Origin: an uncultured Flavobacteriales bacterium
GTDB lineage: Bacteria > Bacteroidota > Bacteroidia > Flavobacteriales > Schleiferiaceae
Assembly: GCA_938084135.1 (NCBI GenBank)
Contig: CALKDS010000003.1
Span: forward strand, 1-45,501
DNA: 45,501 nt
Reading direction: 5' to 3'
Shown here in pieces: positions 1 through 45,501 of this stretch. Numbering within the stretch: position 1 is the stretch's first letter; every line of letters begins with the position of its first letter. The notes under the pieces were generated by a model. That model worked only from the letters and a program-made list of their open reading frames with translations. It was not told the origin of the DNA and ran no database searches. A program made the translations under genes and the position numbers.

Positions 1-542
1 TGATTTCAAAATCTGCAGGGATTTCCTCAAATTATAAATTAGATAAAAAAACGGAAATTCGACTTGCTTATCGTTTTCAAAATGTAGTTGTCAGAAACCA
101 AATACACGGATTAGATCCGGTTAGTATTTTAATGCCTGCCGCTTTTGTTGCAAAACACCGGGCTTTAATAAATCTCAGTAGAAATTTTATGAAAAGTTGG
201 AATCTTGATATGACAGTCCAGTTCCGTGGTAAACAACCGATTCCCAGCATACACCCATGGGCACCAGGTTTGTCTGGAGAAATCATTTCTTATGGCCAAG
301 CTCACAATTTGTTAAATTTTCAAATTAGAAAAAACACGAAGAAAGGAGATTTTTATTTAGGTGTGGAAAATGCATTAAACTTTCAGCAGCTAAATCCAAT
401 CGATGGCGTTGTCAATATTAATGGAGATCTATTAACACCAAGTAATCCTACTTTTACAGAGAATTTTGACGCTACGCGTATTTGGGGTCCGATATTTGGC
501 AGGATGATATATTTTGGATTGAATTATAAATTGATCAATTAA
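1..542 (+). CDS. TonB-dependent receptor, C-terminal fragment
   Basis: The reading frame is open from position 3, so the gene starts before the window; the ORF-track start at 132 is only an internal Met. The roughly 179 visible residues have the alternating hydrophobic and polar pattern of outer-membrane beta strands, with motifs such as [10 protein letters not shown] and a last strand ending FGLNYKLIN, as in the barrel end of TonB-dependent receptors. The plug domain and most of the barrel lie outside the window, so the substrate cannot be told. The stop is 1 nt before the ABC ATPase start, so the two are probably cotranscribed. Family assignment rests only on the barrel end. Confidence 0.72.
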
Positions 543-543
543 A

Positions 544-1233
544 ATGGATGAAATAGTTATTGAATTACGAAACATAATTCGCGATTTCAAACTGGGGTCT
601 CAGACTGTCCATGTTTTAAAGGGCATCAATTTAGATATTAAAAAAGGTGAATATGTTGCTTTAATGGGTCCCTCTGGAAGCGGTAAATCTACTTTGATGA
701 ATCTTTTAGGGTGCTTAGACACTCCTACTTCGGGGTCATATAAACTGGCTGGACGAGATGTAAGCCAAATGAAAGACAACGATTTAGCTGAAATTCGTAA
801 CAAAGAGATAGGTTTTGTGTTTCAAACATTTAATCTGATTCCTCGCCAAACGGCTCTGCAAAATGTAGCATTACCTCTTGTCTATGCTGGAGAGAAAAAA
901 GAAGCAAGAATTTCTCAAGCCAAAAATATTCTTGATGAAGTTGGTTTAAGCGACAGAATGGACCACCGGCCAAATCAATTATCTGGGGGACAAAGGCAAC
1001 GGGTAGCGATAGGGAGAGCTTTAGTGAATTCTCCTTCTATAATTTTAGCTGATGAGCCAACTGGAAATTTAGATTCAACCACCTCTTTGGAAATAATGAA
1101 GCTTTTCGATGAAATCCATAAAAATGGGAATACACTGATCGTTGTAACGCATGAAGAAGAAATAGCTCGGTATGCGCACCGCATAATACGATTAAGAGAC
1201 GGAATGATTGAAAGTGATCAAGTGCAAAATTAG
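544..1233 (+). CDS. ABC transporter ATP-binding protein, LolD/MacB type
   Basis: This 229-residue protein is a single nucleotide-binding domain. It has a Walker A motif GPSGSGKST (about residues 43-51), a Q-loop in [14 protein letters not shown], the signature [15 protein letters not shown], Walker [14 protein letters not shown] and an H-loop in VVTHE. The FQTFNL/NLDS pattern is typical of the MacB/LolD/FtsE group, which powers permeases for lipoprotein release or efflux, usually without transporting substrate across the membrane themselves. No permease is visible; it may lie elsewhere or the ATPase may serve the upstream receptor locus. It starts 1 nt after the receptor stop and converges on infB, which ends 16 nt away. 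No clear terminator is seen between them. Confidence 0.9.
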
Positions 1234-1249
1234 AAGAAATAAAAATTTA

Positions 1250-3988
1250 TCAAAGCTCTCTCTGAACCTCAATCTCTTTAAACCCTTCTATAGTATCACC
1301 AACTTTGATGTCATTAAAATTCTTGATATTTAAGCCACAATCTGTTCCTTTTTTAACCTCTTTAACATCGTCCTTAAATCTTTTAAGGGAGCCCAATTCT
1401 CCGGTATATACAACAACCGAATCACGAATAATACGAATCTTAGAACTTCTATTAATTGTCCCGTCCATAACCATGCAACCCGCTATAGTTCCAAACTTCG
1501 AAATTTTAAATGTTTCACGTATTTCCAAAGAGCATGTAATTTCTTCCTTGAAATCAGGGGATAACATTCCACCCATTGCTTCTTTTATATCGTTTATTGC
1601 ATCATAGATAATACTGTAAAGACGAATTTCAATATCTTCTTTTTCTGCCAATTTCCTTGCAGATCCTGCAGGTCTAACTTGAAAACCTAAAATAATTGCC
1701 TTTGACGCAGTTGCCAATAAAACATCACTATCCGTAATTCCACCGACAGCTTTATGGATTATGTTTACCTGTATTTCTTCAGTACTCAACCTTTGTAATG
1801 AGTCTGAAAGAGCCTCAATCGAACCATCAACATCACCTTTCAAAACAATGTTTAGCTCCTGAAAATCCCCTACAGCTAAACGTCTTCCTATTTCATCTAA
1901 TGTCAAGCTTTTCTGAGATCTTACCGACTGTTCCCTTTGCAATTGTTGGCGCCTAGTAGCAATAGATTTAGCTTCCCGCTCATCAGCCATTACGATATAG
2001 TTGTCGCCTGCTTGAGGCGCGCCATCCAAGCCTAAGATAGATACAGGGACTGAGGGTCCGGCACCTTTTAATTGCTTACCTCGTTCATCCATCATTGCTC
2101 TTACCTTACCTGAGTATGGGCCGACTAATATGTAGTCTCCGACTTTTAAAGTGCCCGTCTCGTTCAACAGAGTAATCACATATCCACGGCCTTTATCAAG
2201 AGTAGCTTCGATTACAGTTCCCTTCGCAAGTCTATCGGGATCTGCTTTTAAATCCAATAATTCAGCTTCAAGTAGAACTTTCTCTAGAAGTTTATCAACA
2301 TTTAAACCGGTTTTTGCAGATATCTCTTGAGACTGAATCTTACCCCCCCAGTCTTCAACGAGAATATTCATTTGGCTCAACTGCTCTTTAATTCTATCCG
2401 GATTAGATTCCGGCCGATCAATTTTATTAATCGCGAATACAACAGGAACATTTGCAGCTTGAGCATGACTGATAGCTTCTTTCGTTTGAGGCATGACTGA
2501 ATCGTCTGCAGAAACAACAATTATAGCAATATCAGTGACTTGTGCTCCTCTTGCACGCATTGCCGTGAATGCTTCGTGTCCTGGGGTATCAAGGAATGAT
2601 ATTGCTTGACCAGAAGGTAATTGAACTGAGTAAGCACCGATATGCTGGGTGATTCCACCCGCCTCTCCAGCAATGACGTTATCTTTTCTTATAAAGTCTA
2701 ATAGAGAAGTCTTTCCATGATCAACATGGCCCATTACAGTAACAATTGGAGACCGTGATACAAGATTATCTTCAATATCTTCATCATTGAAAACCTCTTG
2801 CATCTCCTCGTCAACGAATTCAACACTAAAACCAAATTCTTCTGCAACAATGGTTAATGTTTCCTTATCTAATCGTTGATTCATGCTAGCCATTATTCCC
2901 AAAGCCATACAAGTGGAAATGACATCTGCAGGAGACACTGCCATTTGATTCGCAAACTCTAGTAGCGTGACAAATTCTGTAAGTTTTAAGACTTTTTCTC
3001 CTTCTATACGTTCAATTTCAGCCATTTCTTTAGCCTCCGTTCGCTCGGCACGTTTGTCTCTTCTTATTTTCGAGCCCTTTGACTTTTTACTACCACCCAA
3101 CTTCTCGAGTGTCTCCTTTATTTTTCGAGCAATATCTTCTTTAGAAACCTCAGTTTTTGGTTGAACTTTTGCATTCCGACCTCTTCCTGCTCCAAGCCCT
3201 GGTCGATTATTATCTCTGCGTTTTGCTGCTCCTACAGTTGCAGCGCCAGTAGTTGTTCTTCCACCTCCAGCAGCAGGCTTTTGTAATCCCTCTGTTTTGA
3301 TACGCTTTCTTTTGCCTCCTTCTCCAGGGGATTTAGGTTTTTTAGCAAATTGTTTAAGATCAATTGTCTTTCCTGTAAGCTTAGGTCCATCAAGTTTCTT
3401 ATACTGAGTCTTATGACTTGCATCCTCCTCGCCTTTAATCTCATCAGGTGAGTCTTTTTCACCTGGTAATGATTTTGATACTTTTTTCTCTTCTACCTTT
3501 TCTTCTTTGCTTTTTTCGGCAGATTCAGCTGTTTCTTTTTTATCTGAAATTTCTTTGACAGGCTCTTCTTTGGCCTTTTCATCGCTTATCGGTTTTGAAA
3601 CCTCAGTATCTGCAATTTCTTTCTTAACAATAGATTCTGCTAAATCTTTTGATGTTTTTGACGGATTTAAATCTATTTTACCTGAAATTTTAGGCCCTTT
3701 GAGGCTAGAACCTGCTCTAAATAATTCATTTCTAGGCTTTTCTTGCTCTTGGCGCTCTGCATGGATTGCTTCTTTCTCTTCTCGTTTCTGCTGAATAAGA
3801 GTCTCCGCTTCATCTTTTTTTGTCTTGTCAGAAGCAAAATTCTCAAGCAAAAAATCATATTCTTTTTGATTGATTTTTGCATTGCGATTCTTGTCAACTG
3901 TATGACCCTTCGATTTTAAATAATCGACAGCTGTATCAAGTCCGATATTCAACTCGCTGAGAACTTTACTAATTCTGTAATTACTCAT
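1250..3988 (-). CDS. infB: Translation initiation factor IF-2
   Basis: IF-2 is the GTPase that places initiator fMet-tRNA on the 30S subunit and promotes subunit joining. The 912-residue protein opens with an IF2_N-type segment ([20 protein letters not shown]), followed by a long Lys/Glu-rich, low-complexity linker to about residue 330. The GTPase domain has G1 GHVDHGKTS near residue 419, G3 DTPGHEAF near 463 and G4 NKID near 515. Domains II, III and the fMet-tRNA-binding C domain follow. It is the last gene of rimP-nusA-infB, 35 nt after nusA. The long charged linker is usual for the phylum. Confidence 0.98.
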
Positions 3989-4023
3989 ATGTTAAGAATT
4001 TTCGCTAAGCTTTATTTTCTTTA

Positions 4024-5265
4024 TTAATCTTCAAACTCTTTCTTAAGAACACCTCGAACTTCTTCTACTGTTTCAATCTCTAAGTCAGATCGTCTGGCTA
4101 TATCTTCGGTCTCTACATTCAAAATACTTTTGGCTGTATCGTAACCACTCTTTCGCAGCTGCTCGATTACCCAACTTTCTATTTCGTCAGAGAATTCTAT
4201 CAATTCTACATCTTCTTCATGAACAATATCTTCCCTGTATACATCAATTTCATATTCCGTAAGCCTACTTGCTAATCTAATGTTGGTTCCTCCCCTACCA
4301 ATAGCTAAGCTAACCTGGTCAGCTGGAAGATAGACATCAACTTTTTTCCGTTCTTCATCCATAACCATGTTGCTTATTTTAGCTGGAGAAAGCGCTCTTT
4401 GAATAAACAGCTGATGATTCGTTGTAAAATTAATTACATCTATATTCTCACTTCTTAGTTCACGAACAATTCCATGAATCCTAGAACCTTTCATTCCAAC
4501 ACAAGCTCCTACTGGATCAATTCTATCGTCATAGCTCTCCACTGCAACTTTGGCTTTTTCGCCAGGTATTCTGACCACTCCCTTAACCGTTATTATTCCA
4601 TCAAATACCTCGGGGATTTCTGTTTCGAATAATTTTGCTAAGAAGTTATCTGCTGTTCTACTTAGTAGAATAAATGGCTTAGTCCCACGAACTTCAACAG
4701 ATTTAACAATAGACCGTACAGTATCTCCTTTACGGAAAAAGTCTTTTTCGGGAATCATTTCATCCCTTCTAAGGATCAATTCATTTTGTTGATCATCATA
4801 AATGATGATTTCTCTATTTCTTACATGATGAACTTCTCCAGTTATGATTTCGCCTTCCATGTCTTTGTAGCGCTTATATAGTTCACCACTATCATGTTCT
4901 TGAACTTTTTGGACCAAGGTTTGACGGAAGGCCAAAATAAACCTTCTTCCAAGATCGATCATTTTAATTTCTTCTGAAACTTCTTCCCCAACTTCAAAGT
5001 CAGGTTCAATTTTTATAGCCTCGCTGTAGGGGATTTCAAGATTTGAATCTTCAATAGACTTATCATCAACAATAATTCGATTTCGCCATATTTCCAGATC
5101 TCCTTTGTCCGGGTTAACGATTACATCAAAATTTTCATCACTTTCGAACTTCTTGCGAAGTTGAACGCGAAATGCCTCTTCGATAAAAGACATAAGTGTA
5201 ACACGGTCGATGTTCTTTTCATCTTTGAACTCGCCAAATGATTCGATAATAGCTAAATTTTCCAT
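4024..5265 (-). CDS. nusA: Transcription termination/antitermination factor NusA
   Basis: NusA binds RNA polymerase and modulates pausing, intrinsic termination and antitermination. The 413-residue protein has the N-terminal RNAP-binding domain (ESFGEFKDEKNIDRVTLMSFIEEAF), an S1 domain (about 133-200) and tandem KH domains, visible in DPVGACVGMKGSRI and VSLAIGRGGTNIRLA. A short C-terminal tail contains a helix-hairpin-helix-like segment (SYDTAKSILNV region) rather than the two long acidic repeats of E. coli NusA. It lies 12 nt after rimP and 35 nt before infB, the conserved bacterial order. NusA is known to autoregulate its operon in E. coli, which is relevant to the leader hairpin described here. 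Confidence 0.97.
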   Translation of the reverse strand: MENLAIIESFGEFKDEKNIDRVTLMSFIEEAFRVQLRKKFESDENFDVIVNPDKGDLEIWRNRIIVDDKSIEDSNLEIPYSEAIKIEPDFEVGEEVSEEIKMIDLGRRFILAFRQTLVQKVQEHDSGELYKRYKDMEGEIITGEVHHVRNREIIIYDDQQNELILRRDEMIPEKDFFRKGDTVRSIVKSVEVRGTKPFILLSRTADNFLAKLFETEIPEVFDGIITVKGVVRIPGEKAKVAVESYDDRIDPVGACVGMKGSRIHGIVRELRSENIDVINFTTNHQLFIQRALSPAKISNMVMDEERKKVDVYLPADQVSLAIGRGGTNIRLASRLTEYEIDVYREDIVHEEDVELIEFSDEIESWVIEQLRKSGYDTAKSILNVETEDIARRSDLEIETVEEVRGVLKKEFED

Positions 5266-5277
5266 AATTGAAAAAAA

Positions 5278-5745
5278 TCAGAATTTAAAGTCTAAAATAA
5301 TTTTTGATACATCCCTCAATGGGATGGTTTTCTTTACATCAACGTCTATTTTCCCCTTGCCTTTAGGTTTGGGAACACGCTCAGTCCAATGAAGCTCAAT
5401 TTCATCTCCATTATAGGCCTTTAGAGTTCCTTTCAGGAGATTTCCACTCTCCAAGGTATTCACTTTGACCAATCGGCCTATACTTTTTACATATTGCTCT
5501 GGAACTTTAAAAGGCACAAACATTCCAGGAGAAGAGACTTCAATAGAATAATCTTCGGATTCATCACCCAAAGCATTTTCAATCGAACGACTTAGATATT
5601 TTAACTGATCAACAGAAATGTGTCCATCCAATAAATCAGCATGAAGCCTAATTTGATTGTCCACATTAAGTTCAAAGTCCACCAGAAATGCATCAATTTT
5701 TGCAATTTCTGTCTCTATTAATATTTTTAATTCTGTATAGTCCAT
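5278..5745 (-). CDS. rimP: Ribosome maturation factor RimP
   Basis: RimP assists late assembly of the 30S subunit. The 155-residue length and two-domain layout match the family: an N-terminal alpha/beta domain with ISVDQLKYLSRSIENAL and the conserved YSIEVSSPGM segment, followed by a small SH3-like C-terminal domain (GTLKAYNGDEIELHW, ending VSKIILDFKF). It is the first gene of the rimP-nusA-infB operon. The ATG at 5745 is preceded by a leader of roughly 65 nt that contains a perfect 12-bp hairpin. Confidence 0.95.
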   Translation of the reverse strand: MDYTELKILIETEIAKIDAFLVDFELNVDNQIRLHADLLDGHISVDQLKYLSRSIENALGDESEDYSIEVSSPGMFVPFKVPEQYVKSIGRLVKVNTLESGNLLKGTLKAYNGDEIELHWTERVPKPKGKGKIDVDVKKTIPLRDVSKIILDFKF

Positions 5746-5769
5746 TCGTTTAAAAAAAGTCCAGAGATC

Positions 5770-5798
5770 AAAAGAGGGGACTTGTGGTCCCCTCTTTT
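5770..5798 (-). promoter_or_regulatory. Perfect 12-bp leader hairpin upstream of rimP-nusA-infB
   Basis: The arms AAAAGAGGGGAC and GTCCCCTCTTTT pair perfectly around a 5-nt loop. Read on the minus strand the structure sits between the likely promoter (5819-5826) and the rimP ATG (5745), so it is in the 5' leader. No gene upstream on either strand would need a terminator here. About 9 nt after the stem comes GGACTTTTTTT; its GGACTT can pair with AAGTCC of the first hairpin (loop end plus 3' arm), giving a weaker mutually exclusive hairpin followed by a T run. An attenuator is possible. The stem could instead simply stabilise the mRNA. Confidence 0.6.
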
Positions 5799-5818
5799 AA
5801 TTCTCCAACAAGTCTGTG

Positions 5819-5826
5819 CAAAAGTA
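5819..5826 (-). promoter_or_regulatory. Putative -7 element of the rimP-nusA-infB promoter
   Basis: On the minus strand TACTTTTG matches the Bacteroidota -7 consensus TAnnTTTG. At the expected distance upstream only TTT-A (not TTTG) is present, so the -33 element is weak. A start near 5812 would give a leader of about 67 nt carrying the hairpin. Confidence 0.45.
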
Positions 5827-5860
5827 CATAAAGTTGATCAAAGTAAACTATATATGGCAA

Positions 5861-5895
5861 TTTGAAACTTTTTTAACCCGAAAAGATTAGTTTTG
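5861..5895 (+). promoter_or_regulatory. Putative promoter of the PKD-repeat gene
   Basis: TAGTTTTG (5888-5895) fits TAnnTTTG, and a TTTG lies at 5861-5864. The 23-nt spacing is longer than the usual 19-21. Transcription would start about 30 nt before the ATG at 5935. Confidence 0.4.
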
Positions 5896-5934
5896 CATTG
5901 AATAAATTTGAATAAAATACTTGCTTTTAGAAAT

Positions 5935-7641
5935 ATGAAAAACTTCAAAGCACTCTTCATTATTTTTTTTTTGTTGAACGTGATAAGAATATTTGGCTTT
6001 TCGAAAGAATTAAATACCGCTTTTAATAACCCAATTGAAGATTCAATATTCTCTAAAAATATTATTTCTAATTTTCAATCTACCTCATCAAACTGTCTTC
6101 CAATTCTCGCTCCTTACTGTGAAGACTTTGAGGACTCTGCTTGGGTGGGATACTATCCTAATTTTGCACCGGGGTTTTATGGAAGTATCGGCAATTGCTG
6201 GTCACGATCTGATTCTACCGGTTTTATTTGGAGTTTTAAAACCGGTGGGTCAACATGGAATCAATCGGGGCCTGGGCAGAGTGTTGTTCTTACGACTGGG
6301 AAATATATGTTTACCCAACCAGATGGTGCAAGCCCAATAAACACCACAAGCATTAACACCCCATGGTTTGATTTAACAGCACTAGATACCCCGGCAATTT
6401 ATTTTAAAAGTCATTTATATGGTGCCGCCATTCAATCCCTGTCTGTAGAAATCGATTTCGGTAATGGCTGGGCGAGCGCCAGCGGACCTAATACTTTGAT
6501 ATCTCTAACACCAACACAGCAAAAAAATTCACCTTGGCAACAAAACATTGTAAACCTTCTACAATATCAAAATGACACCGTAAGATTTCGAATAACGGGA
6601 ACTAGAAGTGCTCCGCTGGCGAAAATAGCAGTTGATGATTTTTGTGTTGATGAAGCTCCATTTTGTCCTCCTGTAGGCGCATCTTTTTATGATTATGGGA
6701 ATTTTCTTTCCCGTGGTTTTGTAGCTTCTAATGTTCCCAATAATGCTCAATGCACTTGGGATTTTGGAGACGGATCAACTGGTAGCGGCACCCCAGCTTT
6801 TCATACCTACAGCAATCCAGGTTCATATAACGTTAAACTAACAGTGGGCTTGAGCTGTGGTTCTGTTGATGACACGACTCAAATAGTTAGTGTCTGCTCT
6901 GCACTTGGAAATCCCGTTTTTACATTTCAAGAGTCAGGATTTAGCTATAATTTCCAAGTATCATCAGGCGGAATCGGTGCATCTGGCTTTTTATGGGACT
7001 TCGGTGATGGGAATTTTGGTTCAGGTGCTGCAGTTTCTCACACTTACTCTTCTGCTGGTATATATGATGTGATATTGAAATCTTACAATGACTGCAATGA
7101 TACCAATAGCTTTACTTCGGTGATTGATATATGCGATTCTAATGATTCTATAAAAGCTAATTGGACTGCAAAATTAGTTTCTACTGGAGCCTCTGGAATG
7201 ATTATCGATTTTGATGCTAATGTTTCTTTGGGAGCTTCTAACTACAAATGGTATTTTGGCGATGGAGACTCAGGAGTTGGTAAAGTAGTGACTCACACTT
7301 ATAATCCTCCAGGTCTCTTTTACAATGTCACTTTAGTGGCTTCAAATGACTGCAATGGCTCAGATGCTATCACCAAACCTTTAACAACAATAGGGATATT
7401 AGAACAAACAAATATTCAAAATAAAATATGGCCTACCATACTGAAACCGGGAGAAAAATTATACTTCACAAGAAGGGGTTCGTCAGAGACCAATAGTCTA
7501 ATCCAAATTATAGATTCACAGGGAAGAATAATCTCATATGATAAAATTTCTAGTGGAATTAATATCCCCAATGAATGGCCTAAAGGGACTTATTTTATTA
7601 GGTTTGATGATGAAACCTTTAAGTTCTTATTGTCAAATTAA
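5935..7641 (+). CDS. Secreted PKD-repeat protein with T9SS C-terminal sorting domain
   Basis: The ORF-track start (TTG 5908) is replaced here by the ATG at 5935, which begins a normal signal peptide (MKNFKALFIIFFLLNV). The 568-residue product has a MAM/jelly-roll-like region starting YCEDFED (about 60-240). Three PKD domains follow, marked by WDFGDGSTGSG (about 275), WDFGDGNFGSG (about 354) and YFGDGDSGVG (about 440). The last 75 residues look like a type A sorting domain (IQIIDSQGRIISYDKIS, then WPKGTYFIRF), which targets proteins to the cell surface through T9SS. No catalytic domain was recognised, so the role is probably adhesive or carbohydrate-binding. It is a single-gene unit between divergent rimP and tRNA-Gln. 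Confidence 0.85.
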   Translation: MKNFKALFIIFFLLNVIRIFGFSKELNTAFNNPIEDSIFSKNIISNFQSTSSNCLPILAPYCEDFEDSAWVGYYPNFAPGFYGSIGNCWSRSDSTGFIWSFKTGGSTWNQSGPGQSVVLTTGKYMFTQPDGASPINTTSINTPWFDLTALDTPAIYFKSHLYGAAIQSLSVEIDFGNGWASASGPNTLISLTPTQQKNSPWQQNIVNLLQYQNDTVRFRITGTRSAPLAKIAVDDFCVDEAPFCPPVGASFYDYGNFLSRGFVASNVPNNAQCTWDFGDGSTGSGTPAFHTYSNPGSYNVKLTVGLSCGSVDDTTQIVSVCSALGNPVFTFQESGFSYNFQVSSGGIGASGFLWDFGDGNFGSGAAVSHTYSSAGIYDVILKSYNDCNDTNSFTSVIDICDSNDSIKANWTAKLVSTGASGMIIDFDANVSLGASNYKWYFGDGDSGVGKVVTHTYNPPGLFYNVTLVASNDCNGSDAITKPLTTIGILEQTNIQNKIWPTILKPGEKLYFTRRGSSETNSLIQIIDSQGRIISYDKISSGINIPNEWPKGTYFIRFDDETFKFLLSN

Positions 7642-7643
7642 AA

Positions 7644-7678
7644 ACCCTTAGTAAATTGATTTACAATTCACTAAGGGT
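7644..7678 (-). terminator. Terminator-like hairpin for tRNA-Gln, possibly bidirectional
   Basis: ACCCTTAGT and ACTAAGGGT form a 9-bp stem, extended by AATT/AATT after a one-base mismatch. On the minus strand the stem is followed by TTTTAATTTG, as expected of an intrinsic terminator after the tRNA. On the plus strand it follows the PKD gene stop but has no T run after it. Confidence 0.6.
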
Positions 7679-7686
7679 AAAGAAAG

Positions 7687-7757
7687 TTGCCCCACTAGGA
7701 CTCGAACCTAGACTGACGGTACCAAAAACCGCTGTCCTGCCTTTAGACGATGGGGCA
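7687..7757 (-). tRNA. tRNA-Gln (anticodon TTG)
   Basis: The 71-nt minus-strand sequence folds as a full cloverleaf. The acceptor is TGCCCCA/TGGGGCA with discriminator A; the D stem is GTCT/GGAC. The anticodon arm is GCGGT-TTTTGGT-ACCGT, which puts TTG at positions 34-36. The T arm is CTAGG-TTCGAGT-CCTAG. The anticodon arm resembles E. coli tRNA-Gln (CCGGT-TTTTGAT-ACCGG). CCA is not encoded, so it must be added after transcription. A promoter and a terminator-like hairpin flank it, suggesting an independent unit. Confidence 0.95.
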
Positions 7758-7772
7758 CCGTATTTCGGTCGA

Positions 7773-7802
7773 CAAAGTTAATCAGCGAGACTTACTAAGC
7801 AA
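7773..7802 (-). promoter_or_regulatory. Promoter of tRNA-Gln
   Basis: On the minus strand a TTG (7802-7800) is separated by exactly 19 nt from TAACTTTG (7780-7773), a full match to the Bacteroidota -33/-7 consensus. The predicted start is about 8-10 nt before the mature tRNA 5' end at 7757. The -33 lies just after the carboxyltransferase stop codon. Confidence 0.72.
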
Positions 7803-7809
7803 GATCTTT

Positions 7810-9357
7810 TTATAAAGGAATATTTCCATGTTTTCGTTTAGGAGGATCCACAACTTTATTTTCTAATATATCAAATGCCTTAATTAGCTTTATTCTCGTT
7901 GCATTTGGCTCTATTACCTCATCCACAAACCCTCTAGAAGCTGCTTTGTATGGATTTGCAAACTCTAAAGCGTATTCTTTTTCTTTATTTAACCAGGTTG
8001 ATTCAGGATCTTTTGAATTTGAGATTTCATTTTTAAAAATGATTTCAGCTGCTCCTTTTGATCCCATTACCGCAATTTCTGCACTCGGCCATGCGTAGTT
8101 CATATCAGCACCAATATGCTTTGAATTCATTACATCATATGCGCCACCGTACGCTTTTCTTGTAATAACTGTGATTCTTGGAACAGTAGCTTCTGAAAAA
8201 GCATAAAGTAATTTAGCTCCATTTGAAATTATCCCATTCCACTCTTGATCCGTTCCTGGCAAAAACCCTGGTACATCCTCAAGAACCAATAACGGAATAT
8301 TAAATGCATCACAAAACCTTACAAACCTCGCTCCTTTTCTGCTGGCATGATTATCTAGAACTCCTGCTAAATACAGCGGCTGATTTGCAATTATACCTAT
8401 TGATCGACCCGCAATTCGAGAAAATCCAATGACAATATTCTCAGCAAAATCTCGATGAACTTCAAAGAAAGAACCTGAATCAACAATCCCAAAAATAACA
8501 TCCCTTATATCGTATGACTTTTCAGAACTGGATGGAATAATTTTATCAAGTTCTGGTCTGATTTCATCTATAGAATCATAATTCAAAAAAGGCACTGAGT
8601 CCTCACAATTTTGAGGCAAATAAGATAGAAGCTTTTTAAAACCATTAATTGCAGACGACTCATCCTTGTATGAAAAATGTGTGACGCCACTTTTTACCGC
8701 ATGAGTTTGAGCCCCCCCAAGGTCTTCAGCGGTTACCTCTTCATGTGTCACTGTTTTAACAACGTTGGGTCCGGTTACAAACATGTAACTACTCCCCTCA
8801 ACCATTCCAACAAAATCAGTTAGTGCAGGCGAGTACACTGCTCCTCCAGCGCATGGCCCTAAAATCAAGCTCAATTGAGGAATTACACCTGAAGCTTTTG
8901 TGTTTCTAAAGAAAATGTCTGCATAGCCACCCAAGGAGACAACACCCTCTTGAATTCGGGCACCACCAGAGTCATTAAGTCCAATTATTGGAACTCCGTT
9001 TTGTAATGCCAAATCCATAATTCGACATATTTTTTCAGCGTGAGCCTCAGCCAATGAACCCCCTAAAATAGTAAAATCTTGAGCATATGCATAAACAAGT
9101 CTTCCTTCTACTTTACCATACCCTGTGATAACACCATCTCCTAAAAAACGTTTTTTATCCAGTCCAAAAAGAGTGCTTCGATGAGTAACAAGTTGACCTA
9201 TTTCCTCAAAACTTCCATCGTCAAATAGTAGCTCTAGCCTTTCTCGAGCAGCAAGCTTTCCTTTATCGTGTTGAGATTTAATTCTTTTTTCTCCACCGCC
9301 TTGGCTTGCCTCTTCCCTCAGGGATTCTAATTTCTCAAATGATTTTTTATTCACCAT
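7810..9357 (-). CDS. pccB: Acyl-CoA carboxylase, carboxyltransferase (beta) subunit
   Basis: The 515-residue length and motifs match the PccB/MmdA family, which transfers carboxyl groups between biotin and an acyl-CoA, usually propionyl-CoA to methylmalonyl-CoA. Visible blocks include the N-terminal KGKLAARERLELLFDDGSFEE, AYAQDFTILGGSLAEAHAEKI, the oxyanion-hole region NDSGGARIQEGV, GPCAGGAVYSPALTDF and the C-terminal DVPGFLPGTDQEWNGII. Sequence alone does not separate propionyl-CoA carboxylase from a methylmalonyl-CoA decarboxylase subunit; no biotin carboxylase or biotin carrier is adjacent. It follows lepA by 39 nt on the same strand and may be cotranscribed with it. Confidence 0.9.
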   Translation of the reverse strand: MVNKKSFEKLESLREEASQGGGEKRIKSQHDKGKLAARERLELLFDDGSFEEIGQLVTHRSTLFGLDKKRFLGDGVITGYGKVEGRLVYAYAQDFTILGGSLAEAHAEKICRIMDLALQNGVPIIGLNDSGGARIQEGVVSLGGYADIFFRNTKASGVIPQLSLILGPCAGGAVYSPALTDFVGMVEGSSYMFVTGPNVVKTVTHEEVTAEDLGGAQTHAVKSGVTHFSYKDESSAINGFKKLLSYLPQNCEDSVPFLNYDSIDEIRPELDKIIPSSSEKSYDIRDVIFGIVDSGSFFEVHRDFAENIVIGFSRIAGRSIGIIANQPLYLAGVLDNHASRKGARFVRFCDAFNIPLLVLEDVPGFLPGTDQEWNGIISNGAKLLYAFSEATVPRITVITRKAYGGAYDVMNSKHIGADMNYAWPSAEIAVMGSKGAAEIIFKNEISNSKDPESTWLNKEKEYALEFANPYKAASRGFVDEVIEPNATRIKLIKAFDILENKVVDPPKRKHGNIPL

Positions 9358-9396
9358 GTTAACGAAGTTAGGACGGAATGGATAAAGGCAAAAAAA

Positions 9397-11193
9397 TCAA
9401 TCGTTTAACTTAAGCACTGCCAAAAATGCATCTTGAGGAATTTCTACATTCCCTAGTTGTCTCATTCTTTTCTTCCCTTTTTTCTGTTTTTCTAACAACT
9501 TCCGCTTACGACTAATATCTCCTCCATAACATTTAGCCGTAACGTCTTTTCTTAAGGCACTTAAAGTTTCTCGTGCAATAATTTTAGCTCCAATTGCCGC
9601 TTGAATTGCGATTACAAATTGCTGTCGAGGAATTAATTCCTTCAATTTTTCACAAAGGCGTTTTCCTATATTATGGCTATGGTCTTTATGAATCAATGCG
9701 CTTAGCGCATCAATTGGCTCTGCATTAAGCAAAATATCTACTTTAACCAAAGTGGATGCTTGATATCCAATGGGGTGGTAATCAAAACTTGCATAGCCCT
9801 TACTAATCGTTTTCAACCGATCATAAAAATCAAAAACTATCTCTGCTAAAGGCATATCAAACGATAATTCTACTCGATCAGTAGTTAGATATGATTGACC
9901 TGTGATAACTCCTCTTTTATCAATGCAAAGGCTCATTACTCCGCCTACAAATTCAGATTTTGTAATTATCTGTGCCTTTATAAATGGTTCCTCAATACGA
10001 TCTAAGATCGAAGGGTCAGGATAGTCTGATGGGTTTGTAACAAAAAACATCGAATCAGGGCTTGACTTTTTAAACGCATGATATGATACATTGGGGACAG
10101 TAGTAATTACTGTCATATTAAATTCACGCTCTAGACGCTCTTGAATAATCTCAAGATGAAGCATCCCTAAAAAACCGCAACGAAATCCAAAACCTAGCGC
10201 AGCGGAGGTCTCTGCTTCAAATGATAATGACGCATCATTTAATCTCAATTTTTCTAAGGATGTTCTAAGCTCTTCAAACTCCTCAGTTTCTACTGGATAT
10301 ATTCCTGCAAAAACCATTGGCTTTACGTCTTCAAACCCAGAAAGAGCAATCTCTGCAGGGTTCTCTACTGTTGTTATTGTATCACCCACTTTTACCTCTT
10401 TGGCATCTTTTATGCCAGAAATAATATATCCGACATCTCCAGCTAAAAGTTCATTCTTCGGATCTTTATTTAAACGCAAAATGCCAATTTCATCGGCCTC
10501 ATAAGTTTTTCCAGTAGCCATAAACTTGACTTTTTCTCCTTTTCTTATTTTACCATTAGTGACTCGAAATATCGCCTCAATTCCTCTAAAAGGATTAAAT
10601 GTCGAATCAAATATAACAGCCTGTAAAGGAGCATTGAGATCCCCCGAAGGAGCAGGGATACGTTTTAGTATAGCTTCTAATAACTCGGGTATCCCTGTTC
10701 CTGTTTTTGCAGAAACACTTAAAATATCATCTCTTTTACATCCAATTAATTCTATTATTTGATCTGCGACATCTTCAGGGTTTGCGCTGGGCAAATCGAT
10801 TTTATTCATTATTGGAATAATCTCTAGATCATGTTCTATTGCTAGATACAAATTGGAAATAGTTTGTGCCTGAATTCCTTGAGCCGCATCCACAATCAAT
10901 AATGCTCCCTCACAGGCAGAAATTGATCGACTTACCTCATAACTAAAATCAACATGGCCAGGAGTATCTATCAAATTAAATCGATATGGTTGATCGTCAT
11001 GAATATAATCCATCTGTATGGCATGACTCTTTATTGTTATCCCTCTCTCTCTCTCTAAATCCATGTTATCGAGCAATTGATTTTTTTGCTCCCTTGCACT
11101 TACAGTTTGAGTCACCTCCATTAGTCTGTCGGCCAGAGTACTTTTACCATGGTCAATATGAGCTATAATGCAAAAATTCCGAATATCTTTCAT
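9397..11193 (-). CDS. lepA: Elongation factor 4 (LepA)
   Basis: LepA is a ribosome-associated translational GTPase involved in back-translocation or biogenesis of the small subunit. The track start (TTG 11208) adds five residues; the ATG at 11193 gives [19 protein letters not shown], matching family N-termini, and is preferred. GTPase motifs are [21 protein letters not shown] and MNKIDLP. The signature LepA C-terminal domain is visible in [23 protein letters not shown]. The corrected length of 598 residues is normal. It is divergent from parB across an 80-nt region containing an inverted repeat. Confidence 0.97.
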
Positions 11194-11205
11194 AGTTCCT
11201 GGCCG

Positions 11206-11233
11206 CAAAGGTAAGCTTTGGTTGCATGTTCAA
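11206..11233 (-). promoter_or_regulatory. Putative lepA promoter
   Basis: On the minus strand TTTG (TTG at 11233-11231) is followed after 17 nt by TACCTTTG (11213-11206), a perfect TAnnTTTG. The spacing is slightly short. The -33 lies inside the left arm of the inverted repeat at 11225-11276. Confidence 0.5.
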
Positions 11234-11276
11234 AATATCAAAATTATATGTCTATTAATTCCGATATTTGAACATG
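11225..11276. repeat. Inverted repeat spanning the lepA/parB intergenic region
   Basis: CATGTTCAAAATATC (11225-11239) and GATATTTGAACATG (11263-11276) are reverse complements apart from one extra A in the left arm, separated by 23 nt. The right arm ends on the parB ATG and the left arm covers the likely lepA -33 element. It does not match the parS consensus. A shared operator or an mRNA hairpin occluding the parB start are both possible. Confidence 0.65.
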
Positions 11277-12137
11277 TCTTCATCTAAACGTCCAGCTATG
11301 GGCCGCGGACTCTCCGCACTTTTAAAATCAGAAACTAATAACGTTCAAGAAGAGCTGTCTTCAGAAGCAATTATTTCTGAAACGTTTGAATTAGCAATTG
11401 ATAAAATTGAACCTAATCCCTCGCAACCTCGTAGCAATTTTGAAAATAATCCTCTTCATGACTTAGCTATTTCTATCAAATCCCTAGGGATTATTCAGCC
11501 CATAACTGTAAGAAGTGTTAAGCATGATAAATATCAAATTATATCCGGAGAACGTAGGTATAGAGCCGCTAAGATTGTGGGTCTTAAATCCATTCCAGTT
11601 TTTGTTCGTTTAGCTGATGACCAAGAAATTCTCGAGATGGCTTTGGTAGAAAATATTCAAAGGCAAGATCTGGATCCTATGGAAATAGCTATTTCCTACA
11701 ATAGATTAATTGAGGATTGTAATCTCACTCAACAACAAGTTTCTGAAAGGGTTGGGAAAAATAGATCTACAGTCGCTAACTACATTGGTCTTCTCAAGCT
11801 TTCTCCACTTGTTCAAGCTGGTTTGCGTGATAGAGATATTTCTATGGGACATGCTCGTGCCCTTGTTGGGCTCTCCGAAAGTTCTGAAAGCGATATGCTT
11901 TATCACCGATGCATAAAAGGCTCATGGAGCGTGCGACAATTAGAGACGGCAGTTAGAGCTATTGGCAAAGGGATAAAATCTCCTATCCTGACTGAGGATG
12001 CTCAAGCAGCAAATGTTTTTAGTAATAAAACTGGGCTTGCTTCCAAGGTGATTATCAAACCAAATGGAGAAGGTCAAGTAATACTAAATTTTAAAGGCCC
12101 CGAAGAATTAACAAATGCCTTGAACAGGATACGTTAA
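11274..12137 (+). CDS. parB: Chromosome-partitioning protein ParB
   Basis: ParB is a CTPase-type DNA-binding clamp that loads at parS and spreads to organise and segregate the origin region. The ATG at 11274 is chosen over the track TTG at 11268; it gives MSSSKRPAMGRGLSALL, a typical N-terminus that binds ParA. The ParB/sulfiredoxin nucleotide domain carries ISGERRYRAA and ENIQRQDLDPMEIA, followed by the helix-turn-helix region VSERVGKNRSTVANYIGLLKL and a C-terminal dimerisation segment. At 287 residues it is full length. Unusually for the phylum, parA is not adjacent: the neighbours are divergent lepA and a convergent peptidase gene 24 nt away. Confidence 0.96.
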   Translation: MSSSKRPAMGRGLSALLKSETNNVQEELSSEAIISETFELAIDKIEPNPSQPRSNFENNPLHDLAISIKSLGIIQPITVRSVKHDKYQIISGERRYRAAKIVGLKSIPVFVRLADDQEILEMALVENIQRQDLDPMEIAISYNRLIEDCNLTQQQVSERVGKNRSTVANYIGLLKLSPLVQAGLRDRDISMGHARALVGLSESSESDMLYHRCIKGSWSVRQLETAVRAIGKGIKSPILTEDAQAANVFSNKTGLASKVIIKPNGEGQVILNFKGPEELTNALNRIR

Positions 12138-12161
12138 GGATTTAATAATATTTTTTTCTTA

Positions 12162-14300
12162 TCAACGCAATATCATTTCATCGATTAAATGCTTTGCTCC
12201 TGCATATTTGTCGATCATAAATAAAACATAACGGATATCTACACTAATGGTGCGTTGAAGCCTATCCTCAAAAAATATATCTCCTGACATAGCTTCCCAG
12301 TTTCCATCAAATGCAACGCCAATCAATTCTCCTTTAGCATTTATTAACGGAGACCCTGAGTTTCCGCCAGTAATATCATTAGCCGAAATAAGTCCAACGG
12401 GTAAGTCTCCATTTTTATCTGCATATTGACCATAATCTCTGGCCTTATGTAGTTCTTTAAGTTTTTGAGGGACGAGAAACTCTGGATTCTCAGAGTCTTC
12501 CTTTTCCATTACGCCATCAAGAGTTGTATAATAATTATAAGTTATCCCGTCTTTAGGCTCATAGGAAGCAACCTTTCCATAAGTCATTCTCATTGTACTG
12601 TTTGCGTCTGCAGACCAATCCTCATCTGGTAGCATTTCACGAACACCCGCTGTCCATAATCGGTATCCCTTTTCTTTTTTTGAAGCAATATCGGGGTTCA
12701 TAGAACCAAAATAGGATTTCCTGAAATCTTTGACAATTTTAGTCAATGGATCCTGAGCAAGGATAGCACTATCTGGGTTTGCCAAAAACGCATTAAATCG
12801 ATCTTCTGACATGAAAATGGAAGTTTTATAAATACGATCTGCATAGGCCTCAAAAGAACTATCAGATTTTAATACCTCCTTTAAGAATTGAGGTTGTTGA
12901 TCTTCAGCAATATTTTTTGAGTACATCTCAAACAATACAGTCATCAGCTCTCTGTCGCATTCTGCATGAAATTCGGAAAAATGAGCTTTTGACCCATCCA
13001 TTATTCTCGGACGAATTCTTTCCATCATTTTGGGATTTTGAATTACCCGCTCCAAACCAGACACAGCCCTGTAAGCAAATGAAGCAGCAGAAGAGCCATT
13101 ATATAAGGCCTCGATCAAATAAACTTTATTTTTTACAGTTGAATTTGTGCCAGCATAGTAATCTTTGATATAATCAAGCGTTTGACCATATTTAGCTTTT
13201 CGTTTTTTATCTTTTGAAATCCAACTGGAAAATTTTGTCTCTAAATCAATTTTTTTGCCAAAAACGTTATTGTTGATCAATTGCTCTGTTTGGCCAATAT
13301 AATATTTCCAATAATTCGCTGTTTGGGCATAGGAAGAAGCCAACATGATCTTTGTAGCAGGGTCAGCATTCATATGCTTTCTCATAACTGCTAATTTTGC
13401 ATCACGCACTTCAACGACAGAAGGATTGTAGATCTCAATAGCCTGCTTTACACCCCAGCTTGAAAGATAACGATCAGTGCTACCCGGATATCCCCATACC
13501 ATTGCAAAGTCTCCCTCCTCTACGCCTTTTAAGCTTACGGGTAAAGAATGCTTAGGCTTCAGCGGAATATTCTCTTCATCATAATCTGAGCCCGAGCCAT
13601 CTTTACTTGAGTATACCCGGAATATAGAAAAATCTCCAGTTTGACGAGGCCACATCCAATTATCGGTATCTCCTCCGTATTTTCCAACACTACTGGGTGG
13701 AGCACCCACTAAGCGTACATCACTAAATTTTTGGTAAACGAATAAATAAAATTCATTGCCGTGATAAAAAGATTCAACAGCAGCATCAAACTCCGTGTTG
13801 TCTATAGCTTTTTTTGTTAGTCTTTTTGAAACTTCAGATATAGCAGAAGCTCTCTCACGTTCAGACATTGCATCACTCAAGGCTTTATTTACTTCTTTAG
13901 AGACATCATCTATTCTTACTAAAAAATTTACAAAAAGACCTGGGTTAGGTTTTTCATCTGAACGCGTCATTGCCCAAAAACCATCCTCTAAATAGTTATT
14001 TTCTAGAGTGGAATGTTTTTGAATTGCATCATAGCCACAATGGTGGTTTGTTAAAATAAGTCCTTGTGTTGAAATAACTTCACCGGTACAAAAGCCTCCA
14101 AAAGAGACAATAGCGTCTTTAAGCGAGCCGTTATTTACATCATATAAGTCCTTTGCAGAAAGCTTTAGCCCTGCTTTTTTCATTCCTTTATAATTGAGTT
14201 TTTTCATTAATAGAGGAATCCACATGCCCTCTCCGGCATTAACAGAATTTGGCAGAATAAATAAAACTGCCAGAAGAAGAAGAAGAATTATTTTTTTCAT
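12162..14300 (-). CDS. S46 family dipeptidyl-peptidase, DPP7-like
   Basis: S46 peptidases are periplasmic serine exopeptidases that remove dipeptides from peptides, a nutrient-acquisition trait of Bacteroidota. A signal peptide (MKKIILLLLLAVLFILPNSVNA) leads a 712-residue protein. The catalytic His lies in LTNHHCGYDA, an Asp candidate in TGDFSIFR (about 223), and Ser648 in TGGNSGSP. The specificity segment reads FDGNWEAMSGD; DPP7-type enzymes have Gly at this place whereas DPP11 enzymes, which prefer acidic P1 residues, carry Arg (FDRNWE). A preference for hydrophobic P1 residues is therefore inferred. It appears monocistronic, converging with parB. Confidence 0.92.
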   Translation of the reverse strand: MKKIILLLLLAVLFILPNSVNAGEGMWIPLLMKKLNYKGMKKAGLKLSAKDLYDVNNGSLKDAIVSFGGFCTGEVISTQGLILTNHHCGYDAIQKHSTLENNYLEDGFWAMTRSDEKPNPGLFVNFLVRIDDVSKEVNKALSDAMSERERASAISEVSKRLTKKAIDNTEFDAAVESFYHGNEFYLFVYQKFSDVRLVGAPPSSVGKYGGDTDNWMWPRQTGDFSIFRVYSSKDGSGSDYDEENIPLKPKHSLPVSLKGVEEGDFAMVWGYPGSTDRYLSSWGVKQAIEIYNPSVVEVRDAKLAVMRKHMNADPATKIMLASSYAQTANYWKYYIGQTEQLINNNVFGKKIDLETKFSSWISKDKKRKAKYGQTLDYIKDYYAGTNSTVKNKVYLIEALYNGSSAASFAYRAVSGLERVIQNPKMMERIRPRIMDGSKAHFSEFHAECDRELMTVLFEMYSKNIAEDQQPQFLKEVLKSDSSFEAYADRIYKTSIFMSEDRFNAFLANPDSAILAQDPLTKIVKDFRKSYFGSMNPDIASKKEKGYRLWTAGVREMLPDEDWSADANSTMRMTYGKVASYEPKDGITYNYYTTLDGVMEKEDSENPEFLVPQKLKELHKARDYGQYADKNGDLPVGLISANDITGGNSGSPLINAKGELIGVAFDGNWEAMSGDIFFEDRLQRTISVDIRYVLFMIDKYAGAKHLIDEMILR

Positions 14301-14383
14301 AGAAACACGAAGATAAGAAGGAGAGAATAAAAATTGTTTACTTAAAATTTCAATTCGTTAACTAATAGAAATATTCTTACGTA

Positions 14384-15169
14384 CTATAATTTTCGATGAA
14401 TACTGTCCCAAAAAGTCAATCTAGCCCTTAAAGCCTCAATACTAACATCTTCAACCTCTTGCCATTTTTGATTATCATTTTTACAGAGGTTATGTATCAT
14501 TTTTAAAGCCATTGGGCCATGCTCATCACCATCAAGCTCAATATGGCGGTCTAGATAGTATACAAATGCTGAAAGTTCCGAAGGGTGATCCTTGTAAAGC
14601 TTTTTTACAAGTGAAGTAAACATATCCGGGATTAAATCCTCTCTACCAAAAGTAAATGCTGCAGCAATCTCATGTGTTTTGCCACGGTTGATGATTTTCT
14701 GAGTGCTTCGAATAAAATTTAGACAATCTTCATCAGCCTCTGAAATATTAAAACGTACAATTTCTTTCTGTTTAAACCCTTCCTCTAATTTTTGAACAAA
14801 TTTTATTATTGGACGGGTCTCAGCTCCAGCTTGCCTCATAGCGTCTAGATAGAGTTCATAGTGACTTGCAGGATTGCCATTTAAATCGACATCACTTTCC
14901 TCAGCACATACAATTTCATTTATCAGCTTTCGGGAGGCTCGATCCTTCGTTGGTATCCATGCCGAATCTGTACTGGTCAAATTACGCTGAAGAGTCTTTA
15001 ACAAGCTCATAAAATCCCATACTGCGTAAATATGATTTTCCATAAAAACCCGTACTTCCACCAATGATTTCATTGATGAATAAAGAGGGTGATTTAAAAT
15101 TTCCTTACGCAATGGATCAATATGCCGATTGAGGCTAATTAATCTAAAGTCCGTATTAATGCCCTCCAT
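14384..15169 (-). CDS. DUF3050 protein, heme-oxygenase-like fold
   Basis: This 261-residue soluble protein matches my recollection of the DUF3050 family: HPLYSSMKSLVEVRVFMENHIYAVWDFMSLL region, LINEIVCAEESD, HEIAAAFTFGREDLIPDMF and RHIELDGDEHGP. Conserved Glu and His residues are spread over these helices (ENH, EES, HE, RHIE, DEHGP), a pattern resembling metal ligands of heme-oxygenase-like oxidases; that is inference and no activity is assigned. Its ATG directly follows the DUF2480 stop (TAAATG), so it is the last gene of the sufS-led operon. A link to Fe-S or iron metabolism is suggested only by context. Confidence 0.82.
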   Translation of the reverse strand: MEGINTDFRLISLNRHIDPLRKEILNHPLYSSMKSLVEVRVFMENHIYAVWDFMSLLKTLQRNLTSTDSAWIPTKDRASRKLINEIVCAEESDVDLNGNPASHYELYLDAMRQAGAETRPIIKFVQKLEEGFKQKEIVRFNISEADEDCLNFIRSTQKIINRGKTHEIAAAFTFGREDLIPDMFTSLVKKLYKDHPSELSAFVYYLDRHIELDGDEHGPMALKMIHNLCKNDNQKWQEVEDVSIEALRARLTFWDSIHRKL

Positions 15170-15676
15170 TTATTTCTTGTTTAAATGTATTAATACATTG
15201 CTACACGCCTCTCCGTACATAAGTTTCTGCGCACTTAAACTTAGATGCATTGCAGCTTGAACATATGCTGAGTCCGGTACAGGGTATTGACCACACCCTT
15301 TGAGCAAAACTTTTTTATCAGCAAAATCTGCCCAATTCATACCAGCTAATCGCTGTGAATAATATGCCTGCAAGGCATCAGAATTTCTCCCAGCAGTTAT
15401 GTAAAGAGCCTCTTTTGCAATAGAGCTTGAAGCCATCGGCCATATCCATTGCGGTAAAATTGCATCGACTGAGCAATAAAATGCAACTACCTGATCTCTA
15501 AACTCTTCGGGATTTATGGATTTGAAAAATTCCCTGCAGATATTCTCCCTCATTACGCCATCCGCAACTAACGGTGCCAAATCAAATTCCGTAACACCTG
15601 CGGGGGGGAAATAATCTTCAAGATCAAACACAACAAGAGAAGTTGACTCAGCAACTCGATTTCTGATTTCATTCAT
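15170..15676 (-). CDS. DUF2480 family protein
   Basis: The 168-residue cytosolic protein has the DUF2480 pattern: NRVAESTSLVVFDLEDYFP at the N-terminus, a central FYCSVDAILPQWIW, then LKGCGQYPVPDSAY and a C-terminal LMYGEACSNVLIHLNKK. Conserved cysteines (CS, GCG, EAC) are notable in a SUF context and could bind metal or be reactive, but the function is unknown. It sits between the mvaS remnant (11 nt upstream) and DUF3050 (directly adjacent), an order recurrent in Bacteroidota SUF loci as far as I recall. Confidence 0.85.
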   Translation of the reverse strand: MNEIRNRVAESTSLVVFDLEDYFPPAGVTEFDLAPLVADGVMRENICREFFKSINPEEFRDQVVAFYCSVDAILPQWIWPMASSSIAKEALYITAGRNSDALQAYYSQRLAGMNWADFADKKVLLKGCGQYPVPDSAYVQAAMHLSLSAQKLMYGEACSNVLIHLNKK

Positions 15677-15687
15677 TTTTATTGACT

Positions 15688-15879
15688 TTATTCTATCTCA
15701 TAATTTCGATAACCGAGCTTTACATCTTCATCAACATCACATACAGACGTAGATACAGGACCTAGGTCATATTTTAATTTGTCAATTTCAATACCGCGGG
15801 CCTCTGCCAAATCCTCAACTGGGAGAAATAAAGGAGGTAAAGAAAAATTCATGGCGTCAATACCACAATCAGTATTCAC
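15688..15879 (-). pseudogene. Remnant of hydroxymethylglutaryl-CoA synthase (mvaS)
   Basis: The 63-codon frame starts with GTG overlapping the previous stop (GTGA). It encodes GIDAMNFSLPPLFLPVEDL, AEARGIEIDKLKYDLG and SVCDVDEDV, which closely resemble the first 50 or so residues of HMG-CoA synthases (GIDA.NF, DLAEARG..., DEDV). It then passes directly to KLGYRNYEIE and a stop. Normal enzymes have about 400 or more residues with the catalytic Cys near 110, so almost the whole catalytic body is absent. The simplest reading is an in-frame deletion that kept start and stop; the last 10 residues may be the old C-terminus. A short expressed peptide cannot be excluded. The gene would otherwise condense acetyl-CoA and acetoacetyl-CoA in the mevalonate pathway. 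Confidence 0.72.
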
Positions 15880-16211
15880 AGCATACCCAATTCTAAACGC
15901 GCTGCCTCACTCATCATATCTTTTGTCCATGGTGGGTCAAATGTTATTTCCACTTCAACTTCTTTTGCTTCAGGAATTGTTCTAACTTTTTCTTTTACCT
16001 CTAAAGGCAGCGATTCGGCAACAGGGCAATTTGGAGAAGTAAGAGTCATGAGAATATGGATATCAGCATCTTCACTCACTTGAACATCATAAATGAGGCC
16101 GAGTTCATATATGTCTACGGGTATTTCTGGATCAAAAATTGAACGAAGAACTTCCACAGATTTCTCCCCCAATATTTGCATTTGATCATCATTCATTTCT
16201 TCATTTTTCAT
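15876..16211 (-). CDS. MIP18/DUF59 family Fe-S assembly protein, SufT-like
   Basis: The 111-residue protein is a single DUF59 domain, with SIFDPEIPVDIYELGLIYDV, the conserved Cys in TLTSPNCPVAESL and the C-terminal FDPPWTKDMMSEAARLELG. DUF59 proteins (SufT, PaaD, MIP18) act in maturation or delivery of Fe-S clusters. Position after sufE with an ATGA overlap makes a SUF accessory role likely. Its stop overlaps the GTG of the mvaS remnant. Confidence 0.92.
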   Translation of the reverse strand: MKNEEMNDDQMQILGEKSVEVLRSIFDPEIPVDIYELGLIYDVQVSEDADIHILMTLTSPNCPVAESLPLEVKEKVRTIPEAKEVEVEITFDPPWTKDMMSEAARLELGML

Positions 16212-16633
16212 TTCGTTTTTCCCTGAAATGCAACGCCATAAAGACGTATTTGTTTTACCATACTGACTAGACCATTTGCCCGAGAAGGAGAAAGGTGCGT
16301 AGTTAATCCTATTTTCTCTAAAAAATTAAATTCATAAGAAGCGATTTTTTCAGGCTTTTGACCCTGCACAACACGCAACAATAAAGCTATCATTCCCCTG
16401 GTAATTATTGCGTCAGAATCAGCTTCAAAAAGAATCCCGTTTTCAGTTAGTTTGGCATTTAACCACACTTGACTTTGACAACCCTTAATTTGATTTTCGG
16501 AAGTCTTGTTTTCAGGAATCATTTGTTCCAATTCTTTACCTAAAGAAATAAGATGCGTGTATTTATCCATCCAATCATCAAAAAATGAAAATTCTTCAAT
16601 TATATCCTCCTCACGGTCAATAATCGTCTCCAT
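16208..16633 (-). CDS. sufE: Sulfur acceptor protein SufE
   Basis: SufE takes persulfide sulfur from SufS and hands it to the SufBCD scaffold. The 141-residue protein contains the sulfur-accepting Cys52 in KGCQSQVWLNA and the family helix region SDAIITRGMIALLLRVV, later LTTHLSPSRANGL. It overlaps the sufS stop by 1 nt (TGATG) and the DUF59 start by 4 nt, so translation is probably coupled across all three genes. Confidence 0.96.
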   Translation of the reverse strand: METIIDREEDIIEEFSFFDDWMDKYTHLISLGKELEQMIPENKTSENQIKGCQSQVWLNAKLTENGILFEADSDAIITRGMIALLLRVVQGQKPEKIASYEFNFLEKIGLTTHLSPSRANGLVSMVKQIRLYGVAFQGKTK

Positions 16634-17844
16634 CAGTTGAGAAGTGAAATTGTTTTCTCAAGTGCTACAATAAACATATCTATATCTTCCTTAGAGGTAT
16701 AAGCCGCAAGACTAATTCGGACTGTTCCTGGTATTTTCAATGATGTCATTATTGGCTGAGCACAATGGTGTCCAGTTCGCACAGCTATACCCATTTGATC
16801 TAAAAGAACTCCAACATCATAGGGATGAGATCCTTTTATGCCAAAAGAAATTACTGCCGCCCTTTCTTTTGCAGTGCCATAAAATATAACATCTGGAATT
16901 TCAGCAAGTAATCCTGTCGCATATGATAAGAGGTTATCTTCATGCATTCTAATATTTTCAATCCCAATATCCTCAATCCATTTAAGGGCTGCACCCCAAC
17001 CAATTACTCCTTCTATATTGGGTGTTCCGGCTTCAAACTTGTGAGGCAGGCCGGCATAAGTGCTTTCCTTTAATTTGACCTCAGCGATCATTTCCCCACC
17101 TCCTTGATATGGCGGTAATTTTTCCAACCACTCCGATTTGCCATACAATAGTCCTATACCAGCTGGCCCATACATCTTATGAGCAGATCCCGCGTAAAAA
17201 TCAACATCTAACTCTTGAACATTAATAGCCGTATGAGGAAATGCCTGTGCTCCATCGATAAAAACACATGCTCCCACTGTATGGGCTGCAGATATTATTT
17301 TTTTAACTGGATTAACTGTCCCTAGAGCATTGCTAATATGATTAAATGCGACAATTTTCGTTTTGGGGTTAATTAAAGAATCGAGCATTGATATATCTAA
17401 CTCCCCACTTTGAAGCATGGGTATAAAAGTCAACTTTGCTCCGCTGACTTGAGCAAGCATTTGCCATGGCACGAGATTACTATGATGCTCCAGTTCACTG
17501 ACGAGTATTTCATCTCCAGGATTTAGTAATGATCTAAAGCCATGAGCGACTAGATTTACCGAATCTGTTGTGCCCTTAGTGAAAATAATTTCATGCTCAT
17601 GAGCAGCATTAATGTACCGATGCAAGCTGGAGCGAACAGCTTCAAAGGAGTCTGTAGCTCTCTCGCTCAAAGAATGAACGCCTCTATGAACATTGCTATT
17701 AGAAGATTTATAGTATTCTACCATCGTATCTATAACAACTTGAGGTTTTTGGGTAGTCGCCGCACTGTCTAAATAAACCAAAGGTTTTCCATTGATTTTT
17801 TGATTCAAGATTGGAAAATCATGTTTTAGATTCAGTTGTTTCAT
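16633..17844 (-). CDS. sufS: Cysteine desulfurase SufS
   Basis: This PLP enzyme converts cysteine to alanine and a protein-bound persulfide for Fe-S assembly. In the 403-residue sequence the PLP lysine is K223 in GSAHKMYGP, and the active-site cysteine is C361 in RTGHHCAQP. The N-terminus (YLDSAATTQKP) and SELEHHSNLVPWQ are typical of group II (SufS/Csd) enzymes. It heads the operon sufS-sufE-DUF59-mvaS remnant-DUF2480-DUF3050. sufBCD are not in the window. An inverted repeat in the divergent region upstream suggests shared control with the 3-hydroxyanthranilate dioxygenase/regulator pair. Confidence 0.96.
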   Translation of the reverse strand: MKQLNLKHDFPILNQKINGKPLVYLDSAATTQKPQVVIDTMVEYYKSSNSNVHRGVHSLSERATDSFEAVRSSLHRYINAAHEHEIIFTKGTTDSVNLVAHGFRSLLNPGDEILVSELEHHSNLVPWQMLAQVSGAKLTFIPMLQSGELDISMLDSLINPKTKIVAFNHISNALGTVNPVKKIISAAHTVGACVFIDGAQAFPHTAINVQELDVDFYAGSAHKMYGPAGIGLLYGKSEWLEKLPPYQGGGEMIAEVKLKESTYAGLPHKFEAGTPNIEGVIGWGAALKWIEDIGIENIRMHEDNLLSYATGLLAEIPDVIFYGTAKERAAVISFGIKGSHPYDVGVLLDQMGIAVRTGHHCAQPIMTSLKIPGTVRISLAAYTSKEDIDMFIVALEKTISLLN

Positions 17845-17884
17845 TGACTAAAATGATAAATGTTATTACAAAAATCCGAAATTA

Positions 17885-17902
17885 AAAGGGAAGAATCCCT
17901 TT
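17885..17902. promoter_or_regulatory. Inverted repeat in the sufS / 3-HAO intergenic region (candidate operator)
   Basis: AAAGGGA and TCCCTTT form 7-bp perfect arms around AGAA. On the minus strand it lies between TTTG (17910-17907) and TAATTTCG (17884-17877), a near match to TAnnTTTG, so it would occupy the spacer of a plausible sufS promoter. The divergent operon encodes a DtxR/MntR-like regulator, the obvious candidate to bind it. A small RNA hairpin is the alternative. Confidence 0.45.
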
Positions 17903-17998
17903 ATTACAAACAAAAAAAAATAATTATTGTTTCCATACCCGCAAGTCAAATAAATTATCAATCCCCTAAAATCAAAATTCATTATTTATCTTTAATGG

Positions 17999-18526
17999 AT
18001 GGGTAAAGCATTTAATTTTCAGCATTGGCTCAATGCCAATCGTCATAAGCTTGTTCCTCCTGTAGGGAATAAGAATTTAACTCCTGAATCCGAGGATTAT
18101 ATTGTAATGGTAGTTGCTGGACCCAATGCGCGAAAAGATTATCATTATAACGAAACAGAAGAGTTTTTTTATCAGCTAGAAGGAGAGATAACAGTCCGTC
18201 TTCAAGAAAATGGCCAGCCCATCGACCATAATCTCAAATCTGGAGATATGCTTTTAGTTCCAGCCAGAACTCCTCATTCTCCGATAAGAAAAAAGGGAAG
18301 TATAGGATTAGTGGTAGAAAGGAAAAGAGAAGGGCAAAATTTTAAAGATGGCCTGATGTGGTTTTGTGACTCCTGTAATAACCATTTGTACTCTGTTTAC
18401 TTCAATTTAAAAAATATTGAAACAGACTTTTTGACTCATTTTTATGACTTCTACAGTTCAGAAAAAAATAGAACATGCGATCAGTGTGGAACAATAATGC
18501 CTGCTGATCCGAAATACGCAAAATGA
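17999..18526 (+). CDS. nbaC: 3-hydroxyanthranilate 3,4-dioxygenase
   Basis: This Fe(II) enzyme opens the ring of 3-hydroxyanthranilate to 2-amino-3-carboxymuconate semialdehyde, in the kynurenine route of tryptophan breakdown or NAD synthesis. The 175-residue cupin has iron ligands H49 (DYHYNETEEFF), E55 and H93 (PARTPHSP). A rubredoxin-like second iron site has two CxxC pairs, C123/C126 and C160/C163, as in bacterial homodimeric enzymes. It overlaps the next gene (DtxR/MntR-like) by ATGA. The convergent neighbour encodes the next enzyme in the pathway. Kynureninase and kynurenine monooxygenase are not in the window. Confidence 0.96.
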   Translation: MGKAFNFQHWLNANRHKLVPPVGNKNLTPESEDYIVMVVAGPNARKDYHYNETEEFFYQLEGEITVRLQENGQPIDHNLKSGDMLLVPARTPHSPIRKKGSIGLVVERKREGQNFKDGLMWFCDSCNNHLYSVYFNLKNIETDFLTHFYDFYSSEKNRTCDQCGTIMPADPKYAK

Positions 18527-19191
18527 AGCGAGAAGAGCCCTCAATTACCCGTAACGAAGAAGATTATTTAAAAACCATGCTTAACATGATCCTTTCGGGG
18601 GAGAATGTTGCTACCAATTCTCTTGCGTCTAGACTAAATGTTGCGCCTCCTAGTGTGACATCAATGGTTAAGAAACTTATGAGAAAAGGGCTTATTACAT
18701 ACCAGAAATACGGAGCAATTTCTTTTACGACATCCGGAGAAAAAATAGCCATCGCACTTACCAGAAAGCACAGGCTTTGGGAAGTTTTTCTATCACAAAC
18801 CTTAAACTTTAGTTGGGATGAAGTTCACGAAGTAGCTGAAGAGCTAGAGCATGTAAAAAGTGAAAAATTAATGAGTCGCTTAGATAAATTTCTAGGGTTC
18901 CCAAAGTTTGATCCCCATGGTGACCGTATTCCTTCTGTGGATCTTATTTTTCCACCTGGAAAAGGGTCGGCTTTAATAAATATTTCTTTAGGTCAGTCTT
19001 GTAAATTTTCTGCGGTAAGAGATGATTCATCAAAATTTCTTCGAGACTTAAATAAAATTGGTCTAAGATTAGGAATGGAACTAAAAATCCTTTCAAATGG
19101 AACTAATTCTCTAAATCTTAAATGTTCCAACTCTTTGGAAATTAAAATCCCCATAGATTGGGCGAAAAAAGTATACGTGACGATAATCTAA
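18523..19191 (+). CDS. DtxR/MntR-family metal-dependent transcriptional regulator
   Basis: The 222-residue protein has an N-terminal winged helix (NEEDYLKTML, LASRLNVAPPSVTSMVKKL), a metal-binding dimerisation domain (RKHRLWEVFL, VHEVAEELEHVKSEKL, FDPHGDRIP) and a C-terminal FeoA/SH3-like domain. Aligned by eye, D14 takes the place of DtxR Met10 and E106 that of DtxR Cys102, as in the Mn-sensing MntR (Asp8, Glu99); H83, E109 and H110 are also kept, while the MntR Glu11 position is K17. Metal choice is therefore uncertain. No metal transporter is adjacent; instead it is translationally coupled to an iron dioxygenase and divergent from sufS. Confidence 0.9.
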   Translation: MKREEPSITRNEEDYLKTMLNMILSGENVATNSLASRLNVAPPSVTSMVKKLMRKGLITYQKYGAISFTTSGEKIAIALTRKHRLWEVFLSQTLNFSWDEVHEVAEELEHVKSEKLMSRLDKFLGFPKFDPHGDRIPSVDLIFPPGKGSALINISLGQSCKFSAVRDDSSKFLRDLNKIGLRLGMELKILSNGTNSLNLKCSNSLEIKIPIDWAKKVYVTII

Positions 19192-20186
19192 AACCCATTG
19201 AGCCATTTCAATGCATTGGATCCAAGTACTTTTTCTTTTTTATTAGCTGACCAGTCCATTGATTTAATCAATTCTCCAGGATTCAATTCTCCAAGAGGAA
19301 ATGGATAGTCAGACCCCATTAATACTTTATCGTCGCCAACCGTATTTGTAATATAGTTTAACATATTTTGATCGTGAACAAGGCTGTCAAGCCAAAATTT
19401 ACCCAAGTAACTAGAAGGTGAAAATTGATTGTCAATTGCACAAAGATCCGGACGAACATTAAATCCGTGTTCAATCCTACCAATTGTAGAAGGAAAGCTT
19501 CCGCCTCCATGAGCTACTGCCACTCTCAAAAGTGGTAGTCTTTCAAATACTCCACCAAAAATCATAGAACAAATTGCTCGACTTGATTCTGCAGGCATCC
19601 CGACTAGCCATGGTAGCCAATATTTAGACATGGTATCCGCCCCCATCATATCCCAAGGATGAACAAACACTGCCATATTAAGACGTTCACATTCTTGAAA
19701 AATTGGGAAAAGCTCAGGAGCGTCTAAGTTCCATTCATTTACATGGCTCCCAATTTGAACCCCCTTCAATCCAATTTTTTTACATCTCTGAAGCTCCAGT
19801 ATCGCCAGATCTGGATCTTGCATAGGCAGTGTTCCAAGTCCTTCAAATTTTTTTGGGTAACGCTCGACTATCTCAGCGAGATGGTCATTAAGAAATTTTG
19901 AGACGACTTGTGCATCTTTTGATTTTGCCCAATAACTAAACATAACTGGCACTGTAGAAAGGACCTGAATATCCACTCCAAACTGTTGAGATTCAGTTAA
20001 ACGAACTTCAGGATCCCAACAATTCTCTTGTATCTCTCTAAAAAAAACATCATCTTTCAACATCCGAGCACATCCTTTACAATTATGATCTAGTTTAATA
20101 AAGCCGCCGTAACCAAATTGCTTTGCGAAAGAGGGTATGTTCTTAGGTAGAATATGAGTATGAATATCAACAACCAAAGGTTTCAT
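19188..20186 (-). CDS. nbaD: 2-Amino-3-carboxymuconate-6-semialdehyde decarboxylase (ACMSD)
   Basis: ACMSD decarboxylates the product of 3-hydroxyanthranilate dioxygenase to 2-aminomuconate semialdehyde, steering it away from quinolinate. The 332-residue amidohydrolase has metal ligands H9 and H11 in VDIHTHILP, a histidine in VFVHPWDMMG, one in AVAHGGGSFP and Asp in LMGSDYPFPLG. The segments LSTVPVMFSYWA and HGFNVRPDLC are characteristic of the family. It is on the opposite strand from the dioxygenase and its stop overlaps the regulator stop by 3 nt, so both ends of the pathway step meet tail to tail. Confidence 0.95.
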   Translation of the reverse strand: MKPLVVDIHTHILPKNIPSFAKQFGYGGFIKLDHNCKGCARMLKDDVFFREIQENCWDPEVRLTESQQFGVDIQVLSTVPVMFSYWAKSKDAQVVSKFLNDHLAEIVERYPKKFEGLGTLPMQDPDLAILELQRCKKIGLKGVQIGSHVNEWNLDAPELFPIFQECERLNMAVFVHPWDMMGADTMSKYWLPWLVGMPAESSRAICSMIFGGVFERLPLLRVAVAHGGGSFPSTIGRIEHGFNVRPDLCAIDNQFSPSSYLGKFWLDSLVHDQNMLNYITNTVGDDKVLMGSDYPFPLGELNPGELIKSMDWSANKKEKVLGSNALKWLNGF

Positions 20187-20204
20187 CTATTTTTTTTTAG
20201 ACAA

Positions 20205-20235
20205 TTTGAGCTAAGGTAGTGAAGTGCTACCTTTG
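20205..20235 (+). promoter_or_regulatory. purF-like gene promoter with overlapping inverted repeat
   Basis: TTTG (20205-20208) and TACCTTTG (20228-20235) are 19 nt apart, an exact Bacteroidota promoter. Inside lies a perfect 7-bp inverted repeat, AAGGTAG (20213-20219) and CTACCTT (20227-20233), around a 7-nt loop; the right arm overlaps the -7 box. The left arm read on the minus strand gives TACCTTAG, one mismatch from a -7 box for the divergent ACMSD gene. A shared operator is possible. Confidence 0.65.
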
Positions 20236-20253
20236 GACTTTGAAAATCTATAG

Positions 20254-22155
20254 ATGAGCGACGCTATCCAACATGAATGCGGAATTGCCCTTCTGCGGCT
20301 TCGCAAACCACTTGACTTTTACCTTGATAAATACGGGTCAGCTCTTTATGGGCTTGATAAAATGATTCTTATGATGGAGAAACAGCATAACCGTGGCCAA
20401 GATGGTGCAGGCTTAGCTGGAGTAAAGTTAGATATGCCTCCTGGGCAGCGATATATAAGTAGATATCGCTCCATAGAAAATAATCCAATGCAGGATATTT
20501 ATAATCGGATTCAACATCGAATTGAAGGGTTGCTTGATGGTCAAATGGAAAAGATTAAGGACGTTGATTGGGTAAAAAATAATCTTGCATTTGCCTGTGA
20601 AACATATTTAGGCCATCTACGCTATGGGACTTTTGGATCTAACTCTATTGAGTCCTGCCATCCCTTTCTAAGACAAAGTAATTGGATGAGTCGAAACTTG
20701 ATTTTAGCAGGTAATTTTAATATGACCAATACAACCGAATTAATCGAAGAGTTAGTCTCTTTGGGTCAGCATCCAAAAGAACAAGCAGATACAGTAACCG
20801 TAATGGAAAAAATTGGTCATTTCTTAGACCAAGAAAATGATCGTCTTAAATCCGAGGCAGAAAAGAATATTGAGCTCAATAATATTCAACGTTCACAATT
20901 TCAAATTGACAACATTGATCTTCCAAGAGTAATGAAAAAAGCAGCTAAAGCATGGGATGGGGGCTATGCGATGGGGGGCATGCTCGGTCAAGGAGATTCA
21001 TTTTTAATGCGAGACCCAAATGGTATTCGTCCGGCATATTATTATTTTGATGACGAAATTGCAGTAGTTGCTTCAGAAAGACCTGTTATCCAAACCGCTT
21101 TTAACTTAAAGTTTGATGATATCAAAGAAGTTCCTCCAGGACATATGATATGGATCAGAAGAGATGGAACTGTTTTGATAAAAAAAATATTAGAACCTAA
21201 AAAATATCTTGCCTGTTCATTCGAACGTATCTATTTTTCTCGAGGAAATGATGGTGCTATTTATAATGAGCGAATCGAGTTAGGGCGCAGATTAGCCAAA
21301 CGTGTTCTCAAGGCAGCTGATAATAATTTTGAAAAAACTATTTTTAGCTTTATTCCAAATACTGCTGAAATTTCATTTTATGGTCTTGTCAAAGGGGTCG
21401 AGAGTGTTCTGAATAAACAGAAAATTGACCAGGTTTTAGAATTAAAGAATGACTATTCAAATGAGATTCTTCTACCAATTTTAGAGAGGAGACCCAGAGT
21501 AGAGAAAATTGCCTGGAAAGATATTAAGCTAAGAACATTTATCGCTCAAGATGTCGTGAGAGATGATATGGTTTCACATGTTTATGACAGTACTTATAAT
21601 ATTGTGAATCATGATGACACTATTGTGGCTGTTGACGATAGCATTGTTCGGGGAACTACACTGAAAAAGAGTATATTGAAAATGTTGGATAGATTGGGGC
21701 CGAAAAAAATAATTATTGTTAGCTCCGCACCCCAAATTCGTTTTCCTGATTGCTACGGAATAGATATGGCGAAAATGAATGATTTTGCAGCATTCCAAGC
21801 GACCATATTATTGTTGAAAGAAAAGGGGTTAACATCAATTTTAGAGAATACTTATCAGAAAGCCAAAGCTGAGCTCAAAAAAGATATGAATGATCAAATT
21901 AATGTTGTGAAAGCAATTTATGAGCCTTTTAACGATAGTGATATATCTAATAAAATTGCCCAACTACTAACTCCAGCTGATGTGAAATCTGAGGTTCAGA
22001 TAATATATCAAACCGTAAAAGATCTTCATGCTTCTTGTCCCCAAAATCTTGGAGATTGGTATTTTACCGGGGACTACCCGACGCCTGGAGGCAATAGGGT
22101 AGCCAATCAATCCTTTGTCAATTATGTGGAGGGAGTATCAGGACGAGCATATTAG
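20254..22155 (+). CDS. Amidophosphoribosyltransferase-family protein (long PurF homologue)
   Basis: PurF makes phosphoribosylamine from PRPP and glutamine, the first step of purine synthesis. This 633-residue protein has the glutaminase nucleophile C9 in QHECGIALLRL, so eight residues would be removed to expose it. The glutaminase domain also shows QHNRGQDGAGL and YLGHLRYGTFG, and a PRPP-binding loop VAVDDSIVRGTTL is in the phosphoribosyltransferase domain. It is about 130 residues longer than classical PurF. Bacteroidota often carry this long form besides a standard PurF, so its being the main purine enzyme is uncertain. It has its own promoter. Confidence 0.88.
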   Translation: MSDAIQHECGIALLRLRKPLDFYLDKYGSALYGLDKMILMMEKQHNRGQDGAGLAGVKLDMPPGQRYISRYRSIENNPMQDIYNRIQHRIEGLLDGQMEKIKDVDWVKNNLAFACETYLGHLRYGTFGSNSIESCHPFLRQSNWMSRNLILAGNFNMTNTTELIEELVSLGQHPKEQADTVTVMEKIGHFLDQENDRLKSEAEKNIELNNIQRSQFQIDNIDLPRVMKKAAKAWDGGYAMGGMLGQGDSFLMRDPNGIRPAYYYFDDEIAVVASERPVIQTAFNLKFDDIKEVPPGHMIWIRRDGTVLIKKILEPKKYLACSFERIYFSRGNDGAIYNERIELGRRLAKRVLKAADNNFEKTIFSFIPNTAEISFYGLVKGVESVLNKQKIDQVLELKNDYSNEILLPILERRPRVEKIAWKDIKLRTFIAQDVVRDDMVSHVYDSTYNIVNHDDTIVAVDDSIVRGTTLKKSILKMLDRLGPKKIIIVSSAPQIRFPDCYGIDMAKMNDFAAFQATILLLKEKGLTSILENTYQKAKAELKKDMNDQINVVKAIYEPFNDSDISNKIAQLLTPADVKSEVQIIYQTVKDLHASCPQNLGDWYFTGDYPTPGGNRVANQSFVNYVEGVSGRAY

Positions 22156-22222
22156 TGAAAAATAATTTACTGTCTCAATTTTAGGATTGAATTAGGTTTA
22201 ACCATTGTGTATCTTCACGTTC

Positions 22223-22798
22223 GTGAAAATTTATACAAAAACTGGAGATAAAGGAGATTCTGGTCTTTACAGCGGTAAGCGCGTTAGTAAATCCCACGTT
22301 AGGCTCCACGCATATGGATCACTTGATGAACTTAACTCTCACTTGGGCTTAATAAGAGATCAGGTTACGGCTTTAATTCATTATCCTGAAAAAGAGAAAA
22401 ATATAATTATGATTCAATCTTGGGTTTTTTCATTAGGCTCTCACCTAGCTAATGACTCTAAAGAAATTATCAAAACCCTTCCCAAAGTTCAACATGACTG
22501 GATAAATGTTCTCGAAAATGAAATAGATAAAATGACGTCAGAATTAAATCCACTGAAAAACTTTATTCTTCCAGGAGGTAATGTTTTAGTGAGCCAAATT
22601 CATATTGCTAGAGCGGTATGCCGTCGTGCTGAAAGATTTACGGCCGAATTACAAAACTCTTTGATGACCGATGAAATTGAGTTGCCATTACATGGTATTC
22701 CCTTGCTAAATAGATTAAGTGATTATCTTTTCACTCTTTCCCGCTGGTTTGCAATGAAATTAGGGGCGGAAGAAATACATTGGAAACCAATGTCTTAA
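22223..22798 (+). CDS. Cob(I)alamin adenosyltransferase, PduO type
   Basis: This enzyme transfers the 5'-deoxyadenosyl group of ATP to cob(I)alamin to make coenzyme B12. I choose GTG at 22223, giving VKIYTKTGDKGDSGLYSGKR, over the track TTG at 22205. The 191-residue product has the ATP-binding N-terminal motif TKTGDKGDSGL, SLDELNSHLGLIRD and the conserved helix ARAVCRRAERF. Adenosylcobalamin is needed by methylmalonyl-CoA mutase, which would act on the product of the acyl-CoA carboxylase encoded earlier in the window; that link is inference. Confidence 0.93.
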   Translation: MKIYTKTGDKGDSGLYSGKRVSKSHVRLHAYGSLDELNSHLGLIRDQVTALIHYPEKEKNIIMIQSWVFSLGSHLANDSKEIIKTLPKVQHDWINVLENEIDKMTSELNPLKNFILPGGNVLVSQIHIARAVCRRAERFTAELQNSLMTDEIELPLHGIPLLNRLSDYLFTLSRWFAMKLGAEEIHWKPMS

Positions 22799-22805
22799 AA
22801 AGTGC

Positions 22806-22835
22806 TTGTGTAGGTCTACAAAAAGAATATATTTG
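22806..22835 (+). promoter_or_regulatory. Promoter of the DUF2795 gene
   Basis: TTG (22806-22808) and TATATTTG (22828-22835) are exactly 19 nt apart, matching the Bacteroidota consensus. The start would fall near 22842, about 19 nt before the ATG. An 8-bp inverted repeat (AAGTGCTT 22800-22807, AAGCACTT 22847-22854) flanks the promoter. Confidence 0.7.
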
Positions 22836-22860
22836 CGAAAAATAAGAAGCACTTAAAAAC

Positions 22861-23085
22861 ATGTATTGGACACTTGAACTTGCCTCATATCTCAGTGACG
22901 CGCCATGGCCTGCCACCAAAGACGAATTAATCGATTATGCCATTCGAACTGGAGCTCCATTAGAGGTGGTGGAAAATATTCAAGCCATTGAAGAGGAAGA
23001 TCAAGATGTATATGAATCTATTGAAGAAATCTGGCCAGACTACCCCTCTGATGAAGATTTTCTTTGGAATGAAGAAGAATATTAA
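22861..23085 (+). CDS. DUF2795 small acidic protein
   Basis: The 74-residue protein has the DUF2795 layout: LELASYLSDAPWPATKDELIDYAIRTGAP, a short helical domain, followed by a strongly acidic tail (EEEDQDVYESIEEIWPDYPSDEDFLWNEEEY region). The family is widespread in Bacteroidota and of unknown function; it is usually small and cytosolic. Its own exact-consensus promoter supports real expression. It lies 59 nt before secA on the same strand, but a separate -7 element precedes secA. Confidence 0.85.
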   Translation: MYWTLELASYLSDAPWPATKDELIDYAIRTGAPLEVVENIQAIEEEDQDVYESIEEIWPDYPSDEDFLWNEEEY

Positions 23086-23128
23086 CTTGATAAAAATATT
23101 CACTCCACTTCTAGTGGTACAAGGATTG

Positions 23129-23136
23129 TACTTTTG
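23129..23136 (+). promoter_or_regulatory. Putative -7 element of the secA promoter
   Basis: TACTTTTG fits TAnnTTTG. No good TTG is found 19-21 nt upstream. Transcription would begin close to the ATG at 23145, leaving a very short leader, so read-through from the DUF2795 promoter is also possible. Confidence 0.35.
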
Positions 23137-23144
23137 CCTTTAAC

Positions 23145-26100
23145 ATGATTCAAAAGCTTCTCCAAAAAATATTAGGCGATAAATCTGAAAAAGATTTAAA
23201 AGAAATACAGCCTTACGTAACAAAAATCCATGCTGCAGAGCAGTCAATCCAGGGATTTACTCCCGATCAGTTACGCCTAAAAACTCAAGAATTTAAGTCT
23301 ATCATCAAAGCGTCTTCAAAAGAAGAGCAAGAAGAAATAGTTGGTTTAAAATCCGAAGTTGAGACAGAGCCGAACTTTGAAGCAAAAGAAAAGATTTATG
23401 CGAAAATTGATGAGCTGACAAAAGCAGCCATTATATCAGAAAATAAGGCATTAGACGAAATTTTACCCGAAGCCTTTGCTGTGATAAGAGAAACCGCTCG
23501 TCAATGGACAGCAGGCCCAATGAACGTAAATTGTACAGAAATAGATCGCTCCTTGTCTTCATCATTCAATGCAATAACTATTAACGGAGAAAAAGCTACT
23601 TGGAATAATCATTGGGAAGCCGCTGGTACTCCGGTTTCTTGGAATATGGTCCATTATGATGTCCAGCTTTTTGGAGGTACAGTTCTACATAAGGGAAGAA
23701 TTGCTGAAATGGCAACAGGAGAGGGTAAAACATTAGTTGCAACTTTACCTGTATATCTCAATGCACTTTCTGGCAGAGGCGTTCATGTTGTGACTGTGAA
23801 TGACTATTTATCTAAAAGAGACGCCGAGTGGATGGGGCCTTTGTATCAATTTCATGGATTGAGTGTAGACTGTATTGATAAACATCAACCAAATAGCGAA
23901 GGTCGAAGAAATGCATATGCAGCAGATATAACCTTTGGGACCAACAACGAATTTGGTTTTGATTACCTAAGAGATAATATGGCCCGAGAAGCGAATGAGC
24001 TAGTTCAAAGGGGTCATAATTATGCCATAGTAGATGAAGTAGATTCCGTTTTAATCGATGATGCTAGGACGCCTCTTATTATCTCTGGACCAACTCCTAA
24101 TGGGGATAAACATGAATATAATGATCTGAAAAAATTTGTAATTGAACTTTTTAACCAACAAAAAAGTATTTCTCATGAGGCGCTTACATCTGCAAAACGA
24201 CTCCTTCATGAAGGGAATAATAAAGACGCTGGATTTGAACTTTTAAGAGCTCATAGAGCTCTTCCCAAAAGTAAAGCATTAATAAAATTATTATCTGAGT
24301 CTGGAAATAAGGCTTTGCTTCAAAAGACGGAAGGTTTCTACCTTCAGAATCAAGGTAAAGAAATGAAAGTCATTGACGAAACCCTTTTCTTTGCTATTGA
24401 AGAAAAGCAAAATCAGGTAAATCTCACAGATAAAGGAATTCAGCTTCTTAGTGATCTTACAGATCAAAATTTCTTTGTCATGCCAGACATGTCCACTGAA
24501 TTAGACATTATTAAATCATCTGATAATTCTCCATCAAATAAAGCTTCTGAAAAAGAAGTCTTGATACGAGATTACAGGATCAAAAGTGAACGAATTCATT
24601 CTATGGGGCAACTTTTAAAAGCTTATGCTTTATTCGAAAAAGATATCGAATACGTAGTAATGGATTCCAAAGTGAAAATTGTTGATGAACAAACTGGTCG
24701 TATCATGGATGGTCGGCGATATTCTGACGGGCTTCATCAAGCAATCGAAGCTAAAGAAAATGTGAAAATAGAAGCGGCTTCTCAAACATATGCTACTGTC
24801 ACATTACAAAACTATTTCCGGATGTATAATAAGCTTTCTGGAATGACTGGTACTGCTGAAACTGAAGCCGGTGAGTTTTGGGAGATTTATAAACTTGACG
24901 TTACTGTTATTCCAACGAATCGACCCATTGTTCGCGACGATAGAAATGACTTGGTATTTAAAACAAAGCGTGAAAAATATAATGCAGTTATAGATGAAAT
25001 AATCATCCTTCGCGAAAACGCTAGGCCTGTACTTGTTGGCACAACATCTGTTGAGATTAGTGAACTACTGAGCAAAGCGCTCAATATGCGCAAAATACCG
25101 CACCAAGTACTTAATGCTAAAATGCATCAAAAAGAAGCAGACGTCGTAGCAGAAGCTGGACGCCCTGGAACTGTTACTATTGCCACTAATATGGCAGGAA
25201 GGGGAACTGATATTAAATTATCCCAAGAAACGATAGCGGCTGGGGGGCTAGCGATTGTGGGAACAGAACGTCATGACTCCAGGCGAGTAGATCGACAGCT
25301 AAGAGGTAGATCTGGGAGGCAAGGAGATCCTGGAAGCTCTCAGTTTTTCGTTAGTCTTGAAGACAATTTGATGCGTCTATTTGGGTCTGAAAGAATTGCT
25401 GGACTCATGGATCGAATGGGACATAAAGATGGTGAAGTAATTCAGCATGGAATGGTATCTAAATCTATCGAACGCGCTCAAAAAAAAGTTGAAGAAAATA
25501 ATTTTGGCATGCGTAAAAGACTGCTTGAATATGATGATGTGATGAATGCTCAAAGAGAAGGTATTTACAGAAGAAGAAGAAATGCTCTCTCCGGAGAAAG
25601 ATTGCAAGTTGATATTGCTAATATGGCCTATGATCTGTCTGAAAATGTTATTTCTAATTCTAAATCAGCAGGAAATTTTTCTTCATATCAACTTGATATT
25701 TTTACTCTTTTTGGAATATCTCCATCTGTAACAGAAAATGAATTTGAAAAAGTGTCCCCTAAAGAATTGTCAAAATCTACATTTGACGATGCAATGAAAT
25801 CTTATGCTTCTAGAAACTCTCAAGTAGCTTCTCATGCTTTACCTGTACTTGAAAATGTAATCAGAGACCAAGGAAATGAAATTGAGCGGATTTTAGTGCC
25901 CTTTACTGATGGGATAAAAGGATTACAGGTTTCAACAAACCTTCAAGATTCAGTGCTTTCTAAGGGAGAAAGTTTAATTCATGATTTAGAAAAAAGTGTT
26001 GTGCTCTCGATGATAGATGAATCTTGGAAAGAGCACTTGAGAAATATGGATGATCTCCGTCAAAATGTTCAAGGAGCAGTTTATGAGCAAAAAGATCCTT

Positions 26101-26486
26101 TATTAATCTACAAACACGAAAGCTTCAACCTTTTTAAGGAAATGCTTGAAGAGCTTAATAGAAAATCTATTTCTTTTCTTTTCAAAGCAAATCTCCCTAA
26201 ATCTTCCGATAGCAATTCTCCTGATTCACAAAGAGTTCAAAGTGTTTCTCAGAATAAAAACCCCGCTAAGGTTAATTATACAACTAGTGGGCCTGGAAAC
26301 AATGAACCTCAGAGCTCAGGTAGTTCATTAAGAAAAAAAGAAAGCCTTCAACCGGTGACTAGCACAAAAAAATATGGACGCAATGATATTGTGACCATTA
26401 CCAATGTTGCATCTGGAGAACAGAAAAGTCTTAAATACAAAGTAGCTGAACCCTTATTATCCCAAGGTTGGGTGATCCTTGTTTAA
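23145..26486 (+). CDS. secA: Preprotein translocase ATPase SecA
   Basis: SecA drives secretory preproteins through SecYEG using ATP. At 1113 residues it has the long form found in Bacteroidota, with extra sequence between nucleotide-binding domain 1 and the preprotein cross-linking region (about 340-470). Motifs include MATGEGKTLVATLP (about 188), NDYLSKRDAEWMG, VDEVDSVLIDDARTPL, GMTGTAETEAGEFWEIY, NMAGRGTDIKL and RQLRGRSGRQGDPG. The C-terminus has no Cys-rich zinc motif; it ends YGRNDIVTITNVASGEQ followed by KYKVAEPLLSQGWVILV, a tail seen in the phylum. It converges with the EnvC-like gene, leaving 3 nt between stops. Confidence 0.98.
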   Translation: MIQKLLQKILGDKSEKDLKEIQPYVTKIHAAEQSIQGFTPDQLRLKTQEFKSIIKASSKEEQEEIVGLKSEVETEPNFEAKEKIYAKIDELTKAAIISENKALDEILPEAFAVIRETARQWTAGPMNVNCTEIDRSLSSSFNAITINGEKATWNNHWEAAGTPVSWNMVHYDVQLFGGTVLHKGRIAEMATGEGKTLVATLPVYLNALSGRGVHVVTVNDYLSKRDAEWMGPLYQFHGLSVDCIDKHQPNSEGRRNAYAADITFGTNNEFGFDYLRDNMAREANELVQRGHNYAIVDEVDSVLIDDARTPLIISGPTPNGDKHEYNDLKKFVIELFNQQKSISHEALTSAKRLLHEGNNKDAGFELLRAHRALPKSKALIKLLSESGNKALLQKTEGFYLQNQGKEMKVIDETLFFAIEEKQNQVNLTDKGIQLLSDLTDQNFFVMPDMSTELDIIKSSDNSPSNKASEKEVLIRDYRIKSERIHSMGQLLKAYALFEKDIEYVVMDSKVKIVDEQTGRIMDGRRYSDGLHQAIEAKENVKIEAASQTYATVTLQNYFRMYNKLSGMTGTAETEAGEFWEIYKLDVTVIPTNRPIVRDDRNDLVFKTKREKYNAVIDEIIILRENARPVLVGTTSVEISELLSKALNMRKIPHQVLNAKMHQKEADVVAEAGRPGTVTIATNMAGRGTDIKLSQETIAAGGLAIVGTERHDSRRVDRQLRGRSGRQGDPGSSQFFVSLEDNLMRLFGSERIAGLMDRMGHKDGEVIQHGMVSKSIERAQKKVEENNFGMRKRLLEYDDVMNAQREGIYRRRRNALSGERLQVDIANMAYDLSENVISNSKSAGNFSSYQLDIFTLFGISPSVTENEFEKVSPKELSKSTFDDAMKSYASRNSQVASHALPVLENVIRDQGNEIERILVPFTDGIKGLQVSTNLQDSVLSKGESLIHDLEKSVVLSMIDESWKEHLRNMDDLRQNVQGAVYEQKDPLLIYKHESFNLFKEMLEELNRKSISFLFKANLPKSSDSNSPDSQRVQSVSQNKNPAKVNYTTSGPGNNEPQSSGSSLRKKESLQPVTSTKKYGRNDIVTITNVASGEQKSLKYKVAEPLLSQGWVILV

Positions 26487-26489
26487 GCT

Positions 26490-27710
26490 TTAACGATTTA
26501 GCCAAGGTTTAGGGTCTTGGTTTGTGGTGTTTTCCCATAATTCAAAATGGAGCGTAGACTCGCCAGTCTCAGCATCAGATGCAACTGAGCCAATCTCATC
26601 TAAAATATCTACTTCATCTCCCATTTTCACGTAAACATCCTCAAGGTTGGAATAGACTGTGAAATAATTGCCATGTCTTATTAATACGACTCGATTTGCT
26701 CCAGGAATCCTAACGACTGTAGACACTTCACCATTAAATACTGATCTGACTTTAGAACCTTTTGGTGTGCCAATATCGACCCCAGGGTTTTTTATAGAAA
26801 CTCCTGATGTCCCAGGAACCGTATTCAATCCAAAATTTTGAGTAATAATTCCTCTTTTAACCGGCCATGGTAAATTTCCTTTATTATCGGAAAAGTTTTG
26901 AGCTAGCGCAACCCCTTCTGGCGTTAACTCATATTCTGATATATTTGAATTTTGTGTACTTGAATTCTTTTTGCGAGCTGCATTTCTTTGACGCTTCAAT
27001 TCATCTTTGATGATTTTTTGAATCTGTTTCTCTAGCTTTTGCAATTCGCTCTTCTTCTTCTTTATTTTGGACATAACCTGTCCTTCTTTTCTTTTTAATG
27101 CTTTAACAGCTTTTGCTTGTTCTATCCTATCATTTAATAAAATTTTCTTTTGTGCTATTTCTTGGGAAAGGAGTTTTATTTTTAGACGCTTTTCCTGCTC
27201 TTCCTTAGCTATATTTCTTTTCTTTTTTTCTTGTAAATCATTGATCTCATCTACTTGCGTTTGTCTGAACCCAACATACTGTTTTAGAAAATATAATCTT
27301 TTCAATGCCTGCTGTATTCCATCAGAAGCAAAAATATATGCCCACGATTGCATTGGTTTACCTCTTTTTTGTGCCTCTCTTATCGTAGAGGCATATTCAT
27401 CCTTAAGAATATTTATTTCTTTTTCATTCCTCAAGATCTCTTTTCGCATTTGAGATATTAGACGTTCTGTATTCCTGATCTGAAATTGTACAGTCTTTAT
27501 CAGCTCAGAGCGTGCATTAACTTTTTTATCTAAAGTTCTTACCTCATTTAAGGTGAGAACCTTATCTTTTTGAGTCCTTTTTAAAAGAATGTTAGCAATA
27601 TTAATATCCTCCTGCAGTTGCAGTTTCCTTTGCTCAAGAACCTCCTTTGACTTTTGAGAGTAGCCAGAAAAAGAAATTAAAAAAAGAAAACTAAAAGTCC
27701 ATCCGCGCAT
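26490..27710 (-). CDS. EnvC-like amidase activator with degenerate M23 (LytM) domain
   Basis: A signal peptide (MRGWTFSFLFLISFSGYS) is followed by two long coiled-coil stretches (about 20-240) and a C-terminal LytM/M23 domain (about 290-406), the layout of EnvC. The zinc ligands of active M23 enzymes look mostly lost: NPGVDIGTP has N where the first His is expected, YSNL replaces YAHL, and STLHFEL keeps only the second His of HxH. It is thus probably a non-catalytic activator of cell-wall amidases in daughter-cell separation. Its ATG lies 20 nt inside the end of the DUF4292 gene; it is last in the operon. Confidence 0.85.
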   Translation of the reverse strand: MRGWTFSFLFLISFSGYSQKSKEVLEQRKLQLQEDINIANILLKRTQKDKVLTLNEVRTLDKKVNARSELIKTVQFQIRNTERLISQMRKEILRNEKEINILKDEYASTIREAQKRGKPMQSWAYIFASDGIQQALKRLYFLKQYVGFRQTQVDEINDLQEKKKRNIAKEEQEKRLKIKLLSQEIAQKKILLNDRIEQAKAVKALKRKEGQVMSKIKKKKSELQKLEKQIQKIIKDELKRQRNAARKKNSSTQNSNISEYELTPEGVALAQNFSDNKGNLPWPVKRGIITQNFGLNTVPGTSGVSIKNPGVDIGTPKGSKVRSVFNGEVSTVVRIPGANRVVLIRHGNYFTVYSNLEDVYVKMGDEVDILDEIGSVASDAETGESTLHFELWENTTNQDPKPWLNR

Positions 27711-28485
27711 GATGAGAAGGTATATTAAATGGGAATTCTAAAGATTCAAGACTCTTTTTTGATTTCGCTTTGAAATTCAAAGTACCATTAATTTTCGGAG
27801 TCAAAATAGTTAAATCAAAACTTCCCTCATCTCGGTAATTAATCTGAAAGATTATAGACTCGTGGATTATTTCAAATTTTTGACTTATTAATTTATGATC
27901 ATTTTCGGATGAAAATTCTAAGGTCACTTCACCTAATAAATTGTCTCGTCTTGCCGGAAAATTTAAGGACCAAATTTCAGAACTAAAGTCCATATTTGTC
28001 AATAAAAAATCTTCGGGCCAAGCAAATGCCTCTCCTAAAAAAATATTTATGATATCCTTTACGTTTAATGGAATTCCTAATTGTCTGATCCTTGAAGTTG
28101 GAACTTCAGTATACTTATTAATAATATTAGCATATCCTTTAACACTTTCATTTGTTGCCAAAACTCTTGCAAGCTTAATTCCCATAAATGGATCGGAAAT
28201 ATCAAGCCATAGCTCGGATGGGTCCTGTAACTTTATTCTAAAATCTAATCTAACCTTGTTTTTTTGTTGATCACTAGCGATTTCTCCGCTTCCTTTTAAT
28301 CTGACAAAAGCTGATTTGCTTGAATTAATTTTTGAACTAAGTCTCAATTCTGAAACAGCATCAATCATTTTTCTCCTTGCGGGCTCTTTCATTGCTGTAT
28401 TATTTTCAATTACCCCCATCAAACCACATCCTGAGACAAGAAAAATGAAAAAGCCAAGAATAAAGAATGATCTTACGGTCTTCAC
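27691..28485 (-). CDS. DUF4292 lipoprotein, LolA/LolB-like fold
   Basis: The gene starts with GTG and encodes 264 residues. The signal sequence MKTVRSFFILGFFIFLVSGCG carries a clear lipobox ending at Cys20. The remainder has the strand-rich pattern of DUF4292: RLKGSGEI, RLDFRIKLQDPSELWLDI, a helical INIFLGEAFAWPEDF and a basic C-terminus. This domain is thought to share the LolA/LolB lipoprotein-carrier fold, so an outer-membrane lipoprotein or lipid handling role is conceivable but unproven. It lies 12 nt after the TPR gene and overlaps the EnvC-like gene by 20 nt. Confidence 0.85.
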   Translation of the reverse strand: MKTVRSFFILGFFIFLVSGCGLMGVIENNTAMKEPARRKMIDAVSELRLSSKINSSKSAFVRLKGSGEIASDQQKNKVRLDFRIKLQDPSELWLDISDPFMGIKLARVLATNESVKGYANIINKYTEVPTSRIRQLGIPLNVKDIINIFLGEAFAWPEDFLLTNMDFSSEIWSLNFPARRDNLLGEVTLEFSSENDHKLISQKFEIIHESIIFQINYRDEGSFDLTILTPKINGTLNFKAKSKKSLESLEFPFNIPSHHARMDF

Positions 28486-28497
28486 AATACTACAAAT

Positions 28498-30174
28498 TTA
28501 CTGCTTCGTAGAGCCATTAATTACTTTTTCAATTTGATCTTTCTTAATGCCATAATCTAATGCATACTGATAATATAATTGATACAGTTCTCTTTGACCT
28601 GTTAGTTTAAAAATAGCCGCAGCATGAAGACATGTTTCCGAATTTTTTTGTCCTCCGTTTTCTAGGCAAAATTTAATTCTCTCTTCTGCTTCTGGGTATT
28701 TCTTCATTTTGTATAAAATGAAAGCATAAGTATCTAAAAATATTGGGTCATGTGGGAATGCTTTATTTACTTTTTCAATCATCTCCAAAGCATAATCTAA
28801 TTTATAATTCAGTTTAGCTAAAAAATAGGAGTAATTATTTAATATTATAACGTCATTTGGCTTCCATTTCAATACCGTATCAAAGCAATTAGACATTTCA
28901 AATTCATTTTCCAATTGAAAATAAATATTCCCCAAAGCATAGTAATAATCAACCAAGTATAATTGTCTTTTTTTGACAGGACTAAATCCTCTTAGCTTAG
29001 AAATACCGTATTCCGCCTCTTCTACTGCAATTTTCAAGTTTTTATTTTTATATGCTGCATTAGCAAGCATCAAGGGAAATAAGGGGTTATTGGAGTGATT
29101 TATCGAAGCTTCTTTAGCGTCATTTATCATCCAATGAATTGAGTCTAATTTTTCATCAGCTAAAAGTATACCCTGCCTTAACTCCCATATATCCCCACCT
29201 GGCATGCTTACTGCCTTTCGCCAAAGATTTCGTGCATCCATCCATCTCGATTGTTGAGCGGCAATATCACCAGAAATAGCATAAGCTTGAGGTTCATAAG
29301 GATTGGCTTTTATGTTCCACTGTGACCATTTGAAAAGTAATTCCCATTCTTGCATCGAAGAGCTCCCTGTTAGTCCTTTCATTGCATTTGCGATTATTGA
29401 GACTTTAACATCGATTTTAACATCTGCATCCTTAGACAATCTCATGAAATATATTCCAGCAGTGTCTTTTTCCCCAAGTGCAAAAGAAGCCTCAATAAAA
29501 GCTATTTTAATTGGTAAGGCATTAGGGTATTGATTAACTAATCCTTTTAGAGCAATGTATGACTCGTAATGCTGGCCAATTTTATTCAATGTGTTAACAT
29601 ATAATAACGATCCATTTATCTCATTTCCCGATTTATACATGTAATTTTCAACATAAATTAAAGCACTATCCACTTGCCTCAGTTGTAAAAACACATTTCT
29701 TATAGCATTCGTAGTTTGATAATTGTCTCCAAATAAAAGTTGACTTTTTTTAAGAAAATATAATGCTGACAACTTGTCATCTATTCTCCATGAGATGTTA
29801 ATGCATTCTGTCAAAATATTAAAGTCTATTGTCCCTAAACATGTCAGCAATCGGCCAATATAGAGGGCCGCTTCGGAACTTCCAGCGTTTGAGTATAAAG
29901 AAAATAACCTATGAAGTGAGGAGATATTTAATTCCTGTTTACTTAACTGCGACTCAACACGAGATTTTACTCTTAAAAAAAACTTATCCGCTATCTCTTT
30001 TTCTCCCTTACTTAATGCAGATGTGCCTTTTACAAAAAGGCGACTAAGTTTTGTGTCTTCTGAAATATTAATTACAAAATCATCACATATATTCACGTTT
30101 GAACTTTGGCTAAATCCGCTTATCGAGCCTAAGAAAAAAATTAGAAATAAAATTAGCTTCAATTGAGGTTTCAT
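28498..30174 (-). CDS. TPR-repeat envelope protein
   Basis: The 558-residue protein has a signal peptide (MKPQLKLILFLIFFLGSISGFS) and a series of degenerate tetratricopeptide-like helical hairpins. The clearest is at the C-terminus: VIILNNYSYFLAKLNYKLDYALEMI, then DPIFLDTYAFILYKMKKYPEAEERI. It probably acts as a scaffold in the periplasm or at the outer membrane. It overlaps the nucleotidyltransferase stop by ATGA and precedes DUF4292 by 12 nt. Conserved grouping with DUF4292 and the EnvC-like gene suggests a joint envelope function. Confidence 0.85.
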   Translation of the reverse strand: MKPQLKLILFLIFFLGSISGFSQSSNVNICDDFVINISEDTKLSRLFVKGTSALSKGEKEIADKFFLRVKSRVESQLSKQELNISSLHRLFSLYSNAGSSEAALYIGRLLTCLGTIDFNILTECINISWRIDDKLSALYFLKKSQLLFGDNYQTTNAIRNVFLQLRQVDSALIYVENYMYKSGNEINGSLLYVNTLNKIGQHYESYIALKGLVNQYPNALPIKIAFIEASFALGEKDTAGIYFMRLSKDADVKIDVKVSIIANAMKGLTGSSSMQEWELLFKWSQWNIKANPYEPQAYAISGDIAAQQSRWMDARNLWRKAVSMPGGDIWELRQGILLADEKLDSIHWMINDAKEASINHSNNPLFPLMLANAAYKNKNLKIAVEEAEYGISKLRGFSPVKKRQLYLVDYYYALGNIYFQLENEFEMSNCFDTVLKWKPNDVIILNNYSYFLAKLNYKLDYALEMIEKVNKAFPHDPIFLDTYAFILYKMKKYPEAEERIKFCLENGGQKNSETCLHAAAIFKLTGQRELYQLYYQYALDYGIKKDQIEKVINGSTKQ

Positions 30175-31184
30175 GCTTTAATTTCCATTCGACAGAAATC
30201 CCCAATGTTTAGAGAATTGAACCCACCATCAACAAATGCATTTTGTCCAATCATGGAATTATATAGTTTAATATCTTTTAGTTCACTATTCTCTCTAATT
30301 ATCGAATCTCGAATTTTACAATTGTTTAAAATCACTCCAGATGATATACTTACATGAGGGCCCACTGTGGAATTGATCAACTTAACTCCAGAGCCGATAT
30401 AACATGGATGAATGATTTTTGAGTTTTGCAAAATGACATCTGGGGATACAATGTCTTCTTTGTCTTTAACAAATTCTATAATTTGTGAATTCGTCTTGAT
30501 AAAAATATCTTTATTTCCGCAATCCATCCATGAATCCACTTTTGCTGGAATCATCTTTAAACCTTGTTTTCTCATGATTTCTAGTACGTCCGTAATTTGA
30601 AACTCTCCTCCTTGTTTAATATTATTTTCAATCAGATATTGAAGTTCTCTTTTCAGCTTATCTCCGTTTTTAAAATAATAAATGCCGATTATTGCTAAAT
30701 CACTTACAAAACTCTTTGGCTTTTCAACAAAACCATTAATAATACCCTTATCATCTAGCTTAATTACGCCATAAGCTTCTGGAGTTTTTACTTTTTTCAC
30801 CCAAATAGCAACATCTGAAGTTAAGTCAAATTGGAATTTTGCACGAAATAATGTATCAGCAAATGCAACTACAACCGGGCCGTCGAGAAACTCTTTTGCG
30901 CAATAAATTGCGTGTGCTGTTCCGAGTGCCTCTCTTTGATGACAAATCACCCCTTCTGCACCCACATCTTTGGCGACATTTATTAGCATTTCCTCAATAT
31001 CACGACCAAAATCACCGATAATAAACGCTATTTGATTTAATTCAGCATCTAATGTTTCAGCTATATCTTCCACCAGTCTTTTAACTATAGGCTTACCAAC
31101 AATTGGTAATAAAGGCTTAGGAGTGGATAAAGTATGTGGTCTCAACCTTGAGCCTCGACCAGCCATGGGTATTATAATGTTCAT
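30171..31184 (-). CDS. Sugar-phosphate nucleotidyltransferase with left-handed beta-helix tail
   Basis: The 337-residue enzyme has the NTP-transferase signature MAGRGSRLRPHTLSTPKPLLP, a catalytic-domain FADTLF (variant of the metal-binding motif), GVIKLDDKGIINGFVEKP and DSWMDCGN. The C-terminal third carries hexapeptide-like repeats (VILQNSKIIHPCYIGSGV, then VSISSGVILNNCKIRDSII). It belongs to the RmlA/mannose-1-phosphate guanylyltransferase group, making NDP-sugars for envelope glycans; the exact sugar and nucleotide cannot be read from the sequence. It lies 40 nt after dut and overlaps the TPR gene. Confidence 0.9.
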   Translation of the reverse strand: MNIIIPMAGRGSRLRPHTLSTPKPLLPIVGKPIVKRLVEDIAETLDAELNQIAFIIGDFGRDIEEMLINVAKDVGAEGVICHQREALGTAHAIYCAKEFLDGPVVVAFADTLFRAKFQFDLTSDVAIWVKKVKTPEAYGVIKLDDKGIINGFVEKPKSFVSDLAIIGIYYFKNGDKLKRELQYLIENNIKQGGEFQITDVLEIMRKQGLKMIPAKVDSWMDCGNKDIFIKTNSQIIEFVKDKEDIVSPDVILQNSKIIHPCYIGSGVKLINSTVGPHVSISSGVILNNCKIRDSIIRENSELKDIKLYNSMIGQNAFVDGGFNSLNIGDFCRMEIKA

Positions 31185-31224
31185 TTTTTAAAATTTAGAT
31201 AGTCCAACAATTGTTAAGGTTAAA

Positions 31225-31659
31225 TCAATACCTTCCACTATGGCCAAAACCACCTTCTCCACGCATAGTTTCATCTAAAGTATCTGATTGATTCCATTCA
31301 AATCGCTCAAATTTATTAATTACCATTTGGGCAATGCGATCCCCGGATTTAATCAAAAAAGGATTCTGTCCGAGATTGATTAATATTACGCCTATATCCC
31401 CTCTATAATCGGCATCAATTGTTCCGGGAGAGTTTAGTACTGTAACGCCATGTTTCATAGCAAGTCCAGAACGAGGTCGAATCTGAGCTTCATAGCCTGG
31501 TGGAATTGCAATTTTAATTCCTGTCGACACAATACATCTTTGACCTGGATTTATTGATATTTCTTCTGTTAAATATGCCCTAAGGTCCATTCCTGCGCTA
31601 TCCTCTGTAGCAAATTTTGGCAATTCATGAGGTGAACTATTAACAACTTTGATTTTCAT
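31225..31659 (-). CDS. dut: dUTP diphosphatase
   Basis: The trimeric dUTPase hydrolyses dUTP to dUMP and pyrophosphate, keeping uracil out of DNA and feeding dTMP synthesis. At 144 residues all five family motifs are present: [39 protein letters not shown] and the C-terminal [10 protein letters not shown]. It lies between the flippase gene (10 nt upstream) and the nucleotidyltransferase (40 nt downstream) in a six-gene minus-strand operon. Confidence 0.97.
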
Positions 31660-31669
31660 AATTAGGTGT

Positions 31670-33088
31670 TTAATTTAAACTTCTCATCAGAAATTTTCTT
31701 TCGGAAAAAAGAACAATCGAAATCATAATCAACATGGCGCCATAAGAATAAAAATAATTACTCATGTTTTCTGAAGCTATCCAGCCCAAAATAATTGCTG
31801 AAGTCAAATACAAAAGTATTTTTCCAAAATCATAAGGAACTTTATATGATAACTGCCCTAGTATTAATGACATTATTGTCATACCCAAGTAGCTAATTAA
31901 CGTAGTCCATGCCGCACCCTCAATTCCAATAATTGGTATTAAAGTAATATTGCCAATTACGGTTATTGCAAAGCCTATAATCGTAATGTAGAAACCAATT
32001 TGGGTTTTGTCAGATAATTTATACCACATAGATATTTGTGTATTCATCGATAGAAACACATTTGCTAATAACAGTATGTATAACAGTGGTAAAGCCTCCC
32101 AATATTTTGAATCAATAAAAAATTTAATTCCATCAAGAGAAGCAAGTACCGAAACCATACTAATACATAAAATGCCTGTAAATAATCTTAATACTTCGGC
32201 TAATTGTTTTTTTCTATTCTTTGATTCTTTGAAGAAAAAAGGCTCTGCTGCGTATCGAAAAGCTTGATTAAATAAAATTATAAAAATGGAAAGTTTATAC
32301 ACTGCCGAATAAGTTCCAACTTCCTGTTTAGCAGATGAAATAGGCATAAGGTATTCAATAAAAAAACGATCTGCCATTTCATTTGCAATTCCTGGAAGGC
32401 CCGCAAGTAATAACGGAATTCCAAATGCCATCATTGTCTTCCAAATACCAAAATCAAATATCCTTTTTACAGCAAAAAATTCAGGCAATAAAAGTATTAT
32501 CATAAAGCCACTGGCAATAAGATTTGCAAATAGTACCCAACCAACTTGCCAATCAGGTAGTTTATATCCCATGTTTGGAAGAATTAGAAAAATGGCATAG
32601 CATAAAATAAAATTTACTACAATCTGACTAATCTTTATAAAAACAAACCGTTTTGCCCTTCTTTGAGCCCTAAGACGAGCAAAAGGAACTGCAGAAATTG
32701 CATCCATAGCAACAATCCAAGACATCCAAAGAACTAGGTAAGGTCTATTAGGCATATGTATCAATTCCGAAATGGGGATGTAGAAAACGGAAAATATTGT
32801 CAAGAAAATAATTGTAGTTACTAGTAAAGACCACATTGCTGTTGAGTAAACTCTGCGCTCCTCATTTCCTTTTTTTTCACTTATCCGAAAATATGCTGTC
32901 TCAAAACCATATGTTAAGATGACCATTAAAAAAGCTATTGAAACATAAAGAAGTGAATTCACCCCGTACTCACTCTTAGATAAAACAATAGTCAAAAGAG
33001 GGGTTAAAGCAAAATTTAGTAACCGGGCAATTATGCTACTCAATCCATAAAGAGCTGTATCGCTTAAGAGTCTTTTCATAGTTGCCAT
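31670..33088 (-). CDS. Polysaccharide/lipid-linked oligosaccharide flippase (MOP superfamily)
   Basis: The 472-residue protein is almost entirely transmembrane, with about 12-14 hydrophobic segments. Its N-terminus ([22 protein letters not shown]) is typical of Wzx-like or MurJ-related exporters in the MOP flippase superfamily. It probably flips a lipid-linked glycan across the inner membrane; the substrate is unknown. Two in-frame ATGs exist (33088 and 33079); the first is kept. It leads the operon flippase-dut-nucleotidyltransferase-TPR-DUF4292-EnvC-like. Confidence 0.88.
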
Positions 33089-33092
33089 AAAT

Positions 33093-33100
33093 CAAAGATA
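33093..33100 (-). promoter_or_regulatory. Putative -7 element upstream of the flippase operon
   Basis: On the minus strand TATCTTTG matches TAnnTTTG, but it is only 4 nt before the ATG at 33088 and has no TTG 19 nt upstream. If real, transcription would start inside the track-defined start, favouring the ATG at 33079 and a nearly leaderless mRNA. Confidence 0.35.
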
Positions 33101-33150
33101 CGAGGTCTGTTTAAGTGTGTACGGAAATAATTAAGTAGTACTTTTATGAC

Positions 33151-34155
33151 TTGGATCCATACTTTATACCTTTTTTAAATGCAGAGGCACTCGAAGATCG
33201 TTACTCTAAGCTCTCTGAATTCCTTCATAAAACTCCAATTTTAACTTCTGATTCCATAAACTTAGATTGCGAGGCTTCTCTATTTTTCAAGTGTGAGAAT
33301 TTTCAAAAATCTGGAGCCTTTAAAATGAGGGGAGTAAGTAATGCCATTTATGAATTATTAAAGATAAAAAATAAACCAAAAGGCGTAATTGCTCATTCGT
33401 CCGGTAATCACGGCCAGGCATTAGCTTGGGCAGCAAAGCAAAATGATATCCAATGCGTAGTAGTGATGCCTCGAAATGCCTCTAAATTTAAGAAAAAAGC
33501 AGTTTTAGCTGCTGGAGGAGAGATTATAGAATGTGATTCTAACATATCCTCTCGAATAAATACAGTAAAAAAAATTAGTGAGACTTCTGGATTTATAGAA
33601 ATTCATCCAAGTAATCAACCTTCAGTAATATTAGGTCAAGGTTCCGCAGCATGGGAGTTAATGACTGAATGTCATAAAAACAATATCAAATTAAGCCATA
33701 TAGGCGTCCCCGTTGGCGGAGGAGGGCTGGCTGCAGGAACCGGATTTGCTGTCTCAATATGGAATAAAACTCATGGCACTTCAATCAAAGTTTTTGCGGG
33801 TGAACCAGCGGGGGCAGATGATGCATATCGAAGTTTTTACTCCGGTAAAATAGAACATAATAGGAATCCTAAAACTATTGCTGATGGATTGAGAACAGAA
33901 TTAGGAAGCATAAATTTTCCAATTATTCAAAAAACAATTGACGCTATTTATTTAGTTTCAGATGCGGAAATTCTAGAGGGACAATTAAAGTTAGCGGAGA
34001 GGCTAAAATTGATTATCGAAAGTAATTGTTCTCCGCCGTTTTCTGTTGTGTGTAAAGAGCGTCAAATATTTAATAATAAAACTATTGGTATAATTTTATC
34101 CGGCGGAAATATTGATTTAAGAAATAGTTCTTGGGGTAGCCAATTAAAAGCATGA
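33151..34155 (+). CDS. PLP-dependent serine/threonine dehydratase (or serine racemase)
   Basis: The enzyme deaminates L-threonine or L-serine to a 2-oxoacid through an enamine. In the 334-residue sequence the PLP lysine is K58 in KSGAFKMRG, a substrate loop is SSGNHGQALAWAAK, and the PLP-phosphate loop is VGGGGLAAG. No C-terminal ACT domain follows, so it resembles catabolic threonine dehydratase or serine racemase rather than IlvA. A TTG start is the only plausible one: an in-frame stop lies at 33136-33138. A terminator follows the gene, separating it from the RidA-family gene. Confidence 0.9.
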   Translation: MDPYFIPFLNAEALEDRYSKLSEFLHKTPILTSDSINLDCEASLFFKCENFQKSGAFKMRGVSNAIYELLKIKNKPKGVIAHSSGNHGQALAWAAKQNDIQCVVVMPRNASKFKKKAVLAAGGEIIECDSNISSRINTVKKISETSGFIEIHPSNQPSVILGQGSAAWELMTECHKNNIKLSHIGVPVGGGGLAAGTGFAVSIWNKTHGTSIKVFAGEPAGADDAYRSFYSGKIEHNRNPKTIADGLRTELGSINFPIIQKTIDAIYLVSDAEILEGQLKLAERLKLIIESNCSPPFSVVCKERQIFNNKTIGIILSGGNIDLRNSSWGSQLKA

Positions 34156-34174
34156 ATTAGAATCTTAAAAATAG

Positions 34175-34200
34175 AAAACGCCGCTTTTCAGCGACGTTTT
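34175..34200 (+). terminator. Intrinsic terminator after the dehydratase gene
   Basis: AAAACG-C-CGCT and AGCG-A-CGTTTT form a 10-bp stem with one C/A mismatch and a TTTC loop, ending in TTTT. It lies 20 nt after the stop. The following 225 nt up to 34425 hold only AT-rich sequence. The track start TTG at 34354 lies there but is not supported. TACTTTTG at 34412-34419 fits a -7 box, though without a good -33. Confidence 0.7.
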
Positions 34201-34425
34201 ACAACCCTTGGTGAATCCTTCCTATTGTTCGAATTCAATACAAATATGGTAAAAAAATTGACTTATTGTATAAATAACCTTAAGTTTTTTTTGAATTGGG
34301 TTTTGATAATGTATTTAAAGTGATTTCCAGTTGATCTAACAATTTTAAATTCATTGAATGAAAATATTGAGTTTATAGAGCAATATGCTTTAAGTCAAGC
34401 ATCAAATTCGGTACTTTTGTTGGTA

Positions 34426-34863
34426 ATGAGCGATACAAATAAAAAAATTGAATCAAATGCGCCGTTGCCGGTTGGTTCATATCCAATGACAAGACGAGTA
34501 GGAAATCTAATTTTCATGTCTGGTGTAGGTCCACGAAAACCTAAAAGTGGGACAGACCAATCCTCTGTGCCAGGGTTAGTTATTAATTCTCATGGTGAAA
34601 TTATCGATTACGATTTCACACAACAGGTTCATAGCGTTTTTGCTAATATCAAGACCATACTGATGGAGTCTGGGTGTGAATGGTCGGACCTTGTAGATAT
34701 AACAGTTTATCTAACAGATATGAAACGTGACTTTGCTGAATTCAATAAAATTTATTCAGAGTACTTTGAAACAACTGACATTAGGCCATGTAGGACTACG
34801 GTAGAAGTCCTTTCGCTTCCAACGCCAATAGCAATAGAACTTAAGTGTATAGCCTCACTATGA
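34426..34863 (+). CDS. RidA-family protein, probable 2-aminomuconate deaminase
   Basis: I choose ATG 34426 (MSDTNKKIESNAPLPVGSYP) over the TTG at 34354, giving 145 residues, normal for the family. The trimeric RidA/YjgF fold is shown by SGVGPRKP, VFANIKTILMESGC, DLVDITVYLTDM and CRTTVEVLSLPTPIAIELK. The SGVGPR and LPTPIAIELK segments resemble 2-aminomuconate deaminase (AmnD/NbaF), which releases ammonia from 2-aminomuconate, two steps after ACMSD. The arginine of CRTTVEV matches the substrate-binding Arg of RidA, so a general enamine deaminase serving the upstream dehydratase is the alternative. It overlaps ileS by ATGA. Confidence 0.85.
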   Translation: MSDTNKKIESNAPLPVGSYPMTRRVGNLIFMSGVGPRKPKSGTDQSSVPGLVINSHGEIIDYDFTQQVHSVFANIKTILMESGCEWSDLVDITVYLTDMKRDFAEFNKIYSEYFETTDIRPCRTTVEVLSLPTPIAIELKCIASL

Positions 34864-37800
34864 GCATATTATTTCCTGAACGTGGCCCATTAAATCTCAC
34901 TGAAACTCAACAAAACATATTAAAGTTTTGGAAAGATAACGATGTGTTTGAAACGTCAATACGCAAAGGTTCTCCAAGTTTTGTTTTTTACGAAGGTCCT
35001 CCTTCAGCAAATGGACTTCCTGGAATACATCACGTAATGGCCCGTACCATTAAAGATATCTTCTGCAGATATAAGACTCAAAAAGGGTTTAAAGTTGAAA
35101 GACGAGCAGGCTGGGATACTCATGGATTACCTATCGAACTTGGTGTTGAGAAATCTCTAGGAATTACCAAAGAGGATATTGGTATAAAGCTCACTATTGA
35201 ACAATATAATGCAGCTTGCAAGGAGGCTGTTATGAAATATACAGACATTTGGAATGATCTGACCGAGAAAATGGGTTATTGGGTTAATACCGAAGACGCA
35301 TATGTCACTTATAGACCTAAATACATGGAATCAGTTTGGTGGCTTCTCTCCGAGATTCATAAAAAAGATCTTCTTTACAAGGGTTATACTATTCAGCCTT
35401 ATTCTCCTAAAGCGGGAACCGGATTAAGTTCACATGAGTTGAATCAGCCTGGTTGTTATCGAGAAGTGAAAGACGTAAGTGCAACAGCTCTATTTAAAAT
35501 AATCTCATCTAAAGAAAGCTTATCTCTTTTTGACAATTCCAGCGTTCATTTTATGGCATGGACGACTACTCCCTGGACATTGCCCTCAAATACTGCTTTA
35601 ACAATAGGCAAAAAAATCAAATACAGTAGAATTTCCACCTTCAACCCCTACACCAAAGAGCCTCAAGAGGTAATAATTGCAAGTGATTTGATATTTCATT
35701 ACTTCCGAAAAGAAGACGAAAATATTCCTGATCTACCCGAAGGCAAAATGTTACCATGGCAAAAGCTATCTGAGCATCTTGGTAAAGAATTTGTTGGGTT
35801 AAGATATGAGCCCTTATTGCCTTATGCAGAGCCATATGAAAACCCTGAGAATGCCTTTAAAATTATTCCAGGTGATTTTGTAACAACTTCTGATGGAACT
35901 GGTATTGTTCATACGGCTCCAACATTTGGTGCCGATGACGCTCGGGTTGCTAAAGAATTTGGTGTTCCACCTATGCTCGTTATGGATAATTCTGGAAACC
36001 TTGTTCCTCTTGTTGATTTACAAGGCCGATTTATTGACTGCATGGGAGATTTAGCTGGTCAATATGTCAAAATAGAATATTATTTAGATGATGAGCGGCC
36101 GAAGTTAAGCGTAGATGAGCAAATAAGTATTCAACTAAAACAAAAAGGAAAAGCATTTAAAATTCAGAAATATTCTCATAGTTACCCGCATTGCTGGAGA
36201 ACTGATAAGCCGATTCTTTACTACCCAATGGATAGTTGGTTCATAAAAACGACAGCAATTAAGAAGCAACTCCAAGATTTGAATAAGGAAATTCTATGGA
36301 AGCCGGAATCAACAGGAACAGGCCGATTTGGAAATTGGTTGGAAAACTTGAACGATTGGAATTTAAGTAGGAGTAGGTATTGGGGAATCCCATTACCTAT
36401 ATGGAGAACAGAAGATGGTAGCGAAGAAAAAATAATAGACTCAATTCAAACATTAAAACAAGAATTACAAAAAAGTGTAGCTGCCGGAAATATGAACTCA
36501 AACCCATTAGAGTCATTTATCGCTGGTGATTTTAGTGATGAGAATTATTCACAAGTAGATCTCCATCGACCGCATGTTGATAATTGGATATTAACCTCTT
36601 CAGTTGGAGAAGCAATGTATAGAGAAACGGATCTCATTGACGTTTGGTTTGACTCTGGCGCAATGCCTTATGCTCAAATACATTATCCATTTGAAAATAA
36701 AGACCTGATTGATTCAAAAAAAGAATTTCCGGCTAGCTTCATCGCTGAAGGCGTGGATCAAACGCGTGGGTGGTTTTTCACAATGCATGCTATTGCTGGT
36801 TTAGCTTTTGATTCTGTGGCCTACAAAGCTGTAATCTCTAATGGGCTGGTGTTAGATAAAAACGGTCAAAAAATGTCTAAAAGGTTAGGTAATGCTATTG
36901 ATCCATTTCAAGCAATAAATGATTATGGTGCTGATGCTTTGAGGTGGTATATGATTACCAATTCTCAGCCTTGGGATAACCTAAAGTTTGATTTTGCTGG
37001 CGTAAAAGAAATTCAAAGAAAATTTTTTGGCACTCTTCATAATTCCTACAGCTTCTTTTCTCTCTATGCTAATGTTGATAGATTCGATCCTTTAGCTGAG
37101 GTAGTTTCGCAGAACAGCCTTTTAGAAATAGATCATTGGATTTTATCCAAATTAAATAGTCTAATCAAAGAAGTTACTGAGAAACTAGATGATTTTGAGC
37201 CAACTAAAGCATTTCGTCCTATCAGTGATTTCGTTCAAAACGAATTGAGTAATTGGTATGTTCGTCTTTGCAGACGAAGATTTTGGAAAGGCGAAATGGG
37301 GCAAGATAAACTGGGAGCTTATCAAACTCTTTACTCATGCTTAACTACTGTAGCTAAGCTTATTGCCCCAGTTGCCCCCTTTTATGCCGATCAGCTTTAT
37401 CAAGATTTGACAAAAACTTCGCGTTCTGTTCATTTATCTGATTTTCCTGTTTCTAACGAATTGAAAATTCATAAAGATTTAGAGAGAAGAATGTCGCTGG
37501 CTCAATTAATGAGCTCTTTAGTTCTAAGCATCAGAAAAAAAGAAGGCATCCGAGTTCGCCAACCCATATCAAGAATAATTATTCCAATATTTAGTGGGGC
37601 TCAAGAAAATGATATTTTGGCCATAAAATCCCTAATTCTCTCAGAAGTAAATGCGAAAGAAATAGAATTGATAAAAGAGGATTCGGGTGTTTTTGTAAAA
37701 CGTGGTAAGCCGAATTTTAAAACACTCGGACGTAAAGCAGGAAAAGCAATGAATGAAGTTGCTAAAGCAATAAGAACTCTTTCTCCAAAAGAATTAAAAA

Positions 37801-38219
37801 CCCTTGAGGAAAACAATAATCTAGAGTTAAAATTATCTGCTTCCGTGTTTAACATAACTAATGAAGATGTTGAAATAACTACGGATGATATACCGGGAAT
37901 GGCAGTTGCCTCAGAGCAAGGTGTCACTATTGCCGTAGATCTAAAATTAAGTCCAGAACTCATTCAAGAAGGATTAGCTAGAGAAGCTGTAAATCGTATT
38001 CAGACAATCCGAAAAGAGCAAAACTTTGATATTACTGATAGAATTACTTTGTGGGTAAATGGTGATTTAAAAATTATTGACGCCATCAAAGCACACTCGA
38101 ATTATGTCTCGAGTGAGGTTCTCGCTATTTCGCTGAATTACGGTTCTTCTATTCCAAATGACGTAATTGTTTCTCAAGTAGACCTTGATGGTCACCATAT
38201 GATTTTCGGACTTAGATAA
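34860..38219 (+). CDS. ileS: Isoleucyl-tRNA synthetase, type 2, with GIHH signature
   Basis: IleRS charges tRNA-Ile and edits valine. The ATG at 34860, overlapping the preceding stop as ATGA, is preferred to the GTG at 34845; the protein has 1119 residues, the size of the eukaryote-like IleRS2 group. The editing domain CP1 shows WTTPWTLPSNTALTIG and GTGIVHTAPTFGADDARVA; the catalytic loop is KMSKR (671-675). The class I signature HxGH reads GIHH at 55-58 (NGLPGIHHVMAR), with the first and third positions exchanged. A GxHH form has been reported in some IleRS2 enzymes strongly resistant to mupirocin. Confidence 0.97.
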   Translation: MSILFPERGPLNLTETQQNILKFWKDNDVFETSIRKGSPSFVFYEGPPSANGLPGIHHVMARTIKDIFCRYKTQKGFKVERRAGWDTHGLPIELGVEKSLGITKEDIGIKLTIEQYNAACKEAVMKYTDIWNDLTEKMGYWVNTEDAYVTYRPKYMESVWWLLSEIHKKDLLYKGYTIQPYSPKAGTGLSSHELNQPGCYREVKDVSATALFKIISSKESLSLFDNSSVHFMAWTTTPWTLPSNTALTIGKKIKYSRISTFNPYTKEPQEVIIASDLIFHYFRKEDENIPDLPEGKMLPWQKLSEHLGKEFVGLRYEPLLPYAEPYENPENAFKIIPGDFVTTSDGTGIVHTAPTFGADDARVAKEFGVPPMLVMDNSGNLVPLVDLQGRFIDCMGDLAGQYVKIEYYLDDERPKLSVDEQISIQLKQKGKAFKIQKYSHSYPHCWRTDKPILYYPMDSWFIKTTAIKKQLQDLNKEILWKPESTGTGRFGNWLENLNDWNLSRSRYWGIPLPIWRTEDGSEEKIIDSIQTLKQELQKSVAAGNMNSNPLESFIAGDFSDENYSQVDLHRPHVDNWILTSSVGEAMYRETDLIDVWFDSGAMPYAQIHYPFENKDLIDSKKEFPASFIAEGVDQTRGWFFTMHAIAGLAFDSVAYKAVISNGLVLDKNGQKMSKRLGNAIDPFQAINDYGADALRWYMITNSQPWDNLKFDFAGVKEIQRKFFGTLHNSYSFFSLYANVDRFDPLAEVVSQNSLLEIDHWILSKLNSLIKEVTEKLDDFEPTKAFRPISDFVQNELSNWYVRLCRRRFWKGEMGQDKLGAYQTLYSCLTTVAKLIAPVAPFYADQLYQDLTKTSRSVHLSDFPVSNELKIHKDLERRMSLAQLMSSLVLSIRKKEGIRVRQPISRIIIPIFSGAQENDILAIKSLILSEVNAKEIELIKEDSGVFVKRGKPNFKTLGRKAGKAMNEVAKAIRTLSPKELKTLEENNNLELKLSASVFNITNEDVEITTDDIPGMAVASEQGVTIAVDLKLSPELIQEGLAREAVNRIQTIRKEQNFDITDRITLWVNGDLKIIDAIKAHSNYVSSEVLAISLNYGSSIPNDVIVSQVDLDGHHMIFGLR

Positions 38220-38280
38220 TAATGATTTCAGCGTATATTTAAATTTAAAGTATGTATTATTTCTTAATACCTAAAGCTTA

Positions 38281-38309
38281 TTTGTTATATTCGGCGACAA
38301 GTAGTTTTT
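38281..38309 (+). promoter_or_regulatory. Putative promoter of the DksA-like/lspA unit
   Basis: TTTG (38281-38284) is followed after 17 nt by TAGTTTTT, one mismatch from TAnnTTTG. The start would be about 5 nt before the ATG at 38320. The 100-nt gap after ileS holds no terminator that I can see. Confidence 0.35.
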
Positions 38310-38319
38310 CAATACAATT

Positions 38320-38700
38320 ATGGAAAAAGAAAAAATAAGATATAGTGATAAAGAGCTTGAAGAGTTTCGAGTTCTTATTCAAAGTAAAATAGATAAAGCT
38401 GAAGAAGATTTACACATTCTTCGTGAGCAGTTTACAAATAATATGGATAATGGAACAGAAGACACTGCTCCTAGCTTTAAGAGCTTTGAGGAAGGGTCAG
38501 AGACCATGAGTAAAGAGGCTAACGCTCAGTTAGCATCTCGTCAAGAAAAATTTTTACGTGACTTAAGAGCTGCTTTAACTAGAATTTCAAATAAAACGTA
38601 TGGAATTTGCAAAGTTTCTGGTAAGCTCGTTGAAAAAGAACGCCTCAAGCTTGTTCCTCATGCAACTATGAGCATGGAAGCCAAGTTAAAACAAAGGTGA
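38320..38700 (+). CDS. TraR/DksA-family protein with degenerate zinc finger
   Basis: The 126-residue protein has the long coiled-coil N-terminal half of the DksA family (YSDKELEEFRVLIQSKIDKAEEDL) and a C-terminal finger region YGICKVSGKLVEKERLKLVPHATMSMEAK. Of the four zinc cysteines only C97 remains; S100, H114 and S118 occupy similar places. This form seems common in Bacteroidota, and zinc binding may be lost or altered. DksA proteins bind in the RNA polymerase secondary channel and affect transcription with ppGpp. Whether this one does so is unknown. Its stop overlaps the GTG of lspA. Confidence 0.88.
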   Translation: MEKEKIRYSDKELEEFRVLIQSKIDKAEEDLHILREQFTNNMDNGTEDTAPSFKSFEEGSETMSKEANAQLASRQEKFLRDLRAALTRISNKTYGICKVSGKLVEKERLKLVPHATMSMEAKLKQR

Positions 38701-39341
38701 ATAAGGCTCTACGCCTTCCATTTATTATTTCAATTTGTCTGGTTTTTCTTGACCAGGCATCGAAATTATGGATCAAATCAAATCTTGCATTAGGCGAAAG
38801 TATTGTATTAACTGAATGGTTCCATCTCCATTTCACAGAAAATCCAGGAATGGCTTTCGGTATTGAGTGGGGAGGCATTATTGGCAAATATATCCTAAGT
38901 TCGTTTAGAGTTATTGCAATACTTGGAATTCTTTGGTACATGTTTCGACTTGCCAAAGGAGGTGCTAGACAATTTGTTCTAATCTCATTCGGTGTTGTTT
39001 TAGCTGGTGCGCTTGGTAACGTTTTAGACAGCTTGTTTTATGGTTTAATATTTGATCAGGGTTTGGTTTATAATGAACTTTATAGTCAATGGGTAGTATA
39101 TTCTGGAGTTGCAGAGTTCAATACTCTTGGTTATGCTCCAATGCTTTTAGGAAATGTTGTAGATATGCTTTACTTTCCGCTTTGGAATGGGGTCCTGCCC
39201 TCATGGGTTCCTATATGGGGCGGTGAATATTTTGTTTTTTTTCGCCCTATTTTTAATATCGCCGATTCATGTGTGACTATTGGTGTGATTCTTTTGTATT
39301 TGAGCTCAAGAAAATCTGAAAATTGGGGGAATTCTAAATAG
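38697..39341 (+). CDS. lspA: Lipoprotein signal peptidase (signal peptidase II)
   Basis: LspA cleaves prolipoprotein signal peptides before the lipid-modified cysteine in the inner membrane. The gene starts with GTG in a GTGA overlap with the DksA-like gene. The 214-residue protein has four hydrophobic segments, FTENPGMAFG, and catalytic aspartates most likely D156 (GNVVDMLYFPLW) and D190 (FNIADSCVT). A segment of about 40 residues between GNVLD and GNVVD makes it longer than the E. coli enzyme, as in other Bacteroidota. Its substrates would include the DUF4292 and DUF4837 lipoproteins in this window. Confidence 0.95.
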   Translation: MNKALRLPFIISICLVFLDQASKLWIKSNLALGESIVLTEWFHLHFTENPGMAFGIEWGGIIGKYILSSFRVIAILGILWYMFRLAKGGARQFVLISFGVVLAGALGNVLDSLFYGLIFDQGLVYNELYSQWVVYSGVAEFNTLGYAPMLLGNVVDMLYFPLWNGVLPSWVPIWGGEYFVFFRPIFNIADSCVTIGVILLYLSSRKSENWGNSK

Positions 39342-39362
39342 AAATATAGAAGTTCATTCGTA

Positions 39363-40769
39363 ATGAAATATCTAATTATAACTTTTTTCTCCTGTCTAAG
39401 CATATATGTAAAAGGTCAAATTGAACCTTTCAATTTTATTCATAAAGAAGTTGAAATTCGTTTAATGAAAAATGTTGAGTTCTTGTCCTCTGATGATCTT
39501 TCTGGCAGGCTTCCAGGCACTCCTGGTGCAAATTTGGCCTCAGACCATATACAGGACGCTTTCCAGCGAGTCGGTTTAAGACCATTATTTAATGAGGGTT
39601 TTAAGCAAGGGTTTGATATCCCAAGACCAACGGAAATTCAAAAGAATAGAAATTATATAGTAGTCGCTAAAGACACTCTCTATTTAGGCAAAAAACTATA
39701 TAATTCTCCTTATTCGTTGACAAAAGATTTTATTGGAGAAGTCGTTTATGTTTCACACGGAATTCGCAGTGATTCAATTAATGATTATGAAAACCTTTCA
39801 GAAATATCTTTGGATGGCAAATTAGTCTTAATAGAATTAGATGTTCCCAAGAATAAAAAGAAAAGAGCCGGGAATCAATCGAAAATTTTAAGCCGTGTTA
39901 AAGAAGCAAAAAAAAGAGGCGCAAAAGATATTATTCTGCTTTCAAAGAGAAATAATAAAAAAGATGAAATCTCAAAATATACTTTTTTAAAGTTGAAAGA
40001 AACCGGTGCCAATGTCTCTATAATTTTTGGGAAAAGGTGGTCAAATAAAATTCATAAAAGTAAAAGTCCGATAATTATGGTGACCAAAATTTCGAGGCGG
40101 AATGATGAGGGATTTAATGTAGGTGGAATACTTGACTTAGGGGCGAGGACCACTGTTCTTATTGGAGCACATTATGACCACCTTGGAAAAGGAGAGTACC
40201 ATGCTCGTAGAGAGCTCTCCGGTCGAATCTATAATGGTGCCGACGATAATGCAAGTGGTGTTAGTGTTATGCTGGAAGTGCTAAATCAATTAAGTCTTAA
40301 TTCCGACCTGCAAAAGAGTAATGTGATATTTATTGCTTTTTCAGGAGAAGAAGATGGGTTAATTGGTTCAAAGCACTTTATTAAAAACTGCCCTCTCGAC
40401 CCTAAAACGATTTCACAGATGATAAATATTGATATGGTTGGTCGGTTAAGTGATTCTGATTCACTGACAGTTTATGCAACATCAAGTGCATCTGAGTGGG
40501 GAACCATAATTAATGATTTACCTAAAACAGGAATCAATATTAAAAATGTGGCAGAGACATTTCCAAGATCTGATCACGCTGCATTTATTGATGCTGGCAT
40601 TCCAGCCATAATGTTGCATACTGGAATTCACGAGGATTATCATTTGCCAAGTGATGATTTTGAAAAAATTGATGGCCCAGGGCTTGTAAAAATAACAGAA
40701 GTAGTTCTCCAGATATTGCAAAACTTGAACAAATTCCCTCACTTCAAATACCAATCAAGCTTGCTTTAA
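39363..40769 (+). CDS. Secreted M28 family zinc aminopeptidase
   Basis: A signal peptide (MKYLIITFFSCLSIYVKG) precedes a 468-residue protein. The M28 metal and catalytic residues are all visible in order: His in GAHYDHLG, bridging Asp in NGADDNASG, Glu pair in FSGEEDGLIGS, Asp in INIDMVGR and His in HEDYHLPSDD. A PA-like domain occupies about residues 110-230, before the catalytic half. It is likely an exported aminopeptidase used for peptide feeding, complementing the S46 peptidase. It follows lspA by 21 nt and precedes gpsA by 15 nt. Confidence 0.93.
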   Translation: MKYLIITFFSCLSIYVKGQIEPFNFIHKEVEIRLMKNVEFLSSDDLSGRLPGTPGANLASDHIQDAFQRVGLRPLFNEGFKQGFDIPRPTEIQKNRNYIVVAKDTLYLGKKLYNSPYSLTKDFIGEVVYVSHGIRSDSINDYENLSEISLDGKLVLIELDVPKNKKKRAGNQSKILSRVKEAKKRGAKDIILLSKRNNKKDEISKYTFLKLKETGANVSIIFGKRWSNKIHKSKSPIIMVTKISRRNDEGFNVGGILDLGARTTVLIGAHYDHLGKGEYHARRELSGRIYNGADDNASGVSVMLEVLNQLSLNSDLQKSNVIFIAFSGEEDGLIGSKHFIKNCPLDPKTISQMINIDMVGRLSDSDSLTVYATSSASEWGTIINDLPKTGINIKNVAETFPRSDHAAFIDAGIPAIMLHTGIHEDYHLPSDDFEKIDGPGLVKITEVVLQILQNLNKFPHFKYQSSLL

Positions 40770-40784
40770 AACAAAGTGTCGTCT

Positions 40785-41780
40785 ATGAAGAAAAACAGCG
40801 CGATAGCGATTTTAGGCAGTGGTTCATGGGCAACTGCTCTTGTAAAGCTTGTTAGTCAAAACTGTGATAGTTTAGGTTGGTGGATTCGAGATGAAGCTTC
40901 CATTATTCATATTGAACTTCATCAGCATAACCCCAAGTATCTTACTGATGTAGAACTTGATATTGATAAACTCCAAATAGACAGTGACATATTAAAGGTT
41001 GCAATGAATGCTGACATATTAATATTAGCTATCCCCTCGGCATATGTTGCAGATGCTATTTCTCCTTTAAAGGAAATAATTAAGGATAAATTAGTGATTT
41101 CGGCAATTAAAGGAATTATTCCTGAAACTCATCAAACAGTTGGGGATTATCTTCATTCAGAATTCAATTTGACTTACAATGATTTTGGAGCGATTTTAGG
41201 GCCATGCCATGCTGAAGAAGTAGCGCTTGAAAGACTTTCATATTTAACCGTAGCGTCTCAAAATAAAAGCTTCTCCAAGTTAATCTCAAAAAAACTTGGA
41301 TCCGCTAATATCCTAACAAACTGCACTGAAGATATTCACGGGGCGGAATATGCCTCAATTCTTAAAAATATTTACGCTCTTGCCGCGGGTATTTCACAAA
41401 GTTTAGGCTACGGAGACAATTTTCAAGCCGTACTCGTATCAAATTCTATAAGAGAAATGAAACGTTTTATAAAAGCAGTTAGTCCATTAAAAAGGGACAT
41501 TTCAAAAACTGCATACTCTGGTGACTTATTTGTAACTATGTATTCTCCTTTTAGCAGAAATCGAACATTGGGTGGGTTAATTGGTAAGGGGTATACCGTT
41601 CGTTCCGCAATATTAGAAATGAGTATGGTAGCTGAAGGATACTTCGCGATAAAGCACATTCGAGGAATAAAAAAATCCAAAAATGTCAAAATGCCGATTG
41701 CTTCTGCTGTATATAAAATACTTTATGACGGTAAATCACCTAAAAAAGTACTTCGAGAGTTATCTGAAAAGCTGAGCTAA
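40785..41780 (+). CDS. gpsA: NAD(P)H-dependent glycerol-3-phosphate dehydrogenase
   Basis: GpsA reduces dihydroxyacetone phosphate to sn-glycerol 3-phosphate for phospholipid synthesis. The ATG at 40785 ([19 protein letters not shown]) is favoured over the GTG at 40776; it gives 331 residues. The Rossmann motif [26 protein letters not shown] and the substrate/catalytic region [12 protein letters not shown], followed by [19 protein letters not shown], are typical. One departure is GPCHAEEVA instead of the usual GPSFA/GPSHAEEVA. Confidence 0.94.
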
Positions 41781-41824
41781 CCAATTATGGATTTGTACTT
41801 TTACCATTATTAAATAAAATTAAA

Positions 41825-42019
41825 ATGACTTTAAGCATTTTTTTAGGAATGGTCGGCCCATGGCAAATTGTCTTGATTCTCGCTATAGTCTTATTATTAT
41901 TTGGAGGTCGTAAGATCCCTGAACTGATGAAAGGGCTTGGTGGAGGACTTAAGGAATTTAAAAAAGCCGTCAAAGAAGAGGACGACGACGAAAACGATTC
42001 GGCGGAAAAAAAAGCGTGA
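41825..42019 (+). CDS. tatA: Twin-arginine translocase subunit TatA/E
   Basis: The 64-residue protein has one N-terminal membrane helix ([17 protein letters not shown]), the hinge GGRKIPEL, an amphipathic helix ([18 protein letters not shown]) and an acidic/basic tail. This is the full TatA/E layout; TatA forms the size-adapting pore for folded proteins with TatC. No tatC is nearby. Its stop overlaps the GTG of gatA as GTGA, a link seen in Bacteroidota without obvious functional meaning. Confidence 0.94.
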
Positions 42020-43437
42020 CTCAAATTAATCTAAGTGAGCTTCAGTCGGCAATAACTGCCGGAGAAACCTCTTGTGTCCAAGAGGTAAAATCTTTTATTG
42101 ATCTAGCTCATAAAAAATCTGACCTAAACATTTTTATCGAACTTTTTGAGGATTCTGCTATTTCTAAAGCCATAGAGGTAGATAGAAAATTTATTAATGG
42201 AAATGCAGGTAAGTTGGCTGGAATGATAATAGCAATCAAAGATAATTTATGCTATGCTGGTCATAAAGTCAGTGCAAGTTCTAAAATGTTAAAAGATTTT
42301 GAATCACAATTTAATTCCACTGTGGTGCAAAAACTATTGGATGCTGACGCCATCATTATAGGACGAACAGGGGGAGATGAATTCGCAATGGGATCTTCTA
42401 GCGAAACCTCTTTTTACGGGCCTGTCAAAAACCCTTTAAATCCTTTAATGACCCCAGGGGGGTCCTCCGGGGGTTCGGCTGCTGCAGTGGCAGCAGGACT
42501 CTGTCATGCCTCTCTCGGTTCTGATACTGGGGGGTCAATTCGGCAACCAGCAGCTTTCTGTGGTGTTTATGGGATAAAGCCCACTTATGGTAGAGTCTCG
42601 AGGCATGGTGTTATTGCATACGCCTCATCTTTTGATCAAGTTGGACCTATTGGGTCTTCTTTAGAAGATTTAGCCACCATAACAGAGGTTATTTCTGGTA
42701 AAGATGATTATGACACAACATGTTCTGAGTCGGACGTACCTAAAATGCTTGATGTAAAAAATCAAAAAAAGACGTTACGACTTGGGTATTATAAGAGTAT
42801 GATAGACTCACCTGCTCTTGATCCTGAAATTCGCCAAAAATTTATAGAGACAGTTGAGAAATTAAGGCTTTCCGGTCATAAAATTGTAGAATTAGAATTC
42901 TCGTTTTTCGATAGCTTAATCCCGATATATTATATTTTAACAACAGCAGAGGCAAGTTCAAACTTAGCTCGGTATGATGGAATTCACATAGGTAATAGAA
43001 ATTCAAATTTTACAGATCTCGAGTCTCTTTACAAAAAGTCCCGAAGCGAAGGTTTTGGAGAAGAAGTGAAACGCAGAATCATGCTAGGCACATTTGTTTT
43101 AAGTAGTGGATATTATGACGCATTTTATGGGAAAGCTCAAAAAGCAAGAAGGGTAGTAAGAGACTCAACGATCAAGGATCTTGATGGTCTGGATGGAATA
43201 ATTGGCCCAACAACGCCAAACACAGCATTTCCCCTGGGTCAAGAATATACTGACCCCACGGTACTTTATTTAGAAGATATGTTTACCGTTCAAGCTCCCC
43301 TTTCTGGAATTCCTGCTATTTCAATCCCAATAGGAACTCACAGCAATGGGTTACCGTATGGGATGCAAATTATGGGATCTAATTTTGACGAACAGTCTAT
43401 TTTTGCGATCGCAAAAGTTATTGAATCACTAGATTAG
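42016..43437 (+). CDS. gatA: Aspartyl/glutamyl-tRNA amidotransferase subunit A
   Basis: GatA is the glutaminase of the GatCAB complex, which converts Glu-tRNA-Gln or Asp-tRNA-Asn to the amidated forms. The 473-residue amidase has the Ser-cisSer-Lys triad: K75 in AIKDNL, S150 in TPGGSSGGS and S174 in DTGGSIRQP. The spacing matches characterised GatA proteins. The start is GTG, overlapping the tatA stop. gatB and gatC are not in the window. Whether it serves the tRNA-Gln encoded at 7687-7757 depends on whether this organism also has GlnRS. Confidence 0.96.
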
Positions 43438-44667
43438 ATGATTCGGTTATATTTTGTTTGTTTTCTGATTTTTTCGCTGTCAATAAATGGACAGGATAGA
43501 AATGTCGACAGTATCCAAAAAGATGCAATTCCAGAAAAAATTGATTCTGCCTACATCCATTTTGTTCTTAATAAATGGGTTAAAAATTATTTGTTACACG
43601 AATTTGATCAGCCAGGTTATAATGGTTTAGGAATCCGTCAATTACCCGATTCTATGCTTGCCCAAAGAATAAAGAAGTTAGATGACAATACACCTTTAGA
43701 TCTGAGGTTAACTGATGAAGTTCGAAATATTATTAGATATTATCTTGGGAAAAACTTTGATTTTATTAAAAATATTAAATCCCGTTCTGAATTCTATTTC
43801 CCATTATTTGAATCTATTTTAGACCAATATGGATTGCCATTAGAATTAAAATATATACCAATAATCGAAAGCGCACTTAACCCAAAAGCAAAAAGTAAAG
43901 CTGGTGCGACGGGTCTTTGGCAATTCATGTATGCTACTGGAAAAATGCAGGGTCTTGAGATTAGCTCTTATGTTGATCAACGGATGGATCCATCTCTATC
44001 CACAGATGCCGCATGTAGATACTTTAAAAAATTATATGACTTATTTGGTGACTGGGAATTAGCTATTGCTGCATATAATGCTGGGCCAGGAAATGTGACT
44101 AAAGCCATTCGAAATTCGGGTGGGAAAAAAAACTTTTGGGAGATTCGTCACTATTTACCTCGAGAAACGGCTAACTATATTCCTTCTTTGATTTCTGCTA
44201 TATATGTGATGAACTATTCCGGCACTCATGGGGTTGTTAGCACAGATCAAAAAATTAACTATTTTGAAGTGGACACTATTAAAGCCGAAAAAGGAATACA
44301 CTTATTGGATATTGCATATTTGCTATCAATTGATTCATCCATTATTAAAGATTTAAACCCCCAATATAAACATCTGTATGTGCCTCCCCCAAAAAATAAT
44401 ATTCCGTATCGTTTTTATATTCCAATAAATAAGATGATGAAACTTTCTTTGGTTGCTGACTCTCTTTATAAAATGGCATCCATAAGATTACAAAAGACTC
44501 CTTTGCCCCCTCCTTGGAAATTGGCTTCAGGAAGAGTTCATATTGTAAGAAGTGGGGACACGCTCGGTGAAATAGCTGAAAAATATAATTTAAAAATTAG
44601 GGATATTAAACGTTGGAATAATCTCAGAAGCACAAGAATTCGAATTGGTCAAAAATTAAAAATATAA
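43438..44667 (+). CDS. Lytic transglycosylase, MltD-like, with LysM domain
   Basis: The protein cleaves peptidoglycan glycan strands to 1,6-anhydro products. It has a signal peptide (MIRLYFVCFLIFSLSINGQ), a family 1 transglycosylase domain with catalytic E144 in IPIIESALNP, then AGATGLWQFMYATG and IAAYNAGPGNV, and one C-terminal LysM (VHIVRSGDTLGEIAEKY, ending RIRIGQKLKI) that binds peptidoglycan. At 409 residues it has fewer LysM repeats than MltD of E. coli. It begins directly after the gatA stop (TAGATG). Confidence 0.94.
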   Translation: MIRLYFVCFLIFSLSINGQDRNVDSIQKDAIPEKIDSAYIHFVLNKWVKNYLLHEFDQPGYNGLGIRQLPDSMLAQRIKKLDDNTPLDLRLTDEVRNIIRYYLGKNFDFIKNIKSRSEFYFPLFESILDQYGLPLELKYIPIIESALNPKAKSKAGATGLWQFMYATGKMQGLEISSYVDQRMDPSLSTDAACRYFKKLYDLFGDWELAIAAYNAGPGNVTKAIRNSGGKKNFWEIRHYLPRETANYIPSLISAIYVMNYSGTHGVVSTDQKINYFEVDTIKAEKGIHLLDIAYLLSIDSSIIKDLNPQYKHLYVPPPKNNIPYRFYIPINKMMKLSLVADSLYKMASIRLQKTPLPPPWKLASGRVHIVRSGDTLGEIAEKYNLKIRDIKRWNNLRSTRIRIGQKLKI

Positions 44668-44671
44668 TCTC

Positions 44672-45501
44672 TTGAAAACGATCAAAGTTGTCATAATATT
44701 TTCTGTTTTTTTCCAATCGAGTTGTAATAGCTCTGTTGATATTGATGACGGATCTGATTCGATTTCAAAGTATAGCCTTCCATCATCAAATGGAACACAT
44801 AATGAATTAACTATATTTTGCGATGATGACCTTTGGGAGCTGTGTGGGCGATCATTTGTGGAAGAGCTCGCCCGCCCTATGGTTGGGCTGCCACAAAATG
44901 AATCAAAATTTGATCTTTCGAGGCTGCCTATTAAGAGTATTTCGCAAATCACGAAAAGATCAAAAAGTATTCTTTCAATAATTGTTATACCTGACTCTAG
45001 CTCCATTATTGTGAAAAAAAATGTTTGGTCAGAACCACAGTTAGTTATTCAAATTATTGCCCCCTCAGCGAAAAAGGTAACTCAATTATTTAAATTAAAT
45101 GCCACTAGACTCATTAAGCAGTTTGAGAGACATGATAATTCTATTTTACTGAATCGCATTTCTAGAAATTCACAAAAGAACCTTCCAGAATCCCTAAAAA
45201 AAGTGGGAATTAAGCATATGCTTCTTCCAAAAGGATATAAGACAACATTGGATAAAAAGGATATTAAAATTCTCAGAGCTGATACTAAAAAAAGTATTCA
45301 ATACCTAATTGCGTGGACTGCGCCTTATTTCGATAGTATATATAATTCTGAAGCGGTTATAATATCAGAGCAAAATAAATTATTGAAAAAATATTTCCAG
45401 GGAGCTGAAAATAAAAGCTTTTTAAAAATTGAAGATGATGTTTCTATTGATTTAAACTATAGTAATATAGACGGGAAGTATGTCATAGAGCATAGGGGGC
45501 T
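44672..45501 (+). CDS. DUF4837 lipoprotein, truncated by the window end
   Basis: This frame is missing from the ORF track because it runs off the window. It starts with TTG 4 nt after the transglycosylase stop and stays open for 276 codons to 45501. The N-terminus (KTIKVVIIFSVFFQSSC) looks like a lipoprotein signal with Cys about residue 18. The body matches DUF4837: LPSSNGTHNELTIFCDDDLWE, PMVGLPQNESKFDL, WSEPQLVIQI and LPKGYKTTLD. Function is unknown; it is probably an outer- or inner-membrane lipoprotein of Bacteroidota. Some tens of C-terminal residues are outside. Confidence 0.82.
   Translation, partial: MKTIKVVIIFSVFFQSSCNSSVDIDDGSDSISKYSLPSSNGTHNELTIFCDDDLWELCGRSFVEELARPMVGLPQNESKFDLSRLPIKSISQITKRSKSILSIIVIPDSSSIIVKKNVWSEPQLVIQIIAPSAKKVTQLFKLNATRLIKQFERHDNSILLNRISRNSQKNLPESLKKVGIKHMLLPKGYKTTLDKKDIKILRADTKKSIQYLIAWTAPYFDSIYNSEAVIISEQNKLLKKYFQGAENKSFLKIEDDVSIDLNYSNIDGKYVIEHRG

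Follow-up and report, generated by a model that had tools for sequence, protein, structure and literature searches.

The closest described counterparts of the enzyme analysed here are type 2 isoleucyl-tRNA synthetases (IleRS2) in which positions 1 and 3 of the class I signature HXGH are exchanged. This G/AXHH variant was described in 86 of 163 IleRS2 sequences by Brkic et al. 2023 (PMC10485003). According to the same study, the IleRS2 of Deinococcus radiodurans, whose motif is ALHH, is inhibited by mupirocin with a Ki of 6.6 mM, and this value falls 823-fold when the motif is changed to HVGH. Placing GVHH in two canonical IleRS2 enzymes gave a gain of ~200- to 400-fold; the GVHH mutants of Thermus thermophilus and Priestia megaterium IleRS2 have Ki values of 35 and 460 µM, compared with 0.20 and 1.08 µM for the respective wild types. 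The structures show that the third histidine of GXHH provides the group that normally comes from the first histidine, and in modelling this third histidine clashes with mupirocin. Type 1 enzymes (IleRS1) do not tolerate GXHH. The authors inferred at least two origins of G/AXHH and one reversion, in Deinococcus-Thermus (PMC10485003), and the string 'Bacteroid' does not occur in the main text of their paper. The GXHH variant is therefore already known, having been published in 2023, and the case presented here adds little beyond that work.

Identity of the window IleRS

The window, by which we mean the whole analysed stretch of 45,501 nucleotides, contains a complete ileS gene (Table 1). Translation of the open reading frame, from its ATG to its stop codon, yields a product with EGPPSANGLPGIHHVMARTIKD and confirms the position and length that the preliminary description had given. 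The product scores 961 bits against TIGR00392 (ileS), above the curated cut-off of 621.4, and is thus an IleRS. Its Pfam domains are tRNA-synt_1, Anticodon_1 and, at the C-terminus, DUF5915. The open reading frame, the CP1 editing region, the KMSK loop and the C-terminal domain are all intact.

Table 1 Features of the ileS region, numbered from the first position of the window
Feature	Position	Strand	Basis or remark
PLP-dependent dehydratase-like gene	33151..34155	+	PALP
RidA/YjgF-family gene	34354..34863	+	Ribonuc_L-PSP
ileS, complete type 2 isoleucyl-tRNA synthetase, 1119 aa	34860..38219	+	TIGR00392, Pfam and PDB matches
GIHH signature (gga ata cat cac), residues 55-58, replacing HXGH	35022..35033	+	Translation and alignment
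KMSKR signature loop, residues 671-675	36870..36884	+	Common Bacteroidota form
DksA/TraR-like C4 zinc-finger protein, immediately 3' of ileS	38320..38700	+	Pfam zf-dskA_traR, slightly below cut-off
lspA, signal peptidase II	38697..39341	+	Pfam Peptidase_A8

A type 2 enzyme is defined by a eukaryote-like catalytic core together with an IleRS2-type C-terminal domain. Among solved structures, the top matches of the window IleRS are the P. megaterium IleRS2 chains 8c8w and 8c8u (~800 bits), which far outscore S. aureus IleRS1 (just ~316 bits). Judged by these matches and by the DUF5915 C-terminus, the enzyme is type 2, as had been proposed. The best match overall, 8c8w, carries GVHH, and 8c8u and 8c8v carry HVGH.

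We compared the window IleRS with four groups of known enzymes. With the G/AXHH IleRS2 of D. radiodurans (ALHH) and Streptomyces griseus it shares the type 2 assignment, the exchange of HXGH positions 1 and 3 and a normal domain layout; unlike the D. radiodurans enzyme, it has GIHH and is a flavobacterial sequence. The housekeeping IleRS2 enzymes of Bacteroidota such as Tenacibaculum, Riemerella and Wenyingzhuangia are ~55-95% identical to it, have GXHH and mostly KMSKR, and also share a nearby DksA/TraR-like gene and lspA; no substantial difference from the window gene is seen. The staphylococcal plasmid-borne MupA and MupB likewise belong to the IleRS2 family, and the NCBIfam models for MupA and MupB give 782 and 799 bits. 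However, these scores lie far below the exception cut-off of 1900 bits, and the identity is ~38%. Cells with MupA have acquired it as a second gene; the window ileS, in contrast, is the housekeeping gene. Lastly, E. coli-type IleRS1 has the same class I fold and catalyses the same reaction, but retains the canonical HIGH where the window IleRS has GIHH.

Signature motifs

The signature stretch of the window IleRS reads NGLPGIHHVMAR. In a MAFFT alignment, the GIHH column holds HIGH in E. coli IleRS1, HMGH in the ValRS of the same genome and HYGH in Tsukamurella IleRS2. GIHH therefore lies exactly where HXGH is expected and has the form G/A-X-H-H with a hydrophobic X; the replacement reported in the preliminary description is real. 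The source assembly is fragmented (88 contigs), which could raise the suspicion of a sequencing or assembly artefact. Such an origin has essentially no probability and is already refuted, because the identical GIHH occurs in relatives from independent genomes at 95, 90, 76 and 75% identity.

The second signature is ordinary: KMSKR is the usual Bacteroidota form, present in 116 of 139 relatives, in agreement with the earlier view of an otherwise normal enzyme. More distant relatives (loci L113 and L144-L166) mostly have KMSKS and at times KMSKT, KMSKK or KMSKN, and GXHH is invariant among them.

Gene neighbourhood and copy number

Homologues of the DksA/TraR-like gene are found at 67 of 80 related loci and those of lspA at 58 of 80, some loci being cut by contig ends. 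By this gene content, the order ileS, DksA/TraR-like gene and lspA is a conserved housekeeping arrangement, which bears out the housekeeping position earlier assigned to ileS. On the upstream side, the RidA/YjgF-family gene overlaps ileS by 4 bases; it and the dehydratase-like gene are rarely near ileS in relatives (6/80 and 4/80 loci, respectively).

In the genome to which the window belongs (1.56 Mb, 79.9% complete), no other gene scores above the TIGR00392 cut-off. We extended the search to 18 genomes of the same genus and to 12 of the same order. Each has one IleRS, at times split over contigs, the exception being one incomplete genus mate; none of the remaining listed matches in these genomes exceeds ~83 bits, a level that fits ValRS and LeuRS. 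The window gene is thus most likely the sole, housekeeping ileS, as judged in a genome 79.9% complete, and the earlier statement that no second copy is visible holds for this genome as well as for its genus mates.

The copy number bears directly on a different reading, in which tRNA-Ile is charged by the product of a canonical ileS elsewhere and the window protein is an IleRS paralogue that is defective or moonlights. The motif itself could suggest this, as enzymes normally cannot do without HIGH, and IleRS1 loses its activity when the motif is swapped (PMC10485003). However, IleRS2 enzymes with GXHH are catalytically competent (PMC10485003), every part of the window gene named above is intact, and a second IleRS was found neither above the cut-off in the 79.9% complete genome nor in its genus mates, whose completeness reaches 98%. 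We therefore regard a paralogue as very improbable.

Distribution in Bacteroidota

The closest named relatives of the window IleRS come from uncultured Cryomorphaceae and Owenweeksia MAGs (75-95% identity), followed by flavobacteria at ~60%. A 16S rRNA gene was not found in the 79.9% complete genome, so the placement of the lineage rests on these relatives; the host appears to be an uncultured flavobacterium of a marine, Cryomorphaceae/Owenweeksia-like MAG lineage.

We read the motif at 135 Bacteroidota loci, which represent families sampled across the phylum and are not all independent. All 135 have GXHH (115 GIHH, 17 GVHH, 2 GLHH and 1 GMHH), and HXGH is found in none of them. At the DNA level, a loose pattern for GxP[GA]xHH matches 395 of 396 Bacteroidota genomes, a count that includes chance matches; for this reason we relied on a stricter pattern and on direct reading of genomes that it misses. 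The strict pattern, for ANGxPGIHHV, matches 238 of 396 genomes. From those without a match, 29 were sampled: 27 were readable and all 27 have GXHH, one lacks a strong IleRS match and one lacks the N-terminus. The strict pattern is missed because of T-V-N-G in place of S-A-N-G, V, L or M at X, or another residue after HH. One genome (G367, 81% complete) has no GXHH match and no strong IleRS match at all. The opposite pattern, GxPHxGH, matches 123 of 396 genomes, and in 20 fetched loci (L119-L138) the IleRS motif is found in none; these look like chance matches. With the phylum sampling partly read at the protein level, we lean towards GXHH being universal, beyond merely common, in Bacteroidota IleRS.

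Since every readable Bacteroidota relative has GXHH, the motif would most simply be a phylum feature inherited from an early Bacteroidota ancestor. The preliminary description had asked, in view of the motif, whether this lineage meets pseudomonic-acid producers. For a recent, lineage-specific adaptation to marine antibiotics of this type, one can point to the apparently marine host lineage and to the thiomarinols, pseudomonic acid hybrids produced by marine Pseudoalteromonas (PMC3069032). The phylum-wide distribution contradicts it: the motif is fixed in all readable relatives, mostly far outside the genus, and no sister enzyme with HXGH is present to suggest a recent switch. A recent adaptation is accordingly most unlikely, and the view that the motif is notable for this lineage is unsupported; if it is ancestral in Bacteroidota, it does not tell whether the lineage meets producers of pseudomonic acid.

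Functional implications

We hold with high confidence that the window protein is the housekeeping IleRS2, present as a sole copy, and that GIHH is the standard Bacteroidota form; its aminoacylation, resistance and ancestry are what we infer from these relationships. In the proposed explanation, the third histidine would take over the role of the first, so that catalysis is kept, and the same histidine would clash with bound mupirocin, as in the modelled case. By analogy with characterised homologues, aminoacylation should be normal, and the enzyme would charge tRNA-Ile for the whole cell. Its mupirocin Ki is expected to exceed by far the values of IleRS2 enzymes with HXGH and probably lies between tens of micromolar and the millimolar range. 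The motif would have come down from the early Bacteroidota ancestor without recent acquisition under drug selection. Most likely, then, the window IleRS is fully functional and intrinsically mupirocin-hyper-resistant, in line with the published link between GXHH, type 2 enzymes and hyper-resistance (PMC10485003) that the preliminary description had drawn on.

In summary, the survey makes one modest addition to PMC10485003, namely sampled Bacteroidota without any HXGH IleRS. It suggests that an altered class I signature is fixed across a phylum, and Bacteroidota should then be intrinsically mupirocin-insensitive at the target.
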